NCBI RefSeq assembly: GCF_012641365.1
Contig: NZ_JABAIM010000003.1
Span: 372,001 to 436,000 of the forward strand
Origin: Leeia aquatica
GTDB lineage: Bacteria > Pseudomonadota > Gammaproteobacteria > Burkholderiales > Leeiaceae
DNA length: 64,000 nt
Direction of reading: 5' to 3'
Shown here: positions 1 through 64,000 of the stretch, one piece after another
Layout of the letters: each line of letters starts with the position of its first letter
Position numbering within the stretch: the first letter of the stretch is position 1
Made by a program: the position numbers and the translations under genes
The notes under the pieces: generated by a model
The model's input: the letters and a program-made list of their open reading frames with translations, nothing else
Databases searched by the model: none
Told to the model about the DNA's origin: nothing

Positions 1-2
1 TG

Positions 3-245
3 GTGGTGGGCCCGACCAGCAGCCTGGGCAGCCGCAGCAATGATGGTTTCATCACCTCCAAGGTGAAAGCGCGTCTGCTGGACTCCGGCAAGGTCAACAG
101 CAATCACGTCAAAGTGTTTACCGAAGATGGCGTTGTGTTCCTGATGGGACTGGTCAAGCGACAGGAAGAGGCGGACTCCGTGGAAGTGGCACGCACCACC
201 TCCGGCGTGAAACGCGTGGTGACTATTTTTGAACATATGGATTGA
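3..245 (+). CDS. BON-domain protein, C-terminal part (5' end outside window)
   Basis: The frame is open at the left edge, so this is the last 80 or so residues of a longer gene; the GTG at 3 is probably internal. The visible part (motifs FITSKVKARLLDS, VFTEDGVVFLMGLV, GVKRVVTIFEHMD) is a typical BON domain, as in the second repeat of the outer-membrane lipoprotein DolP (YraP) and in OsmY. Those proteins sit in the periplasm or outer membrane and help maintain envelope integrity. The lipobox or signal peptide that would separate DolP from OsmY is not in the window, so no symbol is given. It converges with the chemotaxis operon. Confidence 0.75.
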   Translation: MVGPTSSLGSRSNDGFITSKVKARLLDSGKVNSNHVKVFTEDGVVFLMGLVKRQEEADSVEVARTTSGVKRVVTIFEHMD

Positions 246-254
246 GTGTGACCA

Positions 255-273
255 GGGCACCCGGGAGGTGCCC
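255..273. terminator. Short hairpin between convergent genes
   Basis: A perfect 7-bp stem (GGGCACC / GGTGCCC, loop CGGGA) lies in the 41-bp gap between the BON gene and the convergent hsbR-like gene. There is no T-run on either side, so it is at best a weak or Rho-assisted terminator. Confidence 0.35.
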
Positions 274-286
274 CTCCAGATGACCG

Positions 287-2017
287 CTACAACCTCGGGC
301 GATGCTTGAGCGGATACGACACGGTAACGGCGTTACCGGCCGCATTGTAGTTCAGATCCCGGCAAAGATTGCGCACCAGCGCAATGCCTTTGCCGGAGGG
401 GCGCAGTGCCTGCAGGGCATTGGTCTGCTGCAGCTTGCCCTGGTGATCAAAGCCCTGCCCGCTGTCCGTCACCATGATCTGCAAGACAGGCTCCGCCTCA
501 TCCTGCAAGATGGCCAGCTCAATGGTGATTTCGCCCTGGGTCAGGGCCGTGAGCCGTTCGCTGCGTAGCATGAAGTACTCGTCCATGCCATCCGGCGACT
601 CCTTAAGAGAGGATTCCAGCAGCAGGATGCCATGGTCCAGCGCATTGGCGAACAATTCTGTCAGGATCAGGAACACTTCGGAACGCTGCCGCCGCGTAAT
701 GCGTACCTGATCCAGCACATGGATCAACAGCGGCACCGTATTCACATACTTCAGTTCTTCCGGCCCCAGCGTCAGCGCCATTCTCCAGCCGCTTTGCACA
801 CTGCCGGACACATCATCATGCTCGCGCTGATCCGCGCTGATGCGGTCGGCCAGCTCCTGATCACAGCGGACAATGACCAGGGAAATATCATCATGGTGCG
901 GCTCGCCGGCCAGATGGTCGACCACGGACTGGCGCACCTGCTCGACCTCACCCCCTTGCGGGGCCTGCTGCACGGCTTGCAGCAGCCGTGGATAGCCAAA
1001 GGGGGCCCTGTCGTGGTCCTCCGCCTCAACCAGGCCATCCGAGCACATCACCAGCCGTAGCGGCTCTTGTAGCGCAAAGGATTCCGTCTTGGAGTCAAAC
1101 TGCATTTCCGGCAGGATGCCGAGGGGCAGATGCCGCGACGGAAACAGCAACACCACCTCGCCTTGTGCATTGAGCAGGTGCAGCTTGGGAATGCCTCCAT
1201 TCCAGACTTCCAGCCGGTTGGTCAGCATGTCCACGGACACCAGCGCCGCCGAGATGAAGCGGTCGCGCGGCAGAATCTGCCTGACCTTGCTGTTGATCTC
1301 GCGAGCAATCTCGGCAATGGAGAAGCCCTTCTCGGTCATGGTGTAGAAAGGCTGCGTCACCGGCAGCACATTGAGCGCGGCCGTCAAACCATGCCCTACC
1401 CCGTCGGCCAGCATCACATACAGCACGTCACCCGGTGTGCGTGCGGCTGCGAGCAAGTCACCTGAGAGAAACTCGGCAGGAGAAATCCAGGAATCCAGCA
1501 TCGGATCATCCAGCTTGGCGCTGTTGACGATACGCTCCATCAAGTGCTGCGCCACCCGCTGCTCTTCGATCACGCGATCCTGGTAGCGGCTAAGCTCGAT
1601 GGCCTGCTCCCGAACCCGCTTGTACAGCATGACACTGCGTTCAAAGGCGCTGATCTTGGCACGCAGGATAGGAAAATTGACCGGCTTGGTCAGGTAATCA
1701 TCACCCCCCTGGGACAAGGCGGCCACCAGGTCGGCGTCGTTATCCAGTGCCGTCAGGAAAATTACGGGAACCCAGCGTTCGCCCACACGGGTTTTCAGCT
1801 CACGAGCTGTCGTGATGCCATCCATGCCAGGCATCACCATGTCCATCAAGACAATATCCGGTGTCTGCTGCTCGGCGATCTGCAGCGCCTCATCGCCACT
1901 CCCCGCCTCCAGCACCTGGTGCCCCAGCGACTCTGCAAAACGTCTCAACAACATGCGAATCATGCGGTCGTCGTCGACGACCATCAGGATCATGCCTTGC
2001 GTTTGCGGGGTATCCAC
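287..2017 (-). CDS. Response regulator / PP2C phosphatase / HATPase anti-sigma-type protein (HsbR-like)
   Basis: Three domains are visible. Residues about 10-125 are a receiver with acid pocket DDD, phospho-acceptor D59 (VLMDMVMPGMDG), T89 and K111. Residues about 160-385 are a PP2C/SpoIIE-type Ser phosphatase (LADGVGHGLTAAL, CSDGLVEAEDH, HHDDISLVIV). Residues about 415-570 are an RsbW-like HATPase (ELFANALDHGIL, VTDSGQGFDH, GKGIALVRNL). This order matches Pseudomonas aeruginosa HsbR, which both phosphorylates and dephosphorylates the STAS protein HsbA and links a phosphorelay to FlgM and diguanylate cyclase control. The STAS partner is encoded 13 bp upstream. The start is GTG, with a GAGGG-like ribosome site; a later ATG (1993) is possible. 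It is the last gene of the chemotaxis operon. Its upstream histidine-phosphotransfer donor is not in the window. Confidence 0.88.
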   Translation of the reverse strand: MDTPQTQGMILMVVDDDRMIRMLLRRFAESLGHQVLEAGSGDEALQIAEQQTPDIVLMDMVMPGMDGITTARELKTRVGERWVPVIFLTALDNDADLVAALSQGGDDYLTKPVNFPILRAKISAFERSVMLYKRVREQAIELSRYQDRVIEEQRVAQHLMERIVNSAKLDDPMLDSWISPAEFLSGDLLAAARTPGDVLYVMLADGVGHGLTAALNVLPVTQPFYTMTEKGFSIAEIAREINSKVRQILPRDRFISAALVSVDMLTNRLEVWNGGIPKLHLLNAQGEVVLLFPSRHLPLGILPEMQFDSKTESFALQEPLRLVMCSDGLVEAEDHDRAPFGYPRLLQAVQQAPQGGEVEQVRQSVVDHLAGEPHHDDISLVIVRCDQELADRISADQREHDDVSGSVQSGWRMALTLGPEELKYVNTVPLLIHVLDQVRITRRQRSEVFLILTELFANALDHGILLLESSLKESPDGMDEYFMLRSERLTALTQGEITIELAILQDEAEPVLQIMVTDSGQGFDHQGKLQQTNALQALRPSGKGIALVRNLCRDLNYNAAGNAVTVSYPLKHRPRL

Positions 2018-2030
2018 CGGCAGTCAGCCC

Positions 2031-2339
2031 TCAGTCCATGACAAACAGTTTGCTGAAATTGGCAATTTCCAGTACCTGCCTGGCAGAGCCGGTGCAATGG
2101 CTAAGCGTCACCTGCTTGTGGTTGTTGTCGGCTTTTTCCTTCAACAGCATCAGCATGCCGAGTGCCGAGCTGTCGATGTAATCCACCGCACGAAAATCCA
2201 GAACCAGTTGTCGCACCGCAGACTCTGCCAACGCCCGGTCGATGGCATCACGAAACTCACGGTGGGCATTGAAATCAAACCGCCCAGCCAGCGTCACCGT
2301 CGCCACGGCCCCATTTACGGTATAACTTGCCTGCATCAT
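2031..2339 (-). CDS. STAS-domain anti-sigma factor antagonist (HsbA-like)
   Basis: This 102-residue single-domain STAS protein carries the phosphorylation loop VDYIDSSALGML; the acceptor serine is S57 or S58. Such proteins switch between partners according to their Ser phosphorylation state. The adjacent downstream gene encodes both the expected kinase (HATPase) and phosphatase (PP2C) in one chain, so the two form a cognate partner-switching module. The start ATG-ATG is preceded by AGGAG at good spacing. By analogy with Pseudomonas HsbA the output may be FlgM or a diguanylate cyclase, but no such target is encoded next to it. Confidence 0.87.
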   Translation of the reverse strand: MMQASYTVNGAVATVTLAGRFDFNAHREFRDAIDRALAESAVRQLVLDFRAVDYIDSSALGMLMLLKEKADNNHKQVTLSHCTGSARQVLEIANFSKLFVMD

Positions 2340-2417
2340 GCTCTCCTGCTATCAACCTGTCGCTTCAGGTTACCTGCCGGTAACCCGCCCGTGCATCTGC
2401 CCTGATTACATTATGGT

Positions 2418-3497
2418 CTACACCCGGTTGGTTTGCCGACCAAATCGCGCCAGCCACGCCATCACGCGTTCTGCCATCTTGTTGAGCGGCACGATCTCGT
2501 CCACCCCGCCTTGCGCGATGGCTTCCTTGGGCATGCCGAATACCACACAGCTCGCTTCATCCTGCGCAAAGTTGTACGCCCCGCCCTGCTTCATCTCCAG
2601 CATGCCCAATGCACCGTCCTTGCCCATGCCGGTGAGGATCACCCCCACCGCATTGGCGCCTGCCACATTGGCCGCTGAACGGAACAACACATCCACGCTG
2701 GGGCGATGGCGGTTGACCGGCGGACCCTGATTCAACTCGATCACATAATTGGCCCCACTGCGGGCCAGCAGCATGTGCGAATGCCCCGGTGCAATATAGG
2801 CATGTCCCGGCATCACCCGCTCGCCGTGAACCGCCTCGGTGACCTTGATCTTGCACAAGCCGTCCAGCCGGTTGGCAAACGACTTGGTAAACATTTCCGG
2901 CATATGCTGCGTGATCAGGATGGCCGGACTGTCAGGCGGAAAGGGCATCAGAAAGTCCCGCAGTGCCTCCGTGCCACCGGTGGACGCCCCCACGATGATC
3001 AGCTTTTCAGTCGACAAAATCTTGGGCCGTGTACTGGGCAAAATGCTGTCCGCCGTCAAGCGCGGCGCGATCTCCTGCTTGCGGGCATGCACCCGCGCAC
3101 CAGCTGCCGCCCGAATCTTGTCGCTGATCTCATCGGCGTAGCCCTGAATACCGCGCTCAATATCCAACTTGGGCTTGGCAATGTAGTCCACCGCGCCTAG
3201 CTCCATCGCGCGCATGGCAGCCTCCGAGCTGCGCTCGGTCAGCGTCGAAATCATCAGCACCGGTGTGGGCCGCAGCCGCATCAGCTTCTCCAGGAAGTCG
3301 AGTCCGTCCATGCGTGGCATTTCGATATCCAGCGTAATCACATCCGGATTGGTATTGCGGATCACCTCCCGCGCCACGATCGGGTCTTGTGCCACGCCCA
3401 CCACCTGCATGTCACGATTGCGGTTGATGATCTCGCTGAGCAGATTGCGGATCAGCGCCGAATCATCCACCACCACCACCTTGATCGGGTTTGCCAT
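2418..3497 (-). CDS. cheB: Chemotaxis protein-glutamate methylesterase/deamidase CheB
   Basis: CheB removes methyl groups from MCP glutamates and is activated by CheA phosphorylation. The 359-residue chain has an N-terminal receiver (DD at 11-12, acceptor D57 in [13 protein letters not shown]109) and a C-terminal esterase with catalytic S172 ([10 protein letters not shown]), H198 (ITQHMP) and D294 ([10 protein letters not shown]). The start is set at the ATG of [13 protein letters not shown], behind a GGGGCGGGG purine stretch; the frame is open for 31 further codons upstream but these lie across the end of cheD and look non-coding. It follows cheD by 19 bp. Confidence 0.97.
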
Positions 3498-3516
3498 GCA
3501 CCCCGCCCCTTCTGTG

Positions 3517-4128
3517 TCAGAACAGCTCGACCTGACCTTCGGCACTGCCGTAATTGATGCGCGTGCTGTAATCGCGTTCGCGCTGGACAATGGTATTGTT
3601 GTGTACTGTCTTCAGTTTCTTGACCAACACCCGACCGGTACGGGCAAAGAAGTATACCTTGCGCGGATAAATGTCCAGCAGGTCTTCGCACAAGATGGGG
3701 ATATTCTCGATGGACAGGAAGCGCCGCACGAAACTGGCATTACGCTGTCCCACATTTGCCACGGTAAAGCCACGCAGCACATTGCCGCCGCCAAACACCT
3801 TGGCTTCCAGATTCTGGCGTCGTGCGCCATTCTTCAACAGCTGATTGATCAGCACCTCCATGGCATAAGCCCCGTAGCGCGCCGATTGCGACAGCGGAGA
3901 GTCGCCGTCCCCCTGCCCGTCGGGCAGCATGAAATGGTTCATGCCGCCAATGCCGGACACCCGGTCACGGATGCAGGCAGACACACAGGAGCCCAGCACG
4001 GTCACAATCATCATGTCACGCGTGGTTACATAGTATTCGCCCGGAAGGATCTTGGCGGCTTCGATGTCAAAATGCTTGTCGAAGTACAAAGTGGGGGCAA
4101 TCACCTCCTCTTCCAGGCGTGCACTCAT
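3517..4128 (-). CDS. cheD: Chemoreceptor glutamine deamidase CheD
   Basis: CheD deamidates specific glutamines of chemoreceptors. The protein (203 residues from the chosen ATG) has the catalytic Cys in [13 protein letters not shown] (C48) and the His in GGMNHFMLP (H65). The 17-residue spacing is the same as in characterised CheD. The start MSARLEEEV gives a 4-bp ATGA overlap with the stop of cheR, implying translational coupling; an earlier start would lie inside cheR. The protein ends in GQVELF, which resembles the C-terminus IELF of the first MCP in this operon. Confidence 0.95.
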
Positions 4129-4967
4129 ACCACACCCTTCAGGCCATACACCGTCTTGCCACATGGCACAAACAGATCGGACACATGCCCCAGATGCTCG
4201 GAATGGCCAACGTACAGCAGCCCATCCTTGCGCAGCAATGGCACAAACTTCTCCAGAATGCGCCGCTGGGTCGGCTTGTCAAAGTAGATCATGACATTGC
4301 GGCAAAAAATGGCGTCAAATGGTCCGCGAATCGGCCAGCTGGCGTCCAGCAAATTGAGCTGGCGGAACGTGATCAGCGCCTGCAATTCCTGCCGTACCCG
4401 TGCTTCACCGGCATGTGCACCGCTGCCCCGGAGAAAAAACCGGCGCATCCGGTCTGCAGACAGTTTCTCCAGTTTCTCCAGCGCATAGACGCCCGTCCGC
4501 CCCTTGTTCAGCACCTGGGTATCCAGATCACTGGCCAGAATACGGGCATTCGGGGTCAGACTCTGAAAATGTTCCATCAGGGTCATCGCCAGCGTATAGG
4601 GCTCCTCGCCGGTACTGGCGGCGTTACACCAGATGTTGACCTGATGCCCATCTTTGGCGGTCTTGCTCAGCTGCTCCTTCAGCAGATCAAAGTGATGAGC
4701 CTCACGAAAGAACGAGGTCAGATTGGTGGTCAGCGCATTGGTGAACTCCTCCCATTCCGGCGAGTTCGGGTTACGTTGCAACTGCTCGAGATAGGCCTGA
4801 AAGCTGGTCAAACCCTGTGCCCGCAGCCGACGGGCCAGCCGGCTGTACACCATTTGCTTCTTGCTGTCTGCCAGCGAGATGCCTGCCTTCTTGTAAATCA
4901 CCTGACGCACCAGCTCAAAATCCTGGTCGGTGAAGTGGAACTCCCGGCTTTTGTCTTCGCTCAACAT
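4125..4967 (-). CDS. cheR: Chemotaxis protein methyltransferase CheR
   Basis: CheR methylates MCP glutamates with S-adenosylmethionine. The 280-residue protein has the helical N-terminal domain (to about residue 95, with TTNLTSFFRE) and the SAM-binding Rossmann domain: motif I CNAASTGEEPYTLAM at 114-128, ILASDLD, and CRNVMIYFD near residue 225. It overlaps cheD by 4 bp. The double-PAS MCP just upstream ends in DWEEF, a tether that would recruit this enzyme. Confidence 0.97.
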   Translation of the reverse strand: MLSEDKSREFHFTDQDFELVRQVIYKKAGISLADSKKQMVYSRLARRLRAQGLTSFQAYLEQLQRNPNSPEWEEFTNALTTNLTSFFREAHHFDLLKEQLSKTAKDGHQVNIWCNAASTGEEPYTLAMTLMEHFQSLTPNARILASDLDTQVLNKGRTGVYALEKLEKLSADRMRRFFLRGSGAHAGEARVRQELQALITFRQLNLLDASWPIRGPFDAIFCRNVMIYFDKPTQRRILEKFVPLLRKDGLLYVGHSEHLGHVSDLFVPCGKTVYGLKGVV

Positions 4968-5041
4968 GATCTCATCCAGATAGTAGGGAGGGCTCCCGGC
5001 CCAAGTCTGCCCTTACACCGGGAGACGCTCATTGAGGCCGC

Positions 5042-7780
5042 TCAGAACTCCTCCCAGTCCCCATCATCCGAAACAGGCTTGGGCAGGGACGCTGGCCTGC
5101 TGCCCCCTCGCGCCGGGCTGGCAGCGCGCGCTGTCGCCATCGCCGTAGGTGCCGGCGCGGCCAGTGCTCGCGAGCTGCTGCCACCCAGCTTGAACACCGA
5201 GACCGAGATGGTCAAGCCTTGCGCCTGCTCCTGCAAGCTCTCTGCTGCCGCCGCCGCTTGCTCAACCAGTGCCGCATTCTGCTGCGTCATGTCATCCATC
5301 TGGGTGATGGTGGTATTGACCTGCTCGATGCCCGCGCTTTGCTCAGTGCTGGCAGCAGAGATCTCACTCATGATATCGGTGACCCGCTTCACAGCGGTGA
5401 CGATCTCTTCCATGGTGTGCCCCGCTTCATCCACCAGCTTGGAGCCACTGTCCACTTTCTCCACCGAGTCATTGATCAAGGCTTTGATTTCCTTGGCGGC
5501 ACCGGCAGAGCGTTGTGCCAGGTTGCGCACCTCGCTGGCCACCACCGCAAAGCCCCGACCTTGCTCACCGGCACGCGCCGCTTCCACCGCAGCATTCAGG
5601 GCCAGGATATTGGTCTGGAAGGCAATGCCGTCGATCACGCTGATGATGTCTTCGATCTTGCGGGCCGAGCCACTGATCGCCTGCATGGTGGTCACCACTT
5701 CGCTGACCACTTCTCCACCCTTCACCGCGATATCGGATGCCCCACGCGCCAGCTGATTGGCCTGACGTGCATTTTCGGCATTCTGCTTCACCGTACTGGT
5801 CAGCTCTTCCATGCTGGACGCAGTTTCTTCCAGGCTGGCCGCTTGCTCTTCGGTACGCTGGCTGAGGTTCTGGTTGCCGGAAGCAATTTCCCGCGATGCC
5901 GTGTTGATGGTATCGGTGGCCTCCTTGATCTGCAGCACAATCTCGGTCAGGCGGTCGATGGTGGTGGTGCTGTCTTCCTTCAGCTGACCGAAAGCCCCTT
6001 CGTAGTCATTCACCACCTTGACGGTCAGATCCCCTTGCGCCAGCGCACTGAACACCTGCCCAATATCATTCAGGCCACGCTCGCTGGTTTCCATCAGCCG
6101 GTTGACGCCGTCGCCCAGGGTCTTGAAGAACCCTGCCTTGCCTTGCATCTCGATACGCTGGCTGAAGTCACCCCGGCCAGCCGCCTGGATGATGCTGTCC
6201 ACTTCCTGCTCCACCGCCACTTCCTGCGTGATGTCACTCCACTCCACCACACTGCCCAGCCGCTCGCCGGCTTCGCCAAACACCGGGTTGGCAATCAAGG
6301 CGAAGTGGCGGCCCCCTACCTGGATCTTGGTACGGTAAGTGGCTTTCAGGTTGGCCAGCATATTCATCTGGTGCGCCGGGTTCTTGTGGAAGGTGTCGAT
6401 CAGCGCGCCTTGCAAGTTGGCGGTGCTGAATTGTGGCAAGTCCTTGCGGATATCGGATTCTGCCGTACGCAGCATGTCCTGTACCGCGCGGTTCATGTAG
6501 ATGATCTTGCGGTCGTTGTCCGCAATCATCACATTGCTGGACACCCCATCCAGCGCACTCTTGATGCGGGCATTCTCACCGGCCACCTGCAATTCACGCT
6601 CACGGGCAGCCAGCTGCTCGGTCACATCCGCCCACTCCACCACACTGCCCAGACGGCTGCCTTGTTCATCTTTCACCGGGTTGGCAATCAGGTCAAAGGT
6701 ACGTCCCCCCACCTTGATGCGTGACTTGTAGGTAGAAGTCAGGTTGGCCAGCAGGCTCATCTGGTGGGCCGGGTTCTTGTGGAAGGTGTCGATCAGCGCG
6801 CCTTGCAGATTGGCAGTGCTGAATTGTGGCAGGTCCTTGCGGATATCGGCTTCAGCCGCACGCAGCATGTCCAGCACCGCGCGGTTCATGTAGATGATCT
6901 TGCGGTCGTTGTCCGCAATCATCACGTTGCCGGATACCCCATCCAGAGCGCTCTTGATGCGGGCATTGGCCACCGCAGCTTCAGCTGCCGTGCGAAGGGT
7001 CTGCTGCATTTGCTGCATGCTGGCCAGCAGGCTGCTGCTGTCACCCGACTTCACCGGAATCGCAGTCTGCAAATCGCCCGCCGCCGTACGCTTGACCGCA
7101 GCCAGCGCCACGCTCAGCTCCCCGCCCAGGCTGCCGAGAATGCTGCGGGTAATCCAGAATGCCAGCAGCACGCCGATGACCACCGCCGCCACCCCGATCA
7201 GCAAAACCATCTTGATGGTGGCATTGCCATCGGCCTCGAGCATCGTGGCATGCTCTTTGACCTGACTGGTTTCAAAGTCGATCAAAGCCGTGATGGCCTC
7301 GAGGTAGGCAGTCTGCGACTCACGGGTTTTGGTCAGCAGGTAGGTCTTGGAGGCCACATGGTCGCCACTGTCAAACAGGCGCAGGAACTCGTTGGTATCC
7401 GCTACAAATCCGTCTCGAGTGGACTTCACCTTGTCAAGCAGGGCACGCTCTTCCGGCTCCATCTCTGCAGACTCCAGCTGCTTGAGCCGGTCTGCAATGA
7501 TACTGCGGGCGTCGTTGATCTTCTTGCGCTGCTCATCCACCAGGGCCTTGTCATCCGCCAGCTGCGTGGTGCGGATGGATCGGGCAATGCCGTTGACGGC
7601 ATCAATGACATCATTGGCCAGTACCGAGCGGGGGAAATGCCTGCGGCTCATTTCCGCCATGTTGCCCTGCATGCTGATGACCTGGTTTCGGGTCAGCAGT
7701 GCGGACAGCACCAGAAGCAGCAACAGGATGCCGAAGCCGCCGAGCAGTTTGTTACGTACAGACAGTGCATTCAGGTTCAC
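5042..7780 (-). CDS. Methyl-accepting chemotaxis protein with tandem duplicated PAS domains
   Basis: A large 912-residue chemoreceptor. In order: TM1 (about 12-30), a periplasmic four-helix-bundle ligand domain (31-188), TM2 (about 190-212), HAMP (to about 265), PAS 1 (272-396), PAS 2 (403-525), a second HAMP-like segment (527-615), and the cytoplasmic signalling hairpin with tip [20 protein letters not shown] near 721-740. A Pro/Ala-rich linker follows and the chain ends in DWEEF, which fits the NWETF-type pentapeptide that tethers CheR/CheB. The two PAS copies are close duplicates (see repeat entry). PAS domains in MCPs often bind FAD or haem for redox or oxygen sensing; the ligand here is unknown. 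It sits between cheW and cheR in the operon. Confidence 0.95.
6182..6967 (-). repeat. Tandem 393-bp duplication encoding the two PAS domains
   Basis: Two direct copies of 131 codons (6575-6967 and 6182-6574). Both begin [12 protein letters not shown] and share [13 protein letters not shown] and [20 protein letters not shown]. The DNA is also nearly identical over long stretches; for example, the segments around 6364 and 6757 match at exactly 393-bp offset. The high nucleotide identity suggests a recent internal duplication or ongoing gene conversion. Confidence 0.93.
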
Positions 7781-7801
7781 TTGGTATCTCCCTGCGGAAG
7801 T

Positions 7802-8287
7802 TCAGGCGGGCTGCATGGAGTGGTCCATCAACTCCATTTCGCTGCTGGTCATCAGTTTTTCGATATCGGCGAGGATGATCATGCGCTCATCCACCGTCCC
7901 CAATCCCTGGATATAGTCCGTCTTCAACGTAGCCCCGAATTCCGGGGCGGGACGGATCTGCTCATTACCGAGGGTGATCACGTCGGACACCCCGTCCACC
8001 ACAATGCCAACCACCCTGCGTGCCACATTGAGGATGATCACCACCGTGAACTGATTGTAGGTGGCGGTGCCCACCTGAAATTTGATGCGCAAATCCACCA
8101 CCGGCACGATGGTGCCGCGCAGGTTGATCACCCCTTTGATGAAGGCCGGGGAGTTGGCAATGGTCGTCACCGTGTCGTAGCCCCGGATTTCCTGCACTTT
8201 GAGGATGTCGATGCCGTACTCCTCCTGCCCGAGGGTAAAGACCAGGTATTCACCACTGGCCGCATTGTGCTGATTGACTGTTTCCAT
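7802..8287 (-). CDS. cheW: Chemotaxis coupling protein CheW
   Basis: CheW bridges CheA to the receptors. The conserved core is clear: [47 protein letters not shown], with [10 protein letters not shown] at the receptor/CheA interface. I chose the start METVNQ (ATG at 8287) because it has AAGGA at about 9 nt. An ATG at 8305 would overlap the cheA stop by one base (TGATG) but lacks a ribosome site; one at 8296 sits directly on the AAGGA. The start is therefore uncertain by up to six codons. Confidence 0.95.
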
Positions 8288-8304
8288 ACGGACCATTCCT
8301 TGCA

Positions 8305-10467
8305 TCAGGCTGCAGCAGGCTGCTGCTGGCTCAGTTTGAACAGGGCTTCCACGTCGATGATCAGCGCCACCCGCCCATCGCCCATGATGGTGGCCCCGGA
8401 AATACCGGCCACCTTGCGGTAATTGCTTTCCAGACTCTTGATCACCACCTGCTGCTGGCCCAGCAGGTCATCCACAAACAGCGCCAGCTTGCCGCCATCG
8501 GCCTCAAGGATGATCACCAGCCCGCGGTCATAGCTCGCCACATGGTCTTCAATGTTGAACACCCGGTGCAGGCACACCAGCGGCAGGTATTCACCGCGCA
8601 CATGGATCAGCTCCCCGCGCCCGGCCACGGTGTTGATGTCTTCCATCCTGGGCTGCAAGGATTCCACGATGAAGGTGAGCGGAATCACAAATACCTCCGG
8701 CCCGACCGAAACCGACATGCCATCCAGAATCGCCAGCGTCAGCGGCAGCCGGATGGACATGGTGGTGCCCTGATCTCGCGCCGACTCAATGTCGATACGG
8801 CCGCCCATGCCCTGGATATTGCGGCGAACCACATCCATGCCGACCCCCCGCCCGGAGACATCGGTCACCACTTCGGCCGTGGAAAAACCTGCCTCAAAGA
8901 TCAGGCTCCACACTTCCTGATCGGTCATGCTGTCGCTCACCGTCATGCCATTGCTGCGCGCCTTGGCCAGAATGCGCTCCCGGCTGAGCCCGCCGCCATC
9001 GTCCGACACCTGAATCATGATGTTGCCGCCCTGATGGAAGGCCTTCAGCGTCAGCGTACCGCGCTCCGGCTTGCCTTTGGCCAGCCGGGCTTCACTGGTC
9101 TCAATGCCATGATCCAGGCTATTACGCACCAGGTGCGTGAGCGGGTCGGCCAGCTTTTCGATCAGGCCCTTGTCCATCTCGGTGTTTTCGCCGATGGTCA
9201 CCAGATCCACCTTCTTGCCCAGTTTGGCCGCGACGTCGCGCACCACGCGCGGGAAGCGGCTGAAGACAAAGGAGATCGGCATCATGCGGATCGACATCGC
9301 TGCTTCCTGCAGCTCACGGGTATTGCGCTCGAGCAGGGCTACACCGTTGTACAGGCGTTCATGCAGCACCGGATCAAACTGACCGGCGATCTGCGCCAGC
9401 ATGGCCTGGGTAATCACCAGCTCACCGACCAGATTGATGATCTGGTCCACCTTTTCCACCCCGACCCGGATCGAGGTGCTTTCCTGTGCCGCCGCGCCTG
9501 CGGCCGCGGCCTTGGCAGCAGCCGGTTTCTCGGCAGGCACCTTGGCGGGCGCAGCGACAGCGGCCACGGGCACAATACTCGCATCCGCCTGCTGCTCGGC
9601 CTCACTCAGCGGCGTGAACAGGCCAAAACCGTCACTCTCTTCCTGCACCAAGGCCTGGGCCGGCGCGGAGGGAAGTGGCGCAAACAAGCCAAAGCCTTCA
9701 TCTTCTTCCAGCACATCGCTACTGCTGACAGCGGTCCCCTCCAAGGGGGGGAAGAAACCAAACCCGCCATCAGCATCGTCCTGCAGTCCGGCGTTGAAGT
9801 CTGCTACCGTAAACGCAAACTCAGGCAGCAGAAAGCCCAGCATCTCGGAGAGGTCCTGGCAGGACGCAGCGGTGGTAAACACCCATTCGCGCGTTTTGCC
9901 ACCGTCGCCCTCATCTTGCTCACTCATGCTGCCCAGTTTGCCAAAGCCCGCAAGCCGCTCCTGCAATGAGTCCAGATCCAGCCCGGCCGCCAGCACAGCA
10001 TCCAGCTTCAGCGTGAGCCGCAGCCGTTGCTCGCCTTCCGGTAGCCCGCCGCCTGCGGTTTCTTGTGCTTCATCTGCCCCCCCGCTCAATGCCGTCAGTC
10101 GGTCACAGATCAGCTGGCTGGCCGCATCATCCGCCTCTCCCTGACCTTGGTGAGCCGCCAGCAAGTTCTTCAGCACATCGCCCGCTTGCAGAAACACATC
10201 CACCATTTCACTGCTTAGCTTGAGCTCATGCTTGCGAATACGATCGAGCAGGTTTTCCAGAATATGGGTGACTTCAGTCAGGTCATTGAAGCCAAACGTA
10301 CCGGCGCCACCCTTGATCGAGTGCGCGGCCCGAAAGATGGCATTCAAAGCCTCATCGTCCGGCTGCTGAATATCCAGCGCCAGTAGCAAGGACTCCATCT
10401 CTCCCAGGTGTTCCGCCGCCTCCTCGAAGAAGACCTGGTGAAACTGCGACATGTCTATGCTCATCAC
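8305..10467 (-). CDS. cheA: Chemotaxis histidine kinase CheA
   Basis: CheA autophosphorylates on its HPt domain and passes phosphate to CheY and CheB. The 720-residue protein shows HPt with H49 ([15 protein letters not shown]), dimerisation P3 (about 330-395), HATPase with N-box [12 protein letters not shown] (425-436), G1 DDGGGL (489-494) and G2 GRGVGMDV (539-546), and a CheW-like P5 (about 580-715). The linker contains no obvious conserved P2 fold but has three repeats GFG(F/L)F(P/A/T)PL at 235-242, 258-265 and 280-287, followed by an Ala/Pro/Lys-rich flexible stretch. Two adjacent start ATGs are present. It is 34 bp downstream of cheY. Confidence 0.97.
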
Positions 10468-10501
10468 CCGCTCCGTCTGCCGATGACCCGGTGGGCCGAG
10501 G

Positions 10502-10867
10502 TTAGCCGATGACCTTTTTCACGACATCGAGCAGCTTTTGCGGATCGAAAGGCTTGACCAGCCAGCCCGTCGCGCCGGCAGCACGGCCTTGCTGCTTCAT
10601 GGCGTCGCCTGCTTCGGTGGTCAGCATCAGGATCGGCGTGGTGCGATAGGTCGGCAGCGCACGCAAAGACTTGATCAGGGTAAGGCCATCCATGCCCGGC
10701 ATGTTCTGATCGGTCAGGATCAGGTCAAACGGTGTGCCGCGGGCTGCCGCCAGCCCGGCATTGCCATCCACCGCTTCCTGTACCTGATAACCCGCTGTTT
10801 TCAGGGTGTATACCACCATCTGCCGGATGGACGCCGAGTCATCCACGGTGAGTATGTTCTTGGCCAT
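10502..10867 (-). CDS. cheY: Chemotaxis response regulator CheY
   Basis: A 121-residue stand-alone receiver that, when phosphorylated by CheA, would bind the flagellar switch. D9/D10, acceptor D53 (LILTDQNMPGMDG), T83/T84 and K105 (WLVKPFD) are in place. A GGAG ribosome site lies 6 nt before the ATG. It lies between the first MCP and cheA, each separated by 34 bp. No cheZ is present in the operon, so signal termination must be encoded elsewhere or depend on CheY lifetime. Confidence 0.95.
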   Translation of the reverse strand: MAKNILTVDDSASIRQMVVYTLKTAGYQVQEAVDGNAGLAAARGTPFDLILTDQNMPGMDGLTLIKSLRALPTYRTTPILMLTTEAGDAMKQQGRAAGATGWLVKPFDPQKLLDVVKKVIG

Positions 10868-10901
10868 ATGTGCTCCAGGTGTTGAGTGTTGTCGGCTGGG
10901 G

Positions 10902-12116
10902 TCAGAACAGCTCTATATCGCCGGTGTCCATGGTATTCTGGCTAACCGGGTTGAATTCCACATCTGCATGCAATGCCGCAATCTGCTGGCGAACCTCTTC
11001 TGCGATATCCGGAATGCGTTGCAGGAAGGCGGCTTGTTTCAATAACTGGGGCTGCGCAGCCAGCTCCTGCTGCATGCTGGTCAATTGCTCGCAGAGGCGC
11101 GCCATGTTTTCCATGCGTCGTGAGGTATGCGTCACCAGCTGGTTGACCAGATCCTGGAACTGCAGAGAGCGAATGGCCTGGTTGGTATCCTGCTCGACCA
11201 CGCCGGCAATGTCGGAGAGTTGATCCACCGCCTCACCCATGCTGACATTGAGCGCACGAATGGCGGACATGGTGCGCTCCACCCGCATCTTGGACTGCAA
11301 GGCAAAGTTCATGTCCTGGGCGGCCAGCTCGGCAATACGGCCTTCGGCATCTGTCACCGAGGAGTGGACCAGGCCAATATTGTCGCGAATCTGCTGGCTG
11401 AACTGGTTGGTGCGCAAGGAAAGGTTGCGCACTTCGTCGGCCACCACGGCAAAGCCACGCCCGGCCTCCCCGGCCCGTGCGGCTTCAATGGCCGCGTTCA
11501 GCGCCAGCAGGTTGGTCTGCTTGGCAATGGCTTCAATGTCGCCCACAAAGCCAAGTACCAGCTTGACCTGCTTGGCGATGTCATCCATTTTTTCTACCAG
11601 CGCCATGCCGATGGTGCTGTTGCGCACCGTGCTGTCCACAAACAGCGACAGGGTGCGCGAAGTATCGTTGGCAAAGTCCTCAAAGGTGATGGACTGACCT
11701 TGCTCGGTTTCCACTTCACCCCGGGTCAGCGCCTGGGCAATCTGCTGCTGCGACGCGGCTTGCCGGGTAATGCTGGTAAAGCTGTTGATCAGGGTGTCGA
11801 TGGCATCACCCAGGATGGTGCGCACCCGCACCATCTCGGACTCGGAAATGGCAAACTGATGCAGGAACTCGTTATCCGCGGCGCACAGGGTTTCAAACAC
11901 TTGCTGCTCGGCCACTGTGGTGTGGCCACTGTGACGCTCACGTGGCGGAGCCTGCACACCACCTTCGCGCCGTACGCACAGCAAACCCACCCACATCAGC
12001 AACTGCAGCAGGGCGATACGCCAGTCCAGCCAGCCCATCTGCCACAACACGGCCTGCAGCAGCACCAGCAGGCTGCCCTGTATCCAGCGATTGTTCAGTT
12101 TCTGTAGCACTCCCAC
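10902..12116 (-). CDS. Short membrane-anchored methyl-accepting chemotaxis protein
   Basis: First gene of the chemotaxis operon. It encodes 404 residues with two closely spaced hydrophobic segments (about 12-48) and essentially no periplasmic domain. A soluble helical region follows, then the MCP signalling tip [18 protein letters not shown] with [15 protein letters not shown]. It lacks HAMP and PAS. The C-terminus is TGDIELF, echoing the VELF end of CheD. Without an external sensor it probably reads a cytoplasmic or membrane-state signal, or serves as an array scaffold. The GTG start is preceded by AGGTG; a second GTG two codons on is also possible. Confidence 0.88.
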
Positions 12117-12144
12117 CTTGCACCTCGAGGCATGATTATTCGGT

Positions 12145-12160
12145 CATGGCATATGCCATG
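12145..12160. promoter_or_regulatory. Perfect 16-bp palindrome upstream of the chemotaxis operon
   Basis: CATGGCATATGCCATG is a perfect palindrome 29 bp upstream of the first chemotaxis gene, in the 205-bp divergent gap with mutL. Its place and symmetry suit an operator for a dimeric regulator. I could not find a convincing sigma-28 (TAAA-N15-GCCGATAA) promoter there. Chance occurrence is possible. Confidence 0.35.
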
Positions 12161-12242
12161 CGGGCCATGCTTGATCTGTGCCGCTGCGGCAGCACTTATG
12201 TTTGGTGATAGTTGACGTCTCTCGCTTCGTCAAGGCGCAACT

Positions 12243-12272
12243 CGGACAGGCATGCCCCATTCTTGCTATACT
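12243..12272 (+). promoter_or_regulatory. Candidate sigma-70 promoter for mutL-miaA
   Basis: A -35 of CGGACA (12243-12248), an 18-bp spacer and a good -10 TATACT (12267-12272) lie 50 bp before the chosen mutL start. Confidence 0.45.
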
Positions 12273-12321
12273 CGGCCAGCCGGTCATGAACCGGATTCCC
12301 TGCTTTTTGACGACGTTCCGC

Positions 12322-14118
12322 ATGCCTGCCATTGCCCTGTTGCCCGACCATCTGATCAACCAGATTGCTGCTGGTGAGGTGGTGGAGCGCCCGGCTTCTG
12401 CCCTCAAGGAAATGCTGGAAAACAGCCTGGATGCGGGCGCCGATGATATCCAGGTACAGCTGCAGCAAGGCGGCATTCAGCTGATTCGCGTGAGCGACAA
12501 TGGTGGCGGTATCCCGGTGGCTGAATTGCCGCTGGCACTGGCGCGCCACGCCACCAGCAAGATTCGCCAGCTGGAGGACCTGGAGCAGGTCGGTACCCTC
12601 GGTTTTCGTGGCGAGGGGCTTGCCAGTATCGCTTCCGTTTCCCGCCTGTCGCTGACCAGTCGCGCGGTGGGTGCGGATCACGCCTGGAAAGTGGAAGCAC
12701 AAGGTGGCGAACTCTCCCAGCCCGAGCCCGCCGCACTCAGCGCCGGTACTGTGGTGGAGGTGCACGACCTCTACTACAACACCCCTGCGCGCCGTAAATT
12801 CCTCAAGACCGAAGCCACCGAGTACGGGCATTGCGAGGATACCTTCAAGCGCATGGCGCTGGCCTGGCCACAGGTGGCGTTTACCCTCAGCCATAATGGC
12901 CGTATCAGCTGGCGCTTGCCACGACAAAGCAGCCACCAGCGCATTGCCGCCATTCTGGGCGAGCATTTTCTGGAAGACGGCCTGAGTGTGGCTGCCGAAA
13001 ACGGGATGCTGCAGCTCTCTGGCCTGGTCGGCAGCCCGACCCAGTCCCGTGCCGGGCGCGATGCGCAGTATTTTTTCGTCAATGGCCGCTTTATCCGCGA
13101 CAAACTGGTCAGCCATGCGCTGCGCGAGGCTTACCGCGATGTACTGCATCACGAGCGCCACCCGGTGTATGCGCTGTTCTTCCAGTTGCCGCCAGAGTTG
13201 GTGGACGTGAACGTACACCCGCAGAAGAGCGAGGTGAAGTTCCGCGATAGCAGCGCGGTGTACCGCTTGCTGAAATCGACCGTGCAACAGATTCTGGCGG
13301 GTACGGTGGCAGGAAGCGGCCACCCGGTTACCGAACCCGGCTTCACGCCCATGCCACCGGTGATGACGGCCAGCCCCGCTCCAACGGCAGGCAATGGCTG
13401 GGCAGCCGCGCCGCGCTATGAACAAGCACGGATGCCGCTGGGTGTTGCCGAGGCCGTTCCGAACTATTTTGCCGCCCTGAAGCCGCTGGACGACCTGCCG
13501 CAAGCGCCCCCGGCACTCCCTGCCGCCACCGATGCCCCGCCATTGGGCTACGCCTTGGCACAGCTGCAAGGCATCTATGTGCTGGCGCAAAACGAGCATG
13601 GCCTGATCGTGGTGGACATGCACGCCGCCCACGAGCGCATTCTGTACGAAAAACTGAAATCCGCACTGGATCAGCACAGTGTGGTCAGCCAGCCCTTGCT
13701 GATTCCTGCCAGCTTCCACGCCACCAGCCTGGAGATGGCGACCGCCAGCCAGCAAAGCGAGGCGTTGTCACGGCTGGGCTTTGAGCTGGCCCCCGTTTCG
13801 CCAACGCATTTAGCCTTGCGCGCCGTACCGGTGGCCTTGCAGCAGGCCGACAGCATTGCGCTGGCACGGGATGTGCTGAAAGACCTGGCGGAAGTCGGCA
13901 GCAGTGATGTGCTGACCGCCCGGCGCAACGAACTGCTCGCCACCATGGCCTGCCACGGCGCCGTGCGCGCCAACCGCCATCTCACGGTGCCGGAAATGAA
14001 CGCCCTGCTGCGCGAGATGGAAGCCACCGAACGCTCCGGGCAGTGCAACCATGGCCGCCCGACCTGGTTTCAGCTCACGCTGGCTGACCTCGACAAACTG
14101 TTCCTGCGCGGCCAATGA
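12322..14118 (+). CDS. mutL: DNA mismatch repair protein MutL (endonuclease type)
   Basis: MutL links MutS mismatch recognition to strand incision. The 598-residue protein has the GHKL ATPase motifs [27 protein letters not shown] and [12 protein letters not shown] in the N-terminal half. The C-terminal half has [12 protein letters not shown] at about residues 432-443, a version of the metal-binding endonuclease motif DQHA-x2-E-x4-E, plus [10 protein letters not shown] and CNHGRPTW near 575. It should therefore nick DNA itself, unlike E. coli MutL, and need no MutH. The start [11 protein letters not shown] was preferred over in-frame upstream codons that lack homology to the family. It overlaps miaA by 4 bp (ATGA). 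Confidence 0.97.
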
Positions 14119-15074
14119 CACCCGCCTTGCCCCCACTGATTCTGCTGGCCGGGCCGACCGCCAGCGGCAAAACCGCCTGCGCCATTCACCTGCTGGAGCG
14201 GCAGCTGCCTGTCGAGCTGGTCAGCGTCGATTCGGCGCTGGTCTATCGCGACATGAATATTGGCACCGCCAAGCCGGATGCCGCCACACTGGCACGCGCA
14301 CCGCACCACCTGATTGACCTGATCAGTCCGCTGGAGGCTTATTCGGCCGCGCAGTTTCGCAACGATGCCTTGCAGGTGATGGCAGAAATCACCGCACGCG
14401 GCAAGATCCCGCTGCTGGTGGGCGGCACCATGCTGTACTACAAGGCGCTGCTGGAGGGATTGTCGGACCTGCCGGAGGCGGACCCCGCCTTGCGCGCGCA
14501 ACTGGAGGCCGATGCCCGCACAGATGGTCTGGCCGCGCTGCATGCCCGTCTGGCCAGCCTCGACCCGACCACCGCAGCCCGTCTGCACCCGACCGACAGC
14601 CAGCGCATCCAGCGGGCGCTGGAAATCTGCCTGCTGAGCGGCGAGCCGATGTCGGCCTTGCTGGCGCGGCAGCAAGCCAGCCCGCTACCCTACCGCACCC
14701 TGCAGCTGGCGCTACACCCCTCCGACCGTGCAGTGCTGCATGAGCGCATTGCGCTGCGTTTCCGGCAGATGCTGCAGGATGGCCTGCTGGATGAGGTTCG
14801 CGAGCTGCAGCAGCGCTACCCGGCGCTACACCCGGACTTGCCCAGCATGCGCTGTGTGGGTTACCGGCAGGCCTGGCTGCATCTGGCCGGTGAAGACAAT
14901 CTGCCGACCCTGATCGACAAAGGCATCGCCGCCACTCGCCAGCTGGCCAAGCGGCAGATGACCTGGCTGCGTGGCCTGCCCGGCTGGCAGTTGCTCGACT
15001 GTCTGGCGGCCGACCTGCCGCAACAGGTCGAGCAACAGGTTCAGCGCTGGCTGGACGCTGGGCCTGCCCACTGA
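14115..15074 (+). CDS. miaA: tRNA dimethylallyltransferase MiaA
   Basis: MiaA adds the isopentenyl group to A37 of tRNAs that read UNN codons. The P-loop GPTASGKT is at residues 13-20, followed by [30 protein letters not shown] and [10 protein letters not shown], all diagnostic. At 319 residues it has family-typical length. The start overlaps the mutL stop (ATGA), so the pair is translationally coupled, a common mutL-miaA arrangement. Its stop codon directly abuts the end of the convergent azlD gene. Confidence 0.97.
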
Positions 15075-15395
15075 TCAGAGCAGCGCTGCCCGCCAGGCAA
15101 AATACGCGGCCAGACCCAACACAATGGTCAGCAGCTGGTTACGCCAGCGCAGGCAGACCGCAATCGCCACCAGCGCACCGATCAGCTGCGGATTACGCCA
15201 GTGCAGCTCAACGCCCTGCTCGTGCGGTGCCAGCACCATGGGCACAATCAGTGCGGTGAGCACCGTCACCGGCACAAAAGCCAGTGCCCGCTGCAAGGCC
15301 GGGGGGAAGGTGACCCGATCTCCCAGCAGAAAGAAAGACGCCTTGGTCAAGACGGTAATCAAGGCCATGCCCAGAATCATCACGGTGTAGTTCAT
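15075..15395 (-). CDS. azlD: Branched-chain amino acid exporter small subunit AzlD
   Basis: A 106-residue hydrophobic protein with about four membrane segments (MILGMALITVLTKASFFLL, FVPVTVLTALIVPMVLAP, GALVAIAVCLRW, LTIVLGLAAYFAW). It is the small partner of the AzlCD permease, related to the YgaZH valine exporter. The start MNYTVMILG gives a 4-bp ATGA overlap with azlC upstream; the open frame extends 14 codons further but into azlC. Confidence 0.9.
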   Translation of the reverse strand: MNYTVMILGMALITVLTKASFFLLGDRVTFPPALQRALAFVPVTVLTALIVPMVLAPHEQGVELHWRNPQLIGALVAIAVCLRWRNQLLTIVLGLAAYFAWRAALL

Positions 15396-16105
15396 GCGGC
15401 CTCCTGCACGACGGTCGATGTTCTGGCATGCGCCCAAACTCCTGCGGCCACGCCAGCCAGGATGGCCAGCATCAGCCCGCCCTTATAGGGCCAATGTCGG
15501 CCCAGCAAGGCCACCGCACCGGCGGTGAGTGCCGCCAGCAGTTGCGGGCGCTGCTTGAGCTGTGGCACCACGATGCCGATGAAGGTCACCACCATGGCAA
15601 AATCCAGCCCCCACTGCTGCAAGGCAGGGAATGCCGCACCAAACAGCACCCCCAGCAGCGTCCAGCTTTGCCAGTTGAGATACATGGATCCGGCTGAGCC
15701 GAGGAAATACCAGTGGCTGTGGCTGTGCTGCGGATGCAGGCGATAATGGCCCACCATCACGGCAAAGGTCTCATCCGTCAGCAACGCCCCCAACCCTGCT
15801 CGCCAACGCAGCGGCAGATGGGCGACGTGTGGCAGCAAGGTGGCGGAATACAGGGCATGGCGCAGGTTCACCACAAAGGTGGTCAGCCAGATTAACAGCA
15901 GTGAGGCATGACCGGCCACCAGCCCCACCGCGATGAGCTGGCTGGAACCGGCATAGACGGTGGCGGACATCAGCGAGCCATGCCATATCTGCATGGCCGA
16001 GCCCACCGCCAGGGTGCCGAAAATCATGCCAAACGGGGCGGCACCGACCAGCATGGGCAAGGTGTCGCGCACGCCTTCCAGCAAGGCAGAACGTGGGGTA
16101 TGCAT
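15392..16105 (-). CDS. azlC: Branched-chain amino acid exporter large subunit AzlC
   Basis: A 237-residue membrane protein of the AzlC/YgaZ family, with signatures PMLVGAAPFGMIFGTLAV, YAGSSQLIAVGL, LRHALYSATLLPHV and LTDETFAVM. With AzlD it should export branched-chain or related small hydrophobic amino acids. The araC-type gene lies 63 bp upstream on the same strand and probably controls it. Confidence 0.93.
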   Translation of the reverse strand: MHTPRSALLEGVRDTLPMLVGAAPFGMIFGTLAVGSAMQIWHGSLMSATVYAGSSQLIAVGLVAGHASLLLIWLTTFVVNLRHALYSATLLPHVAHLPLRWRAGLGALLTDETFAVMVGHYRLHPQHSHSHWYFLGSAGSMYLNWQSWTLLGVLFGAAFPALQQWGLDFAMVVTFIGIVVPQLKQRPQLLAALTAGAVALLGRHWPYKGGLMLAILAGVAAGVWAHARTSTVVQEAA

Positions 16106-16168
16106 GAGAATGAACTCCTTTCACCCTCAGCATACGTAACCCCTGGGTAGCTGGCTTGTACGTTCTTG

Positions 16169-17047
16169 CTATGCCGCGCGTCGAGCCTGCTGCCAACGAC
16201 CCGGTGCCACACCAAACGCACGCTTGAAATGGCGGGTGAAATGGCTCTGGTCGGTGAACCCGGCATCCAGCGCGACTTGCGCCACCGGTACGCCACGCCG
16301 CAGTGCGGCAGCGGCACGGTTGACGCGCAGCTGCACCCGCCAGGCGTGGGGTGGCATGCCGACCGTTTGTGAAAACAGCCGTACGGCGTGGTAGCGGGAC
16401 AGCCCCACCTGATCCGCCAGCATTTGCAGGTTGAGCTCCTGCGCCGGGTCATCCGCCAATCGCAGTAACATCTGTTGGACCCGAGCATCGTCACGGTAAT
16501 GCAGCGCACGGTCAGAGCGGGTGCCCGCGTGGCGTTGCAGCAGCAGGCTCAGGCCATTGACCAGCAGACTTTCCGCCTGCAAGGGGTCATTCCCCTGCTC
16601 CAGTACTCGATGTGCTGCATCCAGCACCCCACATAGCGGCGCATCCTCCACCACCTTGACCGGAAACCAGGGCAGCGGTGCAGGTCGCCCGGCCAACTCA
16701 TCCGCCAGCTGCTGCATCACCGGAACCGTCGGGTAGAACACCCGGTAGCGCCAACCCTCGGCGGACACCGCCTCTCCCGTATGCACTTCGCCGGGATTGA
16801 CCACCCCCATCCGCCCCGGCGACACCACCAGATGCTTCCCTCCGTATTGAAAGGCCTCGGCGCCGGTTTCAATCACCGGTATGGCGTAGAAATCATGCCA
16901 GTGCGGCGTAAAGCGGTGCTCAATGAAGTGCGCCGTCAGCAGGTCACTGTCGGGCAGCGCCGGGTGGCGAAAGAAATGGGCCCGCTCACGGGGTGCGAGC
17001 GGGTGCGGCCCCTCGGCTGTGGTCAGGTGGGGGGCCGGGTCGTCCAT
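16169..17047 (-). CDS. AraC-family transcriptional regulator (AraC ligand-binding N-domain)
   Basis: The 292-residue protein has an N-terminal cupin sensor (FTPHWHDFYAIPVIETGAEAF, PGRMGVVNPGEVHTG) and two C-terminal AraC helix-turn-helix motifs (LADQVGLSRYHAVRLFSQTVG, VAQVALDAGFTDQSHFTRHFKRAFG). AraC proteins with this N-domain next to azlCD usually sense an amino acid and activate the exporter. It starts 3 bp after cobW and is followed by azlC, so cobW-araC-azlCD may be one transcript. The inducer cannot be read from the sequence. Confidence 0.92.
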   Translation of the reverse strand: MDDPAPHLTTAEGPHPLAPRERAHFFRHPALPDSDLLTAHFIEHRFTPHWHDFYAIPVIETGAEAFQYGGKHLVVSPGRMGVVNPGEVHTGEAVSAEGWRYRVFYPTVPVMQQLADELAGRPAPLPWFPVKVVEDAPLCGVLDAAHRVLEQGNDPLQAESLLVNGLSLLLQRHAGTRSDRALHYRDDARVQQMLLRLADDPAQELNLQMLADQVGLSRYHAVRLFSQTVGMPPHAWRVQLRVNRAAAALRRGVPVAQVALDAGFTDQSHFTRHFKRAFGVAPGRWQQARRAA

Positions 17048-17050
17048 GGC

Positions 17051-18178
17051 TCAGCGCTTCGGTGCCATCAGGCAGCGTTCCAGCTCCTGCTCGATCAGCT
17101 CGCGTGGCAATTGCCGCCCGATGAACACCAGCAGGTTGGATTTCTTTTCGCCATCGTTCCAGCGGCGGCCAAAATTGCTGCCCATCATCATGTGCACCCC
17201 TTGGAACACCACCTGACGCGGCTCTTTGGCGATGTAGAGCAGGCCTTTGTAGCGGTAGAGGTCGTTGCCATAGGCTTCCAGCAGCTTGCTGAGGGTTTCC
17301 TCCAGCTTGTGCATGTCAAATGCCCGCTCGCTGCGGAACACGAAGGACTGCACCGCATCCAGATGCCGATGCGGCGCGTGATGGTGGTGGTGTTCGTGCT
17401 CGCAGTGGTCGTGGTCGCAATGCTCGCCATGTTCGTGATGGTGATGATGGGCCGGATCATCACAATGCGCATCGTGGCAATCGTGGTGATCATGCGCCTC
17501 GCCAGGGTTGAGAAAATCCGGGTTGATGTCCAGCCGGGCGTTGAGGTTGAAGCCACGGATGTCGAGGATGGTGTCGAGCGGGGCCTCGCCAAAATGCACC
17601 GCCTGAATCTGCGCACGCGGGTTCATCTGTACCAAGCGGTGGCTCAGGTCCGCGCGCTCGGCCTCGCTGACCAGATCGGTCTTGGACAACAGGATGCGGT
17701 CGGCAAACGCCACCTGCTTCTGCGCGGTTTCTTCACGGTCCAACTGCTGCTGGCCATGCTTGGCATCCACCACCGTCAACACCGCATCCAGCAGGTACAG
17801 CTTCTGTACGTCTTCATCAAAGAAGAAGGTCTGCGCCACCGGGCCAGGGTCGGCCAGACCGGTGGTCTCGATGATCACCCGCTCAAACTGCAATTGCCCC
17901 AGCGCGCGCTTGCCCGCCAGCTCCAGCAGGATACGCTGCAGGTCGCCCCGCACGGTGCAGCAGATGCAGCCATTGTTCATCTCCACCACCTGCTCGGTGT
18001 CCTGCACCAGCAGTTCGTTGTCGATGCCCACTTCGCCGAATTCGTTTTCGATCACGGCAATCTTCTGGCCGTGCTGCTCCTGCAGCACGCGGTTAAGCAA
18101 GGTGGTTTTACCCGCCCCCAGAAAGCCGGTCAGAATGGTCACCGGGATCAGGTCGGTGCGGTTCGGGTTGGTGTTCAT
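17051..18178 (-). CDS. CobW/COG0523-family metal-chaperone GTPase
   Basis: This is a G3E GTPase of the CobW/YjiA/ZigA group. It has the P-loop GFLGAGKTT (18-26), ENEFGEVGIDN, the metal-binding CxCC motif GCICC (71-74), ETTGLADP and SKTDLV, and a C-terminal CobW_C domain (from about residue 275). A long His/Asp/Glu-rich linker (about residues 228-272; DNA about 17365-17495) should buffer zinc or another divalent metal. Family members deliver Zn or Co to client enzymes, often during metal starvation. I looked for a Zur box upstream and found only an unconvincing imperfect CATAT...ATATG repeat. The client is unknown. Confidence 0.93.
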   Translation of the reverse strand: MNTNPNRTDLIPVTILTGFLGAGKTTLLNRVLQEQHGQKIAVIENEFGEVGIDNELLVQDTEQVVEMNNGCICCTVRGDLQRILLELAGKRALGQLQFERVIIETTGLADPGPVAQTFFFDEDVQKLYLLDAVLTVVDAKHGQQQLDREETAQKQVAFADRILLSKTDLVSEAERADLSHRLVQMNPRAQIQAVHFGEAPLDTILDIRGFNLNARLDINPDFLNPGEAHDHHDCHDAHCDDPAHHHHHEHGEHCDHDHCEHEHHHHHAPHRHLDAVQSFVFRSERAFDMHKLEETLSKLLEAYGNDLYRYKGLLYIAKEPRQVVFQGVHMMMGSNFGRRWNDGEKKSNLLVFIGRQLPRELIEQELERCLMAPKR

Positions 18179-18243
18179 GCAAAATCCTGTGGCTGAGCGT
18201 CAATCATATGAATTGTTGAATATGGGGGAAGCGGGCGCCTTCT

Positions 18244-19644
18244 TCAAGCACCGTCTGTCTTGGGCAGCTCCAGCGGCAACGTTTGTTGCTGCGGCGCAGG
18301 CGGGCTGACCCGCGCCTGCAGCTGCCCTTCTGCCAGCTGAATGAGCAAGGCATCGCCCGTACGTACCTGCCCCGGCTGGCGCACCACTTGCCCGTTGGCC
18401 GTGGTCACCAGGCTGTAGCCCCGCGCCAGCACCGCTGTCGGGTCCAGCGCCTGTAGCCGTGCTGCCAGCGTATTCAGGCGGTGCGCATGGTTTTGCAGCT
18501 GGCGCTGCAGGCTGGGGCCGAGGCGGCTTTGCAGCTGGCTCAAGCGGTGTGCCAGCCTTGGCAAATCAGGACGGCATGCCTGCCAGCGCCAGCGCAACTG
18601 TTGCAGGCGATGCTGGCGCTGTTGCAGCAATTGGCTACCAGCACGCTGCCAGCGTTGTTGCCATTGCTGTAATACCGCCTGCTGCTGGGCAATGCGCTGG
18701 CCCGGGTGCAACAGCCGCCGCGCCAGATAGTCGAGCTGCTGCATGCGCGGCTCCAGTTGGCGCGCCACGGCACGCTGCAAGCGGCGCTGCAGCTGCCCCA
18801 GGTGCTGACGCATGGCCAGCCCATCCGGCGACACCAGCTCAGCCGCTGCGGTGGGCGTGGCGGCCCGCACATCGGCGACAAAATCAGCGATGGTGAAGTC
18901 GGTTTCATGCCCCACCCCGCTGACCAGCGGAATCCGGCTGGCGGCAATGGCATGCGCCAGCGCCTCATCATTGAATGCCCACAGGTCTTCAATCGAGCCG
19001 CCGCCCCGGCACAGAATCAGCACCGACACTTCGGCGCGATCGTTAGCTTGCTCGATGGCCCGCCGCAACAAGGGGGCGGCACCGTCCCCCTGCACCGGTG
19101 CCGGGTAGAGGATGACCGGAATGTGCGGCGCGCGCCGGCGCAGCGCCGTGAGCACGTCACGCAAGGCGGCGGCTTGCGGTGAGGTGATCACCCCGATGGC
19201 TGCCGGATGCGCAGGCAAAGCGCGCTTGCTGTCCGGATCGAACAGACCAGCGGCCTGCAAACGCTGCTTGAGCGCCTCATAAGCAGCAAACAGGGCACCA
19301 CGCCCGGCTTGCCGCATGCTGTCGACCCCCAGTTGAAATTCGCCACGCGCGGCGTACAACCCTGCGCTGGCATACAGCTCCACCTTGTCGCCATTGCTGA
19401 CCGGCCACGCCACGTACTGCGCCTTGTGTCGGAACATCACGCAACGCACCTGGGCGTGCTCGTCTTTCAGCACAAAGTACCAGTGGCCAGAGGCCGCCCG
19501 GGTGAGATTGGACACCTCACCACTGACCCACATGGGCGGCAACTGGCCCGCCAGCAGATCGGCAACCCGTTGATTGAGCATGGAAACCGGGACTACCGCC
19601 ACTGATAATTCATTTGTCATTGCAGTAAAGGTCAACTCATCCAC
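18244..19644 (-). CDS. xseA: Exodeoxyribonuclease VII large subunit
   Basis: XseA with XseB degrades single-stranded DNA in both directions. Visible are the OB-fold (LPPMWVSGEVSNL, GHWYFVLKDEHAQVRCVMF), the catalytic domain (IGVITSPQAAALRDVL, LILCRGGGSIEDLWAFNDE, PLVSGVGHETDFTIADFVAD, RAATPTAAAELV), a Gln/Arg-rich coiled coil (about 290-400), and a C-terminal segment with RGYSLVTTANGQVV. The start at 19644 has AAGG 5 nt upstream; MTNELS at 19620 is the alternative and lies nearer the usual N-terminus. xseB is not in the window. The gene diverges from exbB. Confidence 0.96.
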   Translation of the reverse strand: MDELTFTAMTNELSVAVVPVSMLNQRVADLLAGQLPPMWVSGEVSNLTRAASGHWYFVLKDEHAQVRCVMFRHKAQYVAWPVSNGDKVELYASAGLYAARGEFQLGVDSMRQAGRGALFAAYEALKQRLQAAGLFDPDSKRALPAHPAAIGVITSPQAAALRDVLTALRRRAPHIPVILYPAPVQGDGAAPLLRRAIEQANDRAEVSVLILCRGGGSIEDLWAFNDEALAHAIAASRIPLVSGVGHETDFTIADFVADVRAATPTAAAELVSPDGLAMRQHLGQLQRRLQRAVARQLEPRMQQLDYLARRLLHPGQRIAQQQAVLQQWQQRWQRAGSQLLQQRQHRLQQLRWRWQACRPDLPRLAHRLSQLQSRLGPSLQRQLQNHAHRLNTLAARLQALDPTAVLARGYSLVTTANGQVVRQPGQVRTGDALLIQLAEGQLQARVSPPAPQQQTLPLELPKTDGA

Positions 19645-20064
19645 ACCTTGTCAAGCCCCGCACTGCAACATGCAATCTGGGCGTCATCTTGTCAACAAAA
19701 GAATTATGTTATTGATTTTAAAAGATAAAAAACACTGTCCAAGAAGCTGGCAAGCTACAAAACTTCCTTTACCATCGGGGGGTTAGCGCACTTTTGCAAA
19801 TGTTGCCCACAAAGTTATCCACAGCTTTTGTGGGTAAATCCAAAAAACCGTGATGGATGACGGGCTTAGCCCACATTCTTAAAGTAGCCCCCGTCTTGCT
19901 GAGGAGAAAACAATCGCTTAGCATGCGCACTGGCGCCGCTTTACCCCAACGGCATGGCGCAGCGAACGGGCGGTTCATGGTATCCTTGCGCCGGACGCCT
20001 GATTCGGTATCCATTGTAACCGCAGCGCCATAGCGCCGGGTTGTTTCACCAAGAAGGAACAGTT
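19645..20064. other. 420-bp intergenic region between divergent xseA and exbB
   Basis: No credible gene. The stretch is unusually AT-rich for this genome around 19690-19735 and contains the DnaA-box-like cluster listed separately. It must also carry promoters for xseA and the exbB operon; I saw no clear sigma-70 pair. The exbB ribosome site AAGAAGGAA lies at its right end. Confidence 0.6.
19802..19836. promoter_or_regulatory. Cluster of DnaA-box-like sites
   Basis: Three 9-mers sit within 35 bp: TTGCCCACA (19803-19811), the perfect consensus TTATCCACA (19815-19823) and, inverted, TGTGGGTAA (19829-19837; TTACCCACA on the other strand). The last two form a near-perfect inverted repeat around GCTTT. 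A fourth near-match, TCATCCACA, is at 19637-19645 at the xseA start. An AT-rich tract (about 19690-19735) lies between. This could be a DnaA-titrating or DnaA-regulated site; origin function is only a possibility. Confidence 0.5.
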
Positions 20065-20682
20065 GTGTATTCCATCATTCAAGCGGCCGGCTGGCCGATC
20101 TGGTTGTTGATCGTCTCTTCGATTGCGGCGCTGGCCATCATCATCGAGCGCGCCTGGTCGCTGCGGTCCGGCAACATCATCCCGTCGGGCCTGTTGCGGG
20201 AAGTGGTGCAGGAATACCGCCAGCACGGTGTGAACGAAGCCTTGCTGAAGAAGCTGATTGATCCGCGCGCGCCGCTGATGTCGCGCGTGTTTGCATCCGG
20301 CCTGAAAAACGTGGGCAGCTCGCGCGAGATCATGAAAGAATCCATCGAGGAAGCCGGACGTGCTGCCTCCATCGAGCTGGAGCGCTTCCTGACCACCCTC
20401 GGCACCATCGCCGCCATGTCGCCGCTGCTTGGCCTGTTTGGCACGGTGGTGGGCATGATCGAAATCTTTGGTGCCGGTGGCGGCAGCACCGGGCAAAACC
20501 CTGCAGAGCTGGCACATGGTATCTCGGTTGCCCTGTACAACACCGCCTTCGGCATCATCGTCGCGGTACCCAGCATGGCCTTCTATCGCCATTTCCGCAC
20601 CAAGGTGGATCAGCTGCTGGTGGAGATGGAGCAGCAGGCCATCAAGCTGGTGGAAATTCTCCACGGCGAACGGCAAGGTTAA
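20065..20682 (+). CDS. exbB: ExbB/TolQ/MotA-family proton channel subunit
   Basis: The 205-residue inner-membrane protein has three membrane segments (near 8-28, 110-135, 150-175) and family motifs IIEEAGRAASIELERFL, LGLFGTVVGMIEIF and GISVALYNTAFGIIVAVP. It uses the proton gradient with ExbD to energise an energy-transducing protein such as TonB. The start is the GTG before TATTCCATC, with AAGGAA 5-6 nt upstream; upstream in-frame TTG is unlikely. It is the first gene of exbB-exbD-lpxK-trm112-kdsB-adk. Because tonB is not adjacent, TolQ- or lipid-related roles cannot be excluded. Confidence 0.92.
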   Translation: MYSIIQAAGWPIWLLIVSSIAALAIIIERAWSLRSGNIIPSGLLREVVQEYRQHGVNEALLKKLIDPRAPLMSRVFASGLKNVGSSREIMKESIEEAGRAASIELERFLTTLGTIAAMSPLLGLFGTVVGMIEIFGAGGGSTGQNPAELAHGISVALYNTAFGIIVAVPSMAFYRHFRTKVDQLLVEMEQQAIKLVEILHGERQG

Positions 20683-20688
20683 GCCGCC

Positions 20689-21120
20689 ATGAACTTCCGT
20701 CGCGCCAAGCACCGGGAAGAACCGGAGATCAACTTCATCCCGTTGATCGACTTGCTGCTGGTGATCCTAATCTTCCTGATGGTCACCACCACCTACTCCC
20801 GGTTTGCCGAGTTGCAGATCAACCTGCCGTCAACCGAGGAAGCCGCCAGCGTCAGCGATCCCAAGGACAAGATGCTGAATGTGGCCATCGACGCACAGGG
20901 CCGTTTCAACATCAATAACCAGCCGCTGAACCAGACGGATCTGGCCGGTATCAAGGCCGCCCTGCAACAGGCAGCGGGTGACAACAAGGACCCGGTGGTG
21001 GTCATCAATGCCGACAAGGATGCCAAGCACCAGAATGTGGTGCTGGTAATGGAAGCCGCCCAGAGCGTCGGCTTTGCCAAAGTCACCTTTGCCATTGATG
21101 AACAGACACCCGGCAAGTAA
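20689..21120 (+). CDS. exbD: ExbD/TolR-family biopolymer transport protein
   Basis: The 143-residue partner of ExbB has one N-terminal membrane helix (INFIPLIDLLLVILIFLMV) carrying the essential protonatable aspartate D21, then a periplasmic domain ending VVLVMEAAQSVGFAKVTFAID. It follows exbB by 6 bp and precedes lpxK by 3 bp, so the three are co-transcribed. Confidence 0.94.
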   Translation: MNFRRAKHREEPEINFIPLIDLLLVILIFLMVTTTYSRFAELQINLPSTEEAASVSDPKDKMLNVAIDAQGRFNINNQPLNQTDLAGIKAALQQAAGDNKDPVVVINADKDAKHQNVVLVMEAAQSVGFAKVTFAIDEQTPGK

Positions 21121-21123
21121 ACC

Positions 21124-22131
21124 ATGCGGGGCCTGACCGCAGAATGGCGCCGCCCCAGTTGGCGGCGCTTTGTTTTGTGGTGGCCCGCCCGGCTGTACGG
21201 GCTGCTGGCCAGCCTGCGGCGCGCCCTCTACCGGGTCGGCCTGTTGCGCTCGGTGCAGCTGCCGGTGCCGGTCGTCGTGGTGGGCAACATCCATGTTGGC
21301 GGCAGTGGCAAAACGCCCCTGACCGCCTGGCTGGCCCGCTCCCTGCGCGAACGTGGCTGGCATCCGGCCATTGTCAGCCGGGGCTATGGCGGCAGCCATC
21401 GTCAACCACAAGCCGTCCACCCCAGCAGTGATCCGGCTCTGACCGGCGATGAGCCGGTACTGCTGGCGCAGCAACTGTACGACCATGAGGTGCCAGTGTG
21501 GGTGGGGCAGGACCGGGTGGCCGCAGCGCATGCCCTGCTGGCCGCACACCCTGAAGTTAACCTCATCCTGTGCGACGACGGCCTGCAGCACTACCGTCTG
21601 CAGCGTGATGTGGAAATCTGCGTGATCGACGGTGCAGCCCCTTGGGGCAGCCAGGCCCTGCTGCCGCAAGGTCCGCTACGGGAACCGCTGCGCCGCTTGC
21701 AGCGGGTGGATGCCATCGTCTACAACGGCAGCCCGGTCGCGCCGGCTGCCGCCACGCCGCCTGCCTTCATCATGCACCTTGAGCCGCAGGATTTTTACCA
21801 GGTCAACCACCCCGAGCGACGCCGGCAAGCAGCCGACTTTCAAGGTGCGCGTCTGGTGGCGGTCGCCGGGATCGGCAATCCGCAGCGTTTTGCCCGCACG
21901 CTAGGCAGCCTGGGCTTGGCACTGCCCCTGCACGCATTTCCCGATCATCACCCCTATCAGGCGGCAGACTTCGCCCCCCTGGCCGCAGATGTCATCCTGA
22001 TGACGGAAAAAGACGCAGTGAAATGCAAATCGCTGAATAATGATACACTGTGGGCATTGTGCATCGCGGCAGAGGTCCACCCGGATCTGGCCGCCCTGGT
22101 GGAAAGACGCCTCAACGCCCATGGACGCTAA
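21124..22131 (+). CDS. lpxK: Tetraacyldisaccharide 4'-kinase LpxK
   Basis: LpxK phosphorylates the 4' position of the lipid A precursor at the inner membrane. The N-terminal hydrophobic helix ([17 protein letters not shown]), the P-loop [32 protein letters not shown] and the C-terminal DHHPY and MTEKDAVKC motifs are all present. At 335 residues it is normal length. The last 11 bp overlap the start of the Trm112-like gene. Confidence 0.96.
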
Positions 22132-22300
22132 ACTGCTCGACATTCTGGTTTGCCCTTTGTGCAAGGGCCCCCTGCAATACCATAAGCCGGCCCAGGAGCT
22201 GGTCTGCCAAGCCGACCGGCTGGCTTTTCCGATCCGTGACGACATTCCGGTATTGCTGGAAGACGAGGCCCGCAGCCTCGATACCCCTGACGCAGCCTGA
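22121..22300 (+). CDS. Trm112/YcaR-family small zinc-ribbon-like protein
   Basis: A 59-residue protein ([18 protein letters not shown] ... [20 protein letters not shown]) with an N-terminal CPLC pair and a later single Cys, typical of the Trm112/YcaR family found between lpxK and kdsB in many proteobacteria. Eukaryotic Trm112 activates methyltransferases; the bacterial role is not settled. It starts inside lpxK (11-bp overlap) and its stop overlaps the kdsB start by 1 bp. Confidence 0.92.
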
Positions 22301-23088
22301 TGACTGCGTTCACCGTCCTTATTCCGGCGCGACACGCCTCCACCCGCCTGCCCGGCAAGATGCTGGCGGAGGTGGGCGGTGTGCCGCTGATCGTGCGGAC
22401 GGCGCAGCAAGCATTGCGCTCCGGTGCCGCCCAAGTGGTGGTCGCCACCGATCATGCCGACATTGAGCAGGTGGTACGCGACGCGGGCCTGCCGGTGCTG
22501 CGAACCCGGGAAGACCACCCAAGCGGGACGGACCGACTGGCTGAGGCCGCCGACCTGTTAGGGCTGCCTGATGAAGCCCTGATCGTCAACGTGCAGGGCG
22601 ATGAACCCTTGCTGCCGCCCGTGCTGATCCAGCAGGTGGCGCGCGCGCTGGCGGATACCCCTGAGGCCGCCATTGCCACGCTATGCCATCCGATCCATAG
22701 CGCGACCGATTTCTTTAATCCCAATGTGGTCAAGGTCAGCTTTGATCAGCGCGGCCGTGCGCTAACCTTCAGCCGTGCCCCGCTGCCTTACGCACGCGAT
22801 GCCTTCGCACAACAGCGTGACGCGCTGCCAGAGGGCCTGCCGGCCTATCGCCACATCGGGATCTATGGTTACCGTGCCCACTTTCTGCGCGCCTACCGGC
22901 AGCTGCAAGCCTGTCCGCTGGAGCAGTTTGAAGCACTGGAACAGTTGCGCGCACTGTGGCACGGTTATGTAATCCAGGTGGCCATCGCGGCGGACGCCCC
23001 GCCCGCCGGGGTGGATACAGCAGAGGATCTGGAACGGGTGCGACAATGGCTGACCTCCCAGCCTGTGCCTGACAACATGCCGGGATAA
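22300..23088 (+). CDS. kdsB: 3-deoxy-manno-octulosonate cytidylyltransferase KdsB
   Basis: KdsB makes CMP-Kdo for lipopolysaccharide inner core. The 262-residue enzyme shows [58 protein letters not shown] and [10 protein letters not shown]. It is coupled to the Trm112-like gene by a TGATG overlap. Together with lpxK it makes this operon an outer-membrane lipid unit. Confidence 0.97.
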
Positions 23089-23103
23089 GGCATGCCCTGA
23101 TGA

Positions 23104-23793
<690 letters not shown>

Positions 23794-23812
23794 ACCCTCG
23801 CCTGGCCACAGC

Positions 23813-23841
23813 AAAAAGCCCGCAACCATGCGGGCTTTTTT
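23813..23841. terminator. Strong bidirectional terminator between adk and fbp
   Basis: A perfect 12-bp stem, AAAAAGCCCGCA / TGCGGGCTTTTT with loop ACCA, is flanked by an A-run on the left and a T-run on the right. It serves adk on the plus strand and fbp on the minus strand. Confidence 0.93.
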
Positions 23842-23865
23842 AATGCGCACAGCCGAGGGAACCAC

Positions 23866-24879
23866 TCAGCGGGCAGCGTCCGCCTCCAGATGATAACGGG
23901 TAATCCGCTCCACCTCGGCTTTTGAGCCCAGAAACACCGCGACCCGCTCATGCAGACTCGAAGGCTGAATATCGAGGATGCGCTGGCGACCGTTGGTTGC
24001 CGCGCCACCGGCTTGCTCCACAATGAAACTCATCGGGTTGGCCTCATACATCAGGCGTAGCTTGCCCGGCTTGTTCGGTTCACGCGCATCCCACGGGTAC
24101 ATGAAAATCCCGCCCCGAGTGAGGATGCGGTGCACATCGCCCACCATGGCGGCGATCCAGCGCATATTGTAGTTCTTGCCCAGCGGCCCGGTCTGGCCTG
24201 CCAGCAACTCTTCCACATAACGCTGTACCGGAGCCTCCCAATGGCGAGCATTGGAGGTATTGATGGCAAATTCCTGCGTTTGCTCAGGGATGCGAATGTC
24301 GTCGTGGGTCAGCACAAACGAGCCCAGCTCGCGATCCAGCGTAAAGCCCTTGACCCCACTGCCCAGCGTCAGCATCAGGATGGTTTGCGGACCATACATG
24401 GCGTAGCCTGCCGCCACCTGGGTCACCCCGGGCTGCAGAAAATCGGCTTCACCGGGTTCACTCACCCCATCCGGGCAGCGCAACACCGAGAAGATGGTCC
24501 CCACCGAGCCATTGATGTCGATATTGCTGGAGCCATCCAGCGGATCGAACAACAGCATGTAGGCGCCCTTGGGGAAACGGCCAGGAATGGGGTATACCGT
24601 GTCCATTTCCTCGGACGCCATCGCCGCCAGATGGCCGCCCCATTCATTGGCCTCCAGCAGAATCTCATTAGAGATCACATCCAGCTTCTTTTGTGCCTCA
24701 CCCTGGACATTATCCGTACCCGCATTGCCCAGCACGCCACCCAGCGCGCCTTTCGACACGGCATGGCTGATGGCCTTGCAGGCACGGGCCACCACTTCAA
24801 TCAGGAAACGCAGGTCAGCAGGGGTGCCATGATCGCGGGTTTGTTCGATCAGGTAACGGCTGAGGGTGACACGGGACAT
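23866..24879 (-). CDS. fbp: Fructose-1,6-bisphosphatase class I
   Basis: The gluconeogenic phosphatase (337 residues) has the metal and substrate motifs [31 protein letters not shown] and [13 protein letters not shown]. Its neighbours are not glycolytic, but tkt, gap, pgk and fba follow about 10 kb on, so the window supplies most of the gluconeogenic and Calvin/pentose-type carbon steps. No RuBisCO is present here. Confidence 0.96.
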
Positions 24880-24951
24880 GGGGGGACTCCACGATGCAGT
24901 GCGCGCAGTTTACCCCAGCATGAGCGGGCTGAATACCAGTCCGCCACAAAG

Positions 24952-24978
24952 AAAAAACGGCACCCGAAGGTGCCGTTT
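24952..24978 (-). terminator. Intrinsic terminator of the livK-type gene
   Basis: A 10-bp stem AAACGGCACC / GGTGCCGTTT (loop CGAA on plus, TTCG on minus) is followed on the minus strand by a run of T. The UUCG tetraloop adds stability. It lies 23 bp past the stop codon. Confidence 0.9.
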
Positions 24979-25000
24979 CAGGGTGTGACGAGTCAGAGAC

Positions 25001-26134
25001 TCATTTCACCACTTGCACATCTTTCCATGCGCCGTTGGTGAATTGCTTCACGGTCACAGCGCCGCCCTTGATGTCGCCCTTGGCGTCAAAGGAGATGGTA
25101 CCGGTCACACCGGCCATCTTGATGGCAGCCAGCTTCGGCAGGTACTTGGCCGGTTCGACCGAGTCAGCCTGCTTCATGGCTTCGATGATGGCGTTCATGG
25201 CATCGTATTCATACGGTGCATAGATCTGGATATCCATGCCGAACTTGGCCTTGAAGCGCTTCTCGAAGTCCTTGCCCTTCGGCATCATGGCGCGCGGTAC
25301 ACCGGCTTCGGTGCAGTACACGTCGCCGGACATGCCGTCGCCAGCCAGCTTGATCATTTCGCCGGTGCAACCACCGTCACCCACCACGTACTTGGCCTTC
25401 AGGCCCAGACGCTTCATTTGCTGCACTTGCGGGCCAGCGGTTGCGTCCATGCCACCGTACAGCACCACATCCGGTGCCTTGGCCTTGATGGAGGTCAGCA
25501 CGGCAGACCAGTCGGTGGTCTTGTCGGTACCGAATTCACGCGCCACCACCTTGCCACCGGCAGCCTTGACAGCCTTTTCCACTTCGTCAGCCAGACCCTG
25601 GCCGTAAGCGGTACGGTCATCAATGATGGCCACGGTCTTGGCCTTCAGGTTCTTGATCGCGAAGGAACCCATGGCGGTGCCTTGTTGCACGTCGTTCGCC
25701 ACCACACGGAAGGTGGTCTTGAAGCCTTGCTGGGTGTACTTCGGGTTGGTCGCGGACGGGGAGATCTGCGGAATGCCTGCATCAGAGTAAATCTTGGAGG
25801 CCGGGATGGAGGTACCCGAGTTCAGGTGACCCACCACGCCCTTCACGCCAGCATCCACCAGCTTCTGGGCAACCACGGTTGCCGTCTTCGGGTCAGCAGC
25901 ATCATCTTCCGACACCAGCTGGAAGGTGACCACTTGGCCGCCGATCTTGATCTTCTTGGCGTTGGCTTCTTCAATGGCCATCTTGGCGCCGGCTTCGTTG
26001 TCCTTGCCCAGGTGAGCAATACCACCACTCATCGGACTGACCTGGCCGAGCTTGACCACCATGTCGGCGTGAGCAACACCCGCCAGAGCAACAGCGGAAG
26101 CAACAGCGATAACCAGCTTGTTCTTGGTAAACAT
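25001..26134 (-). CDS. Branched-chain amino acid ABC transporter, periplasmic binding protein
   Basis: A 377-residue type-1 periplasmic binding protein of the LivJ/LivK family. It has a Sec signal peptide (MFTKNKLVIAVASAVALAGVAHA, cleaved near residue 23), then VVKLGQVSPMSGGIAHLGKDNEAGAKMAIEEAN, VVGHLNSGTSIPASKIY and IIDDRTAYGQGLADEV. Lys-rich surfaces and biased codon use suggest high expression. No livHMGF genes are adjacent, so it must feed a permease elsewhere. The ribosome site GAGGAGA is strong. Confidence 0.94.
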   Translation of the reverse strand: MFTKNKLVIAVASAVALAGVAHADMVVKLGQVSPMSGGIAHLGKDNEAGAKMAIEEANAKKIKIGGQVVTFQLVSEDDAADPKTATVVAQKLVDAGVKGVVGHLNSGTSIPASKIYSDAGIPQISPSATNPKYTQQGFKTTFRVVANDVQQGTAMGSFAIKNLKAKTVAIIDDRTAYGQGLADEVEKAVKAAGGKVVAREFGTDKTTDWSAVLTSIKAKAPDVVLYGGMDATAGPQVQQMKRLGLKAKYVVGDGGCTGEMIKLAGDGMSGDVYCTEAGVPRAMMPKGKDFEKRFKAKFGMDIQIYAPYEYDAMNAIIEAMKQADSVEPAKYLPKLAAIKMAGVTGTISFDAKGDIKGGAVTVKQFTNGAWKDVQVVK

Positions 26135-26513
26135 ACTCTCTCCTCATGCATTGGCGGGCGAACTTACGTTTCACGTATGCCAATAATATCGGTTTTACTG
26201 CTGGGGGTTGGCCATACCCGTACCCTGATGGGGCTTGGGAGCGCGGGAAATTATTACGCCGATTTTTATCTGCTATCAAGCGTTTTCTACAGGTCCGCCC
26301 ATTTATCCTGCGGCTGGACAGCCTTGACCTTGCCCAACGCTCGCGGATTGCCGGAATTGTCCGCACCATGACGCTACAGCCCGCGTCACGGCTGAATCGC
26401 CATGACAGACGCCGCGCAGGCCCTCATACAGCAATACGCAAGCCAGACGGGGCCATTAGCCGCTATACTCGTCGGGATCTCAGTAATTTCACGGAGCAGT
26501 CAGTGTTGCAAGA
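26135..26513. other. 379-bp intergenic region between livK-type gene and MATE gene
   Basis: No credible gene. Near the binding-protein start is a short inverted repeat TACGT-TTC-ACGTA (26165-26177) that could be an operator. A -10-like TATACT (26464-26469) lies 45 bp before the MATE gene, without a clear -35. The remainder has no recognised structure. Confidence 0.5.
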
Positions 26514-27950
26514 ATGGCGACAAAACAGCTGTGGCGCGGGCCTGGCATGCTGAATCGCGCGCGCAATGAAGCCCGGCAGCTGGTTCGCCTGGCGCTGCCT
26601 TTGATCATCAGCCAGATCGCCTATGTGCTGCTGGGGCTGCTGGATACCCTGATGGCGGCCCCCTCCGGCGCAGTGGCTCTGGCGGCAGTGTCTATGGGCA
26701 GCAGCATCTGGATCGCCGTGTTTCTCTCCCTGTTTGGCGTCTGCAGCGCGGTAGGACCGTTTGTTGCGCAATATCATGGTGCCAATGCGCCAGACAAGAT
26801 TCGCCATGTCACCCAGCAAGCCGTGTGGCTGACCTTGGGCCTGTCCGCATTGGCCGTATTGCTGCTGCTGAATATGCGGCCGTTACTGGAGGCGACAGGC
26901 GCACCGGCTGCCGTGATTGCCCAGGCTCATCTGTTCTTGCAGGGCATTGCCATCGGCACCCCCGCCGGGCTATTGGGACGAACCTTGGGCCTGTACGCCT
27001 CCAGCACCTCCAATGCCCGCCCAGGCATGTTCTTTGCGCTGGGTGCGGTTGTGCTCAACATTCCGCTGAACTGGCTGCTGATCAACGGTCACTGGGGACT
27101 ACCCGCCTTGGGGGGCGCTGGCTGTGGCTGGGCCAGCGGCATCAGCATGTGGTTGCTGCTGCCCCTGCAGCTGTGGCACCTGAAGCACTCACCGCGCTAC
27201 CAGGGCTTTCGCGCCTTGCAAAATTTTTCTCGTCCGCACTGGCCCACGCTCGCGCAGCTGTTACGCTTTGGCTTGCCAATCGGCCTGACTTTCCTTGGTG
27301 AAGTCGGGGCATTTTCCAGCGTGGCCCTGTTCATCAGCCGCCTGGGCGAAGTCACCACGGCAGCACACCAGATCGTCACCAGCCTGTCGACCCTGACCTA
27401 TATGCTGCCACAGGGGCTCTCCATTGCTCTGTCCATCCGGGTGGCTCAGGCACTGGGGGCACAGCAGCCGCAAGACGCCCGCTTCCGCTGGCAAGTCGGC
27501 CTGCTGCTGGCCCTGCTGGTGGCCTGCGGCAGTGCCAGCCTGATGTGGCTGGCCACCCCGGCGCGTCTGGCTTATCTCTACCATGTCGACCTGCCGGTGC
27601 TGCACATCGCCAGCGTGCTGCTGGGGGTGGCGGCCTGGTATCAGTTGTCGGATGCAATACAGGTTTGCGCTTCCGCCGCCCTGCGTGCCTACAAGATCAG
27701 TACCCTGCCGATGCTGGCCATGCTCGTCGCGTTCTGGTGCATCGCCATGCCGGTGGGTTACCTGCTGGCTTACCGGCCTGACCTGCTGCCTGGGCTGACC
27801 CTGCCACCCTTGGGGGCGCTGGGTTTCTGGCTGGCCTTGCTGCTGGGCCTGACGCTGGCGGCCGGCATGCTGCTGTGGGCCTTGCTCCGGGTCAGCCGCC
27901 AGGCCTGCCTGCATTCACCGCCTTTGCAGCCTGCGGCCAGCACGCATTGA
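26514..27950 (+). CDS. MATE-family multidrug/sodium antiporter (copy 1)
   Basis: A 478-residue inner-membrane protein with about 12 hydrophobic helices in the two-half MATE arrangement (NorM type): LVRLALPLIISQIAYVLLGLLDTLMA, CSAVGPFVAQYHGA, GGAGCGWASGISMW, FGLPIGLTFLGEVGAF. It would export cationic drugs or metabolites in exchange for Na+ or H+. An alternative start is the ATG at 26547, which begins at MLNRARNEAR. A homologous second MATE gene follows 78 bp later. Confidence 0.92.
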   Translation: MATKQLWRGPGMLNRARNEARQLVRLALPLIISQIAYVLLGLLDTLMAAPSGAVALAAVSMGSSIWIAVFLSLFGVCSAVGPFVAQYHGANAPDKIRHVTQQAVWLTLGLSALAVLLLLNMRPLLEATGAPAAVIAQAHLFLQGIAIGTPAGLLGRTLGLYASSTSNARPGMFFALGAVVLNIPLNWLLINGHWGLPALGGAGCGWASGISMWLLLPLQLWHLKHSPRYQGFRALQNFSRPHWPTLAQLLRFGLPIGLTFLGEVGAFSSVALFISRLGEVTTAAHQIVTSLSTLTYMLPQGLSIALSIRVAQALGAQQPQDARFRWQVGLLLALLVACGSASLMWLATPARLAYLYHVDLPVLHIASVLLGVAAWYQLSDAIQVCASAALRAYKISTLPMLAMLVAFWCIAMPVGYLLAYRPDLLPGLTLPPLGALGFWLALLLGLTLAAGMLLWALLRVSRQACLHSPPLQPAASTH

Positions 27951-28028
27951 TTGGCGGATTCCGTCCGTACGATGCCGGATAGAATCCGCTACAATGCAAG
28001 GCCAACTTTACTTTCGCTCTTTGACACC

Positions 28029-29417
28029 ATGACGTTCCGTACCCGATTTGCCCCCCACATTGCCGAAGGCAATGCCCTTGCTCGCCTGGCCGGCCCCACC
28101 ATCGTTGCGGGCTTGTCCCAGCTGCTGATGGGCTTTGTGGATACCGTCATGGCAGGCCAAACTGGCGCAGTTTCCTTGGCTGGCGTATCGCTGGGCCTGA
28201 ACACCTGGGTCATCCCCTTTGTTACCCTGTTTGGCCTGCTCAGTGCCATTGGCCCCTTCATTGCCAATCACTATGGGGCCAAAACCTACGCGCAGATTCC
28301 CGGATTGGCCATGCAAGGGATATGGCTGGCCTTGATCTGCGGCGTGCTGGTGGTGCTCCTGCTGCTCGGTTGCAGCCAGCTTTTCCACCTGACCGGTGCG
28401 CAACCGGAAGTGGTGGCACAGGCACGGGTCTACCTGTACGGCATGATATTTGGTACCCCTGCGGCCCTGCTGTTCCGGGTGCTCACCTTTTACTCCGCCA
28501 GTGTTTCGCTCACCCGCCCGATGATGGTGATCGGACTTGGATCGTTATTGCTCAACATCCCCTTGAACTGGTTGCTGATCTACGGCCACTGGGGCCTGCC
28601 CGCCATGGGCGGGGCTGGTTGTGGCTGGGCCAGCGGCATCAGCATGTGGGCAGGCTTCTTCGTCATGCTGTGGCATGTCCGCCGACACCGCAACTACGCC
28701 TCATTCCGCCTGCCACTGCGGCTGCCGCGGCCGGACTGGAGTCTGATCAAGCCCATCTTGCGACTGGGTGCCACCATTGGCGTGACCTACCTGTTTGAAG
28801 TAGCGGCCTTTGCCAGTGTCAGCCTGTTTCTGGCCTCACTGGGGGCCGAAGTGGTGGCGGGCCATCAGATCGTGATGAATTTTGCGGCCCTGATGTTCAT
28901 GGTACCCAGCAACCTGGGGCATGCCCTCACCGTGCGCATCGGGCAGCACATTGGCGCGGGGCGACCCGATCAGGCACGGCGGGTCTCCATGGTCGCCCTG
29001 CTGATGGTCAGTGGTTTTGCGCTGCTGTCGGGCTCGCTGATGTTCCTGTTCCCCATGCAGATTGCCAGCCTGTACACCAGTGATCACGGCGCATTGCAGG
29101 TCGCCATTGGCTTGTTGCCCATCGGAGCAGCCTTTCAGCTGGGCGACTGCCTGCAGGCCGCTGCAGGCGGTGGTTTGCGGGGCTACAAGGTAGGTTCGCT
29201 GCCGATGTGGATCATGGGCCTGTCGTTCTGGGTGATTGCGGTACCGCTGGGTTACTGGCTGGCCTTTTCCCCCATCGCAGGGGGGGCGCCATTGGGCGCA
29301 CGCGGCTTCTGGTACGGGCTGACCGCCGGGCTGTTTGTGGCGGCACTGCTGCTCACCATCAGCCTGTTGCGCGTCAACCGGCAGCGGCTTGTGGCACAAT
29401 CCGGCCATGCGCATTGA
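28029..29417 (+). CDS. MATE-family multidrug/sodium antiporter (copy 2)
   Basis: A 462-residue paralogue of the preceding MATE protein. They share the block NIPLNWLLI-GHWGLPA-GGAGCGWASGISMW and the helix order. Differences at the pore-lining face (for example LLMGFVDTVMAGQTGAVSL) suggest a different substrate. The start MTFRTRFAPH is chosen; the frame runs back to the end of copy 1 without homology. Its last 11 bp overlap murB. NorM-like proteins usually begin LARLAGPTIVAGLSQ, as here. Confidence 0.93.
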   Translation: MTFRTRFAPHIAEGNALARLAGPTIVAGLSQLLMGFVDTVMAGQTGAVSLAGVSLGLNTWVIPFVTLFGLLSAIGPFIANHYGAKTYAQIPGLAMQGIWLALICGVLVVLLLLGCSQLFHLTGAQPEVVAQARVYLYGMIFGTPAALLFRVLTFYSASVSLTRPMMVIGLGSLLLNIPLNWLLIYGHWGLPAMGGAGCGWASGISMWAGFFVMLWHVRRHRNYASFRLPLRLPRPDWSLIKPILRLGATIGVTYLFEVAAFASVSLFLASLGAEVVAGHQIVMNFAALMFMVPSNLGHALTVRIGQHIGAGRPDQARRVSMVALLMVSGFALLSGSLMFLFPMQIASLYTSDHGALQVAIGLLPIGAAFQLGDCLQAAAGGGLRGYKVGSLPMWIMGLSFWVIAVPLGYWLAFSPIAGGAPLGARGFWYGLTAGLFVAALLLTISLLRVNRQRLVAQSGHAH

Positions 29418-30423
29418 ACCTCACGCGTCGCTGACGCCGTACCACACCTTTGCCGTTGCCGCCCACGTCCGCTGGCTGGTCCACATCGAACAGGATGATG
29501 AACTCTGGCCCGCACTGAACGATCCGCGCTGGACAGGGCTACCGCGCCTGATTCTGGGCGGCGGCAGCAACCTGCTGCCCACCGGTGACTTTGCCGGGGT
29601 GGTGTTCCGCCTGTGCACACAGGGCAAGCAATGCGTGGCCGAAGATGCCGCGTCCCTGTGGGTGGAGGCGGCCGCTGGCGAGACCTGGCATCCTTTTGTG
29701 CAGTGGACGCTGTCTCAAGGTGGCTACGGGCTGGAGAACCTGTCGCTGATCCCCGGCACGGTGGGCGCGGCCCCCATCCAGAATATTGGCGCCTACGGGG
29801 TAGAGCTGAAAGATTGCTTCGAGCAGCTCACCCTGCTGGATGCACGCGACGGTAGCCTGCATACCCTGAACCGGGAACAGTGCGCCTTTGGCTATCGCGA
29901 CAGCGTGTTCAAGCACGCCTGGCGCGAGCATGGCATTGTGCTGCGGGTTCGTTTCCGCCTGAACAAGACCGCCACCGTACATACCGGCTATGGCGAATTG
30001 CAGAAAGAGCTGGACGCCATGCAGGTCAGCGCCCCCACGCCGCTAGACGTGGCACAGGCAGTGATTCGGGTACGTCAGCGCAAGCTGCCGGACCCGGCCG
30101 TGATCGGCAACGCCGGCAGCTTTTTCAAAAATCCGCTGGTACCCGCCGCGCAAGCGGCTGCCTTGCTGGCGCAATACCCGAATCTGGTGCACTACCCGGC
30201 CACTGCCGGGCAGGTCAAACTGGCTGCAGGCTGGCTGATCGACCAGTGCGGCTGGAAAGGCCGTCAACAGGGTGCGGCCGGGGTGTATGAGCGGCAGGCG
30301 CTGGTACTGGTCAACCACGGCGGCGCCAGCGGTGGCGAAGTGCTGGCGCTGGCACAGGCGATTCAGCGCGACGTGATGCAACGCTTCGGGATCGCGCTGG
30401 AGCCCGAACCCATCATCCTGTAG
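29407..30423 (+). CDS. murB: UDP-N-acetylenolpyruvoylglucosamine reductase MurB
   Basis: MurB is the FAD/NADPH enzyme completing UDP-MurNAc. The 338-residue protein has [53 protein letters not shown] and [10 protein letters not shown], and ends in a type I C-terminal domain. The ATG lies inside the end of the MATE gene (11-bp overlap). Its stop overlaps the convergent cca gene by 11 bp. Confidence 0.96.
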
Positions 30424-31669
30424 CGCCGCTGCGCTGCGCGGCCAAAATGGCACTGACCGCCTGCAAGCGCGCATCATGTACCGCTTGCGGAATGGCCTGC
30501 GGTTTGGCGCACGCCTTGGCCACTGCCCCGGCATCCACCGCCCTCGCCGCCTGCTGCAGCTCCAGCCACTGCGCCTGCTGCGGATAGGCACGTTGCTGCA
30601 GCCCGGTTCGCCCTTGCGCATCAAAGCGGCACGCCTGCACCAGCTCGGCAAAGCGATCGGGACGACGGACAGCGTCCGCCCGCTCCAGCAACTTGAGTAC
30701 CGTGCTCGGCCGCAGCTCGGCCAGACGGTGAATCTGCAAATGCAACAGGCACACCAGCTCGGCCAGCTCACGCAAGGCGGCGGGCAGCTTCAGACGCTCG
30801 CACACCGCGCTGACCACAGGCACGCCAGCCTGCTCATGCCCATGATGACGGGGCCAATCCGCCGGATCCGTCAGTCCCTTGCCCAGATCATGCAGCAACA
30901 CCGCCCAGCGCACCGCCAGCGACGCGCCTTCCTCTGCCGCGAGGTCCAATGCCAGCAGTACGTGCTCGCCACTGTCCACTTCCGGATGATGCAGTGGCGG
31001 TTGCGGCACCCCGAACAGCCGATCCAGCTCGGGCAGGATCACCGCCAGCGCCCCACTTTCCCGCAGGCTGCGGATCATCAGCGAAGGCCGGGCTTCCATC
31101 AGTCCCTTGGCAAATTCCTGCCACACCCGCTCAGCAACCAGATGGTCCAGCTCACCGCTCTGCACCAGCTGCTGTAGCAAGACAGCGGTTTCCGGTGCTG
31201 TCTGAAAACCAAAGCGGGCGGCAAAGCGGGCCAGCCGCAACACCCGCACCGGGTCTTCCACAAACGCCGGGCTCACGTGCCGCAGCAGCCCGGCGCGCAA
31301 ATCCGCCTCACCGCCGTAGGGGTCAAGCAGCAGGCCATCTGCGCCTTCCGCCATGGCATTGATGGTGAGATCCCGCCGGGCCAGGTCTTGCTCCAGCGTA
31401 ACTTCCGGATCAGCGTGTACCACAAAGCCGGTATAGCCACTGCCCGACTTGCGTTCGGTACGCGCCAGCGCGTACTCCTCGTGGCTGACCGGGTGCAGGA
31501 ACACCGGAAAATCCCGCCCCACCGGCTGAAAGCCCCGGCTCAGCAACTCTTCCGCTCGTGCGCCAACCACCACGTAGTCATGGTCCTTGACCGGCAGCCC
31601 CAGCAGACGGTCGCGCACCGCACCCCCCACCCGGTAGACCTGCAAGCCTTGCAACAAGGGATCCTGCAT
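30413..31669 (-). CDS. cca: Multifunctional CCA tRNA nucleotidyltransferase (with HD domain)
   Basis: Adds or repairs the 3' CCA of tRNA. The 418-residue protein has the class II nucleotidyltransferase core ([47 protein letters not shown]) and an E. coli-type HD phosphohydrolase domain ([28 protein letters not shown]). The start [16 protein letters not shown] is selected because upstream codons run into ubiK. It lies 4 bp after ubiK, forming an operon. Confidence 0.96.
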
Positions 31670-31673
31670 CCGC

Positions 31674-31931
31674 TCAGGCCTCATCCGCCTCATGCGGCTG
31701 TGGCGGCGTTTCCAGTGCCTGCAGCCGCGCCTCCAGCGCGGCGAGCTGCTCACGGGTTCGCGCCAACACCTGGGTCTGTACATCAAACTCTTCGCGGGTC
31801 ACCAGATCCAGCTTGCCGAATGCGCTACCCAGCATGGCCTTGACGTTCTTCTCCAGATCTTTGGCCGGGCTGTTGGCCAGCAATTCAGAGAATTTCTGTG
31901 ACAGCTCATCCTTCAGTTTGTCTCGCAACAT
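31674..31931 (-). CDS. ubiK: Ubiquinone biosynthesis accessory factor UbiK (BMFP family)
   Basis: An 85-residue protein of the YqiC/BMFP family: an N-terminal amphipathic stretch ([17 protein letters not shown]) and a C-terminal trimeric coiled coil ([26 protein letters not shown]). UbiK helps the UbiJ lipid-carrier scaffold in aerobic ubiquinone synthesis. AGGA lies 8 nt before the ATG. A further 28 upstream codons are open but show no family similarity. It starts at the edge of the glnK regulatory region, with which it diverges. Confidence 0.9.
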
Positions 31932-32014
31932 GGTTTGTGTCCTTTGTTCAAACAGCTTGTCTGCATTGTATGCCATTCCGTCGGCGCATCGGCAGTGCAG
32001 CACATCAAAGTCCA

Positions 32015-32031
32015 TGCACCAATGCGGTGCA
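32015..32031 (+). promoter_or_regulatory. NtrC-binding site upstream of glnK
   Basis: TGCACCAATGCGGTGCA matches the NtrC enhancer palindrome TGCACCA-N3-TGGTGCA with one base off. It lies about 100 bp upstream of the sigma-54 promoter, the usual enhancer distance. A second, half-conserved site with an intact TGGTGCA half is at 32047-32063. Confidence 0.85.
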
Positions 32032-32114
32032 GTCTGATGCGCATCCCGTCACACCCTGGTGCATGAGCAACCCTCAATCACGGCGCTACCGCGTCTGGCG
32101 GTGCACTGCAGGGC

Positions 32115-32130
32115 TGGCACGCCTTTTGCC
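32115..32130 (+). promoter_or_regulatory. Sigma-54 promoter of glnK-amtB
   Basis: TGGCACGCCTTTTGCC matches the -24/-12 consensus TGGCACG-N4-TTGC without mismatch in the defining GG and GC. The transcript would start near 32140, giving an 85-nt leader before glnK. Confidence 0.92.
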
Positions 32131-32135
32131 AGTAG

Positions 32136-32564
<429 letters not shown>

Positions 32565-32582
32565 ACCGCTGGAGCCCTGAAC

Positions 32583-33884
32583 ATGAAGATGTCCCGTTTT
32601 CTGCTGGCGCTGGCCAGCCCTGCCTTGGCGATGCCGGCATTGGCCGGCGCACCGGTTACCCTGGATCGCGGCGATACCGCCTGGATGCTGGTTGCCACCG
32701 CACTGGTATTGTTCATGACCCTGCCCGGCCTGGCGCTGTTCTACAGCGGCATGGTTCGCCGCAAGAACGTGTTGGCCACCATGATGCAAAGCTTCGCCAT
32801 CACGGCCGCGGTCAGCGTACTGTGGGTGGTGGTGGGCTATAGCCTGGCGTTTGACCCGAACAACAGCTTCATTGGTGGTCTGGACCGGGTAATGCTGCGC
32901 GGCATCGACCATGGCACCCTGTGGACCGATGGCGCCGGAACCGCTTACACCATCCCGGAACTGCTGTTCATGATGTTCCAGATGACCTTTGCAATCATTA
33001 CCCCGGCACTGATCACCGGTGCCTTTGCCGAGCGGATGAAGTTTTCTGCCATGCTGCTGTTCTCGGTACTGTGGTCACTGGTGGTCTATGCCCCGGTTGC
33101 GCACTGGGTGTGGCAAGCCGGGGGCTGGCTGTTCGCCAAAGGTGCGCTTGATTTTGCTGGTGGCACCGTGGTGCACATCAACGCCGGTGTCGCCGGTCTG
33201 GTGTGTGCCCTGATGCTCGGCAAGCGGGTGGGCTTTGGCCGCGAAGCCATGCCACCGCACAATCTGGTGCTGACCCTGATCGGTACCGGCATGCTGTGGG
33301 TCGGCTGGTTCGGCTTCAACGCCGGTAGCTGGCTGGCCGCCGATGGTCGTGCCGTGATGGCCATGGTCGCCACCCAGGTGGCCGCTGCTGCTGCCGCCCT
33401 GAGCTGGCTGTTTGCAGAGTGGCTGGGCAAGGGCAAGCCATCGGTGCTGGGCCTCGCCTCCGGTGCCGTTGCCGGTCTGGTCGCCATTACCCCGGCCTCC
33501 GGTTATGTGGGGGTAGGCGGTGCTCTGGTGCTGGGTCTGGTCGCTGGTATTGTCTGCTACTGGAGCGCCACCTGGCTCAAGCACAAGCTGGGCTACGACG
33601 ACTCGCTGGACGCCTTTGGCGTGCATGGTGTCGGCGGTATTCTCGGCGCCCTGCTGACTGGTGTCCTGGCTGACGCCAGCATCACCAAGGGCACCCCGGT
33701 CCTGTTGCCCCCGATGGAGCAGCTGTGGGTGCAAGCACAGGCCACGCTGGCGACGGCGTGCTACACCCTGGTGGTGACCTGGCTCTTGCTGAAGGTACTG
33801 GACATGACCATCGGGCTGCGTGTCAGCACCGACGAAGAGCGCGAAGGGCTGGACATCGTGCTGCATGGTGAGCACGTCGAATAA
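32583..33884 (+). CDS. amtB: Ammonium transporter AmtB
   Basis: The 433-residue channel begins with a cleavable signal sequence (to about residue 22) and has about 11 membrane helices. Pore residues are visible: the twin histidines in VVHINAGVAG and FGVHGVGGILG, the outer-gate region FQMTFAIITPALITGAFAER, and WFGFNAGS. GlnK plugs the cytoplasmic side. The gene shares the sigma-54/NtrC promoter with glnK and ends at a strong terminator. Confidence 0.96.
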   Translation: MKMSRFLLALASPALAMPALAGAPVTLDRGDTAWMLVATALVLFMTLPGLALFYSGMVRRKNVLATMMQSFAITAAVSVLWVVVGYSLAFDPNNSFIGGLDRVMLRGIDHGTLWTDGAGTAYTIPELLFMMFQMTFAIITPALITGAFAERMKFSAMLLFSVLWSLVVYAPVAHWVWQAGGWLFAKGALDFAGGTVVHINAGVAGLVCALMLGKRVGFGREAMPPHNLVLTLIGTGMLWVGWFGFNAGSWLAADGRAVMAMVATQVAAAAAALSWLFAEWLGKGKPSVLGLASGAVAGLVAITPASGYVGVGGALVLGLVAGIVCYWSATWLKHKLGYDDSLDAFGVHGVGGILGALLTGVLADASITKGTPVLLPPMEQLWVQAQATLATACYTLVVTWLLLKVLDMTIGLRVSTDEEREGLDIVLHGEHVE

Positions 33885-33925
33885 TCACTCCTGTCCTGCC
33901 ATAAACAGGGCATGTCTCTTGATGG

Positions 33926-33952
33926 CCGCCGGCTTGCCCGGCGGTTTTTTTT
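33926..33952 (+). terminator. Intrinsic terminator after amtB
   Basis: A 7-bp GC stem CCGCCGG / CCGGCGG (loop CTTGC) is followed by eight T. Confidence 0.93.
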
Positions 33953-34006
33953 CGACCCTGTCCCCCTGATAAACCCTTAATTGTGCTGGTACTAAAATGG
34001 TCTGAC

Positions 34007-34036
34007 TTGCCGCCATCCGGCCCGATACGCGATAAT
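34007..34036 (+). promoter_or_regulatory. Candidate sigma-70 promoter of tkt
   Basis: TTGCCG (34007-34012), 18-bp spacer, GATAAT (34031-34036), about 60 bp before the tkt start. Confidence 0.55.
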
Positions 34037-34097
34037 TAGCAGATTTTATTTTGCCCCCACCCCCTGCGTGACCCTTCTCGCACAATAGGAACTTGCA

Positions 34098-36083
34098 ATG
34101 GTTTCCCGTACCGACCTCGCCAACGCCATTCGCGCCCTTGCCATGGACGCCGTGCAACAAGCCAATTCTGGCCACCCCGGCATGCCGATGGGCATGGCCG
34201 ACATCGCCGTGGCCTTGTGGCATGGCGAGCTGAAGCACAATCCTGCCAACCCGAAGTGGCCCAACCGTGACCGCTTTGTGCTGTCCAACGGCCATGGCTC
34301 GATGCTGCTGTACAGCTTGCTGCACCTGACCGGTTACGACCTGTCGATCGACGACCTCAAGCAGTTCCGCCAATTGCACAGCCGCACACCGGGCCACCCG
34401 GAGTATGGCTACGCACCGGGCGTGGAAACCACCACCGGCCCGCTGGGGCAGGGTATTGCCAATGCGGTGGGCATGGCACTGGCTGAAAAGATGCTGGCCG
34501 CCGAATTCAATCGCGACGGCTTTGACCTGATCAACCATCACACCTATGTGTTCCTCGGCGATGGCTGCCTGATGGAAGGCATTTCGCACGAAGCCTGCTC
34601 GCTGGCCGGTACGCTGGGGCTGGACAAGCTGGTGGTGTTCTACGACGACAACGGTATTTCCATCGACGGTCACGTCGAAGGCTGGTTCACCGACAACACG
34701 CCGCAACGCTTTGCTGCCTATGGCTGGCATGTGATCCCCAAAGTGGATGGTCATGACGCCGACGCGGTGAGCCGCGCGATTGCCGAAGCCAAAACCGCAG
34801 GCAAACCCACCCTGATCTGCTGCCAGACCGTGATCGGCAAGGGTTCGCCCAACAAGCAAGGCACCCACGACAGCCACGGCGCACCGCTGGGTGCAGATGA
34901 GATTGCCGCCACCCGCGCCGCCATTGGCTGGCCGCATGCTGCGTTCGACATTCCGGCCCCGATTGCTGAAGCCTGGAATGCCCGCGCCAAGGGTGAGGCC
35001 CTGGAAGCCGAGTGGAACCAGCGCTTCGCCGCTTACCAGCAAGCCCACCCGCAGCTGGCTGCCGAACTGAGCCGCCGTCTGTCCGGTGAACTGCCGGCCG
35101 ACTTCGCCCAGTACGCTGCCGAGCAACTGCAAGCGGTAGACAGCAAGGCGGAAACCATTGCCACCCGCAAGGCCAGCCAGAACGCCATTCAGGCGCTGGC
35201 ACCGAAACTGCCGGAACTGATCGGCGGCTCGGCCGACCTGGCCGGGTCCAACCTGACCCTGTGGAAAGGGGCCAGCGGCGTCAGCAAGGAAGCCGGTGGC
35301 AACTACATTTACTACGGCGTACGCGAGTTCGGCATGGCCGCCATCATGAACGGCATGACCCTGTACGGCGGCTTCCGCCCGTTCGGCGGCACCTTCCTGA
35401 TGTTCTCGGAATACGCCCGCAATGCCCTGCGCATGGCGGCGCTGATGAAGATCAACCCGATCTTCGTGTTCACCCATGATTCGATCGGCCTCGGTGAAGA
35501 TGGTCCGACCCACCAGCCGGTGGAACAGACCGCGACCCTGCGCATGATCCCGAACATGGACGTGTGGCGTCCGGCCGATACCGCGGAAGCGCTGGTGGCC
35601 TGGCAAGTGGCGGTGGAGCACCGCAACACCCCAAGCTGCCTGATCTTCAGCCGCCAGAATCTGGCCTACCAGCCGAAGGATGCCCAGCAGCTGGCGGATA
35701 TCCGCAAGGGCGGCTACGTGCTGAAAGCCGAAGCGGGTGAACTGAAAGCGGTACTGATCGCCACCGGTTCCGAAGTTGATCTGGCGGTGAAAGCGCAAGC
35801 TGCGCTGGCCGAGCAAGGCATCCACGTTCGCGTGGTGTCGATGCCGTCGCCCTTCCTGTTTGACCGTCAGGACAGCGCTTACCAGCAGTCGGTGTTGCCG
35901 CGCCACACCCCACGTGTGGCCATCGAGGCGGGTGTATCGGACTACTGGCGCAAGTATGTCGGCCTGCATGGTGCCGTTGTCGGCATCGACACCTTTGGTG
36001 AATCCGCCCCGGCCCCGGCCCTGTTCAAGCAATTTGGCTTTACCGTGGATAACGTGGTCGCCCAGGTCAAGGCGGTCCTGTAA
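34098..36083 (+). CDS. tkt: Transketolase
   Basis: The thiamine-diphosphate enzyme moves two-carbon units in the pentose phosphate pathway. At 661 residues it has [20 protein letters not shown], the ThDP/Mg motif [40 protein letters not shown] and the pyrimidine-domain [10 protein letters not shown] and [24 protein letters not shown] sits 7 nt before the ATG. It leads the tkt-gap-pgk-fba block, an arrangement well known in Neisseriales and Burkholderiales carbon metabolism and related to the cbb clusters of autotrophs. The 175 bp to gap hold only a C-rich stretch. Confidence 0.97.
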
Positions 36084-36258
36084 TCCCGCGCAGCATCCCG
36101 ATGACGCCCTGCTCCCGCCCCTCCCCCAGCTGCCTGCGGCAGCGGGGCCTCATCACCCCGTCTTCCCCCATCCTCCCCCAATCGGATGGTCAGGCACCCC
36201 CATGCCGGGCGGACGGTCTTGTCAAACCCACTCGTGAAACCGTAAGGAGTCTCCCCCC

Positions 36259-37272
36259 ATGATCCGCATCGCCATCAACGGCTACGGTCGGATTGGCCGC
36301 AATGTGCTGCGTGCCTTGTACGAAACCCAGCGCCGCAGCGAATTCAAGCTGGTGGCCATCAACGCTTCGGGCGATCTGGAAACCAACGCCCACCTGACCA
36401 AGTACGATACCGTGCACGGCCGCTTCCCGTTTGAGGTGAAGGCCGATGCCGACGGCAAGTGGCTACGGGTCAACGGTGAGGACATCCGTTTCTTCTCGAC
36501 CCGTAACCCGGCAGAACTGCCGTGGGGGGAGCTGGGGGTGGACGTAGTACTGGAATGTACCGGTGCCTTTACCAGCAAGGCCAAGGCCAAGGTGCACCTG
36601 GAAGCGGGCGCCCGCAAGGTGCTGATCTCGGCACCGGGCGACAAGGACGTGGATGCCACCATCGTGGTCGGCGTCAACGAGCACATTCTGCGCCCGGAGC
36701 ATGTGGTGGTGTCGAACGCCTCCTGCACCACCAACTGCCTGGCACCGATCGTCAAGGTGCTGCACGAGGCCATCGGCATTGAAAAAGGGGTGATGACCAC
36801 CATCCACGCCTACACCAATGATCAGGTGCTGACCGACGTGCGCCACAAGGACCTGCGCCGTGCCCGCTCGGCCACGCAAAGCATGATCCCGACCAAGACC
36901 GGCGCTGCAGCCGCAGTGGGCCTGGTACTGCCGGAACTCAATGGCCGACTGGATGGTTTCTCCATCCGGGTACCGACCATCAATGTGTCGATGGTGGATC
37001 TGGCGGTGGTGCTCAAGCGCAATACCGACAAGAACGAAGTCAATCAGCTGATGGCGGATGCTGCCAGCGGCAGGATGAAGGGCATCATTGACTACAACGA
37101 CGAACCGCTGGTGTCGGTGGATTTCAACCACACCCCGGCGTCGAGCATTTTTGACTCCACCCTCACCAAGGTGCTGGATGGCAACCTGCTCAATGTGTCG
37201 GCCTGGTACGACAATGAGTGGGGCTACTCCTGCCGCATGCTGGATGCTGCCAAGGCCTTGATGGCCGTTTGA
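36259..37272 (+). CDS. gap: Type I glyceraldehyde-3-phosphate dehydrogenase
   Basis: The 337-residue enzyme has the nucleotide fold [10 protein letters not shown], catalytic Cys156 in [20 protein letters not shown] and WYDNEWGYS. After the second beta strand the sequence reads VAINASGD: the Asp that normally marks strict NAD use is replaced (Ala36), as in NADP- or dual-cofactor forms. The cofactor is therefore open. AAGGAG precedes the ATG. A hairpin separates it from pgk. Confidence 0.96.
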
Positions 37273-37292
37273 GCGTTTCCGCTGCAGCAGGG

Positions 37293-37314
37293 CGATGACG
37301 GGGGTGCGTCATCG
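37293..37314 (+). repeat. Hairpin between gap and pgk
   Basis: A perfect 8-bp stem CGATGACG / CGTCATCG with a GGGGTG loop, 20 bp after the gap stop. There is no T-run, so it may be an RNA-processing or stability element between two co-transcribed genes, not a terminator. Confidence 0.55.
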
Positions 37315-37381
37315 GACAGAGATGGAGCAACCGGGATCGCCCGGCTGTGATGCGGATTCCAACTGAAACAGGAGTGGTGGC

Positions 37382-38557
37382 ATGCAATTCAAGAAACTGA
37401 GTGATCAAGCGCTGGCCGGCAAGCGGGTGCTGATTCGCGTCGACATGAACGTGCCGGTCAAGGACGGTGTGATTGGCGACGATACCCGTATCCGCGCCTC
37501 CTTGCCGTCGATTGAGCTGGCGCTGGCACAGGGTGCATCGGTGTTGCTGATGACCCATCTGGGCCGCCCGACCGAAGGTGAGCTCAAGCCGGAAGACAGC
37601 TTGGCCCCGGTGGTCGCCCGCCTGGCTGAGCTGCTGGGCAAGCCGGTGCGGCTGGTGGCCGACTGGCAGCAACACGGCGTGTCGCTGGCAGCCGGTGAAG
37701 TCGCCATGCTGGAGAACGTGCGCTGCAATGTCGGTGAAAAGAAGAACAGCGATGCACTGGGGCAGGCCTATGCCGCGCTGTGTGATGTGTTCGTGAACGA
37801 TGCCTTTGGTACCGCCCACCGTGCCGAGGCTTCCACCCACGCCGTTGCCAAGTTTGCCCCGGTCGCCTGCGCCGGGGTGCTGCTGGCGGCGGAACTGGAC
37901 GCTCTGGGCAAGGCGCTGGCACAACCGGCTCGCCCGCTGGTCGCCATCGTGGCGGGCTCCAAGGTCTCCACCAAGCTGACCATCCTGGAGGCACTGGCCG
38001 ACAAGGTAGACCAGTTGATCGTCGGCGGTGGTATCGCCAACACCTTCCTGCTGGCTGAAGGCCACCAGATCGGCAAGTCGCTGGCCGAGCCGGACCTGCT
38101 GGATGCAGCCCGAGCCGTCATTCAGAAGCTGCGCGCCCGCGGTGGCAAGGTGCCTCTGCCGCAAGATGTGGTGGTGGCCAGCGAATTCAGCGCCACGGCC
38201 ACGGCCACGGTGAAGCCGCTGGCGGCCGTCGGGGCCGACGAGATGATCCTCGATATTGGCCCGAACGCCGCCAATGAGCTGGCCGAGCTGATTGCCCATG
38301 CCGGTACGGTGGTGTGGAATGGCCCGGTCGGCGTGTTTGAATTTGATCAGTTTGGCAAGGGCACCGAAACGCTGGCACGCGCCATTGCCGATAGCGCGGC
38401 CTTCTCGATTGCCGGTGGCGGCGACACGCTGGCGGCGGTGGCCAAGTATGGCATTACCGAGCAGGTATCCTATATTTCCACCGGTGGCGGCGCCTTCCTC
38501 GAGTTCCTCGAAGGCAAGGTGCTGCCGGCGGTGGACATCCTGCAACAGCGCGCCTGA
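37382..38557 (+). CDS. pgk: Phosphoglycerate kinase
   Basis: The 391-residue kinase makes ATP from 1,3-bisphosphoglycerate, or runs backwards in gluconeogenesis. Conserved segments: [71 protein letters not shown] and [14 protein letters not shown] lies 8 nt upstream of the ATG. It probably shares a transcript with gap, while fba has its own promoter. Confidence 0.97.
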
Positions 38558-38574
38558 TCAACGGCCTATCGGAT

Positions 38575-38600
38575 GTGGTCTGCCTGATATGGCAGACCAC
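38575..38600. repeat. Perfect inverted repeat between pgk and fba
   Basis: GTGGTCTGCC-TGATAT-GGCAGACCAC: a 10-bp perfect stem with a 6-nt loop, 17 bp after pgk and 26 bp upstream of the fba -35. No T-run follows. It may be an operator for a glycolysis regulator or an RNA hairpin ending pgk mRNA. Confidence 0.6.
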
Positions 38601-38625
38601 TTGCAGTGGTCCCATAGCGGTCTGC

Positions 38626-38653
38626 TTGGCGGCAGGCGGGCCAGTGGTACAAT
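38626..38653 (+). promoter_or_regulatory. Sigma-70 promoter of fba
   Basis: TTGGCG (38626-38631), 16-bp spacer, TACAAT (38648-38653); the fba ATG is 94 bp further on. Confidence 0.65.
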
Positions 38654-38747
38654 ACGCCACAGCAAGCAGCATACCACTCGACTGAAATCGTGCGGTTGCC
38701 CCTCCCCCGCCGCAAGGCACGGGGCACCGCCAACCCCGGAGATTCGC

Positions 38748-39812
38748 ATGCCTCTCGTATCCATGCGCCAGTTGCTCGACCACGCTGCCGAGCACAGCTA
38801 TGGTCTGCCCGCTTTCAACGTCAACAATCTGGAACAGATGCGCGCCATCATGGAAGCGGCCGATAAGACCGACAGCCCGGTGATCGTGCAGGCTTCCGCC
38901 GGTGCCCGCAAATACGCGGGTGCACCGTTTCTGCGCCACCTGATTCTGGCGGCGGTAGAAGAGTTTCCGCATATCCCGGTGGTAATGCATCAGGACCACG
39001 GCACCAGTCCGGCCATTTGCCAGCGCTCGATCCAGCTGGGCTTCAGTTCGGTGATGATGGACGGCTCGCTGGCTGAAGATGGCAAAACCCCGACTGACTA
39101 CGACTATAACGTGCGGGTGACCCGTACCACCGTTGAAATGGCTCACGCCTGCGGCGTGTCGGTGGAAGGTGAAATCGGTTGCCTGGGCTCGCTGGAAACC
39201 GGCATGGCCGGTGAGGAAGATGGCGTGGGTGCCGAAGGCACGCTGGACCATTCACAGCTGCTGACCGACCCGGAAGAGGCCGCCCGTTTTGTGCGCGACA
39301 CCCAGGTGGATGCGCTGGCGATCGCCATTGGCACCAGCCACGGCGCCTACAAGTTCAGCCGCCCGCCGACCGGCGACATCCTGGCAATTGACCGCATCAA
39401 GGCCATCCACGCCCGCATCCCCAACACCCATCTGGTGATGCACGGCAGTTCCAGCGTGCCGCAGGACTGGCTGGCGGTGATCAACGAGTTTGGTGGCCAG
39501 ATTCCGGAAACCTACGGCGTGCCGGTCGAAGAGATCGTGGAAGGCATCAAGCACGGCGTACGCAAGGTCAATATCGACACTGACCTGCGCCTGGCGTCCA
39601 CCGGCGCTATCCGCCGCTTCCTCGCCAAGAACCCGGCCGAATTCGACCCGCGCAAGTACCTGAAGGAAACCGTCACCGCCATGCGTGACATCTGCGTGGC
39701 CCGCTACGAAGCGTTTGGTGCCGCCGGGCAGGCCAGCAAGATCAAAGCCCTGTCGCTTGATGCCATGGCCAGCCGCTACGCCAAGGGCGAGCTGGCAGCG
39801 GTCGTTCGCTGA
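38748..39812 (+). CDS. fba: Fructose-bisphosphate aldolase, class II (CbbA type)
   Basis: A 354-residue zinc aldolase. Motifs: [30 protein letters not shown] (Zn ligand His), [42 protein letters not shown] and [11 protein letters not shown]. The start [14 protein letters not shown] is set by homology; the open frame continues back into pgk. It completes tkt-gap-pgk-fba; together with fbp this allows flow towards hexoses. Confidence 0.97.
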
Positions 39813-39824
39813 CCCTTTCCACTC

Positions 39825-39857
39825 ACCCGCCGGGCGGCGCATCCGCCCGGCGGGTTT
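39825..39857 (+). terminator. Terminator after fba
   Basis: A 13-bp perfect stem ACCCGCCGGGCGG / CCGCCCGGCGGGT, loop CGCAT, followed by only two or three T. The stem is very stable. Confidence 0.75.
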
Positions 39858-39883
39858 CGCTCGTCCTTGTCCCCCGCTATAAT
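39855..39883 (+). promoter_or_regulatory. Candidate promoter of the M24 peptidase gene
   Basis: A perfect -10 TATAAT (39878-39883) with a poor -35 TTTCGC (39855-39860) at 17 bp, about 100 bp before the start codon at 39984. Confidence 0.45.
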
Positions 39884-39983
39884 ACGGCTGCATTTTTTAG
39901 TCGGACCAATCAAATGGGATGTTGGTCAGGCCGGGAAACTGTTTTTTAGCGACACCTGACAACATAACAAGGATTGAGGACAA

Positions 39984-41204
39984 ATGAGTATCGGCATCGG
40001 CGGCAGTACGCCCGAAGCAGCACTGGCCCGACTGTCAGACATGACAGCGGGTGCACGCCCTATTGAGCAGGCCGAGTATCAGGCCCGCATCGCCAAGGCC
40101 CAGGCTTATATGCAGGCGAACGGTATCGACGCCGTCTATCTGCATGCCGGGACCGACCTGTATTATTTTACCGGTACCCGCTGGAACCCCAGCGAGCGCA
40201 TGGTCGGCGCCTTGCTGCCCGCACAAGGGCCCGTGCGTTACATCTCGCCCTGGTTTGAGATTGGCACCCTGCGCGACTACATGGCGGTGGAGGGTGAAGT
40301 GCTGGCCTGGCATGAGCACGAGAGCCCGTATGCGCTATTTGTACGCATGCTGGATACACTGCCTGCTCAGGGTCGTCGCCCGGTGATCGGTTTGAGCGAA
40401 AGCACACCGTTCTTTGTGGTCAATGGCATACAGAAGCTGACCTCCGCCCATGATTTTGTGGACGCCAAGCCGGTGACGGCACATTGCCGTACCTGCAAAT
40501 CCCCCGCCGAAATTGCACTGATGCAACGCGCCAAGGACATGACACTGGAAGTGCACAAGGCCGTCGCCAGCATCCTGCATGAAGGCATCACCACGACCGA
40601 GGTAGAAGCCTTCATTGAAGCGGCGCATCGCAAGGTCGGCGCCAACGGCTCCTACTTCTGCATCGTGCTGTTTGGCGAGGCCAGCGCGTTCCCGCACGGC
40701 GTGAAGTACCCGCAGACGCTGAAGCAAGGCGATATGGTGCTGATCGACACCGGCTGCAAATTGCACAGCTACATCTCGGACATCACCCGCAGCTACGTGT
40801 TCGGCGAGGCCAGCCCACGCCAGCGTGAGATCTGGAATGCCGAAAAAGCCGCACAGGCTGCAGCCTTCAAGGCGGCGCAGCTGGGTGTGCCGTGCAAGGA
40901 GGTGGATGCCGCTGCACGCCGCTGTCTGGCCGCCCACGGCCTGAGCGCCGGTTACGACCTGCCAGGTCTGCCGCACCGTACCGGCCACGGTATCGGGCTG
41001 GACATCCACGAGTGGCCGTACCTGGTCGGCAGCGATGATACCCCGCTGCAGGTTGGCATGTGCTTCAGTAACGAGCCAATGATCTGTGTGCCCGGCGAAT
41101 TCGGCATCCGTCTGGAAGACCACTTCTACATGAGCGAAGACGGCCCGCGCTGGTTCACCCAGCCATCGCACAGTATCGACGATCCGTTCGGCCTGGCCGC
41201 CTGA
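39984..41204 (+). CDS. M24-family metallopeptidase (Xaa-Pro aminopeptidase-like)
   Basis: A 406-residue pita-bread-fold peptidase with a creatinase-like N-domain (about 1-165) and an intact dinuclear metal site: D255, D266, H335 (HRTGHGIGLDIHE), E364 (SNEPMI) and E378 (IRLEDHF). It should release N-terminal residues before proline. The N-terminus is shorter than in E. coli PepP, so it fits the broader Xaa-Pro dipeptidase/aminopeptidase group. Preceded by TTGAGGACAA. It ends 1 bp from the convergent citrate-synthase-like gene. Confidence 0.9.
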   Translation: MSIGIGGSTPEAALARLSDMTAGARPIEQAEYQARIAKAQAYMQANGIDAVYLHAGTDLYYFTGTRWNPSERMVGALLPAQGPVRYISPWFEIGTLRDYMAVEGEVLAWHEHESPYALFVRMLDTLPAQGRRPVIGLSESTPFFVVNGIQKLTSAHDFVDAKPVTAHCRTCKSPAEIALMQRAKDMTLEVHKAVASILHEGITTTEVEAFIEAAHRKVGANGSYFCIVLFGEASAFPHGVKYPQTLKQGDMVLIDTGCKLHSYISDITRSYVFGEASPRQREIWNAEKAAQAAAFKAAQLGVPCKEVDAAARRCLAAHGLSAGYDLPGLPHRTGHGIGLDIHEWPYLVGSDDTPLQVGMCFSNEPMICVPGEFGIRLEDHFYMSEDGPRWFTQPSHSIDDPFGLAA

Positions 41205-41205
41205 G

Positions 41206-42366
41206 TCAGTCCAGCAAACGAACCCGCCGCCCCGGTGGCGCGGGTTCACGGTCTGGTAGCGGGCCGGTATAGTCAGCCCGCGGCCGGATCGGCTGCCCTT
41301 GCGCCACCTGCTCCAGTGCATGCGCCAGCCAGCCGACGCTTCGCCCCAGGGCAAACAGGGTGAACGCCGCATCCTGCGGCCATTGCCAGTGCCGTGCCAA
41401 GGCCACCAGACCAAAGTCCAGGCTGGGCGGTGCGGCCCCTGCGGCCTGCATCTCCTGCACCAGCTGCACCCCAGCGTCCGACATCGGCAGGGTAGCCAGC
41501 ATCAGGCGTGCCCGCGGGTCGCCTTGCGGGTACAGGGGATGTCCCCACCCCACCGACGCTTGTCCTGCCGCCGCCTGCAACGCCACCCGCCGCGCCACTG
41601 TTTCCGTTGGTAGCTGCGCCCACCAGGTGGCCACCTCACGGGTCGCGCCGCCGTGCCGGGCCCCACTCAGTGCCGCCATCGCCCCCAGCAGTACCGCCGC
41701 CAAATCAGCCCCGGTTGCCGCAATGCAGCGCGCGGTAAAGCTGGAGGGGTTCAGTTCATGGTCAGCACACAGCACCAGCGCCAGCCGGATGGCCTCAGCC
41801 GATTCCGGCCGCTCCCAGGCCTCTGCACACCAGTGGTGCAGGGCGAGCCCTGGGTCGCCCTGCCCCAGCAGTGCTTGGGCCACCGTGCGCACCAAGCCCA
41901 TCGCCGAGACCGGTAGCAAGGAGAACTGCCCCACACAACGCGCCAGTGCCGCCCACACATCCAGCCCCTGCAAGGCGGCTGGAGCACGGCACTGCGCCCA
42001 GTCCTCCCCCGGCACCTGCCACAGCAAACGGGCGACGTCCTCCAGCGTAGCCTGCTGTGCCAGCAGGGTGACCGCACGCCCCCGGTAATACAGCTCCCCC
42101 GCCTGCACCAGCGTCAGCGCGGATTGCAGCACCGGCTGGCCCCAGTCCAGCGAGCGGGCCGCCGCTGCGCGGCCACTGCGCGCCTGCTGCCGTGCACGCA
42201 AGCGCACCAGCTCCTTCACCGCATAGCGGTGATGACGGCCCTGCTCGCGCGGGTGCAGCCAGCCCCGGCTGACGTAGGCGTAGAGGGTGGCACGGCTCAC
42301 CCCCAGCCATGCGGCAGCAGTCTTGGCGTCCAGCCAGTCGGTATCAGGGAGGTCAGGTTGATTCAT
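41206..42366 (-). CDS. Citrate synthase-family protein with N-terminal DNA-binding HTH
   Basis: The 386-residue protein starts with a MerR/excisionase-type HTH (WLDAKTAAAWLGVSRATLYAYVSRGWL, 11-37), followed by a citrate-synthase fold. The catalytic triad positions are kept: H203 (ADHELNPSSFTAR), H238 (SGARHGGA) and D317 (PSLDFGLVAL), with GWGHPLYPQGDPRA at 273-286. It could be an active citrate or methylcitrate synthase fused to a DNA-binding domain, or a regulator that senses acyl-CoA or oxaloacetate. The start MNQPDLPDTDW was chosen over an open but unconserved upstream extension. It diverges from the methyltransferase gene. Confidence 0.85.
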   Translation of the reverse strand: MNQPDLPDTDWLDAKTAAAWLGVSRATLYAYVSRGWLHPREQGRHHRYAVKELVRLRARQQARSGRAAAARSLDWGQPVLQSALTLVQAGELYYRGRAVTLLAQQATLEDVARLLWQVPGEDWAQCRAPAALQGLDVWAALARCVGQFSLLPVSAMGLVRTVAQALLGQGDPGLALHHWCAEAWERPESAEAIRLALVLCADHELNPSSFTARCIAATGADLAAVLLGAMAALSGARHGGATREVATWWAQLPTETVARRVALQAAAGQASVGWGHPLYPQGDPRARLMLATLPMSDAGVQLVQEMQAAGAAPPSLDFGLVALARHWQWPQDAAFTLFALGRSVGWLAHALEQVAQGQPIRPRADYTGPLPDREPAPPGRRVRLLD

Positions 42367-42461
42367 TACATCAAGATTGACCGTTTCCGCAGCGCTGCGC
42401 AATAGTGCGCATGCATGCAACTCCCCGCCCGGGCGGATCCATCGCAATAGGGGATGACATC

Positions 42462-43235
42462 ATGAATTACGATTTTGGTTTAACCGCGACCGACTACGCT
42501 ACCCACCGCGCGGGCTTTCCGCCGGACCTGTTTGCCCGCCTGCAACCTTATGGCATCGGCCTGAAAGGCCAGCGCTTGCTGGATCTGGCAACGGGTACCG
42601 GCACACTGGCCCGAGGCTTTGCCCTGCGCGGCTGCCGCGTCAGCGGGCTGGACATAGCAGCACCCATGATGGCGCAAGCACGCGAACTGGACCAGCGTGC
42701 CGGGGTGGTGGTGGACTACCACCTGGGTCGCGCCGAGGCGACCGGTCTGCCTGAAGGGTCATTTGACGTGGTCACCGCCGGACAGAGCTGGCACTGGTTT
42801 GACGCCCGGCTGGCAACGCAGGAAATTCTGCGTCTACTGCGGCTCGGCGGTGCGGTCCTGATTGCCAGCTTCGACTGGTTGCCGCGCCCGGGCAATCTGG
42901 TCGCCGCCATGGAGGCGCTGGTCAAACAGCATAACCCAGCGTGGGACAAAGATGGTGGTTGCGGCATCCACCCAGGCCGCCTCAACGATCTGCTGGACGC
43001 AGGCTTTGTCGGGCTGGACAGCTTCAGTTTTGATCTGGACGTTCCTTACACGCCCGAGGCCTGGCGTGGTCGCATCCGGGCCAGCGCGGGGGTAGGGGCT
43101 TCGCTGCCACCCGACGCGGTAGCCCGCTTTGACGACGCCCATGCCCTACTGTTACAAGCCCACTTTCCGCAAGCCGTTCTGCAAGTACCCCATCGGGTGT
43201 TTGCCGTCATCGCCCGCAAGCCTTTTGCGACATAA
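42462..43235 (+). CDS. Class I SAM-dependent methyltransferase (UbiE/Methyltransf_11 type)
   Basis: A 257-residue methyltransferase with motif I LLDLATGTGTLARGFALRG, motif II VSGLDIAAPMMAQAREL, and GSFDVVTAGQSWHWFDA, the last common in small-molecule methyltransferases. The substrate is unknown. GGGGA lies before the chosen ATG; the frame is open 19 codons earlier. It is divergent from the HTH/citrate-synthase gene with 95 bp between them, so that protein might regulate it. Confidence 0.85.
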   Translation: MNYDFGLTATDYATHRAGFPPDLFARLQPYGIGLKGQRLLDLATGTGTLARGFALRGCRVSGLDIAAPMMAQARELDQRAGVVVDYHLGRAEATGLPEGSFDVVTAGQSWHWFDARLATQEILRLLRLGGAVLIASFDWLPRPGNLVAAMEALVKQHNPAWDKDGGCGIHPGRLNDLLDAGFVGLDSFSFDLDVPYTPEAWRGRIRASAGVGASLPPDAVARFDDAHALLLQAHFPQAVLQVPHRVFAVIARKPFAT

Positions 43236-43297
43236 ATTCACATCTTTCCGGGCCAGGAACCGCTAAACTGTTAGGGCTCACTTCTGAAAGTTGCCTC

Positions 43298-44743
43298 ATG
43301 CCGTCCGATGAAGCCCTGATGTTTGACTTGGCCCCAGTTTCCTTGTGGCTGGAAGATTTTAGTGCCGTTCACGCTCATTTCCAGCAGCTTCGAAGCAACG
43401 GGGTCACCGACCTGCAAGCCTGGCTGGATGAAGTGCCTGAGCGGCGAACCGAGTGTGCTCGCCGCATTCAGGTACTGAAGGTGAATCAAGCCACCTTGAA
43501 GCTGTTTGAAGCGGACAGTTTCGAACAGCTCACCGCCAATCTGGACCAGGTCTTCCGTAACGGCATGCAGGGCAGCATGTCCGAGCTACAGCAATTGTGG
43601 GACGGCAAGACCACGCTGCACCAGCGCACCATCAACTACACCCTCAGCGGCAAGCCGCTGGACATTCAACTGCAAGCCACCATTCTGCCCGGACATGAGG
43701 CAAACTGGTCACGGGTGCTGTTGTCGATCGAAAACATCACCGCCCTGTGTCAGGCACAAGAGCGGCTGGCACAAAGCGAGGCGTATACCCGGGGCTTATT
43801 CGAGCACTCACCGGTCTCGCTATGGGTGGAAGACTTCAGCGCCGTCAAGATTCTGCTGGATGAAGTGCGTGAAGCCGGTATCACCGATTTCCGGGTGTTT
43901 ACCGATGTGCACCCGGAGTTTGTCGATCGCTGCATGCGCGAGATTCGCGTCAGTGACGTGAACCGACAGACACTGGAGATGTTCTGCGCCCCCGACAAGA
44001 CCACGCTGCTGGCTCGTCTGGGTGATATTTTCCGTGATGACATGCGGCGCAACTTCACTGAACAGCTGATCGACCTGTGGCAGGGCAAGCTGTTCCAGCA
44101 GCGCGAGGTGGTCAACTACGCGCTGGATGGCAGTATCCGCCATATCTACATGCAGTTTTCCGTCTTGCCCGGCTATGAGCGGGACTGGTCACTGGTGCAG
44201 GTGGCGCTGACCGATATCTCCGCCCGCAAGAAGGCAGAAGCCTATCTGGAATTTCTCGGCAAGCACGATGTGCTGACCAAACTGTATAACCGTTCTTACT
44301 ATGCAGACGAGCTGAACCGCCTGCAGCGGCGCGGCCCCTTCCCGGTGACCGTACTGATTGTGGACCTCAATAGTCTGAAGCAGACCAACGACCTGCTGGG
44401 CCATGCCGCTGGCGATGCCTTGCTGCGCCGGGTGGGTGAAGTGTTGAACAAGGCCGTGGACCGGCCTGCTTCTGCTGCCCGTATTGGCGGCGATGAGTTT
44501 GTGCTGCTGTTGCCTGGTACGGATGAGGCGGGCGGTAAAAACATGGTCGAGCAGCTGGACCGGCTGGTCCAGCTCAATAACCAGTTCTACCCCGGCACCC
44601 CCTTGGCACTGTCCATGGGTGTGGCCACCTGCCATGAAGGCGGCCAGCTGGAACAGACCATTCACGAAGCAGACACCCGCATGTACGAAGCCAAGCGGGC
44701 CTACCACAGCGGACTGCAGGATCGGCGAGACGAGACGCCGTAA
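43298..44743 (+). CDS. Diguanylate cyclase with two tandem PAS-like sensor domains
   Basis: The 481-residue protein contains two repeats of the same PAS-like domain, residues about 9-150 and 168-309 (APVSLWLEDFSAV at 12 and SPVSLWVEDFSAV at 171). A GGDEF domain (about 315-475) follows with active-site RIGGDEF at 397-401 and DLNSLKQTNDLLGHAAGD. The inhibitory I-site position reads DRPA instead of RxxD, so product inhibition by c-di-GMP is probably lost. There is no EAL domain and no membrane segment, so it is a cytoplasmic c-di-GMP producer. The start has no clear ribosome site; M8 is an alternative. Confidence 0.92.
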   Translation: MPSDEALMFDLAPVSLWLEDFSAVHAHFQQLRSNGVTDLQAWLDEVPERRTECARRIQVLKVNQATLKLFEADSFEQLTANLDQVFRNGMQGSMSELQQLWDGKTTLHQRTINYTLSGKPLDIQLQATILPGHEANWSRVLLSIENITALCQAQERLAQSEAYTRGLFEHSPVSLWVEDFSAVKILLDEVREAGITDFRVFTDVHPEFVDRCMREIRVSDVNRQTLEMFCAPDKTTLLARLGDIFRDDMRRNFTEQLIDLWQGKLFQQREVVNYALDGSIRHIYMQFSVLPGYERDWSLVQVALTDISARKKAEAYLEFLGKHDVLTKLYNRSYYADELNRLQRRGPFPVTVLIVDLNSLKQTNDLLGHAAGDALLRRVGEVLNKAVDRPASAARIGGDEFVLLLPGTDEAGGKNMVEQLDRLVQLNNQFYPGTPLALSMGVATCHEGGQLEQTIHEADTRMYEAKRAYHSGLQDRRDETP

Positions 44744-44832
44744 GTCTTTGACCGGCGACCCGCAACAAGGGGAAAGTCCAGGCCGATGCTGGCCCGGCAC
44801 GCCCCCGCCGACGGCGCGCCAGCGCCCGTCCA

Positions 44833-45015
44833 CTACTGGGCGGAGGCGATACCCTGCTGCATGGAAGCCGCTTGCTGATCCACCGTCTGCTGCACGCCTT
44901 GCGCCTTTTCCAGCGCCTTGCGATCGCCATCAAACAGCCGGTCTTCCGGCTTTTGCTCACGCTGGCAGCCCGTCAGCAGGGTCAGCACCAGCATACCGCC
45001 CAGTATTGCGCGCAT
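44833..45015 (-). CDS. Small lipoprotein of unknown function
   Basis: A 60-residue protein with a lipoprotein signal (MRAILGGMLVLTLLTGC; lipobox LTGC, lipidated Cys17) and a short charged helical tail rich in Gln/Glu/Lys (EDRLFDGDRKALEKAQGVQQTVDQQ). Mature size is only about 44 residues. It lies 10 bp downstream of aroG and may share its transcript. I do not recognise a named family. Confidence 0.75.
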   Translation of the reverse strand: MRAILGGMLVLTLLTGCQREQKPEDRLFDGDRKALEKAQGVQQTVDQQAASMQQGIASAQ

Positions 45016-45025
45016 CCCGTCCCCC

Positions 45026-46093
45026 TTAACCTACACGCTTCGGCAGCACATCCCGCAAGGTATCCGCTGCCTTGCGGATCATGTCTTCCGTCGTCGCCCA
45101 GTCCACACAGCCATCGGTCACCGAGCAGCCGTACTTCAACTGGCTGAGGTCCGCCGGAATCGGCTGATTACCTGCTTGCAGGTGGCTCTCGATCATCACC
45201 CCGACGATCGAGCGGTTGCCCTCACGTACCTGGTGTACGCAATCGGTCAGTACCAGCGGCTGCAGCTCATATTTTTTATAGGAATTGCCATGTGAGCAAT
45301 CCACCACAATGCTTTGTGCCAGCCCGGCCTTTTTCAGCGCGGTCTCGGCAATCGCCACGCTGACCGAATCATAGTTGGGCCGCCCACCACCACCGCGTAA
45401 CACCAGATGGCCGTAAGCATTGCCGCGGGTGCGGATCACGCTGGAGCGACCCTGGCCATTGATGCCGAGAAAGCTGTGCGGGCTGGCGGCTGACAAAATG
45501 GCATTCACGGCGGCATCGAGCGAGCCATCGGTACCGTTCTTGAACCCGACCGGCGTGGACAGGCCAGACGACATCTCACGGTGGGTCTGCGATTCCGAGG
45601 TCCGTGCGCCAATCGCGGTCCAGGCAATCAGGTCACCCAGGTACTGCGGCGAAATCGGGTCCAGCGCCTCGGTGGCAGCAGGCAGGCCCAGCTCAGCCAC
45701 GTCCAGCAGGAAACGCCGGCCTCGCTCCATGCCTTCTTCGATATGGAAGGAGTCATCCATGCGCGGGTCGTTGATAAAACCCTTCCAGCCGGTCGAGGTA
45801 CGCGGTTTTTCAAAATACACCCGCATCACCAGCAGCAGGGTGTCGCCCACCTCCTCCGCCAGTCGCTTCAGCCGTGCGGCGTATTCGAGCCCGGCTTCCG
45901 GGTCGTGGATGGAACAGGGGCCGACCACCACAAACAGGCGCGGGTCTTGCCGGTCCAAAATACGCTTGAGGTCTTGCCGCCCTTGCGCCACCACCTGCGC
46001 CGCACGCTCGGTCAGCGGTACCCGCTGGTGGATCGACTCCGGCGAGGGCATGTCGTCAAACGACAGGATATTCAGGTTTTCCAGATTCTGCAT
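45026..46093 (-). CDS. aroG: 3-deoxy-7-phosphoheptulonate synthase (DAHP synthase, class I)
   Basis: First step of aromatic amino-acid synthesis, from PEP and erythrose-4-phosphate. The 355-residue AroG/F/H-type enzyme has VVVGPCSIHDPEAGLEYA, VMRVYFEKPRTSTGWKG, GFKNGTDGS, TRGNAYGHLVLRGG and DCSHGNSYKK. Which amino acid inhibits it cannot be read here, so the symbol is for the family. The ATG at 46093 is preferred; a GTG two codons earlier is also possible. The membrane hydrolase gene lies 11 bp upstream. Confidence 0.94.
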   Translation of the reverse strand: MQNLENLNILSFDDMPSPESIHQRVPLTERAAQVVAQGRQDLKRILDRQDPRLFVVVGPCSIHDPEAGLEYAARLKRLAEEVGDTLLLVMRVYFEKPRTSTGWKGFINDPRMDDSFHIEEGMERGRRFLLDVAELGLPAATEALDPISPQYLGDLIAWTAIGARTSESQTHREMSSGLSTPVGFKNGTDGSLDAAVNAILSAASPHSFLGINGQGRSSVIRTRGNAYGHLVLRGGGGRPNYDSVSVAIAETALKKAGLAQSIVVDCSHGNSYKKYELQPLVLTDCVHQVREGNRSIVGVMIESHLQAGNQPIPADLSQLKYGCSVTDGCVDWATTEDMIRKAADTLRDVLPKRVG

Positions 46094-46104
46094 GTTCACT
46101 CACT

Positions 46105-46641
46105 TTACTGCACGGGTGCCGTCTGCTGACGTTTGCGCCAGACCCGACCCACCGCCATCACCAGCAGGCAGGGTAACCACACCCATACCAGCTCACTCAA
46201 AATCACCACCACGCCGCGCGGGCTGAAGAAGCCCACCCCGATCGGCGATACGCGGATCGGTCGCCACGGCAGAAAAAAACGTTCGTTGCTGAATGGGGCC
46301 AGCCAGGCCACGCCCAGCCCCCCGGAGGTCATGGCGTCCAGCACACTGTGCGACAGGCAGCAGACCGTACCGAATCCCCACAGCGCAGCAAAGCCGGCAC
46401 GCTGCCGCAGCAGCCAGGCAAAGACGAAGCCTGCCAGCACCGCAAACAGGATGGAATGGCTCAGCCCCCGGTGCCCCAGCATGTGCTCATATGGGATACG
46501 CAGCACAAAGCTGAGTACATCGGCATCTGGCAGCATGGTCAGCAGCACACCGCCCAACAGGACGCTGCGCTGTGCGGGCAGGCTAGACAGCCAAGGCCGG
46601 AGCGCCAACGCAACAGCGGGATGGGTAAACAGGGTGGCCAT
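46105..46641 (-). CDS. YdjM-type membrane-bound metal-dependent hydrolase (DUF457)
   Basis: A 178-residue inner-membrane protein with the family signature LLTMLPDADVLSF, MLGHRGLSHSILFAVLAG and CLSHSVLDAMTSGGLG: clustered Asp and His residues between four membrane helices. E. coli YdjM is an SOS-induced member; the chemical reaction is unknown. GAGGAA lies 7 nt before the ATG. I saw no LexA box upstream. It is probably the first gene of hydrolase-aroG-lipoprotein. Confidence 0.88.
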   Translation of the reverse strand: MATLFTHPAVALALRPWLSSLPAQRSVLLGGVLLTMLPDADVLSFVLRIPYEHMLGHRGLSHSILFAVLAGFVFAWLLRQRAGFAALWGFGTVCCLSHSVLDAMTSGGLGVAWLAPFSNERFFLPWRPIRVSPIGVGFFSPRGVVVILSELVWVWLPCLLVMAVGRVWRKRQQTAPVQ

Positions 46642-46685
46642 GCCACACTTCCTCAGTAGACGAGCTTACCCTTATAGCATGCCAC

Positions 46686-46718
46686 TGCGGGCTGCGCCAT
46701 GCTCTGGCGCAGCCCGCA
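46686..46718. terminator. Perfect 14-bp hairpin downstream of ppc
   Basis: TGCGGGCTGCGCCA and TGGCGCAGCCCGCA pair perfectly around TGCTC. No T-run follows on either strand. It lies between the palindromic element and the hydrolase gene, where it could end ppc transcription. Confidence 0.6.
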
Positions 46719-46730
46719 GCCGCGCCCCTT

Positions 46731-46872
46731 AAAACCTGACCAAAGCCTCGCGAGCGAGGGTGAGGCAAGGCGAGAACAGCTGAGGAAGCGGAGTTTACTC
46801 GATGTAAATGAGCATTCCGAAGCTGTTTTCAACACCGCATCACCGTCGCGCAGCAGGCTATGGACAGGTTTT
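46731..46872. repeat. 142-bp imperfect palindromic element with terminal inverted repeats
   Basis: The ends are inverted repeats, 15 of 17 matching: AAAACCTGACCAAAGCC (46731-46747) and GGCTATGGACAGGTTTT (46856-46872). The core 46775-46827 is a 53-bp imperfect palindrome: matched blocks AACAGCT, GGAA and TTTAC on the left pair with GTAAA, TTCC and AGCTGTT on the right, separated by symmetric mismatched blocks, around TCGAT. The arms between are partly complementary too, so the whole element can fold as one long interrupted hairpin. Its right end reaches the ppc stop codon. It resembles intergenic repeats or MITE-like elements; copy number cannot be seen from one window. Confidence 0.75.
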
Positions 46873-49631
46873 CAGCCGCTGTTGCGCAACCCTGCCGCCA
46901 CCCCATTAATGGTCTGCAAAATGGCCAGCTTCACCATCGGCTCTTCATCCCCGCCGCGCAAACGCTTGAGCAGGTCCACCTGAATGTGCGACAGCGCGTC
47001 CAGATACGGCAGGCGGGTGTTCAGACTGCGCGCCAGGGTCGGGTTCCCGGCCAGCAGCGCTTCATGCCCGGTGATGCGCAACACAGCAGCAATGGTCCGC
47101 TCGCGTTCCGCCACCAGCGTGCCGAAAACGCGTTGCGACAGCGCCTTGTCAGTCACCAGCTCAGCATAACGACCGGCAATCACCAGATTGGTCTTGGCCA
47201 GCACCTGCTCCATATTGGACAGCACCGTCTTGAAGAACGGCCACTCGCGGTACATCCGGCCCAGCAAAACCCAGCCTTCGTCACCGCGCTGCTCGACGAA
47301 GCGGGCAACGGCACTGCCGAGCCCATACCAGCCCGGAATCATCAGCCGCGATTGTGACCAGCTGAACACCCAGGGGATCGCGCGCAGCGAACTGATGCCC
47401 TTGAAGCCGCCGCGCGCTACCGGGCGGCTGCCAATATTCAGTGCCGCAATCTCGGCAATCGGCGTGGCTTGTGAGAAATAGGTCTCGAAACCCTCGGTTT
47501 CGTACACCAGCCCACGGTAGGCGCGGAATGAGGCATTGGACAACTCGGCCATGGCCTCCAGCCAGCCGGGATCGGTCGGGTCAGTGGGCGGGTGCAGCAG
47601 GCTGGCCTCCAATGAAGCCGTCAGCAGGGTTTCCAGATTGCGGTAGCCAATCTCGGCGTTGGCGTACTTGGAGGCGATCACCTCACCTTGCTCGGTGATG
47701 CGAATCTGCCCGCGCACCGTACCCGCCGGTTGCGCCAGAATCGCCTCATGGCTGGGGCCTCCACCGCGCCCTACCGAACCACCGCGGCCGTGGAACAGGC
47801 GAAGCTTGACCCCTGCGGCATCGCAAACCTGCACCAGCGCCACCTCGGCCTGATACAGCTCCCAGTTGGAGGTCAGATAGCCGCCATCCTTGTTGCTGTC
47901 AGAATAACCCAGCATGATTTCCTGGGTACCGCGCTTGCTGTCCACCAGCGCGCGGTAGAACGGCAGCTCGAACAGGGAGCGCATGATGCCCGCACTGCGC
48001 TGCAGGTCGTCGATGGTTTCGAACAGCGGCACCACCATCAGCTCGGTCTTCGGCGTTGGCAGCAACTGCAGCATGCCGCACTCTTTCTGGATCAGCGCCA
48101 CTTCCAGCACATCCGACGCACTGTTGGCGTTGGAAATGATGCCGTGGACGATGGCATCCTTGCCGAATTGCTGACGAATGTCGCGGATGGCGTCGAAAAT
48201 CGCCAGCTCCTTGGCGGTTTCTTCGCCATAGGCAAAGTAGGGCGAACGCAGCGGGCGGGGTGAAGTCAGCTCACGCAACAACACCCGCAGGCGGGCGGTT
48301 TCGTCCAGCGCCGGGTAGTGCTCCAGCCCGGCAGCCGCCAGCAGCTCGCTGACCACCCGCTCATGCACGCCAGAGTGCTGGCGTACGTCGATGGTCGCCA
48401 GATGGAAGCCAAATATCTGGATCGCCCGCTGCAGACGCGCCAGCGTCCCCTCGGTCAGCCAGCCACTCTGATGCGACTCCAGCGAATGCTCCACCACCGC
48501 CAGATCGGCAAGGAAAGCCGCCGGAGTGGCATACGCTTCCGCCCCTTCACAAAAGGTACGCACCCCATCCAGCCCCAGCGCCAGCGCCTTGGCGGCCAGC
48601 TTTTGCCGGATCGCCATCAGCGCCAGGCGGTAGGGCTCGTCTTTGCGGCTTTCCGGCTGCTGTACCGAGCTGGCGGCCAGTGCAGCCAGATCGTGCGTCA
48701 CGTTGACCTCACGTGAGGACAGCATCAGCCGCGATTCCAGTCGCGACAACAAATCAAAATAATGGCGGAAGGCTACTTCAGCCTGCACCTTGAAGGCGTA
48801 GCGCAGCACTTCGGCGTTGACAAAGGGGTTGCCATCGCGGTCACCGCCAATCCAGCTGCCCATTCGGAAAAAGGCAGGCAGCTCGACTGGGGCACCCAGC
48901 TGCTGGCCGAGCGCTGCTTCCAGATTCTGGTACAGCGCGGGCAACTGCTGCAGGAAGGTGTAATCGTAATAGGCGAGGCCGTTGCGAATCTCGTCGAATA
49001 CCGTCAGCTTGAAGCTGCGAATCTCGGACGACTGCCACAAGGTCATCACCAGGCGACGCAGGGCTGCGGTATTGGCGTCCATCTCCTCTGGCGTCAGCCA
49101 CGGGTTGCTGCGCACGGTCAGCAGGCGGGCGATCTCGCGCTCACAATCCAGCACACTCTTGCGCTGCACTTCGGTGGGGTGCGCGGTCAGCACCGGCGAC
49201 AGCCAGCCATTTTGCAGGAGCTCGAGCACGCTGCCTGGCGTCACTTGTTGCTCCTGCAGCCGCTGCATCACATGCGGCAAGCTGCCGACCTGTGGCGCGG
49301 AGCCTTCAATGCGGTGAATGCGGCGGCGACGGTTGTGGTGCAGGTCTTCGGCAATATTGGACAGGTGGGAGAAGTAGGCGAATGCCCGCACCAGCGCCAC
49401 GGTATTGCCATGCGACAGCTGGGTCAGTTCGGCTTCCAGCGCCGCGCGCTGGGTGGGATCTGCATCCCCCAAGGCATGCGCAGTTTCACGGATGCGGGTA
49501 ATGGTGGCCCCGGTTTCCACCCCTTCCACACAGGCCAGCACTTCCAGCAACAGGCGATCCAGCAGGGCAATATCGTCCTGCAGGGGTCCATCCTTGTCAC
49601 GCCGCAACTTGACTTCTGCTTCTTCCCGCAC
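46872..49631 (-). CDS. ppc: Phosphoenolpyruvate carboxylase
   Basis: The 919-residue enzyme makes oxaloacetate from PEP and bicarbonate to replenish the TCA cycle. Catalytic motifs: VLTAHPTEVQRKS (essential His), GSWIGGDRDGNPFV, GYSDSNKDGG, the glycine loop FHGRGGSVGRGGGP and the C-terminal end GLRNSG. The GTG start is preceded by GGGGGGA. An ATG just upstream is out of frame. It is divergent from hemC across 250 bp. Confidence 0.97.
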   Translation of the reverse strand: MREEAEVKLRRDKDGPLQDDIALLDRLLLEVLACVEGVETGATITRIRETAHALGDADPTQRAALEAELTQLSHGNTVALVRAFAYFSHLSNIAEDLHHNRRRRIHRIEGSAPQVGSLPHVMQRLQEQQVTPGSVLELLQNGWLSPVLTAHPTEVQRKSVLDCEREIARLLTVRSNPWLTPEEMDANTAALRRLVMTLWQSSEIRSFKLTVFDEIRNGLAYYDYTFLQQLPALYQNLEAALGQQLGAPVELPAFFRMGSWIGGDRDGNPFVNAEVLRYAFKVQAEVAFRHYFDLLSRLESRLMLSSREVNVTHDLAALAASSVQQPESRKDEPYRLALMAIRQKLAAKALALGLDGVRTFCEGAEAYATPAAFLADLAVVEHSLESHQSGWLTEGTLARLQRAIQIFGFHLATIDVRQHSGVHERVVSELLAAAGLEHYPALDETARLRVLLRELTSPRPLRSPYFAYGEETAKELAIFDAIRDIRQQFGKDAIVHGIISNANSASDVLEVALIQKECGMLQLLPTPKTELMVVPLFETIDDLQRSAGIMRSLFELPFYRALVDSKRGTQEIMLGYSDSNKDGGYLTSNWELYQAEVALVQVCDAAGVKLRLFHGRGGSVGRGGGPSHEAILAQPAGTVRGQIRITEQGEVIASKYANAEIGYRNLETLLTASLEASLLHPPTDPTDPGWLEAMAELSNASFRAYRGLVYETEGFETYFSQATPIAEIAALNIGSRPVARGGFKGISSLRAIPWVFSWSQSRLMIPGWYGLGSAVARFVEQRGDEGWVLLGRMYREWPFFKTVLSNMEQVLAKTNLVIAGRYAELVTDKALSQRVFGTLVAERERTIAAVLRITGHEALLAGNPTLARSLNTRLPYLDALSHIQVDLLKRLRGGDEEPMVKLAILQTINGVAAGLRNSG

Positions 49632-49790
49632 CTTGCATCCCCCCGATTCTGCGTGATGCGGCCTTGCGGCATCACCACCACGCCCGGTGCCTTTTCGGCA
49701 CCTTCATTACATAAAAAACACCTCTTATGATGTAATCAAACTACAAGCCGTATCTTGACGAAAATATTGCAACGCGGCAAAGGTTTTTTT

Positions 49791-49808
49791 GCTTGCGCCA
49801 GCGCAAGC
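49791..49808. promoter_or_regulatory. Palindrome in the ppc-hemC intergenic region
   Basis: GCTTGCGC-CA-GCGCAAGC is an 8-bp perfect inverted repeat, preceded by seven T. A -10-like TACAAT (49830-49835) lies downstream on the hemC side. It may be an operator; termination is unlikely from this position, upstream of both genes. Confidence 0.4.
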
Positions 49809-49881
49809 CGTTGCCGATTTGCTGCATGGTACAATGAGACTGTCAGTTCACCTTTAACAGTTGATCATCAAGGACTTTTTC

Positions 49882-50814
49882 ATGTCTTTCCCCGACCGCC
49901 TCGTCATCGCCACCCGTGAAAGCCCGCTGGCGTTGTGGCAGGCGGAACACGTGCGTCATCTGCTGCAAACGCAATATCCGGGGCTGCAGGTTGAACTGCT
50001 GGGCATGACCACCCAGGGCGACCGCATTCTGGATGTCAGTCTGTCAAAAATTGGTGGCAAAGGCCTGTTCGTCAAGGAGCTGGAACTGGCCATGCAGGAA
50101 GGCCGTGCCGATCTGGCCGTGCACTCGATGAAAGACGTCCCCATGCTGCTGCCGGAGGGCTTTGCCCTGCCCGCCATTCTGCAGCGGGAGGAACCCTTTG
50201 ATGCGCTGGTATCCAACCAGTATGACAGTCTGGCAGCGCTGCCGGCCGGCGCCGTAGTTGGCACCTCCAGCCTGCGGCGGGAAAGCCAGCTGCGTGCGCA
50301 GTACCCGCATCTGCGTATCGAACCCTTGCGCGGCAATCTGGGCACCCGCCTGCGCAAGCTGGATGAAGGCCAGTACGCCGCCATCATCCTGGCCGTCGCC
50401 GGGCTGAAGCGGCTGGGGCTGGCAGAACGCATCCGGGCCGTCTTGCCGCCGGAGCAAAGCCTGCCCGCCGTCGGCCAAGGCGCAATTGGCATTGAATGCC
50501 GCAGTGATCGCCCTGAGCTGATCACGCTGCTGGCCGGGCTGGATCACGCCGCCACCTCGGCCTGCGTGCAAGCAGAGCGCGCCATGAGCCGCAAGCTGGG
50601 TGGCAGCTGTCAGGTGCCGCTAGGGGGATTTGCGGTACTGGAGGGGGATCAGCTGTGGCTGCGCGGTTTCGTGGCCCAAGCCGATGGCCAGCAAGTGCTG
50701 CGCACCGAGCAGCGCGGTCGTATGACAGACGCAACACAACTGGGTGAAGCCGCCGCAATGGCACTGATTGCGCAGGGCGCGGATGCTATCATGGCAGCAT
50801 TGAGTCTGCCCTGA
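49882..50814 (+). CDS. hemC: Hydroxymethylbilane synthase (porphobilinogen deaminase)
   Basis: HemC joins four porphobilinogens into the linear tetrapyrrole. The 310-residue protein has [49 protein letters not shown] and the dipyrromethane cofactor Cys in [17 protein letters not shown] lies 8 nt before the ATG; an upstream TTG is in frame but unlikely. It is first in hemC-hemDX-hemY. Confidence 0.97.
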
Positions 50815-50824
50815 CTGGACTTCG

Positions 50825-52678
50825 GTGAACCCACCCCTGCACCACCGCCGTATTGTCGTTACCCGCCCGGCAGCACAAGCCAGCGCCCTGATGCAATCCA
50901 TCCGGGAGCTGGGGGGGGAACCCCTGCTGTTGCCCTTGCTGGTGATCGAGCCGCTACCTGATCCGCATCAGCTGCGCCAGGCGGCGGAAACGCTGTCTAC
51001 TGCCCGTTTCGCCATCTTCGTCAGCCCCAATGCCGTCGAGCAGGCCCTGCCGCTGCTGCTGGCACACGGCAGCTGGCCAGAAGGGGTGCAAGCTGTGGCC
51101 ATTGGCCCGGGTACCGCGCACGCCTTGCAGCAAGCCCACATCACGGATGTACTGTGCCCACGCCAGCAGTACGACAGCCAAGGTGTGCTGGCCCTGCCTG
51201 AACTGCAGTCGGTGGACGGGCAGCGAATCCTGATCTTCCGTGGCGAAGACGGCAAGGCGGAGCTGGGTGATGGCTTGCAAGCGCGCGGGGCGCAGGTAGA
51301 GTACATTCCCTGCTACCGTCGACTGCTGCCACAGGATACCGCACAGCACCTGGCCGACCTGCTGAGCAGTGACCCGCCGGATGCTTTTATCGTCACCAGC
51401 AGTGAGGCGGCCCGCCATCTGTTCAGCTCAGCTGGAGAAAGCCTGCTCAAGCAGCTACAATCCATCCCGATCGGTGTCACCCATCCGCAAATTGGGGATA
51501 CCGTGCGGGCACACGGCGGCAGCGCTGTCGAAGCCGGCAGCGGTGGTGACCTCGCCTTGTTGAAGGCTTTGTCTGCCGCGCTGGATGTGCCGCCCCCACC
51601 CGTGACCACTGGCCGTACTGTGATGCCTGAACCGACACCTGCTTCTCCCGTACAACCACAACGCCCCGGCCTGGGTGAGCGACTGGTTGAGCGGATCAAC
51701 CCGACCTTGCTGGTAGCCCTGGTGGCCCTCGGCATCCTGATCTGGCAATGGCGCGACAACAGCCTGCAACTGAGCCAGCTCAGGAGTGAGGTCGGTCTGC
51801 GACTGGCCGAAACCGGCGCCTTTCAGAAGCAAAGCCGTGACCTGATTGAGCGTATTGAGCGCGCGCGTATTGAGGAGCGCTCACGCCTGGTCACGCTGGA
51901 AACCCGCATGGCCGAATCACAAAGCCAGCAGGCGACCCTGGCCGCCTTGTACCAGAACCTGAACCAGCACCGTGACAGCCTGCTGCTGGCGGAAGTCGAA
52001 CAGCTGCTGATGGCTGCCAGCCAGCAATTGCAGATTGCCAACGACCCGCGCGCCGCGCTGGTAGCACTGGAAGGAGCCCAGTCGCGGCTGGCGCTGGAGG
52101 ATAATCCCAAGTTCCTGCCGCTGCGGCAGAGCGTGGGCAAAGATATTGCCACCCTCAAGACCTTGCCCAATGTGGATACCGTCAACCTGACCATGCGGCT
52201 GGATGCCATGCTGGCCGTGGTGGACAACCTGCCCTTCAGCATCGACAGCCGCCCACAGCAGGCGCCAAAGCTGCCCAACGTCAAGGAAGAACCGGACAGC
52301 CTGTCCAAGGAAATTTGGGGCGAAATCAAGCAGCTGATCCGTATCCGCCGTATCGACAAGCCGGATGCCCCACTGCTGCCCGCCGAGCAGACCTATTTTG
52401 TGCGCGAGAACATGAAGCTGCGCCTGCTGTCCGCCCGCACCGCCTTGCAACAGCGCGACGAAAACGTGTTCCGCACTGACCTGCAAGCCGTGCGCCAGAG
52501 CCTGCAGGGCTTCTTTGATACCCAGTCGATGGACGTGAAGCAGAGCCTGACCCAGCTGAACCAGATGCTGGCCACGCCGCTGCAAGTCAAATTGCCCGAT
52601 CTGACGGCCAGCCTGAGCGCACTCGGCAGCCTGAAAACCTTGCAAGAGCAGGAGCTCACTGCAGGAGCCCACCCATGA
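50825..52678 (+). CDS. hemDX: HemD-HemX fusion: uroporphyrinogen-III synthase joined to a HemX-like membrane protein
   Basis: Residues about 1-250 are HemD (VVTRPAAQASAL, FVSPNAVEQAL, VAIGPGTAHAL, ILIFRGEDGKAELGDGL, DAFIVTSSEAARHL), which closes the ring to uroporphyrinogen III. After a Pro-rich linker (254-282) comes one membrane helix (294-309) and a HemX domain: a coiled coil (about 310-360) and helical bundle to 617. HemX has been called a uroporphyrin C-methyltransferase, but this protein has no SAM site; its function is unproven. The GTG start is 10 bp after hemC. The stop overlaps hemY by 4 bp. Confidence 0.94.
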   Translation: MNPPLHHRRIVVTRPAAQASALMQSIRELGGEPLLLPLLVIEPLPDPHQLRQAAETLSTARFAIFVSPNAVEQALPLLLAHGSWPEGVQAVAIGPGTAHALQQAHITDVLCPRQQYDSQGVLALPELQSVDGQRILIFRGEDGKAELGDGLQARGAQVEYIPCYRRLLPQDTAQHLADLLSSDPPDAFIVTSSEAARHLFSSAGESLLKQLQSIPIGVTHPQIGDTVRAHGGSAVEAGSGGDLALLKALSAALDVPPPPVTTGRTVMPEPTPASPVQPQRPGLGERLVERINPTLLVALVALGILIWQWRDNSLQLSQLRSEVGLRLAETGAFQKQSRDLIERIERARIEERSRLVTLETRMAESQSQQATLAALYQNLNQHRDSLLLAEVEQLLMAASQQLQIANDPRAALVALEGAQSRLALEDNPKFLPLRQSVGKDIATLKTLPNVDTVNLTMRLDAMLAVVDNLPFSIDSRPQQAPKLPNVKEEPDSLSKEIWGEIKQLIRIRRIDKPDAPLLPAEQTYFVRENMKLRLLSARTALQQRDENVFRTDLQAVRQSLQGFFDTQSMDVKQSLTQLNQMLATPLQVKLPDLTASLSALGSLKTLQEQELTAGAHP

Positions 52679-53892
52679 GGGCGCTGTTCTGGACCCTGCT
52701 GCTGTTTGTGCTGGCGGTGGTGCTGGCCCTGCTCAGCCGGGTCAACACCGGCTATGCCATCCTGATTGTGCCGCCTTATCGCATCGACATCAGCTTCAAC
52801 ACCTTTGTATTCCTGACGGTGCTGGCTTTCATTGTCGCCTATTTCATCATCCGTGCTGCTGCCACCACACTGGCGCTGCCGCAGAAAGTGCGCGACTACC
52901 ACCGCAGCAAGCGGCGCAACGCGGCACAGAAGTCGCTGCTGGATGCACTGCTAGCCTACTTTGAAGGTCGCTACTCGCGCGCCGAGCGGCTGGCTTCGCA
53001 AACGCTGGAGCTGGAAGAATCGCCACAGTCACGCGCCATCAGTGCGCTGCTGGCCGCCGCGGCAGCGGATTCGATCAAGAATACCGACAAGCGTGATGCC
53101 TATCTGGCGCGCAGTGAACTGGCTACGCCAGATACCCACCTCGCCCGGCTGATGGTGCAAGCCTCGCTGCAACTGAAAGCGCATCGCTACGAAGAAGCGC
53201 TGGAAACCCTGCATACCGCCAAGAATATTGCGCCCAAGCTGACCACTGCCCTGCGGCTGGAACTGACCGCTCGCCAGCAATTGGGCCAGTTTGCCCATGT
53301 GCTGCCGCTGATTGCCCAACTGGAAAAGAGTGAGGCGATCAACCCGGTGCAAGCCGAGCAGTTGCGCAAACATGCGTTCACCCGCCAGCTGCGGGACGAG
53401 GTACAGGAGCTGGTGCTGTTCCGCCGCTTCTGGAACAAGCTGCCGGCTGACTACCGGCTGGACAGCAAGATGGCCTTGACAGCGGCTCGCAAGCTGACCG
53501 ACTGGCAACAGTGGCAAGACAGCCGGGAAGTGTTGACCCAGGCACTGCAGCATGGCTGGGAGCCTGCACTGGTGCTGGCACTGAGCCAGTTGCCCACGGA
53601 CGCACCGGCTGATGAAGTGCTGGCGCGGGTGCAGCAGGCCGAAGCCTGGCTGGAGCAACACCCGCAGGATGCCAGCCTGCTGCTGGCATTGGGTCGCCTC
53701 TGCCGCCAGCAGCAGCTTTGGGGCAAGGCCCGCAGCTATCTGGAAGCCAGCCTGGCCGTCGCCCCCTCTGCGGTCACCCATATTGAGCTGGCTCGCCTGC
53801 TGACCCAGCTGGATGAGGCCAGCACCGCACAGCTGCATTTTGAGGCCGCCGCCAGCGCCGTGGAGCAGGCACTGGCCGATCAGGACGACTGA
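52675..53892 (+). CDS. hemY: HemY-family TPR membrane protein
   Basis: The 405-residue protein has two N-terminal membrane helices (about 3-21 and 40-62) and a long cytoplasmic array of TPR-like helices (from about 85). This is the proteobacterial HemY of hemCDXY operons, not the Bacillus protoporphyrinogen oxidase of the same name. Its role in haem synthesis is not firmly known. Coupled to hemDX by ATGA. The last 13 bp overlap the convergent exporter gene. Confidence 0.93.
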   Translation: MRALFWTLLLFVLAVVLALLSRVNTGYAILIVPPYRIDISFNTFVFLTVLAFIVAYFIIRAAATTLALPQKVRDYHRSKRRNAAQKSLLDALLAYFEGRYSRAERLASQTLELEESPQSRAISALLAAAAADSIKNTDKRDAYLARSELATPDTHLARLMVQASLQLKAHRYEEALETLHTAKNIAPKLTTALRLELTARQQLGQFAHVLPLIAQLEKSEAINPVQAEQLRKHAFTRQLRDEVQELVLFRRFWNKLPADYRLDSKMALTAARKLTDWQQWQDSREVLTQALQHGWEPALVLALSQLPTDAPADEVLARVQQAEAWLEQHPQDASLLLALGRLCRQQQLWGKARSYLEASLAVAPSAVTHIELARLLTQLDEASTAQLHFEAAASAVEQALADQDD

Positions 53893-54713
53893 GCCCGCCG
53901 CCCGGACCACCAGACCAGACTGGCCGCCCCGCTGATCAACACGGCGGCCAGCCCGACCTGCCCACTCAGTGGCCGCCCGGTCCACAGATGCAGGGCCACG
54001 GTAGACAGCAGCGGTGTCAGGTTAGCCAGCACCCCGATCCGGCGTGGATCGCCTTGCTTCAGCGCGCGATCCCACAGGTAAAAGGCCGCGCCCATCGGCC
54101 CCAGACCCAACAGCAGCAGACTCACACCATCTACCGTCCGCCACACCACCGCAGGCTCCCACAGCCCGTGGCAGAGCAAGGCCAGCGCAGCGGATACCAT
54201 GCAAAAACCGCCAACCGCCGCTGTCGGGAATGGAGGTACCCGACGACTGGCCAGTGAGTAGCTCGCCCAGACCAAGGCCGAACAGCCGGCCAACGCAAAG
54301 CCGACGCCACTGCCCTGCAGGCTGAACTGTCGCCCGCCAACAATGGCCAGCGCCGCTCCGGCAAAGCCCAGCACCGCCGCCAGCACATGCACGGCCCGCA
54401 AGCGGTGCCCCGGCAGAAACAGGGGCGTCAGCAATACAATCAGCAAAGGCCATAGGTAGTTGATCAGATTGGCCTCAATCGGTGGCGCGTGGCGTAACGC
54501 CATGAACAGCAGGAAATGGAAACCGAACAGGCCATACACCCCCAGCAGCAAGGTGCGCAGCGGTACCCGCCATTGCCGCCAGTGCGGCAGGCTCAACAGT
54601 CCCCCCAGCAGCAGGGAAAGGCCCGTCAACAAGAAAGGCGGCCAGTGCGCCAGCGCCAGCCCCAGTACCGCCAGGCTGGCCCACAGGATGATGGCCATCA
54701 GCGCCCACAGCAT
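53880..54713 (-). CDS. EamA-family (DMT) transporter, YddG-like exporter
   Basis: A 277-residue inner-membrane protein of ten helices in two EamA halves (LMAIILWASLAVLGLAL, PPIEANLINYLWPLLIVLL, ALAGCSALVWASYSLASR, LGPMGAAFYLWDRALKQGD, LANLTPLLSTVALHL). ANLINYLWPLLIVL is typical of the YddG aromatic amino-acid exporter group. AAGGAG precedes the ATG. The AraC-type gene upstream on the same strand (61 bp) is its likely regulator. Confidence 0.9.
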   Translation of the reverse strand: MLWALMAIILWASLAVLGLALAHWPPFLLTGLSLLLGGLLSLPHWRQWRVPLRTLLLGVYGLFGFHFLLFMALRHAPPIEANLINYLWPLLIVLLTPLFLPGHRLRAVHVLAAVLGFAGAALAIVGGRQFSLQGSGVGFALAGCSALVWASYSLASRRVPPFPTAAVGGFCMVSAALALLCHGLWEPAVVWRTVDGVSLLLLGLGPMGAAFYLWDRALKQGDPRRIGVLANLTPLLSTVALHLWTGRPLSGQVGLAAVLISGAASLVWWSGRRAQSS

Positions 54714-54774
54714 GGTGTTCTCCTTGGCAAAAACCCCATGCTAGCGTGGCAGGACGGGGCGGATCGTCGCAAGG

Positions 54775-55488
54775 CTAGGATGGGGTGCCGATTTTGTGCG
54801 TATCTGGCCACAGGTCACGGGCGCGCACCCCATCGCTGCGCCGCAAGGCGGCGGTGAGGGCGGAGGGTGAGGCATACCCCACCTGTGCCGCTACCGCAGC
54901 CACCGCCATACCCTGCTGTAAACGCTGCCGGGCGGCCTGCAAACGCAGCTGACGTAACCAGGATTGCGGGGTGAGTCCAGTATGCTGGCGGAAGCAATCG
55001 TGAAAATGCGGCACGGACCAGCCGCAGAGCTGGGCCAGTTCGGCCACCGTAATCGGCCGGTGCAGATGGGCGCTCACCCAGTGGCCCAGTGCGTCCAGCG
55101 GCAGGGTTGCCGTACGCGTGGGGGATTGATGCCAGCACAGCACACCCGCAACGGCAGCCTGCAGCCCGACATGGTCGGGGCGCTGCTGCAAGGCCTGTTG
55201 CAGCTGCTGCAGCAAGGGCCGCAAGGCGGCAGGCCAGCCAAACGCGGTCGGGCGGCGTGGAAAGACTTCCACCGGCAAATCCAGCACCAGACACTGATTG
55301 TTCTGATAGCCCGCAAAGTCATGGCGGCTCTGCGGCGGGATCCACACCCCGCTGCCCGGCAATACCCGGTACAGATGCCCCTCCACTTCCAGCTCCAGCG
55401 CACCCTGTAGGCAGCACAGCCATTGGCTGAACGCATGGGCATGGCTGCCATGGCTGGCCGCATAGTGACGAAGCGCAGCCTGACTCAT
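54775..55488 (-). CDS. AraC-family transcriptional regulator (short, cupin N-domain)
   Basis: The 237-residue protein has a small cupin sensor (HAHAFSQWLCCLQGALELEVEG, LPGSGVWIPPQSRHDFAG) and an AraC DNA-binding domain (VAELAQLCGWSVPHFHDCFRQHTG; VAAVAAQVGYASPSALTAALRR). Its start codon is immediately next to the prmC stop, so it can be read through from prmC. It probably controls the DMT exporter downstream; the effector is unknown. Confidence 0.88.
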   Translation of the reverse strand: MSQAALRHYAASHGSHAHAFSQWLCCLQGALELEVEGHLYRVLPGSGVWIPPQSRHDFAGYQNNQCLVLDLPVEVFPRRPTAFGWPAALRPLLQQLQQALQQRPDHVGLQAAVAGVLCWHQSPTRTATLPLDALGHWVSAHLHRPITVAELAQLCGWSVPHFHDCFRQHTGLTPQSWLRQLRLQAARQRLQQGMAVAAVAAQVGYASPSALTAALRRSDGVRARDLWPDTHKIGTPS

Positions 55489-56313
55489 TCAACCCTCCGG
55501 CCGCTGCGCGCAGGTGACACGGGCTTGCCCGGCCAGATCATGGTGCAAACGGATTTGTTGCCAACCCGCTTGCTGCAACAAGGCAGGCACCGTCTCGCCC
55601 TGGTCATAACCGTGCTCGACCAGCAACCAGCCGCCGGGGCGCAGGCAGGCCTTCGCCTGCTGGGCCAGTGCGCGGTAAGCCTGCAAGCCATCGGCACCAT
55701 CGGTCAAGGCATTGGCGGGTTCATAGCGCAGGTCGCCCTGCTGCAGGTGGGGGTCACCCAGCGGGATATAGGGCGGGTTGCTGACAATGGCATCAAACCG
55801 CTGCCCGGTGACGGCACTCAGATAGTCGCTGCGCACAAACCGTACGGAGGCGCCCAACTGCCTGGCATTGTGCTGCGCCACCTGCAAGGCGGCATCGGAC
55901 AGGTCCAGTGCTGTCAGCTGCCACTGTGGCCGCTCCAGTGCCAGCGTAATGGCGATACAGCCGCTGCCGGTGCCCACATCCAGCACCTGCAGCGGTGCAT
56001 CAGCCGGCAGATGGGCCAGTGCCTGTTCGATCAGCAGCTCGGTATCCGGGCGCGGGATCAGCACGGCGGGCGTGACGCGGAAGGGCCGCCCGTAGAATTC
56101 GCGGCACTCCAGCAAGTAAGCAATCGGCTCTCCGGCCAGCCGACGCTGCACCAGCGTGGCAAAATCGAGCCGGGCGTCGCTCGAGATGGGTTCCCCGCCA
56201 TGGGCCACCAGCCAGGCATGGTTGACCTGCAATACCTGCTGCAGCAGCAGGCGCGCCTCCAGCCGGGGCAGGCCGCAATGGCGCAGCAGCTGATCGAGGC
56301 TATCGTCACTCAC
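55489..56313 (-). CDS. prmC: Peptide chain release factor N5-glutamine methyltransferase PrmC
   Basis: PrmC methylates the GGQ glutamine of release factors RF1 and RF2. The protein (274 residues from the GTG start) has the N-terminal helical domain, REFYGRPFRVTPAVLIPRPDTELL, motif I VLDVGTGSGCIAI and the catalytic SNPPYIP. The GTG at 56313 overlaps the mgtE stop (GTGA) and begins at the usual place; the 19 codons before it lie inside mgtE. prfA is not adjacent here. Confidence 0.94.
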   Translation of the reverse strand: MSDDSLDQLLRHCGLPRLEARLLLQQVLQVNHAWLVAHGGEPISSDARLDFATLVQRRLAGEPIAYLLECREFYGRPFRVTPAVLIPRPDTELLIEQALAHLPADAPLQVLDVGTGSGCIAITLALERPQWQLTALDLSDAALQVAQHNARQLGASVRFVRSDYLSAVTGQRFDAIVSNPPYIPLGDPHLQQGDLRYEPANALTDGADGLQAYRALAQQAKACLRPGGWLLVEHGYDQGETVPALLQQAGWQQIRLHHDLAGQARVTCAQRPEG

Positions 56314-57752
56314 AGCAGGAACACGGTCGCCAGACCGAGGAAGATGAAAAAGCCGCCCGAGTCGGTACACGCGGTGATCATCACCGAAGACCCCATGGCG
56401 GGATCCCGTCCCAGCTTGACCAGGGTCATCGGGATCATCACCCCCATGAAGGCGGCCAGCATCAGGTTCAAGGTCATGGCGGCGGTCATCACCAACCCCA
56501 GCAAGGGACTACCATACAGCGCGTAGGCCACCACGCCGATCAAGCCGCCCCAGATCACCCCGTTGGCCAGGCTGACGCCGATTTCCTTTTTCAGCATCCA
56601 GCGCGCGCTGTCCGGATGCAGCTGATCCAGCGCCATGGCGCGCACGATCATGGTGATGGTCTGGTTGCCGGAATTGCCGCCGATCCCCGCTACAATCGGC
56701 ATCAGCGCTGCCAGCGCCACCAGTTTTTCGATGGAACCTTCAAACAGGCCAATTACCCGGGATGCCACAAAGGCGGTCACCAGATTGATGGCCAGCCAGG
56801 CCCAGCGGTTCTTCACCGAGCGCCACACCCCGGCAAAGATATCCTCTTCCTCCTTCAAACCGGCCAGATTCAGCATCTCGCTGTCAGATTCTTCCCGAAT
56901 TACGTCCACCATCGCATCAATGGTCAGCCGTCCGCACAGTTTGCCGGTGGCATCCACCACCGGGGCGGAAATCAGGTCATACCGCTCGAAGGCTTGCGCC
57001 GCATCGCTGACGTCATCCCCGGGCGAGAAGGTGACCGGATCATCCGCCATCACCTCCAGCACGCGCTTGTCCGGATCATTCAGCAGCAGACGCTTGAGTG
57101 GCAGTACCCCTTGCAGCAAGCCCGCCTGGTCGACCACAAACAGCTTGTCGGTGTGGTCTGGCAGCTCATCGAAACGGCGCAGGTAGCGCAACACCACTTC
57201 CAGCGACACATCATCGCGGATGGTGACCATTTCGAAGTCCATCAGCGCGCCGACCTGATCGTCCTCGTAAGACAGGGCCGATTGCAGCCGCTCGCGCTCC
57301 TGGGCGTCGAGGCCGGTCATCAGCTCGGCCACCACGTCTTCTGGCAAATCGGGGGCCAGATCGGCCAGCTCGTCCGCATCCAGCGATTCGGCCGCCGCCA
57401 GCAACTCCTGATCGTCCATGTCGGCGATCAGTGATTCCCGTACCGAGTCGGAGACTTCCAGCAGGATGTCGCCGTCACGCTCGGCCTTGACCATATGCCA
57501 GACGGTCAGACGGTCGGCCAGCGGCAGCGCTTCGAGAATGTGTGCCACGTCCGCCGAATGCAAGGCATCCAGCCGCTTTTGCAGCTCGGTGAGATGCTGG
57601 CGATGGACCAGGGTTTCCACCAGATCCTGATGCGGGCCGGATTGCTTGTGAATCAGGTCCTCAACCAGCTTGTGCTTGTGCAGCAGGGCAACCACTTGTT
57701 TCAGGTTGTCCTGCAGGCTTTCCTGCGGTTTTTGTTCGAGTTCGGTGGTCAT
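56310..57752 (-). CDS. mgtE: Magnesium transporter MgtE
   Basis: A 480-residue Mg2+ channel with the cytoplasmic N domain (DVAHILEALPLADRL, LADLAPDLPEDVVAELM), two CBS domains (about 160-285), the plug helix and five C-terminal membrane helices including GIGGNSGNQTITMIVRAMAL and the pore motif GRDPAMGSSVMITACTDSGGFFIF. Mg2+ binding between N and CBS domains closes it when cytosolic Mg2+ is high. I saw no M-box riboswitch in the 188 bp upstream. Confidence 0.96.
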   Translation of the reverse strand: MTTELEQKPQESLQDNLKQVVALLHKHKLVEDLIHKQSGPHQDLVETLVHRQHLTELQKRLDALHSADVAHILEALPLADRLTVWHMVKAERDGDILLEVSDSVRESLIADMDDQELLAAAESLDADELADLAPDLPEDVVAELMTGLDAQERERLQSALSYEDDQVGALMDFEMVTIRDDVSLEVVLRYLRRFDELPDHTDKLFVVDQAGLLQGVLPLKRLLLNDPDKRVLEVMADDPVTFSPGDDVSDAAQAFERYDLISAPVVDATGKLCGRLTIDAMVDVIREESDSEMLNLAGLKEEEDIFAGVWRSVKNRWAWLAINLVTAFVASRVIGLFEGSIEKLVALAALMPIVAGIGGNSGNQTITMIVRAMALDQLHPDSARWMLKKEIGVSLANGVIWGGLIGVVAYALYGSPLLGLVMTAAMTLNLMLAAFMGVMIPMTLVKLGRDPAMGSSVMITACTDSGGFFIFLGLATVFLL

Positions 57753-57919
57753 GACGCCAAGCTCCGCCCCATCGGGGGCTGCAGCTCAACGCCCGAAGGG
57801 ATCAACGACGATGTTGCAAGGGGAACGCGTAACTGCGTTTACTGGGTAAGTCCATTGGGGTCGTACACATCCTTCTGGGCGGCCGATTGCCGCGTGATAC
57901 TGCCATTGTAGCATTGAAC

Positions 57920-57935
57920 CTGTGTTGCAACACAG
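57920..57935. promoter_or_regulatory. Perfect 16-bp palindrome between mgtE and envZ
   Basis: CTGTGTTGCAACACAG is perfectly symmetric. It sits 5 bp past the envZ stop and about 170 bp upstream of mgtE, so it may be an mgtE operator or part of a weak envZ terminator. Confidence 0.4.
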
Positions 57936-57940
57936 CAACG

Positions 57941-59257
57941 TCATGCAGGCCGTGGCCAGCGCAGCTCAACCAGTAACCCGCCTTCGTCGGCCTGCGCCAG
58001 ACGCAATTGCGCACCTTGTTCACGGGCAATCCGCGCCACAATGGCCAGCCCCAGTCCGCTGCCGCCATCGCCGCCGCGCGCCGCATTGCCGCGCTCAAAC
58101 GGCTGTAGTAACCGGGCCCACTCCGCCTCCGGAATACCCTGCCCATGGTCACGTATCTGCAGCCAGACCTGCTGCGCATCCTGCCCGGTTTGTACGATGA
58201 CCGGTGGCGCGCCATAGCGGAAGGCATTGTCCAGCAGATTACCCAGCAGGCGGCTCATCGCCAGCGGCTGCAGTGTCAACCTCGGCAGCGCTTCCACCGC
58301 CAGCTGCAGCTGCAATTGTCCCAAGGGGTATTTGTCCGGCAACGGTCGCAGCAGTTCATGCAGATCGGTCACCTCCGCCCGTTCTTTGGGGCCGCCACCG
58401 ATATAGATCATGAATTGCTGCACGATGCGTTCCATATCCTGCAGGTCGCCCAGCATGCCGTCGCGCAGGCTGTCGTCATGCATCATTTCAACCGCCAGCC
58501 GCATCCGGGTCAGCGGGGTACGCAGGTCATGGCTGATGCCCGCCAGCATCAGCCGTCGGGCATCGTCAGCATCGCGCAGCGAAGTCACCATCTGGTTGAA
58601 CTGATCCGTCAGCAGCCGCAGCTCTTGCGGGCCGCTCGACACCAGCAGCGGCGGTGACTGTCCTTCCGCCAGCAACTTGCTGGCCATCCCCAGTGCGCGC
58701 AGGGGCCGGTTCAAACGCCAGACAAAGAAGGACGCACCCAACATGGCAAACAGGGTAAAGCTGCTGATACCCACCAGCAACGGCCAGCGCCGTTCATTGC
58801 GAATACGCCCAAGCGGGATGGACAACCAGTACGGGCGCTCCAGCACATCGACTTGCAGCCACAAACGCCAGTTGGGCTGGCGCTGGACGCGCACGGCATG
58901 GATAGGAAGCTGGTCCGCTTGCAGCTGCCGCACAATCGCCTGCTCTTGCGCCGGGATATTGTTGTCTGCAGGCGGATCAGCCTCACTCAGTGGATACAGG
59001 TTGGGACCATAAGGCCGGTTGTAGGCACGCAGCCATTGTGCCCGCTGCGCCTCCGGCACGGCCTCCAGCTGCCCCTCCAGTTCGGACAAGGTATCCAGCA
59101 CCTGTTCACTCAGCTGCCCTGCCACCAGATTTTGCCGGTAGTAGCGCAACACGCCCCAGGCAAACCATTGCGACAACAGCAGGGTCACGATGACCACAAC
59201 AGCCAGTCGGCCAAACAGGGTGCGCGGCATCCAGCGCTGCAGGTTCAGGCGTTTCAT
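57941..59257 (-). CDS. envZ: EnvZ-like sensor histidine kinase
   Basis: A 438-residue membrane kinase: TM1 (about 15-35), periplasmic domain (36-158), TM2 (159-181), HAMP, dimerisation domain with H243 (AGISHDLRTPLTRMRLAVEM) and HATPase (LLGNLLDNAFRYG, DHGQGIP, GSGLGLAIV). The phospho-acceptor region and overall plan are those of EnvZ. Its regulator OmpR is encoded 1.2 kb upstream on the same strand; the intervening DNA holds two opposite-strand secreted-protein genes. Its promoter region is shared with the first of these and contains an OmpR-type box, so autoregulation is likely. The signal sensed is unknown. Confidence 0.93.
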   Translation of the reverse strand: MKRLNLQRWMPRTLFGRLAVVVIVTLLLSQWFAWGVLRYYRQNLVAGQLSEQVLDTLSELEGQLEAVPEAQRAQWLRAYNRPYGPNLYPLSEADPPADNNIPAQEQAIVRQLQADQLPIHAVRVQRQPNWRLWLQVDVLERPYWLSIPLGRIRNERRWPLLVGISSFTLFAMLGASFFVWRLNRPLRALGMASKLLAEGQSPPLLVSSGPQELRLLTDQFNQMVTSLRDADDARRLMLAGISHDLRTPLTRMRLAVEMMHDDSLRDGMLGDLQDMERIVQQFMIYIGGGPKERAEVTDLHELLRPLPDKYPLGQLQLQLAVEALPRLTLQPLAMSRLLGNLLDNAFRYGAPPVIVQTGQDAQQVWLQIRDHGQGIPEAEWARLLQPFERGNAARGGDGGSGLGLAIVARIAREQGAQLRLAQADEGGLLVELRWPRPA

Positions 59258-59311
59258 GTCTGCATGATACGACCAAGCCGCCCGCTTTGCCGATCTGCCA
59301 CATGCCGCAGT

Positions 59312-59390
59312 TGTAAATCGCTGTAACGCAGGCCATGTGGCCGCTCACTTTTTTACAGCCCGTACCCGCTCCGACACAACTGGCTTACAC
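59312..59390 (+). promoter_or_regulatory. OmpR-type promoter module, copy 1
   Basis: TGTAAATCGCTGTAAC (59312-59327) is a 10-bp direct repeat, GTAAA-N5-GTAAC. An inverted half-site TTTTTACA ends at 59357 (45 nt from the module start); 15 nt later comes GACACAA (59373-59379), then N5 and TTACAC (59385-59390). TTTACA-N17-CACAAC reads as a sigma-70 -35/-10 pair. Two further copies with the same spacing occur at 59829 and 61273. It lies between envZ and the first small secreted-protein gene. Confidence 0.82.
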
Positions 59391-59455
59391 GCGGACCGCA
59401 GACTGCAGGCCATGGCAAACGCCATATCACCCTTAAGACCACACAGGAGCTACAC

Positions 59456-59818
59456 ATGAAACACATTCTGTTGATGAGTGCCCTCACCCTCTCGCTCACC
59501 TCGCTGCTGGCCCATGCCGAGCGTGAACCCGCACCGCAGGCCGATCACCCCACGTCCATCAATGACCGCCAGCAAGAGCAGCGCGAGCGCATTGAACAGG
59601 GTGTGAAAAGTGGCGAACTGACCTGGCACGAAACCGCCCGCCTGGCCCGTGAGCAGCGGCACATCAAACGGGAAGAGGCCCGCTATCGTGCAGATGGCGA
59701 GTTGACCGCCCGCGAGCGTGCGGATTTGCAGCGCGATCTGAACAAAGCCTCCCGCGATATCCATGGGCAGAAGCATGATGCGCAGGACCGTGATCGCAAC
59801 GGTGGCCGCCGTCGCTGA
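59456..59818 (+). CDS. Small secreted helical protein, paralogue 1
   Basis: A 120-residue protein with a Sec signal peptide (cleavage near AHA-E, residue 22). The mature part is very charged and helical, with two similar units: RIEQGVKSGELTWHETARL and ARYRADGELTARERADLQRDL, each with a G-x-LT-x2-E core. It ends in an Asp/Arg/Asn-rich tail (RDRNGGRRR). Similar periplasmic proteins are common as unnamed genes in Burkholderiales and Neisseriales; the role recalls CpxP/Spy-type LTxxQ proteins but homology is not claimed. AGGAG lies 6 nt before the ATG. It sits behind promoter module 1. Confidence 0.85.
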   Translation: MKHILLMSALTLSLTSLLAHAEREPAPQADHPTSINDRQQEQRERIEQGVKSGELTWHETARLAREQRHIKREEARYRADGELTARERADLQRDLNKASRDIHGQKHDAQDRDRNGGRRR

Positions 59819-59828
59819 GCGGACCATC

Positions 59829-59907
59829 TGTAAATACCTGTAACCCTGACCCGCCAGCGGTACGCCTTTTTACAAAGCCCACCCTGGCGGACACAAAGTA
59901 CTTACAG
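59829..59907 (+). promoter_or_regulatory. OmpR-type promoter module, copy 2
   Basis: TGTAAATACCTGTAAC (59829-59844); inverted box ending TTTTTACA at 59874 (on the minus strand TGTAAAAAGGCGTACC); 15 nt; GACACAA (59890-59896); N5; TTACAG (59902-59907). Geometry is identical to copy 1. It lies in the 137-bp gap before paralogue 2, so it drives that gene alone. Confidence 0.84.
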
Positions 59908-59955
59908 CGCTGGCGCACACTGATCCCGTATTCACCCGATCCGGAGTTTAAAATC

Positions 59956-60393
59956 ATGAAGACCTCCCTGCTGCTGTTGTCCCTGCTGCTGGCTTTTGGC
60001 GTGGCTCGGGCCGAAGACACCCCGACACAAAATGAGGCGCCAAAGACCCTGGAGCAGCGTGAACAACAATTGCAATCGCAAATTGAGCGCGGCCTGCAAA
60101 ATGGCAACCTGACACAGGCTGAAGCTGATCGGCTGAAAGCCGAGCTGGACCGCATCAAGAAACGGGAAGCCGAGCTGCGGGCTGACGGCACCCTCACCGG
60201 GCAGGAACGTGCCCGGTTGGAGCATCGCCTTAATGAGTTGAAACATGACATTCAGCATGAAAAGCGGGATGCCAAGCGTAGCCAGCACCAAGGTGAGGGC
60301 CAGGAAGGTGAGCATCAGGGCCGCGGTGAGCACAAGGATGGTGAGCACGGTGGCCGGGGCGGGGACAAAGGCGGCAAAGGCAAAGGCGGCTAA
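59956..60393 (+). CDS. Small secreted helical protein, paralogue 2 (Gly/His/Lys-rich tail)
   Basis: A 145-residue protein: signal peptide to about residue 19 (ARA-E), then two G-x-LT-x2-E units as in paralogue 1 (QIERGLQNGNLTQAEADRL; AELRADGTLTGQERARLEHRL). A low-complexity tail (from about 105) of Gly, His, Glu and Lys ends GGKGKGG. The His/Glu-rich tail could bind divalent metals. GGAG is about 9 nt before the ATG. It converges with ompR across a long GC hairpin. Confidence 0.85.
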   Translation: MKTSLLLLSLLLAFGVARAEDTPTQNEAPKTLEQREQQLQSQIERGLQNGNLTQAEADRLKAELDRIKKREAELRADGTLTGQERARLEHRLNELKHDIQHEKRDAKRSQHQGEGQEGEHQGRGEHKDGEHGGRGGDKGGKGKGG

Positions 60394-60404
60394 GCGCAGC
60401 CTTA

Positions 60405-60447
60405 CCCAGCCCCCCCGGCTGTGCACGCAGCCGGGGGGGGGCTGGGG
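60405..60447. terminator. Long GC hairpin between paralogue 2 and ompR
   Basis: Arms CCCAGCCCCCCCGGCTG and CAGCCG-G-run-CTGGG fold around TGCACG, with a two-base bulge because the right arm has nine G against seven C. No T-run follows. It lies between convergent genes and probably ends both transcripts. Confidence 0.65.
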
Positions 60448-60484
60448 CATTCAAGCCCGTCTGTACATCGAAGACCAGCCGCCT

Positions 60485-61216
60485 TCAAGGTGTGGTAGTC
60501 GCACCATCCGGAACAAACACATAGCCGAAGCCCCACACGGTCTGGATAAAGCCCGGCTGCGACGGGTCGGCCTCAATCAGTTTGCGCAGGCGTGAAATCT
60601 GCACATCGACACTGCGATCAAACGCTTCAAATTCCCGGCCACGAGACAGCTCCAGCAAGCGCTCACGCGACAGCGGATGACGCGGATGCATCGCCAGCAC
60701 TTTGAGCAAGCTGAATTCCGCTTGCGACAACGGAATCTCAACGTCATTGCGGAACAACTTGCGTTGCCCTGCATCCAGCCGGTAATCGGCAAAGACATAG
60801 ACCTCTTCCGGATCCAGCGCCGCCGCCAGCGCGGGCACCTCCGCCTGACGCCGCAGTACCGCCTGGATGCGAGCCAGCAATTCCCGCGGATTGAACGGTT
60901 TGGGCAGGTAGTCATCCGCCCCCATCTCCAGTCCGATGATGCGGTCCACGTCGTCACCACGGGCGGTCAACATGATGATGGGCAAATTGTCGTTGCGCGC
61001 ACGAATTTTGCGGCACACCGACAAACCATCTTCACCCGGTAGCATCAAGTCCAGGATCAACAGATGCGGGCGTCGCTGCTGCAGCCGTTTTTCCAGCTGG
61101 CTGGCGTCTGCATAGACGTCAACGTCAAAGCCCTGCTCGGTGAGGTAGCGGGTCAACAGCTCGCGAATGCGGGCATCGTCATCAATCAACAGCAGGCGTC
61201 GGGATGGGCTTGTCAT
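60485..61216 (-). CDS. ompR: OmpR-like response regulator
   Basis: The 243-residue regulator is close to E. coli OmpR along its length: receiver LLLIDDDARIRELLTRYLTEQGF with acceptor Asp in ILDLMLPGEDGLSVC, GADDYLPKPFNPRELLARI, and winged-helix RSVDVQISRLRKLIE and IQTVWGFGYVFVPDG. Its kinase partner is envZ at 57941-59257. In most genomes the two genes overlap; here they are split by two inverted genes. The region upstream, shared with paralogue 3, contains a full box oriented towards ompR, consistent with self-regulation. Confidence 0.96.
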   Translation of the reverse strand: MTSPSRRLLLIDDDARIRELLTRYLTEQGFDVDVYADASQLEKRLQQRRPHLLILDLMLPGEDGLSVCRKIRARNDNLPIIMLTARGDDVDRIIGLEMGADDYLPKPFNPRELLARIQAVLRRQAEVPALAAALDPEEVYVFADYRLDAGQRKLFRNDVEIPLSQAEFSLLKVLAMHPRHPLSRERLLELSRGREFEAFDRSVDVQISRLRKLIEADPSQPGFIQTVWGFGYVFVPDGATTTP

Positions 61217-61272
61217 GCCTTGTACTGTAGGGGAGCCGGCTGCGTTCTGCCAAGCCCCTGTTGCACCCCAAG

Positions 61273-61351
61273 CGTAAAAAGCCTGTGGTAAACAGCGGTC
61301 AGGTTACAGCTTTTTACACGGTTCCCACAGCGCGACACAATGCAGATACAC
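61273..61351. promoter_or_regulatory. OmpR-type promoter module, copy 3
   Basis: A GTAAA half-site at 61274-61278 stands exactly where copies 1 and 2 have theirs. The inverted box is complete here: GTTACAGCTTTTTACA (61303-61318; TGTAAAAAGCTGTAAC on the minus strand). Then 15 nt, GACACAA (61334-61340), N5 and ATACAC (61346-61351). CACAAT with TTTACA at 17 bp is the best -10/-35 pair of the three copies. It serves paralogue 3 and may also control ompR. Confidence 0.82.
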
Positions 61352-61404
61352 TCCTGCATCATACTGCCTTCATCCCGTTTTCCGCCTTGCACCCGAGTCT
61401 GACC

Positions 61405-61914
61405 ATGCGCGCCCGCCCCTTGCTTGCCATGCTGCTGTTGCTTGCCTCTTTTGGCAGCACGGCGCATGCAGAAACGCCGGATCAGGGCAGCAATCTGCCG
61501 CCCAAACTGGCTGAGCGCTGGCAATTGCGTGAGAAGCGCCTGCAGCAAGCGCTGGAAAATGGCGACATCACCCCGGAGGCCGCCGCGCGGCTACGGGAAC
61601 GCTGGGCACGGCAGGCGGCCACCATTGAAAAGACGCGGGGTCAGCTTCTGGACGGCAAACCGTCGGGGAGCAAACCCGGCAAGCCCCAGCCAGAGAGCCT
61701 GCAGCCGCAACCGGAAACCCCGGTGCTGGATAATCTGCCAGCCCGTAAAGCCCTGCGCGAAGCCCGCAAAGCGAAGGAAGCACAAAAGACAGAAGCGGAT
61801 GCAGAAGGACAACGAGGCCGCGAGGGCGGTGGCCAGCGTGGGCGCAATGGTGGGGGTTCCGACCGCGGGGGTCGTGATGGTGGAGGGCACGGCGGCGGCA
61901 AAGGCAAAGGCTGA
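61405..61914 (+). CDS. Small secreted helical protein, paralogue 3 (Gly-rich tail)
   Basis: From the ATG before RARPLLAML the protein has 169 residues: signal peptide to about 23 (AHA-E), one G-x-IT-x2-E unit (RLQQALENGDITPEAAARL), a Pro/Lys/Ser linker in place of the second unit, a charged helix (ARKALREARKAKEAQ) and a Gly/Arg/Asp-rich tail ending GGGKGKG. The tail end matches that of paralogue 2. The frame is open for 48 more codons upstream, through promoter module 3, and this extension is rejected. The ribosome site is weak. Confidence 0.8.
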   Translation: MRARPLLAMLLLLASFGSTAHAETPDQGSNLPPKLAERWQLREKRLQQALENGDITPEAAARLRERWARQAATIEKTRGQLLDGKPSGSKPGKPQPESLQPQPETPVLDNLPARKALREARKAKEAQKTEADAEGQRGREGGGQRGRNGGGSDRGGRDGGGHGGGKGKG

Positions 61915-61928
61915 GCCGTCGGCAGCAA

Positions 61929-61962
61929 ACAAAACGCCCCGGCGCAAACCGGGGCGTTTTGT
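61929..61962. terminator. Bidirectional terminator between paralogue 3 and glnA
   Basis: A 14-bp perfect stem ACAAAACGCCCCGG / CCGGGGCGTTTTGT with loop CGCAAA. A and T runs within the arms let it act on both strands. Confidence 0.88.
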
Positions 61963-61980
61963 CATCCTGCAGCCAAAGGC

Positions 61981-63390
61981 TTACAGGCTGTAGTACATCT
62001 GGAATTCCACCGGGTGGGTGGTCATCCGGGTCTTGTTCACTTCTTCCATCTTCAGCTCAATGTAGGCGTCGATGAAGTCGTTGCTGAACACACCACCACG
62101 GGTCAGGAACTCGCGGTCTGCGTCCAGTGCGGCCAGTGCTTCTTCCAGGCTGGCACACACGGTCGGGATCAGCTTGTCTTCTTCCGGCGGCAGATCGTAC
62201 AGGTTCTTGTCGGCCGGATCGCCCGGGTGAATCTTGTTCTGGATACCGTCCAGACCCGCCATCATCAGTGCAGCAAAGCACAGGTACGGGTTGGCCAGCG
62301 GATCCGGGAAGCGGGTCTCGATACGGCGCGCCTTGTCGGAAGCCACGTGCGGAATGCGGATGGACGCCGAACGGTTCTTGGCCGAGTAAGCCAGCTTCAC
62401 CGGTGCTTCGTAATGCGGCACCAGGCGCTTGTAGGAGTTGGTACCCGGGTTGGTGATGGCATTCAGGGCCTTGGCGTGCTTGATGATCCCTCCGATGTAG
62501 TACAGGGCCATCTCGGACAGACCGGCGTAGCCATTACCGGCGAACAGGTTCTTGCCATCCTTCCAGATGGACTGGTGCACGTGCATGCCCGAACCATTGT
62601 CACCCACGATCGGCTTCGGCATGAAGGTGGCAGTCTTGCCGTACTGGTGCGCCACGTTGTGCACCACGTACTTCAGTACCTGAGTCCAGTCGGCACGTTC
62701 CACCAGGGTGGAGAATTTGGTGCCGATTTCGCACTGACCGGCGTTGGCCACTTCATGGTGGAACACTTCCACCGGAATGCCCAGCTCTTCCAGAATCAGC
62801 ACCATTTGTGCACGGATGTCGTGCAGGGCATCCACCGGCGGTACCGGGAAGTAGCCGCCCTTCACGCCCGGACGGTGGCCCATATTGCCACCCTCGTACT
62901 TCTTGGCAGAAGACCAGGAGGCCTCTTCCGATTCGATCTCGACAAAGCAGCCGGACATGTCGACGTTCCAGCGCACGCTGTCGAAAATGAAGAATTCAGG
63001 TTCCGGACCAAAGTAGGCGGTATCACCAATGCCGGAGGCCTTCAGGTAGGCTTCAGCACGCTTGGCGATGGAGCGCGGATCACGGTCATAGCCCTTGCCG
63101 TCGGCCGGCTCGATCACGTCGCAGGTCAGAAACACGGTCGGCTCGTCGAAGAACGGGTCCAGCTTGGCGGTGTTCGGGTCCGGCAACAGCAGCATGTCGG
63201 AAGCCTGAATGCCCTTCCAGCCGCCAATCGAAGAGCCATCAAACGCGTGGCCGCGCTCGAACCACTCGTCGTCCACCACGTGGGACGGCACGGTCACGTG
63301 CTGTTCTTTACCCTTGGTATCGGTAAAACGCAGGTCGACGAATTTGACGTCGTTTTCCTTGATCAGCTTCAGTACATCGGCGATGGCCAT
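61981..63390 (-). CDS. glnA: Glutamine synthetase type I (GlnA)
   Basis: The 469-residue enzyme makes glutamine from glutamate and ammonia. Motifs: [73 protein letters not shown] and NRSASIRIP. The adenylylation site is Y398 (NLYDLPPEE), so GlnE control is expected. The start [10 protein letters not shown] has GGAGA 6 nt upstream; the 62 codons open before it run into the promoter region. Two NtrC sites and a sigma-54 promoter lie upstream. Confidence 0.97.
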
Positions 63391-63469
63391 TGCAGTCTCC
63401 ATGATGGATGTCTTTTGGTTGAATGCCTCATGCACCTTTTTCAAGGCGCCGGGTAACGGCAAACTATGT

Positions 63470-63485
63470 AGCATGAAGCATGCCA
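63470..63485 (-). promoter_or_regulatory. Sigma-54 promoter of glnA
   Basis: On the minus strand TGGCATGCTTCATGCT keeps the essential GG-N10-GC and fits TGGCACG-N4-TTGCT with two mismatches. Transcription would start about 70 nt before the glnA ATG. Confidence 0.75.
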
Positions 63486-63535
63486 GCCTTTTTTCACCAT
63501 CCGGGTGCGTTCCAGCCAGCACAACCCCCACGAAC

Positions 63536-63582
63536 TGCACCATGATAGTGCAAGCCACTTGAAATTGCACAGCCATGGTGCA
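63536..63582 (-). promoter_or_regulatory. Two NtrC-binding sites upstream of glnA
   Basis: TGCACCATGATAGTGCA (63536-63552) has one mismatch to the NtrC palindrome; TGCACAGCCATGGTGCA (63566-63582) has two. They are 30 bp apart, three helical turns, so NtrC dimers would stack on one face about 80-110 bp upstream of the promoter. Confidence 0.82.
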
Positions 63583-63660
63583 TCATGCAAGTCGGCTGCC
63601 GCCACCGGGCACTCATGCGATAATGTGCGCCTGTTTGATGACTCAAGGATGACTGACCGA

Positions 63661-64000
63661 TGAGCGAAGCCAACGACATCCTGTTGCGCGCCAAATCGCG
63701 CGGCGCACAGCTGGGCCTGCCTTATGCAGGCGCCCTGCAGCCGGACGAAGCCCATGCCCTGCTGCAACACAATCCCCACATCAAACTGGTCGATGTCCGC
63801 TCCGCCGCCGAATGGGCGCTGGTCGGCCGCGTGCCGGGTGCCATCGAAATCGAATTCAAGACTTGGCCGGGCATGCAGCCCAACCCCAACTTTCTGGCCC
63901 AGCTGAAGGCTCAGGTCGATCCCGAATCGGTGGTGCTGTTTCTGTGCCGCACCGGCGCCCGCTCGCATGATGCCGCCGCACAAGCCCAGCAGGCTGGCTA
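63661..64000 (+). CDS. Rhodanese-domain protein (3' end outside window)
   Basis: The gene runs off the right edge; 113 residues are visible. It has a rhodanese fold with VDVRSAAEWALVGRVPGAIEIEF and the active-site loop FLCRTGARSHDAA, where the Cys is the presumed persulfide carrier. AAGGA lies 10 nt before the ATG. It diverges from glnA, and the 270-bp gap holds the glnA control sites. The physiological sulfur acceptor is unknown. Confidence 0.88.

Follow-up and report, generated by a model that had tools for sequence, protein, structure and literature searches.

The locus lies within the 64-kb stretch of DNA that we analysed (the window) and comprises ompR, an envZ-like sensor kinase gene, three genes for small secreted proteins (sp1, sp2 and sp3) and three copies of a 79-nt module, all listed in Table 1. 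The regulator beside the modules is taken to be OmpR because its score (360.3 bits) lies above the NCBIfam equivalog cut-off of 331 and its DNA-binding domain aligns to 1odd (residues 6-110 of the 114 queried, E 4.7e-39). The kinase, at 283.5 bits, falls below its own equivalog cut-off of 415, but its best family is still EnvZ, the next being CpxA at 122.8. The sequence-only reading had placed both system genes between the module copies, which is right for ompR (60485-61216) but not for envZ (57941-59257), which lies to the left of copy 1. The two genes are split, i.e. not adjacent, in the window. In other genomes they are adjacent (within 0.4 kb) at 19 of 20 loci, and the twentieth has no EnvZ match, its contig ending 0.4 kb past ompR. 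They are also contiguous in both available congeners, so the split looks lineage-specific as judged from these gene orders. A terminator scan of the window found none at the hairpin between the convergent sp2 and ompR.

Table 1. Genes, boxes and predicted promoter elements of the locus (window coordinates)
Feature	Position	Strand	Remarks
envZ-like sensor kinase gene	57941..59257	-	NCBIfam EnvZ best family
Predicted envZ -10	59264..59269	-	TATCAT; 42 nt from copy 1 box U; scan partner TCGGCA 59293-59288
Copy 1 box U	59312..59327	-	TGTAAATCGCTGTAAC; minus strand GTTACAGCGATTTACA
Copy 1 box D	59342..59357	+	ends TTTTTACA; first half degenerate
Copy 1 box P	59373..59389	+	GACACAA-N5-TTACA
Copy 1 predicted -10	59399..59404	+	CAGACT
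sp1	59456..59818	+	small secreted helical protein, 120 aa
Copy 2 box U	59829..59844	-	TGTAAATACCTGTAAC
Copy 2 box D	59859..59874	+	
Copy 2 box P	59890..59906	+	
Copy 2 predicted -10	59916..59921	+	CACACT
sp2	59956..60393	+	sp1 paralogue, 145 aa, Gly/His/Lys-rich tail
C/G-run hairpin	60405..60446	none	between convergent sp2 and ompR; read by eye; possible two-way terminator
ompR	60485..61216	-	NCBIfam OmpR equivalog; DNA-binding domain aligned to E. coli OmpR
Predicted ompR -10	61224..61229	-	TACAGT; 43 nt from copy 3 box U; scan partner TTGGCA 61253-61248
Copy 3 box U	61273..61288	-	degenerate, CGTAAAAAGCCTGTGG
Copy 3 box D	61303..61318	+	complete, GTTACAGCTTTTTACA
Copy 3 box P	61334..61350	+	GACACAA-N5-ATACA
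Copy 3 predicted -10	61360..61365	+	CATACT
sp3	61405..61914	+	third paralogue, 169 aa, Gly-rich KGKG tail; start codon picked by eye

By sequence comparison sp1, sp2 and sp3 are one uncharacterised helical protein family, with 41% identity between sp1 and sp2 (E 4e-16), 29% between sp1 and sp3 (E 0.013), and a match of 97.3% (E 1.7e-11) between the profiles of the two sp families; this bears out the earlier description of one system with three paralogous outputs. None of the three has a Pfam or NCBIfam match above cut-off. CpxP and Spy are both LTXXQ proteins, and membership of the sp proteins in that family was rejected, there being no Pfam LTXXQ match at E<=1 for any of the three and a match of 1.2% each for the sp profiles A2 and A4 against the LTXXQ set. 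The predicted structure of sp1 has helices at residues 35-52, 57-80 and 85-114 (pLDDT 93-96 over residues 41-110). The model gave no Foldseek match at E<=0.001, and its best VIA matches listed are designed three-helix bundles (Z 10.6-11.1); CpxP and Spy are absent among the matches listed in these fold searches, a result that excludes neither. A PDB sequence search with the sp profile gave no match, and sp1 alone, used as query for related loci in other genomes, found no relative. Separately, L012, a relative of sp3, had an LTXXQ score of 24.0 against 24.3.

Architecture of the module

The modules (n = 3) start at 59312, 59829 and 61273, and a letter-by-letter check found every element of their previously described geometry correct in all three copies: GTAAA starts one base into the module, TTTTTACA ends 45 nt past the module start, and there follow 15 nt, GACACAA, 5 nt and (T/A)TACA(C/G). 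Written as a single expression, the module has exactly three matches in the window, all on the + strand. Invariant columns number 28 of 79, and identity outside the fixed elements is 47% for copies 1 and 2, 20% for copies 1 and 3 and 29% for copies 2 and 3; the statement that the flanks are unrelated holds for copy 3 but is slightly too strong for copies 1 and 2. It is hardly credible that the modules are three recent promoter duplicates, alike by descent and without selection. The downstream genes are indeed paralogues, but sp2 and sp3 share just 41% and 29% identity with sp1, the fixed elements agree completely where the remainder is 20-47% alike, and the same boxes recur with the same spacings in other families. 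The identical fixed elements and the ompR upstream spacings across families (below) led us to reject duplication without selection, and the view of the module as a selected structure is upheld.

Every module contains three tandem boxes of the OmpR type, spaced by about 31 bp: an inverted U, then D, then P. The last of these, P (GACACAA-N5-TTACA/ATACA), has a period of 11 bp rather than 10 bp. One half is degenerate in box D of copy 1 and in box U of copy 3. The boxes resemble published OmpR sites, which consist of GXXAC with a second AC, in two 10-bp sub-elements such as TTTACATTTTGTAACACATA (PMC7867234, PMC3050692). This combination, the second AC lying about one helical turn from GXXAC, is present in U of copies 1 and 2, in D of copies 2 and 3 and in P of all three (at 11 bp), and is degenerate in the two remaining boxes.

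Nine bases past the last TTACA/ATACA lies a predicted -10 hexamer (CAGACT, CACACT or CATACT) that was not part of the earlier description. Its position 2 is A and its position 6 is T in 33 of 33 modules, a set made up of 30 rows picked solely by TTACA-N27-TTACA plus the three of the window, and in the same set the proximal TTTACA is preceded, at a distance of 11 bp, by a consensus GAAACA. Counted from the predicted start, box P covers about -38 to -22. Such a position would also suit repression of the sp genes by OmpR, with P over the -35 region and polymerase occluded, but we regard this as decidedly unlikely, since the 33 modules keep no TTGACA-like hexamer at the distance where one would be expected, which instead suits activator-dependent promoters.

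Very improbable, too, is a reading of the modules as plain sigma-70 promoters in which TTTACA is the -35 element, CACAA(N) the -10 element 17 nt away, with the repeats serving as polymerase elements. All three copies in the window can be read as TTTACA-N17-CACAA(N), and a generic sigma-70 scan gives TTTACA-17-CACAAT for copy 3; among the 33 modules, the hexamer (approximately AACA-N-T) carries A at its second position in 31 and T at its sixth in 19. Copy 3 alone passes the scan, however, and a TATGCT-like hexamer (read by eye) lies instead 30-31 nt past TTTACA in seven of the eight f21 genomes. The reading was rejected because its hexamer is less well kept than the one 24 nt further on, with A2 and T6 throughout.

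Box U is oriented toward envZ in copy 1 and toward ompR in copy 3, with a reverse -10 hexamer at 42 and 43 nt, respectively; for U of copy 2 a reverse -10 was looked for and none was found, and there is no gene on that side. The earlier proposal of feedback on both system genes gains geometric support from this arrangement. A generic sigma-70 scan of the window lists the same envZ and ompR promoters as were predicted from the distance to U, and lists the proposed -10 for none of sp1, sp2 and sp3. Of 27 relatives, 24 have a reverse -10 at 29-32 or 40-43 nt from U, compared with a mean of 1.2 and a maximum of 5 in shuffles, these distance windows having been picked after the data were seen; the envZ and ompR distances of the window, both outside the set of 27, fit them.

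Distribution in the genome and the order

The repeat GTAAA-N5-GTAAC has four sites in the whole genome, three of which are the modules, and a backwards control pattern has three; the fourth site (G000:C5:100194) was set aside by the module profile scan as not of full module type. A profile of 28 modules from other genomes gives three sites at E<=5 in the 3.56-Mb genome, with 150 of 179 first-look candidates scored, and these are the three modules; the module profile model, R1, leaves out the f4 rows and includes the two congeners. A matrix of 26 other-family modules, built without the f4 rows and without the window's genus, scores the window modules 35.5, 30.0 and 19.9 and the next-best place in the window -3.4.

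The sequence-only reading had staked itself on the module standing before the orthologous small genes of relatives, and it is present in both congeners and in other families of the order; one congener, G002, has ATA in one of the halves of box P and is therefore missed by the exact pattern. Exact matches to the full pattern number 23, in 21 of 300 genomes of the order (against 2 for the reversed pattern), and there are none in 365 genomes of the same class outside it. An OmpR match lies within the same 3-kb locus for 17 of the 23 (match L081 was read as locus L259 in the later locus survey). Among 108 ompR upstream regions, one per genome, the TGTAA...TTACA span of 46 nt occurs in 19 and the TTACA-TTACA offset of 32 in 30, each against a mean of 0.02 and a maximum of 1 in 200 shuffles. 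One of these two diagnostic spacings is found in 46 regions, from 14 of 28 families, the design in relatives lying between ompR and the promoter of a divergently oriented small gene; neither is found in 62, which counts against the OmpR reading. A start-anchored look at the 108 genomes dropped 52 that had no in-frame ATG near the match start. Also counting against the OmpR reading, the offset-32 pair in the f4 genomes G098 and G137 lies upstream not of a secreted-protein gene but of one that looks tsaB-like.

Modules of the R1 type with no regulator match within about 1.5 kb stand before an sp1-family gene (L246) and before LTXXQ genes (L275, L281, L284 and L290, called from ten proteins chosen by hand from 23 loci and run against Pfam). 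As far as these sequences tell, the module is linked to the target gene rather than to the locus. Similar modules adjoin regulators just 49-53% identical to the window OmpR (L276, L279, L283, L285, L286, L287 and L288), so boxes of this type are not confined to OmpR. GTAAA-N5-GTAA is the CpxR box, which the module repeat matches. The modules might be bound mainly by another regulator of the OmpR family (CpxR-, RstA- or BaeR-like), the neighbourhood of ompR being due to chance. Both the modules beside the less similar regulators and those before LTXXQ genes would fit, cpxP and spy being Cpx targets in enterics (PMC6737893). We nevertheless consider this unlikely, since the geometry lies directly upstream of ompR in 46 of the 108 genomes, the only three sites of this genome flank ompR/envZ, and box U faces ompR or envZ.

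Taken by its sequence, the module is one conserved promoter design, found in many families of the order and mostly before small secreted proteins. What had been called a small local regulon is a widespread design; its local part consists of the triplication and the ompR/envZ split.

Proposed mechanism

The module, its geometry, its conservation and its linkage to ompR and to genes of small secreted proteins are observed; from them we infer OmpR as binder, activation, autoregulation and a duplication history. An OmpR-family regulator, most likely OmpR itself, probably activates the sp promoters and the genes of its own system. OmpR or a close relative would bind the three tandem-repeat boxes of each module, and D and P, in promoter orientation upstream of a sigma-70-type -10, would activate the downstream sp gene; since P takes the position of a -35 element, sp transcription should need an activator. 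The inverted U is directed at whichever system gene lies next to it, which is envZ for copy 1 and ompR for copy 3 and the relatives, and probably serves the positive autoregulation of that gene. U may also aid cooperative binding at D and P, as copy 2 keeps U with no gene to serve. In Acidovorax citrulli, gel shifts showed no binding of OmpR to the ompR promoter, yet expression was OmpR-dependent (PMC12170943); we count this against binding by OmpR. Ancestrally, one module would have stood between ompR-envZ and a divergent sp gene. A tandem duplication of the ompR-module-sp block, followed by loss of one ompR copy, probably took place in this lineage and would have separated ompR from envZ and left three sp genes.

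More tentatively, and as a possibility that we would not favour at present, EnvZ/OmpR across much of the order may in effect be a three-component system. A conserved bidirectional OmpR operator would couple ompR (or envZ) to a divergent gene for a secreted helical protein, which would monitor the state of the envelope and adjust EnvZ activity in the way that CpxP adjusts CpxA, the slot being filled by unrelated proteins (sp family, LTXXQ/DUF3106, EF-hand) and here expanded to three.

Work on OmpR/EnvZ, a textbook system, has mostly dealt with porin genes of enteric bacteria. The operator design described here, defined by sequence, connects the system with small secreted proteins and recurs in many families of a single order. 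The module can be used directly to predict OmpR-type targets across a large group of bacteria, and the sp proteins are concrete candidates for periplasmic partners of EnvZ; the promoter predictions are resolved to single bases. Among the papers listed by a literature search that covered few subscription journals, none was seen to report the module or the sp proteins; PMC5192318 is about a different regulator.

Comparison with known systems

As at ompF and ompC, three regulator boxes with half-sites of the GXXAC/TTTAC type and a period of about 10 bp lie upstream of a weak promoter (PMC3050692, PMC7867234). Unlike the tandem 20-bp units there (read as one orientation), the boxes of the modules recur every 31 bp, the farthest is inverted and the nearest has an 11-bp period, and the targets are small helical secreted proteins rather than porins.

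OmpR-type boxes also lie upstream of ompR in Yersinia pestis and Salmonella, where they are read as self-stimulation (PMC3050692). Here, in contrast, we predict a single intergenic element acting in both directions, and a separate promoter for envZ.

Another layout to set beside ours is that of cpxP, a gene for a periplasmic protein that in Enterobacteria and Vibrio is divergent from cpxRA, is under the control of that system and has a product that inhibits CpxA (PMC6737893 and PMC4985592). In both layouts the gene for a small secreted protein is transcribed away from a regulator and its kinase, with boxes of the regulator's type in the intervening space, and elsewhere in the order LTXXQ genes are preceded by the promoter type of our modules. 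The present locus differs in that its regulator is OmpR by family model, its sp proteins are not LTXXQ proteins (their profiles have no LTXXQ match), and it combines three outputs with a split system.

Three promoter modules and the genes beside them

Read base by base, the geometry described in the sequence-only reading holds: a single expression carrying all of its distances matches the window at the three 79-nt modules only (copies 1, 2, and 3 in the table), and outside the fixed elements the copies agree with one another at 47%, 20%, and 29% of positions. That reading placed both OmpR and EnvZ between the copies; this holds for ompR, which is flanked by copies 2 and 3, whereas envZ is to the left of copy 1.

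In the whole genome (3,556,396 bases), GTAAA-N5-GTAAC occurs at four sites, three of them in the modules, and the same pattern read backwards at three. The genome's only other forward site (G000:C5:100194-100208; locus L004:1501-1515) lies some 80 bp ahead of a gene for an ABC ATPase; we take this gene to resemble mlaF. Neither a search with R1 nor inspection found the remainder of the module at that site. R1, a sequence-only model trained on 28 modules from other genomes, finds three places in this genome at E ≤ 5 among the 150 of 179 initial candidates that were scored, namely copy 2 (9.2e-6), copy 1 (0.0011), and copy 3 (0.0026). At two mismatches or fewer, TTTACA-N18-ACA-N7-TACA-N10-A-N3-T is found in the genome at the three modules (no mismatches) and at one other place (one mismatch), and its reversed control has no match. 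A matrix of 26 modules from outside the genus gives the three copies the top three ranks among all window positions.

The ompR product scores above the NCBIfam OmpR cut-off; the kinase has EnvZ as its nearest family, yet it falls below the NCBIfam EnvZ cut-off. Genes sp1, sp2, and sp3 encode small proteins whose starts resemble signal peptides by eye, and none of the three is above any cut-off in Pfam or NCBIfam. The sp2 and sp3 proteins are 41% and 29% identical to sp1, and the sp1 and sp3 families match each other at 97.3% when their profiles are compared. The sp1 protein is confidently predicted to form a three-helix bundle (residues 35-114), and this model has no clear relative among solved structures. 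A Gly-rich tail ending in GKGKG, possibly anion- or metal-binding, is common to sp2 and sp3 and absent from sp1. A single gene in the genome scores above the LTXXQ (CpxP/Spy) cut-off (G000:C2:297185-297481, locus L291), and the module search found no site at it.

Features of the split ompR/envZ locus (window positions)
Feature	Position	Strand	Remark
envZ	57941..59257	-	
Predicted envZ -10, TATCAT	59264..59269, 42 nt from copy 1 box U	-	reverse hexamer
Copy 1	starts 59312		upstream of sp1
sp1	59456..59818	+	
Copy 2	starts 59829		upstream of sp2
sp2	59956..60393	+	Gly-rich tail 60295-60390
ompR	60485..61216	-	
Predicted ompR -10, TACAGT	61224..61229, 43 nt from copy 3 box U	-	reverse hexamer
Copy 3	starts 61273		upstream of sp3
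sp3	61405..61914	+	Gly-rich tail 61800-61911

Predicted promoter architecture in the Burkholderiales

An ompR gene was found at E ≤ 1e-90 in 108 of 300 genomes of the order, and one upstream region from each (at most 400 bases) was compared. TGTAA...TTACA spanning 46 nt is present in 19 of these and a TTACA-TTACA pair at offset 32 in 30, with at least one of the two spacings in 46 of the 108 regions (14 of 28 families) and neither in 62; 200 shuffles gave a maximum of 1 for either spacing. Alignment of the 30 offset-32 regions with the three window modules gives the consensus G(T/A)AACA 10 bp ahead of the distal TTACA and GAAACA 11 bp ahead of the proximal one. The hexamer nine bases past the proximal TTACA, first spotted by eye in nine sequences and playing no part in the selection of the rows, has A2 and T6 in 33/33. 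These consensus boxes and hexamer point to a predicted layout of three boxes (U, D, and P) whose starts are at offsets 0, 30, and 61, a spacing of roughly three turns of the helix, and then a -10. Box P presumably resembles the PhoB pho box. In family f21, by eye, box P is missing from seven of eight genomes, and these have a TATGCT-like hexamer about 10 bp closer to box D. Two genomes of family f4 have the offset-32 pair ahead of a gene that we take to be tsaB-like, not one for a secreted protein.

Many of the divergent small secreted proteins at ompR (by eye, in families f6, f8, f10, f11, f31, and f46) have an LTPEERRxLRxDxxxAxRxIY-like motif that resembles the C-terminal half of sp1, and the proteins otherwise differ.

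On the minus strand box U reads GTTACA-N4-TTTACA, so that it is like box D and directed at ompR. A U-D pair at 45 or 46 nt is present in 27 genomes, a set that does not include the window copies, and 24 of them have a reverse AnnnTA hexamer 29-32 or 40-43 nt past U, ranges chosen with the data already seen (500 shuffles, mean 1.2, maximum 5). In the window, such hexamers give the predicted envZ and ompR promoters, both returned independently by a generic sigma-70 scan; the scan has a third match in copy 3, TTTACA-17-CACAAT, but returned none of the -10 hexamers proposed for the sp genes. Copy 2 has no reverse hexamer at these distances. Since its box U is nevertheless perfect, though no gene lies on that side, box U may also aid the sp promoter. 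An in-frame ATG could be located for ompR in 56 genomes, and in 28 of these the predicted ompR -10 is 5-8 nt ahead of the start codon (mean 2.9 and maximum 8 in shuffles); the predicted -10 of the window envZ is 6 nt ahead of its ATG; such short distances suggest that the ompR and envZ messages may be leaderless.

Gene order, other targets, and known systems

In both available congeners ompR is adjacent to envZ, and a single module separates ompR from a divergent sp gene; in one (G002), the module escapes the exact pattern because one half of its box P reads ATA. Among 20 loci from other genomes, congeners included and one being a second ompR of G111, envZ follows ompR in 19, and the contig of the 20th ends just beyond ompR. 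Thus, among the genomes seen, the split of ompR from envZ and the triple sp set appear special to the window's lineage. Comparison of mgtE-envZ-[sp1-sp2]-ompR-sp3-glnA in the window with mgtE-envZ-ompR-sp1-sp3-glnA in the genome G001 suggests that ompR-module-sp may have been duplicated in tandem, with one ompR then lost.

The exact pattern has 23 matches in 21 of the 300 order genomes (reversed pattern, 2), 17 of them with an OmpR match within the same 3-kb locus. In 369 genomes of the class Gammaproteobacteria it matches only in the window's own genome, that is, in 0 of 365 outside the order (reversed pattern, 2). At E ≤ 0.02, R1 matches 63 of 300 order genomes, training genomes counted in. 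We inspected 23 R1 sites that fall elsewhere than in the 108 regions aligned above: seven are beside regulators 49-53% identical to the window OmpR, five beside regulators of 58-61% identity, three have partial or weak regulator matches, and eight have none in the locus. Ten hand-picked proteins downstream of these sites comprise, by Pfam, eight LTXXQ proteins above cut-off (Metal_resist outscores LTXXQ in four), one EF-hand protein, and one OmpA-like barrel. In family f14 (loci L276, L279, L283, and L287), the same module type adjoins a second regulator, with about 50% identity to OmpR, and precedes a gene for a secreted protein, which is of EF-hand type in L276 (by Pfam) and in L279 and L287 (by eye). 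Of the 80 best named relatives of sp1, 18 lie next to a divergent ompR, and 13 of these have the offset-32 pair; the pair is present in five of the remaining 62, one of which (L188) has ompR 1.1 kb off.

The three modules first noticed from the sequence stand, and comparison lends support to most of the interpretation given with them; the promoter can now be broken down into U, D, P, and a -10. Published OmpR sites are 20 bp long with two 10-bp sub-elements (PMC3050692), and they have GXXAC at the core together with another AC (PMC7867234). A study of Acidovorax citrulli reports no in vitro binding of OmpR to the promoter of its own gene (PMC12170943), which counts against generality. The module design resembles the cpxP/cpxRA layout described in PMC6737893 and PMC4985592, although none of the sp proteins belongs to LTXXQ. 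Both the promoter type and the OmpR logic are of a known kind; the spacing, bidirectional use, recurrent link to unnamed secreted proteins, and split triple set appear, as far as the literature searched shows, to be new variants.
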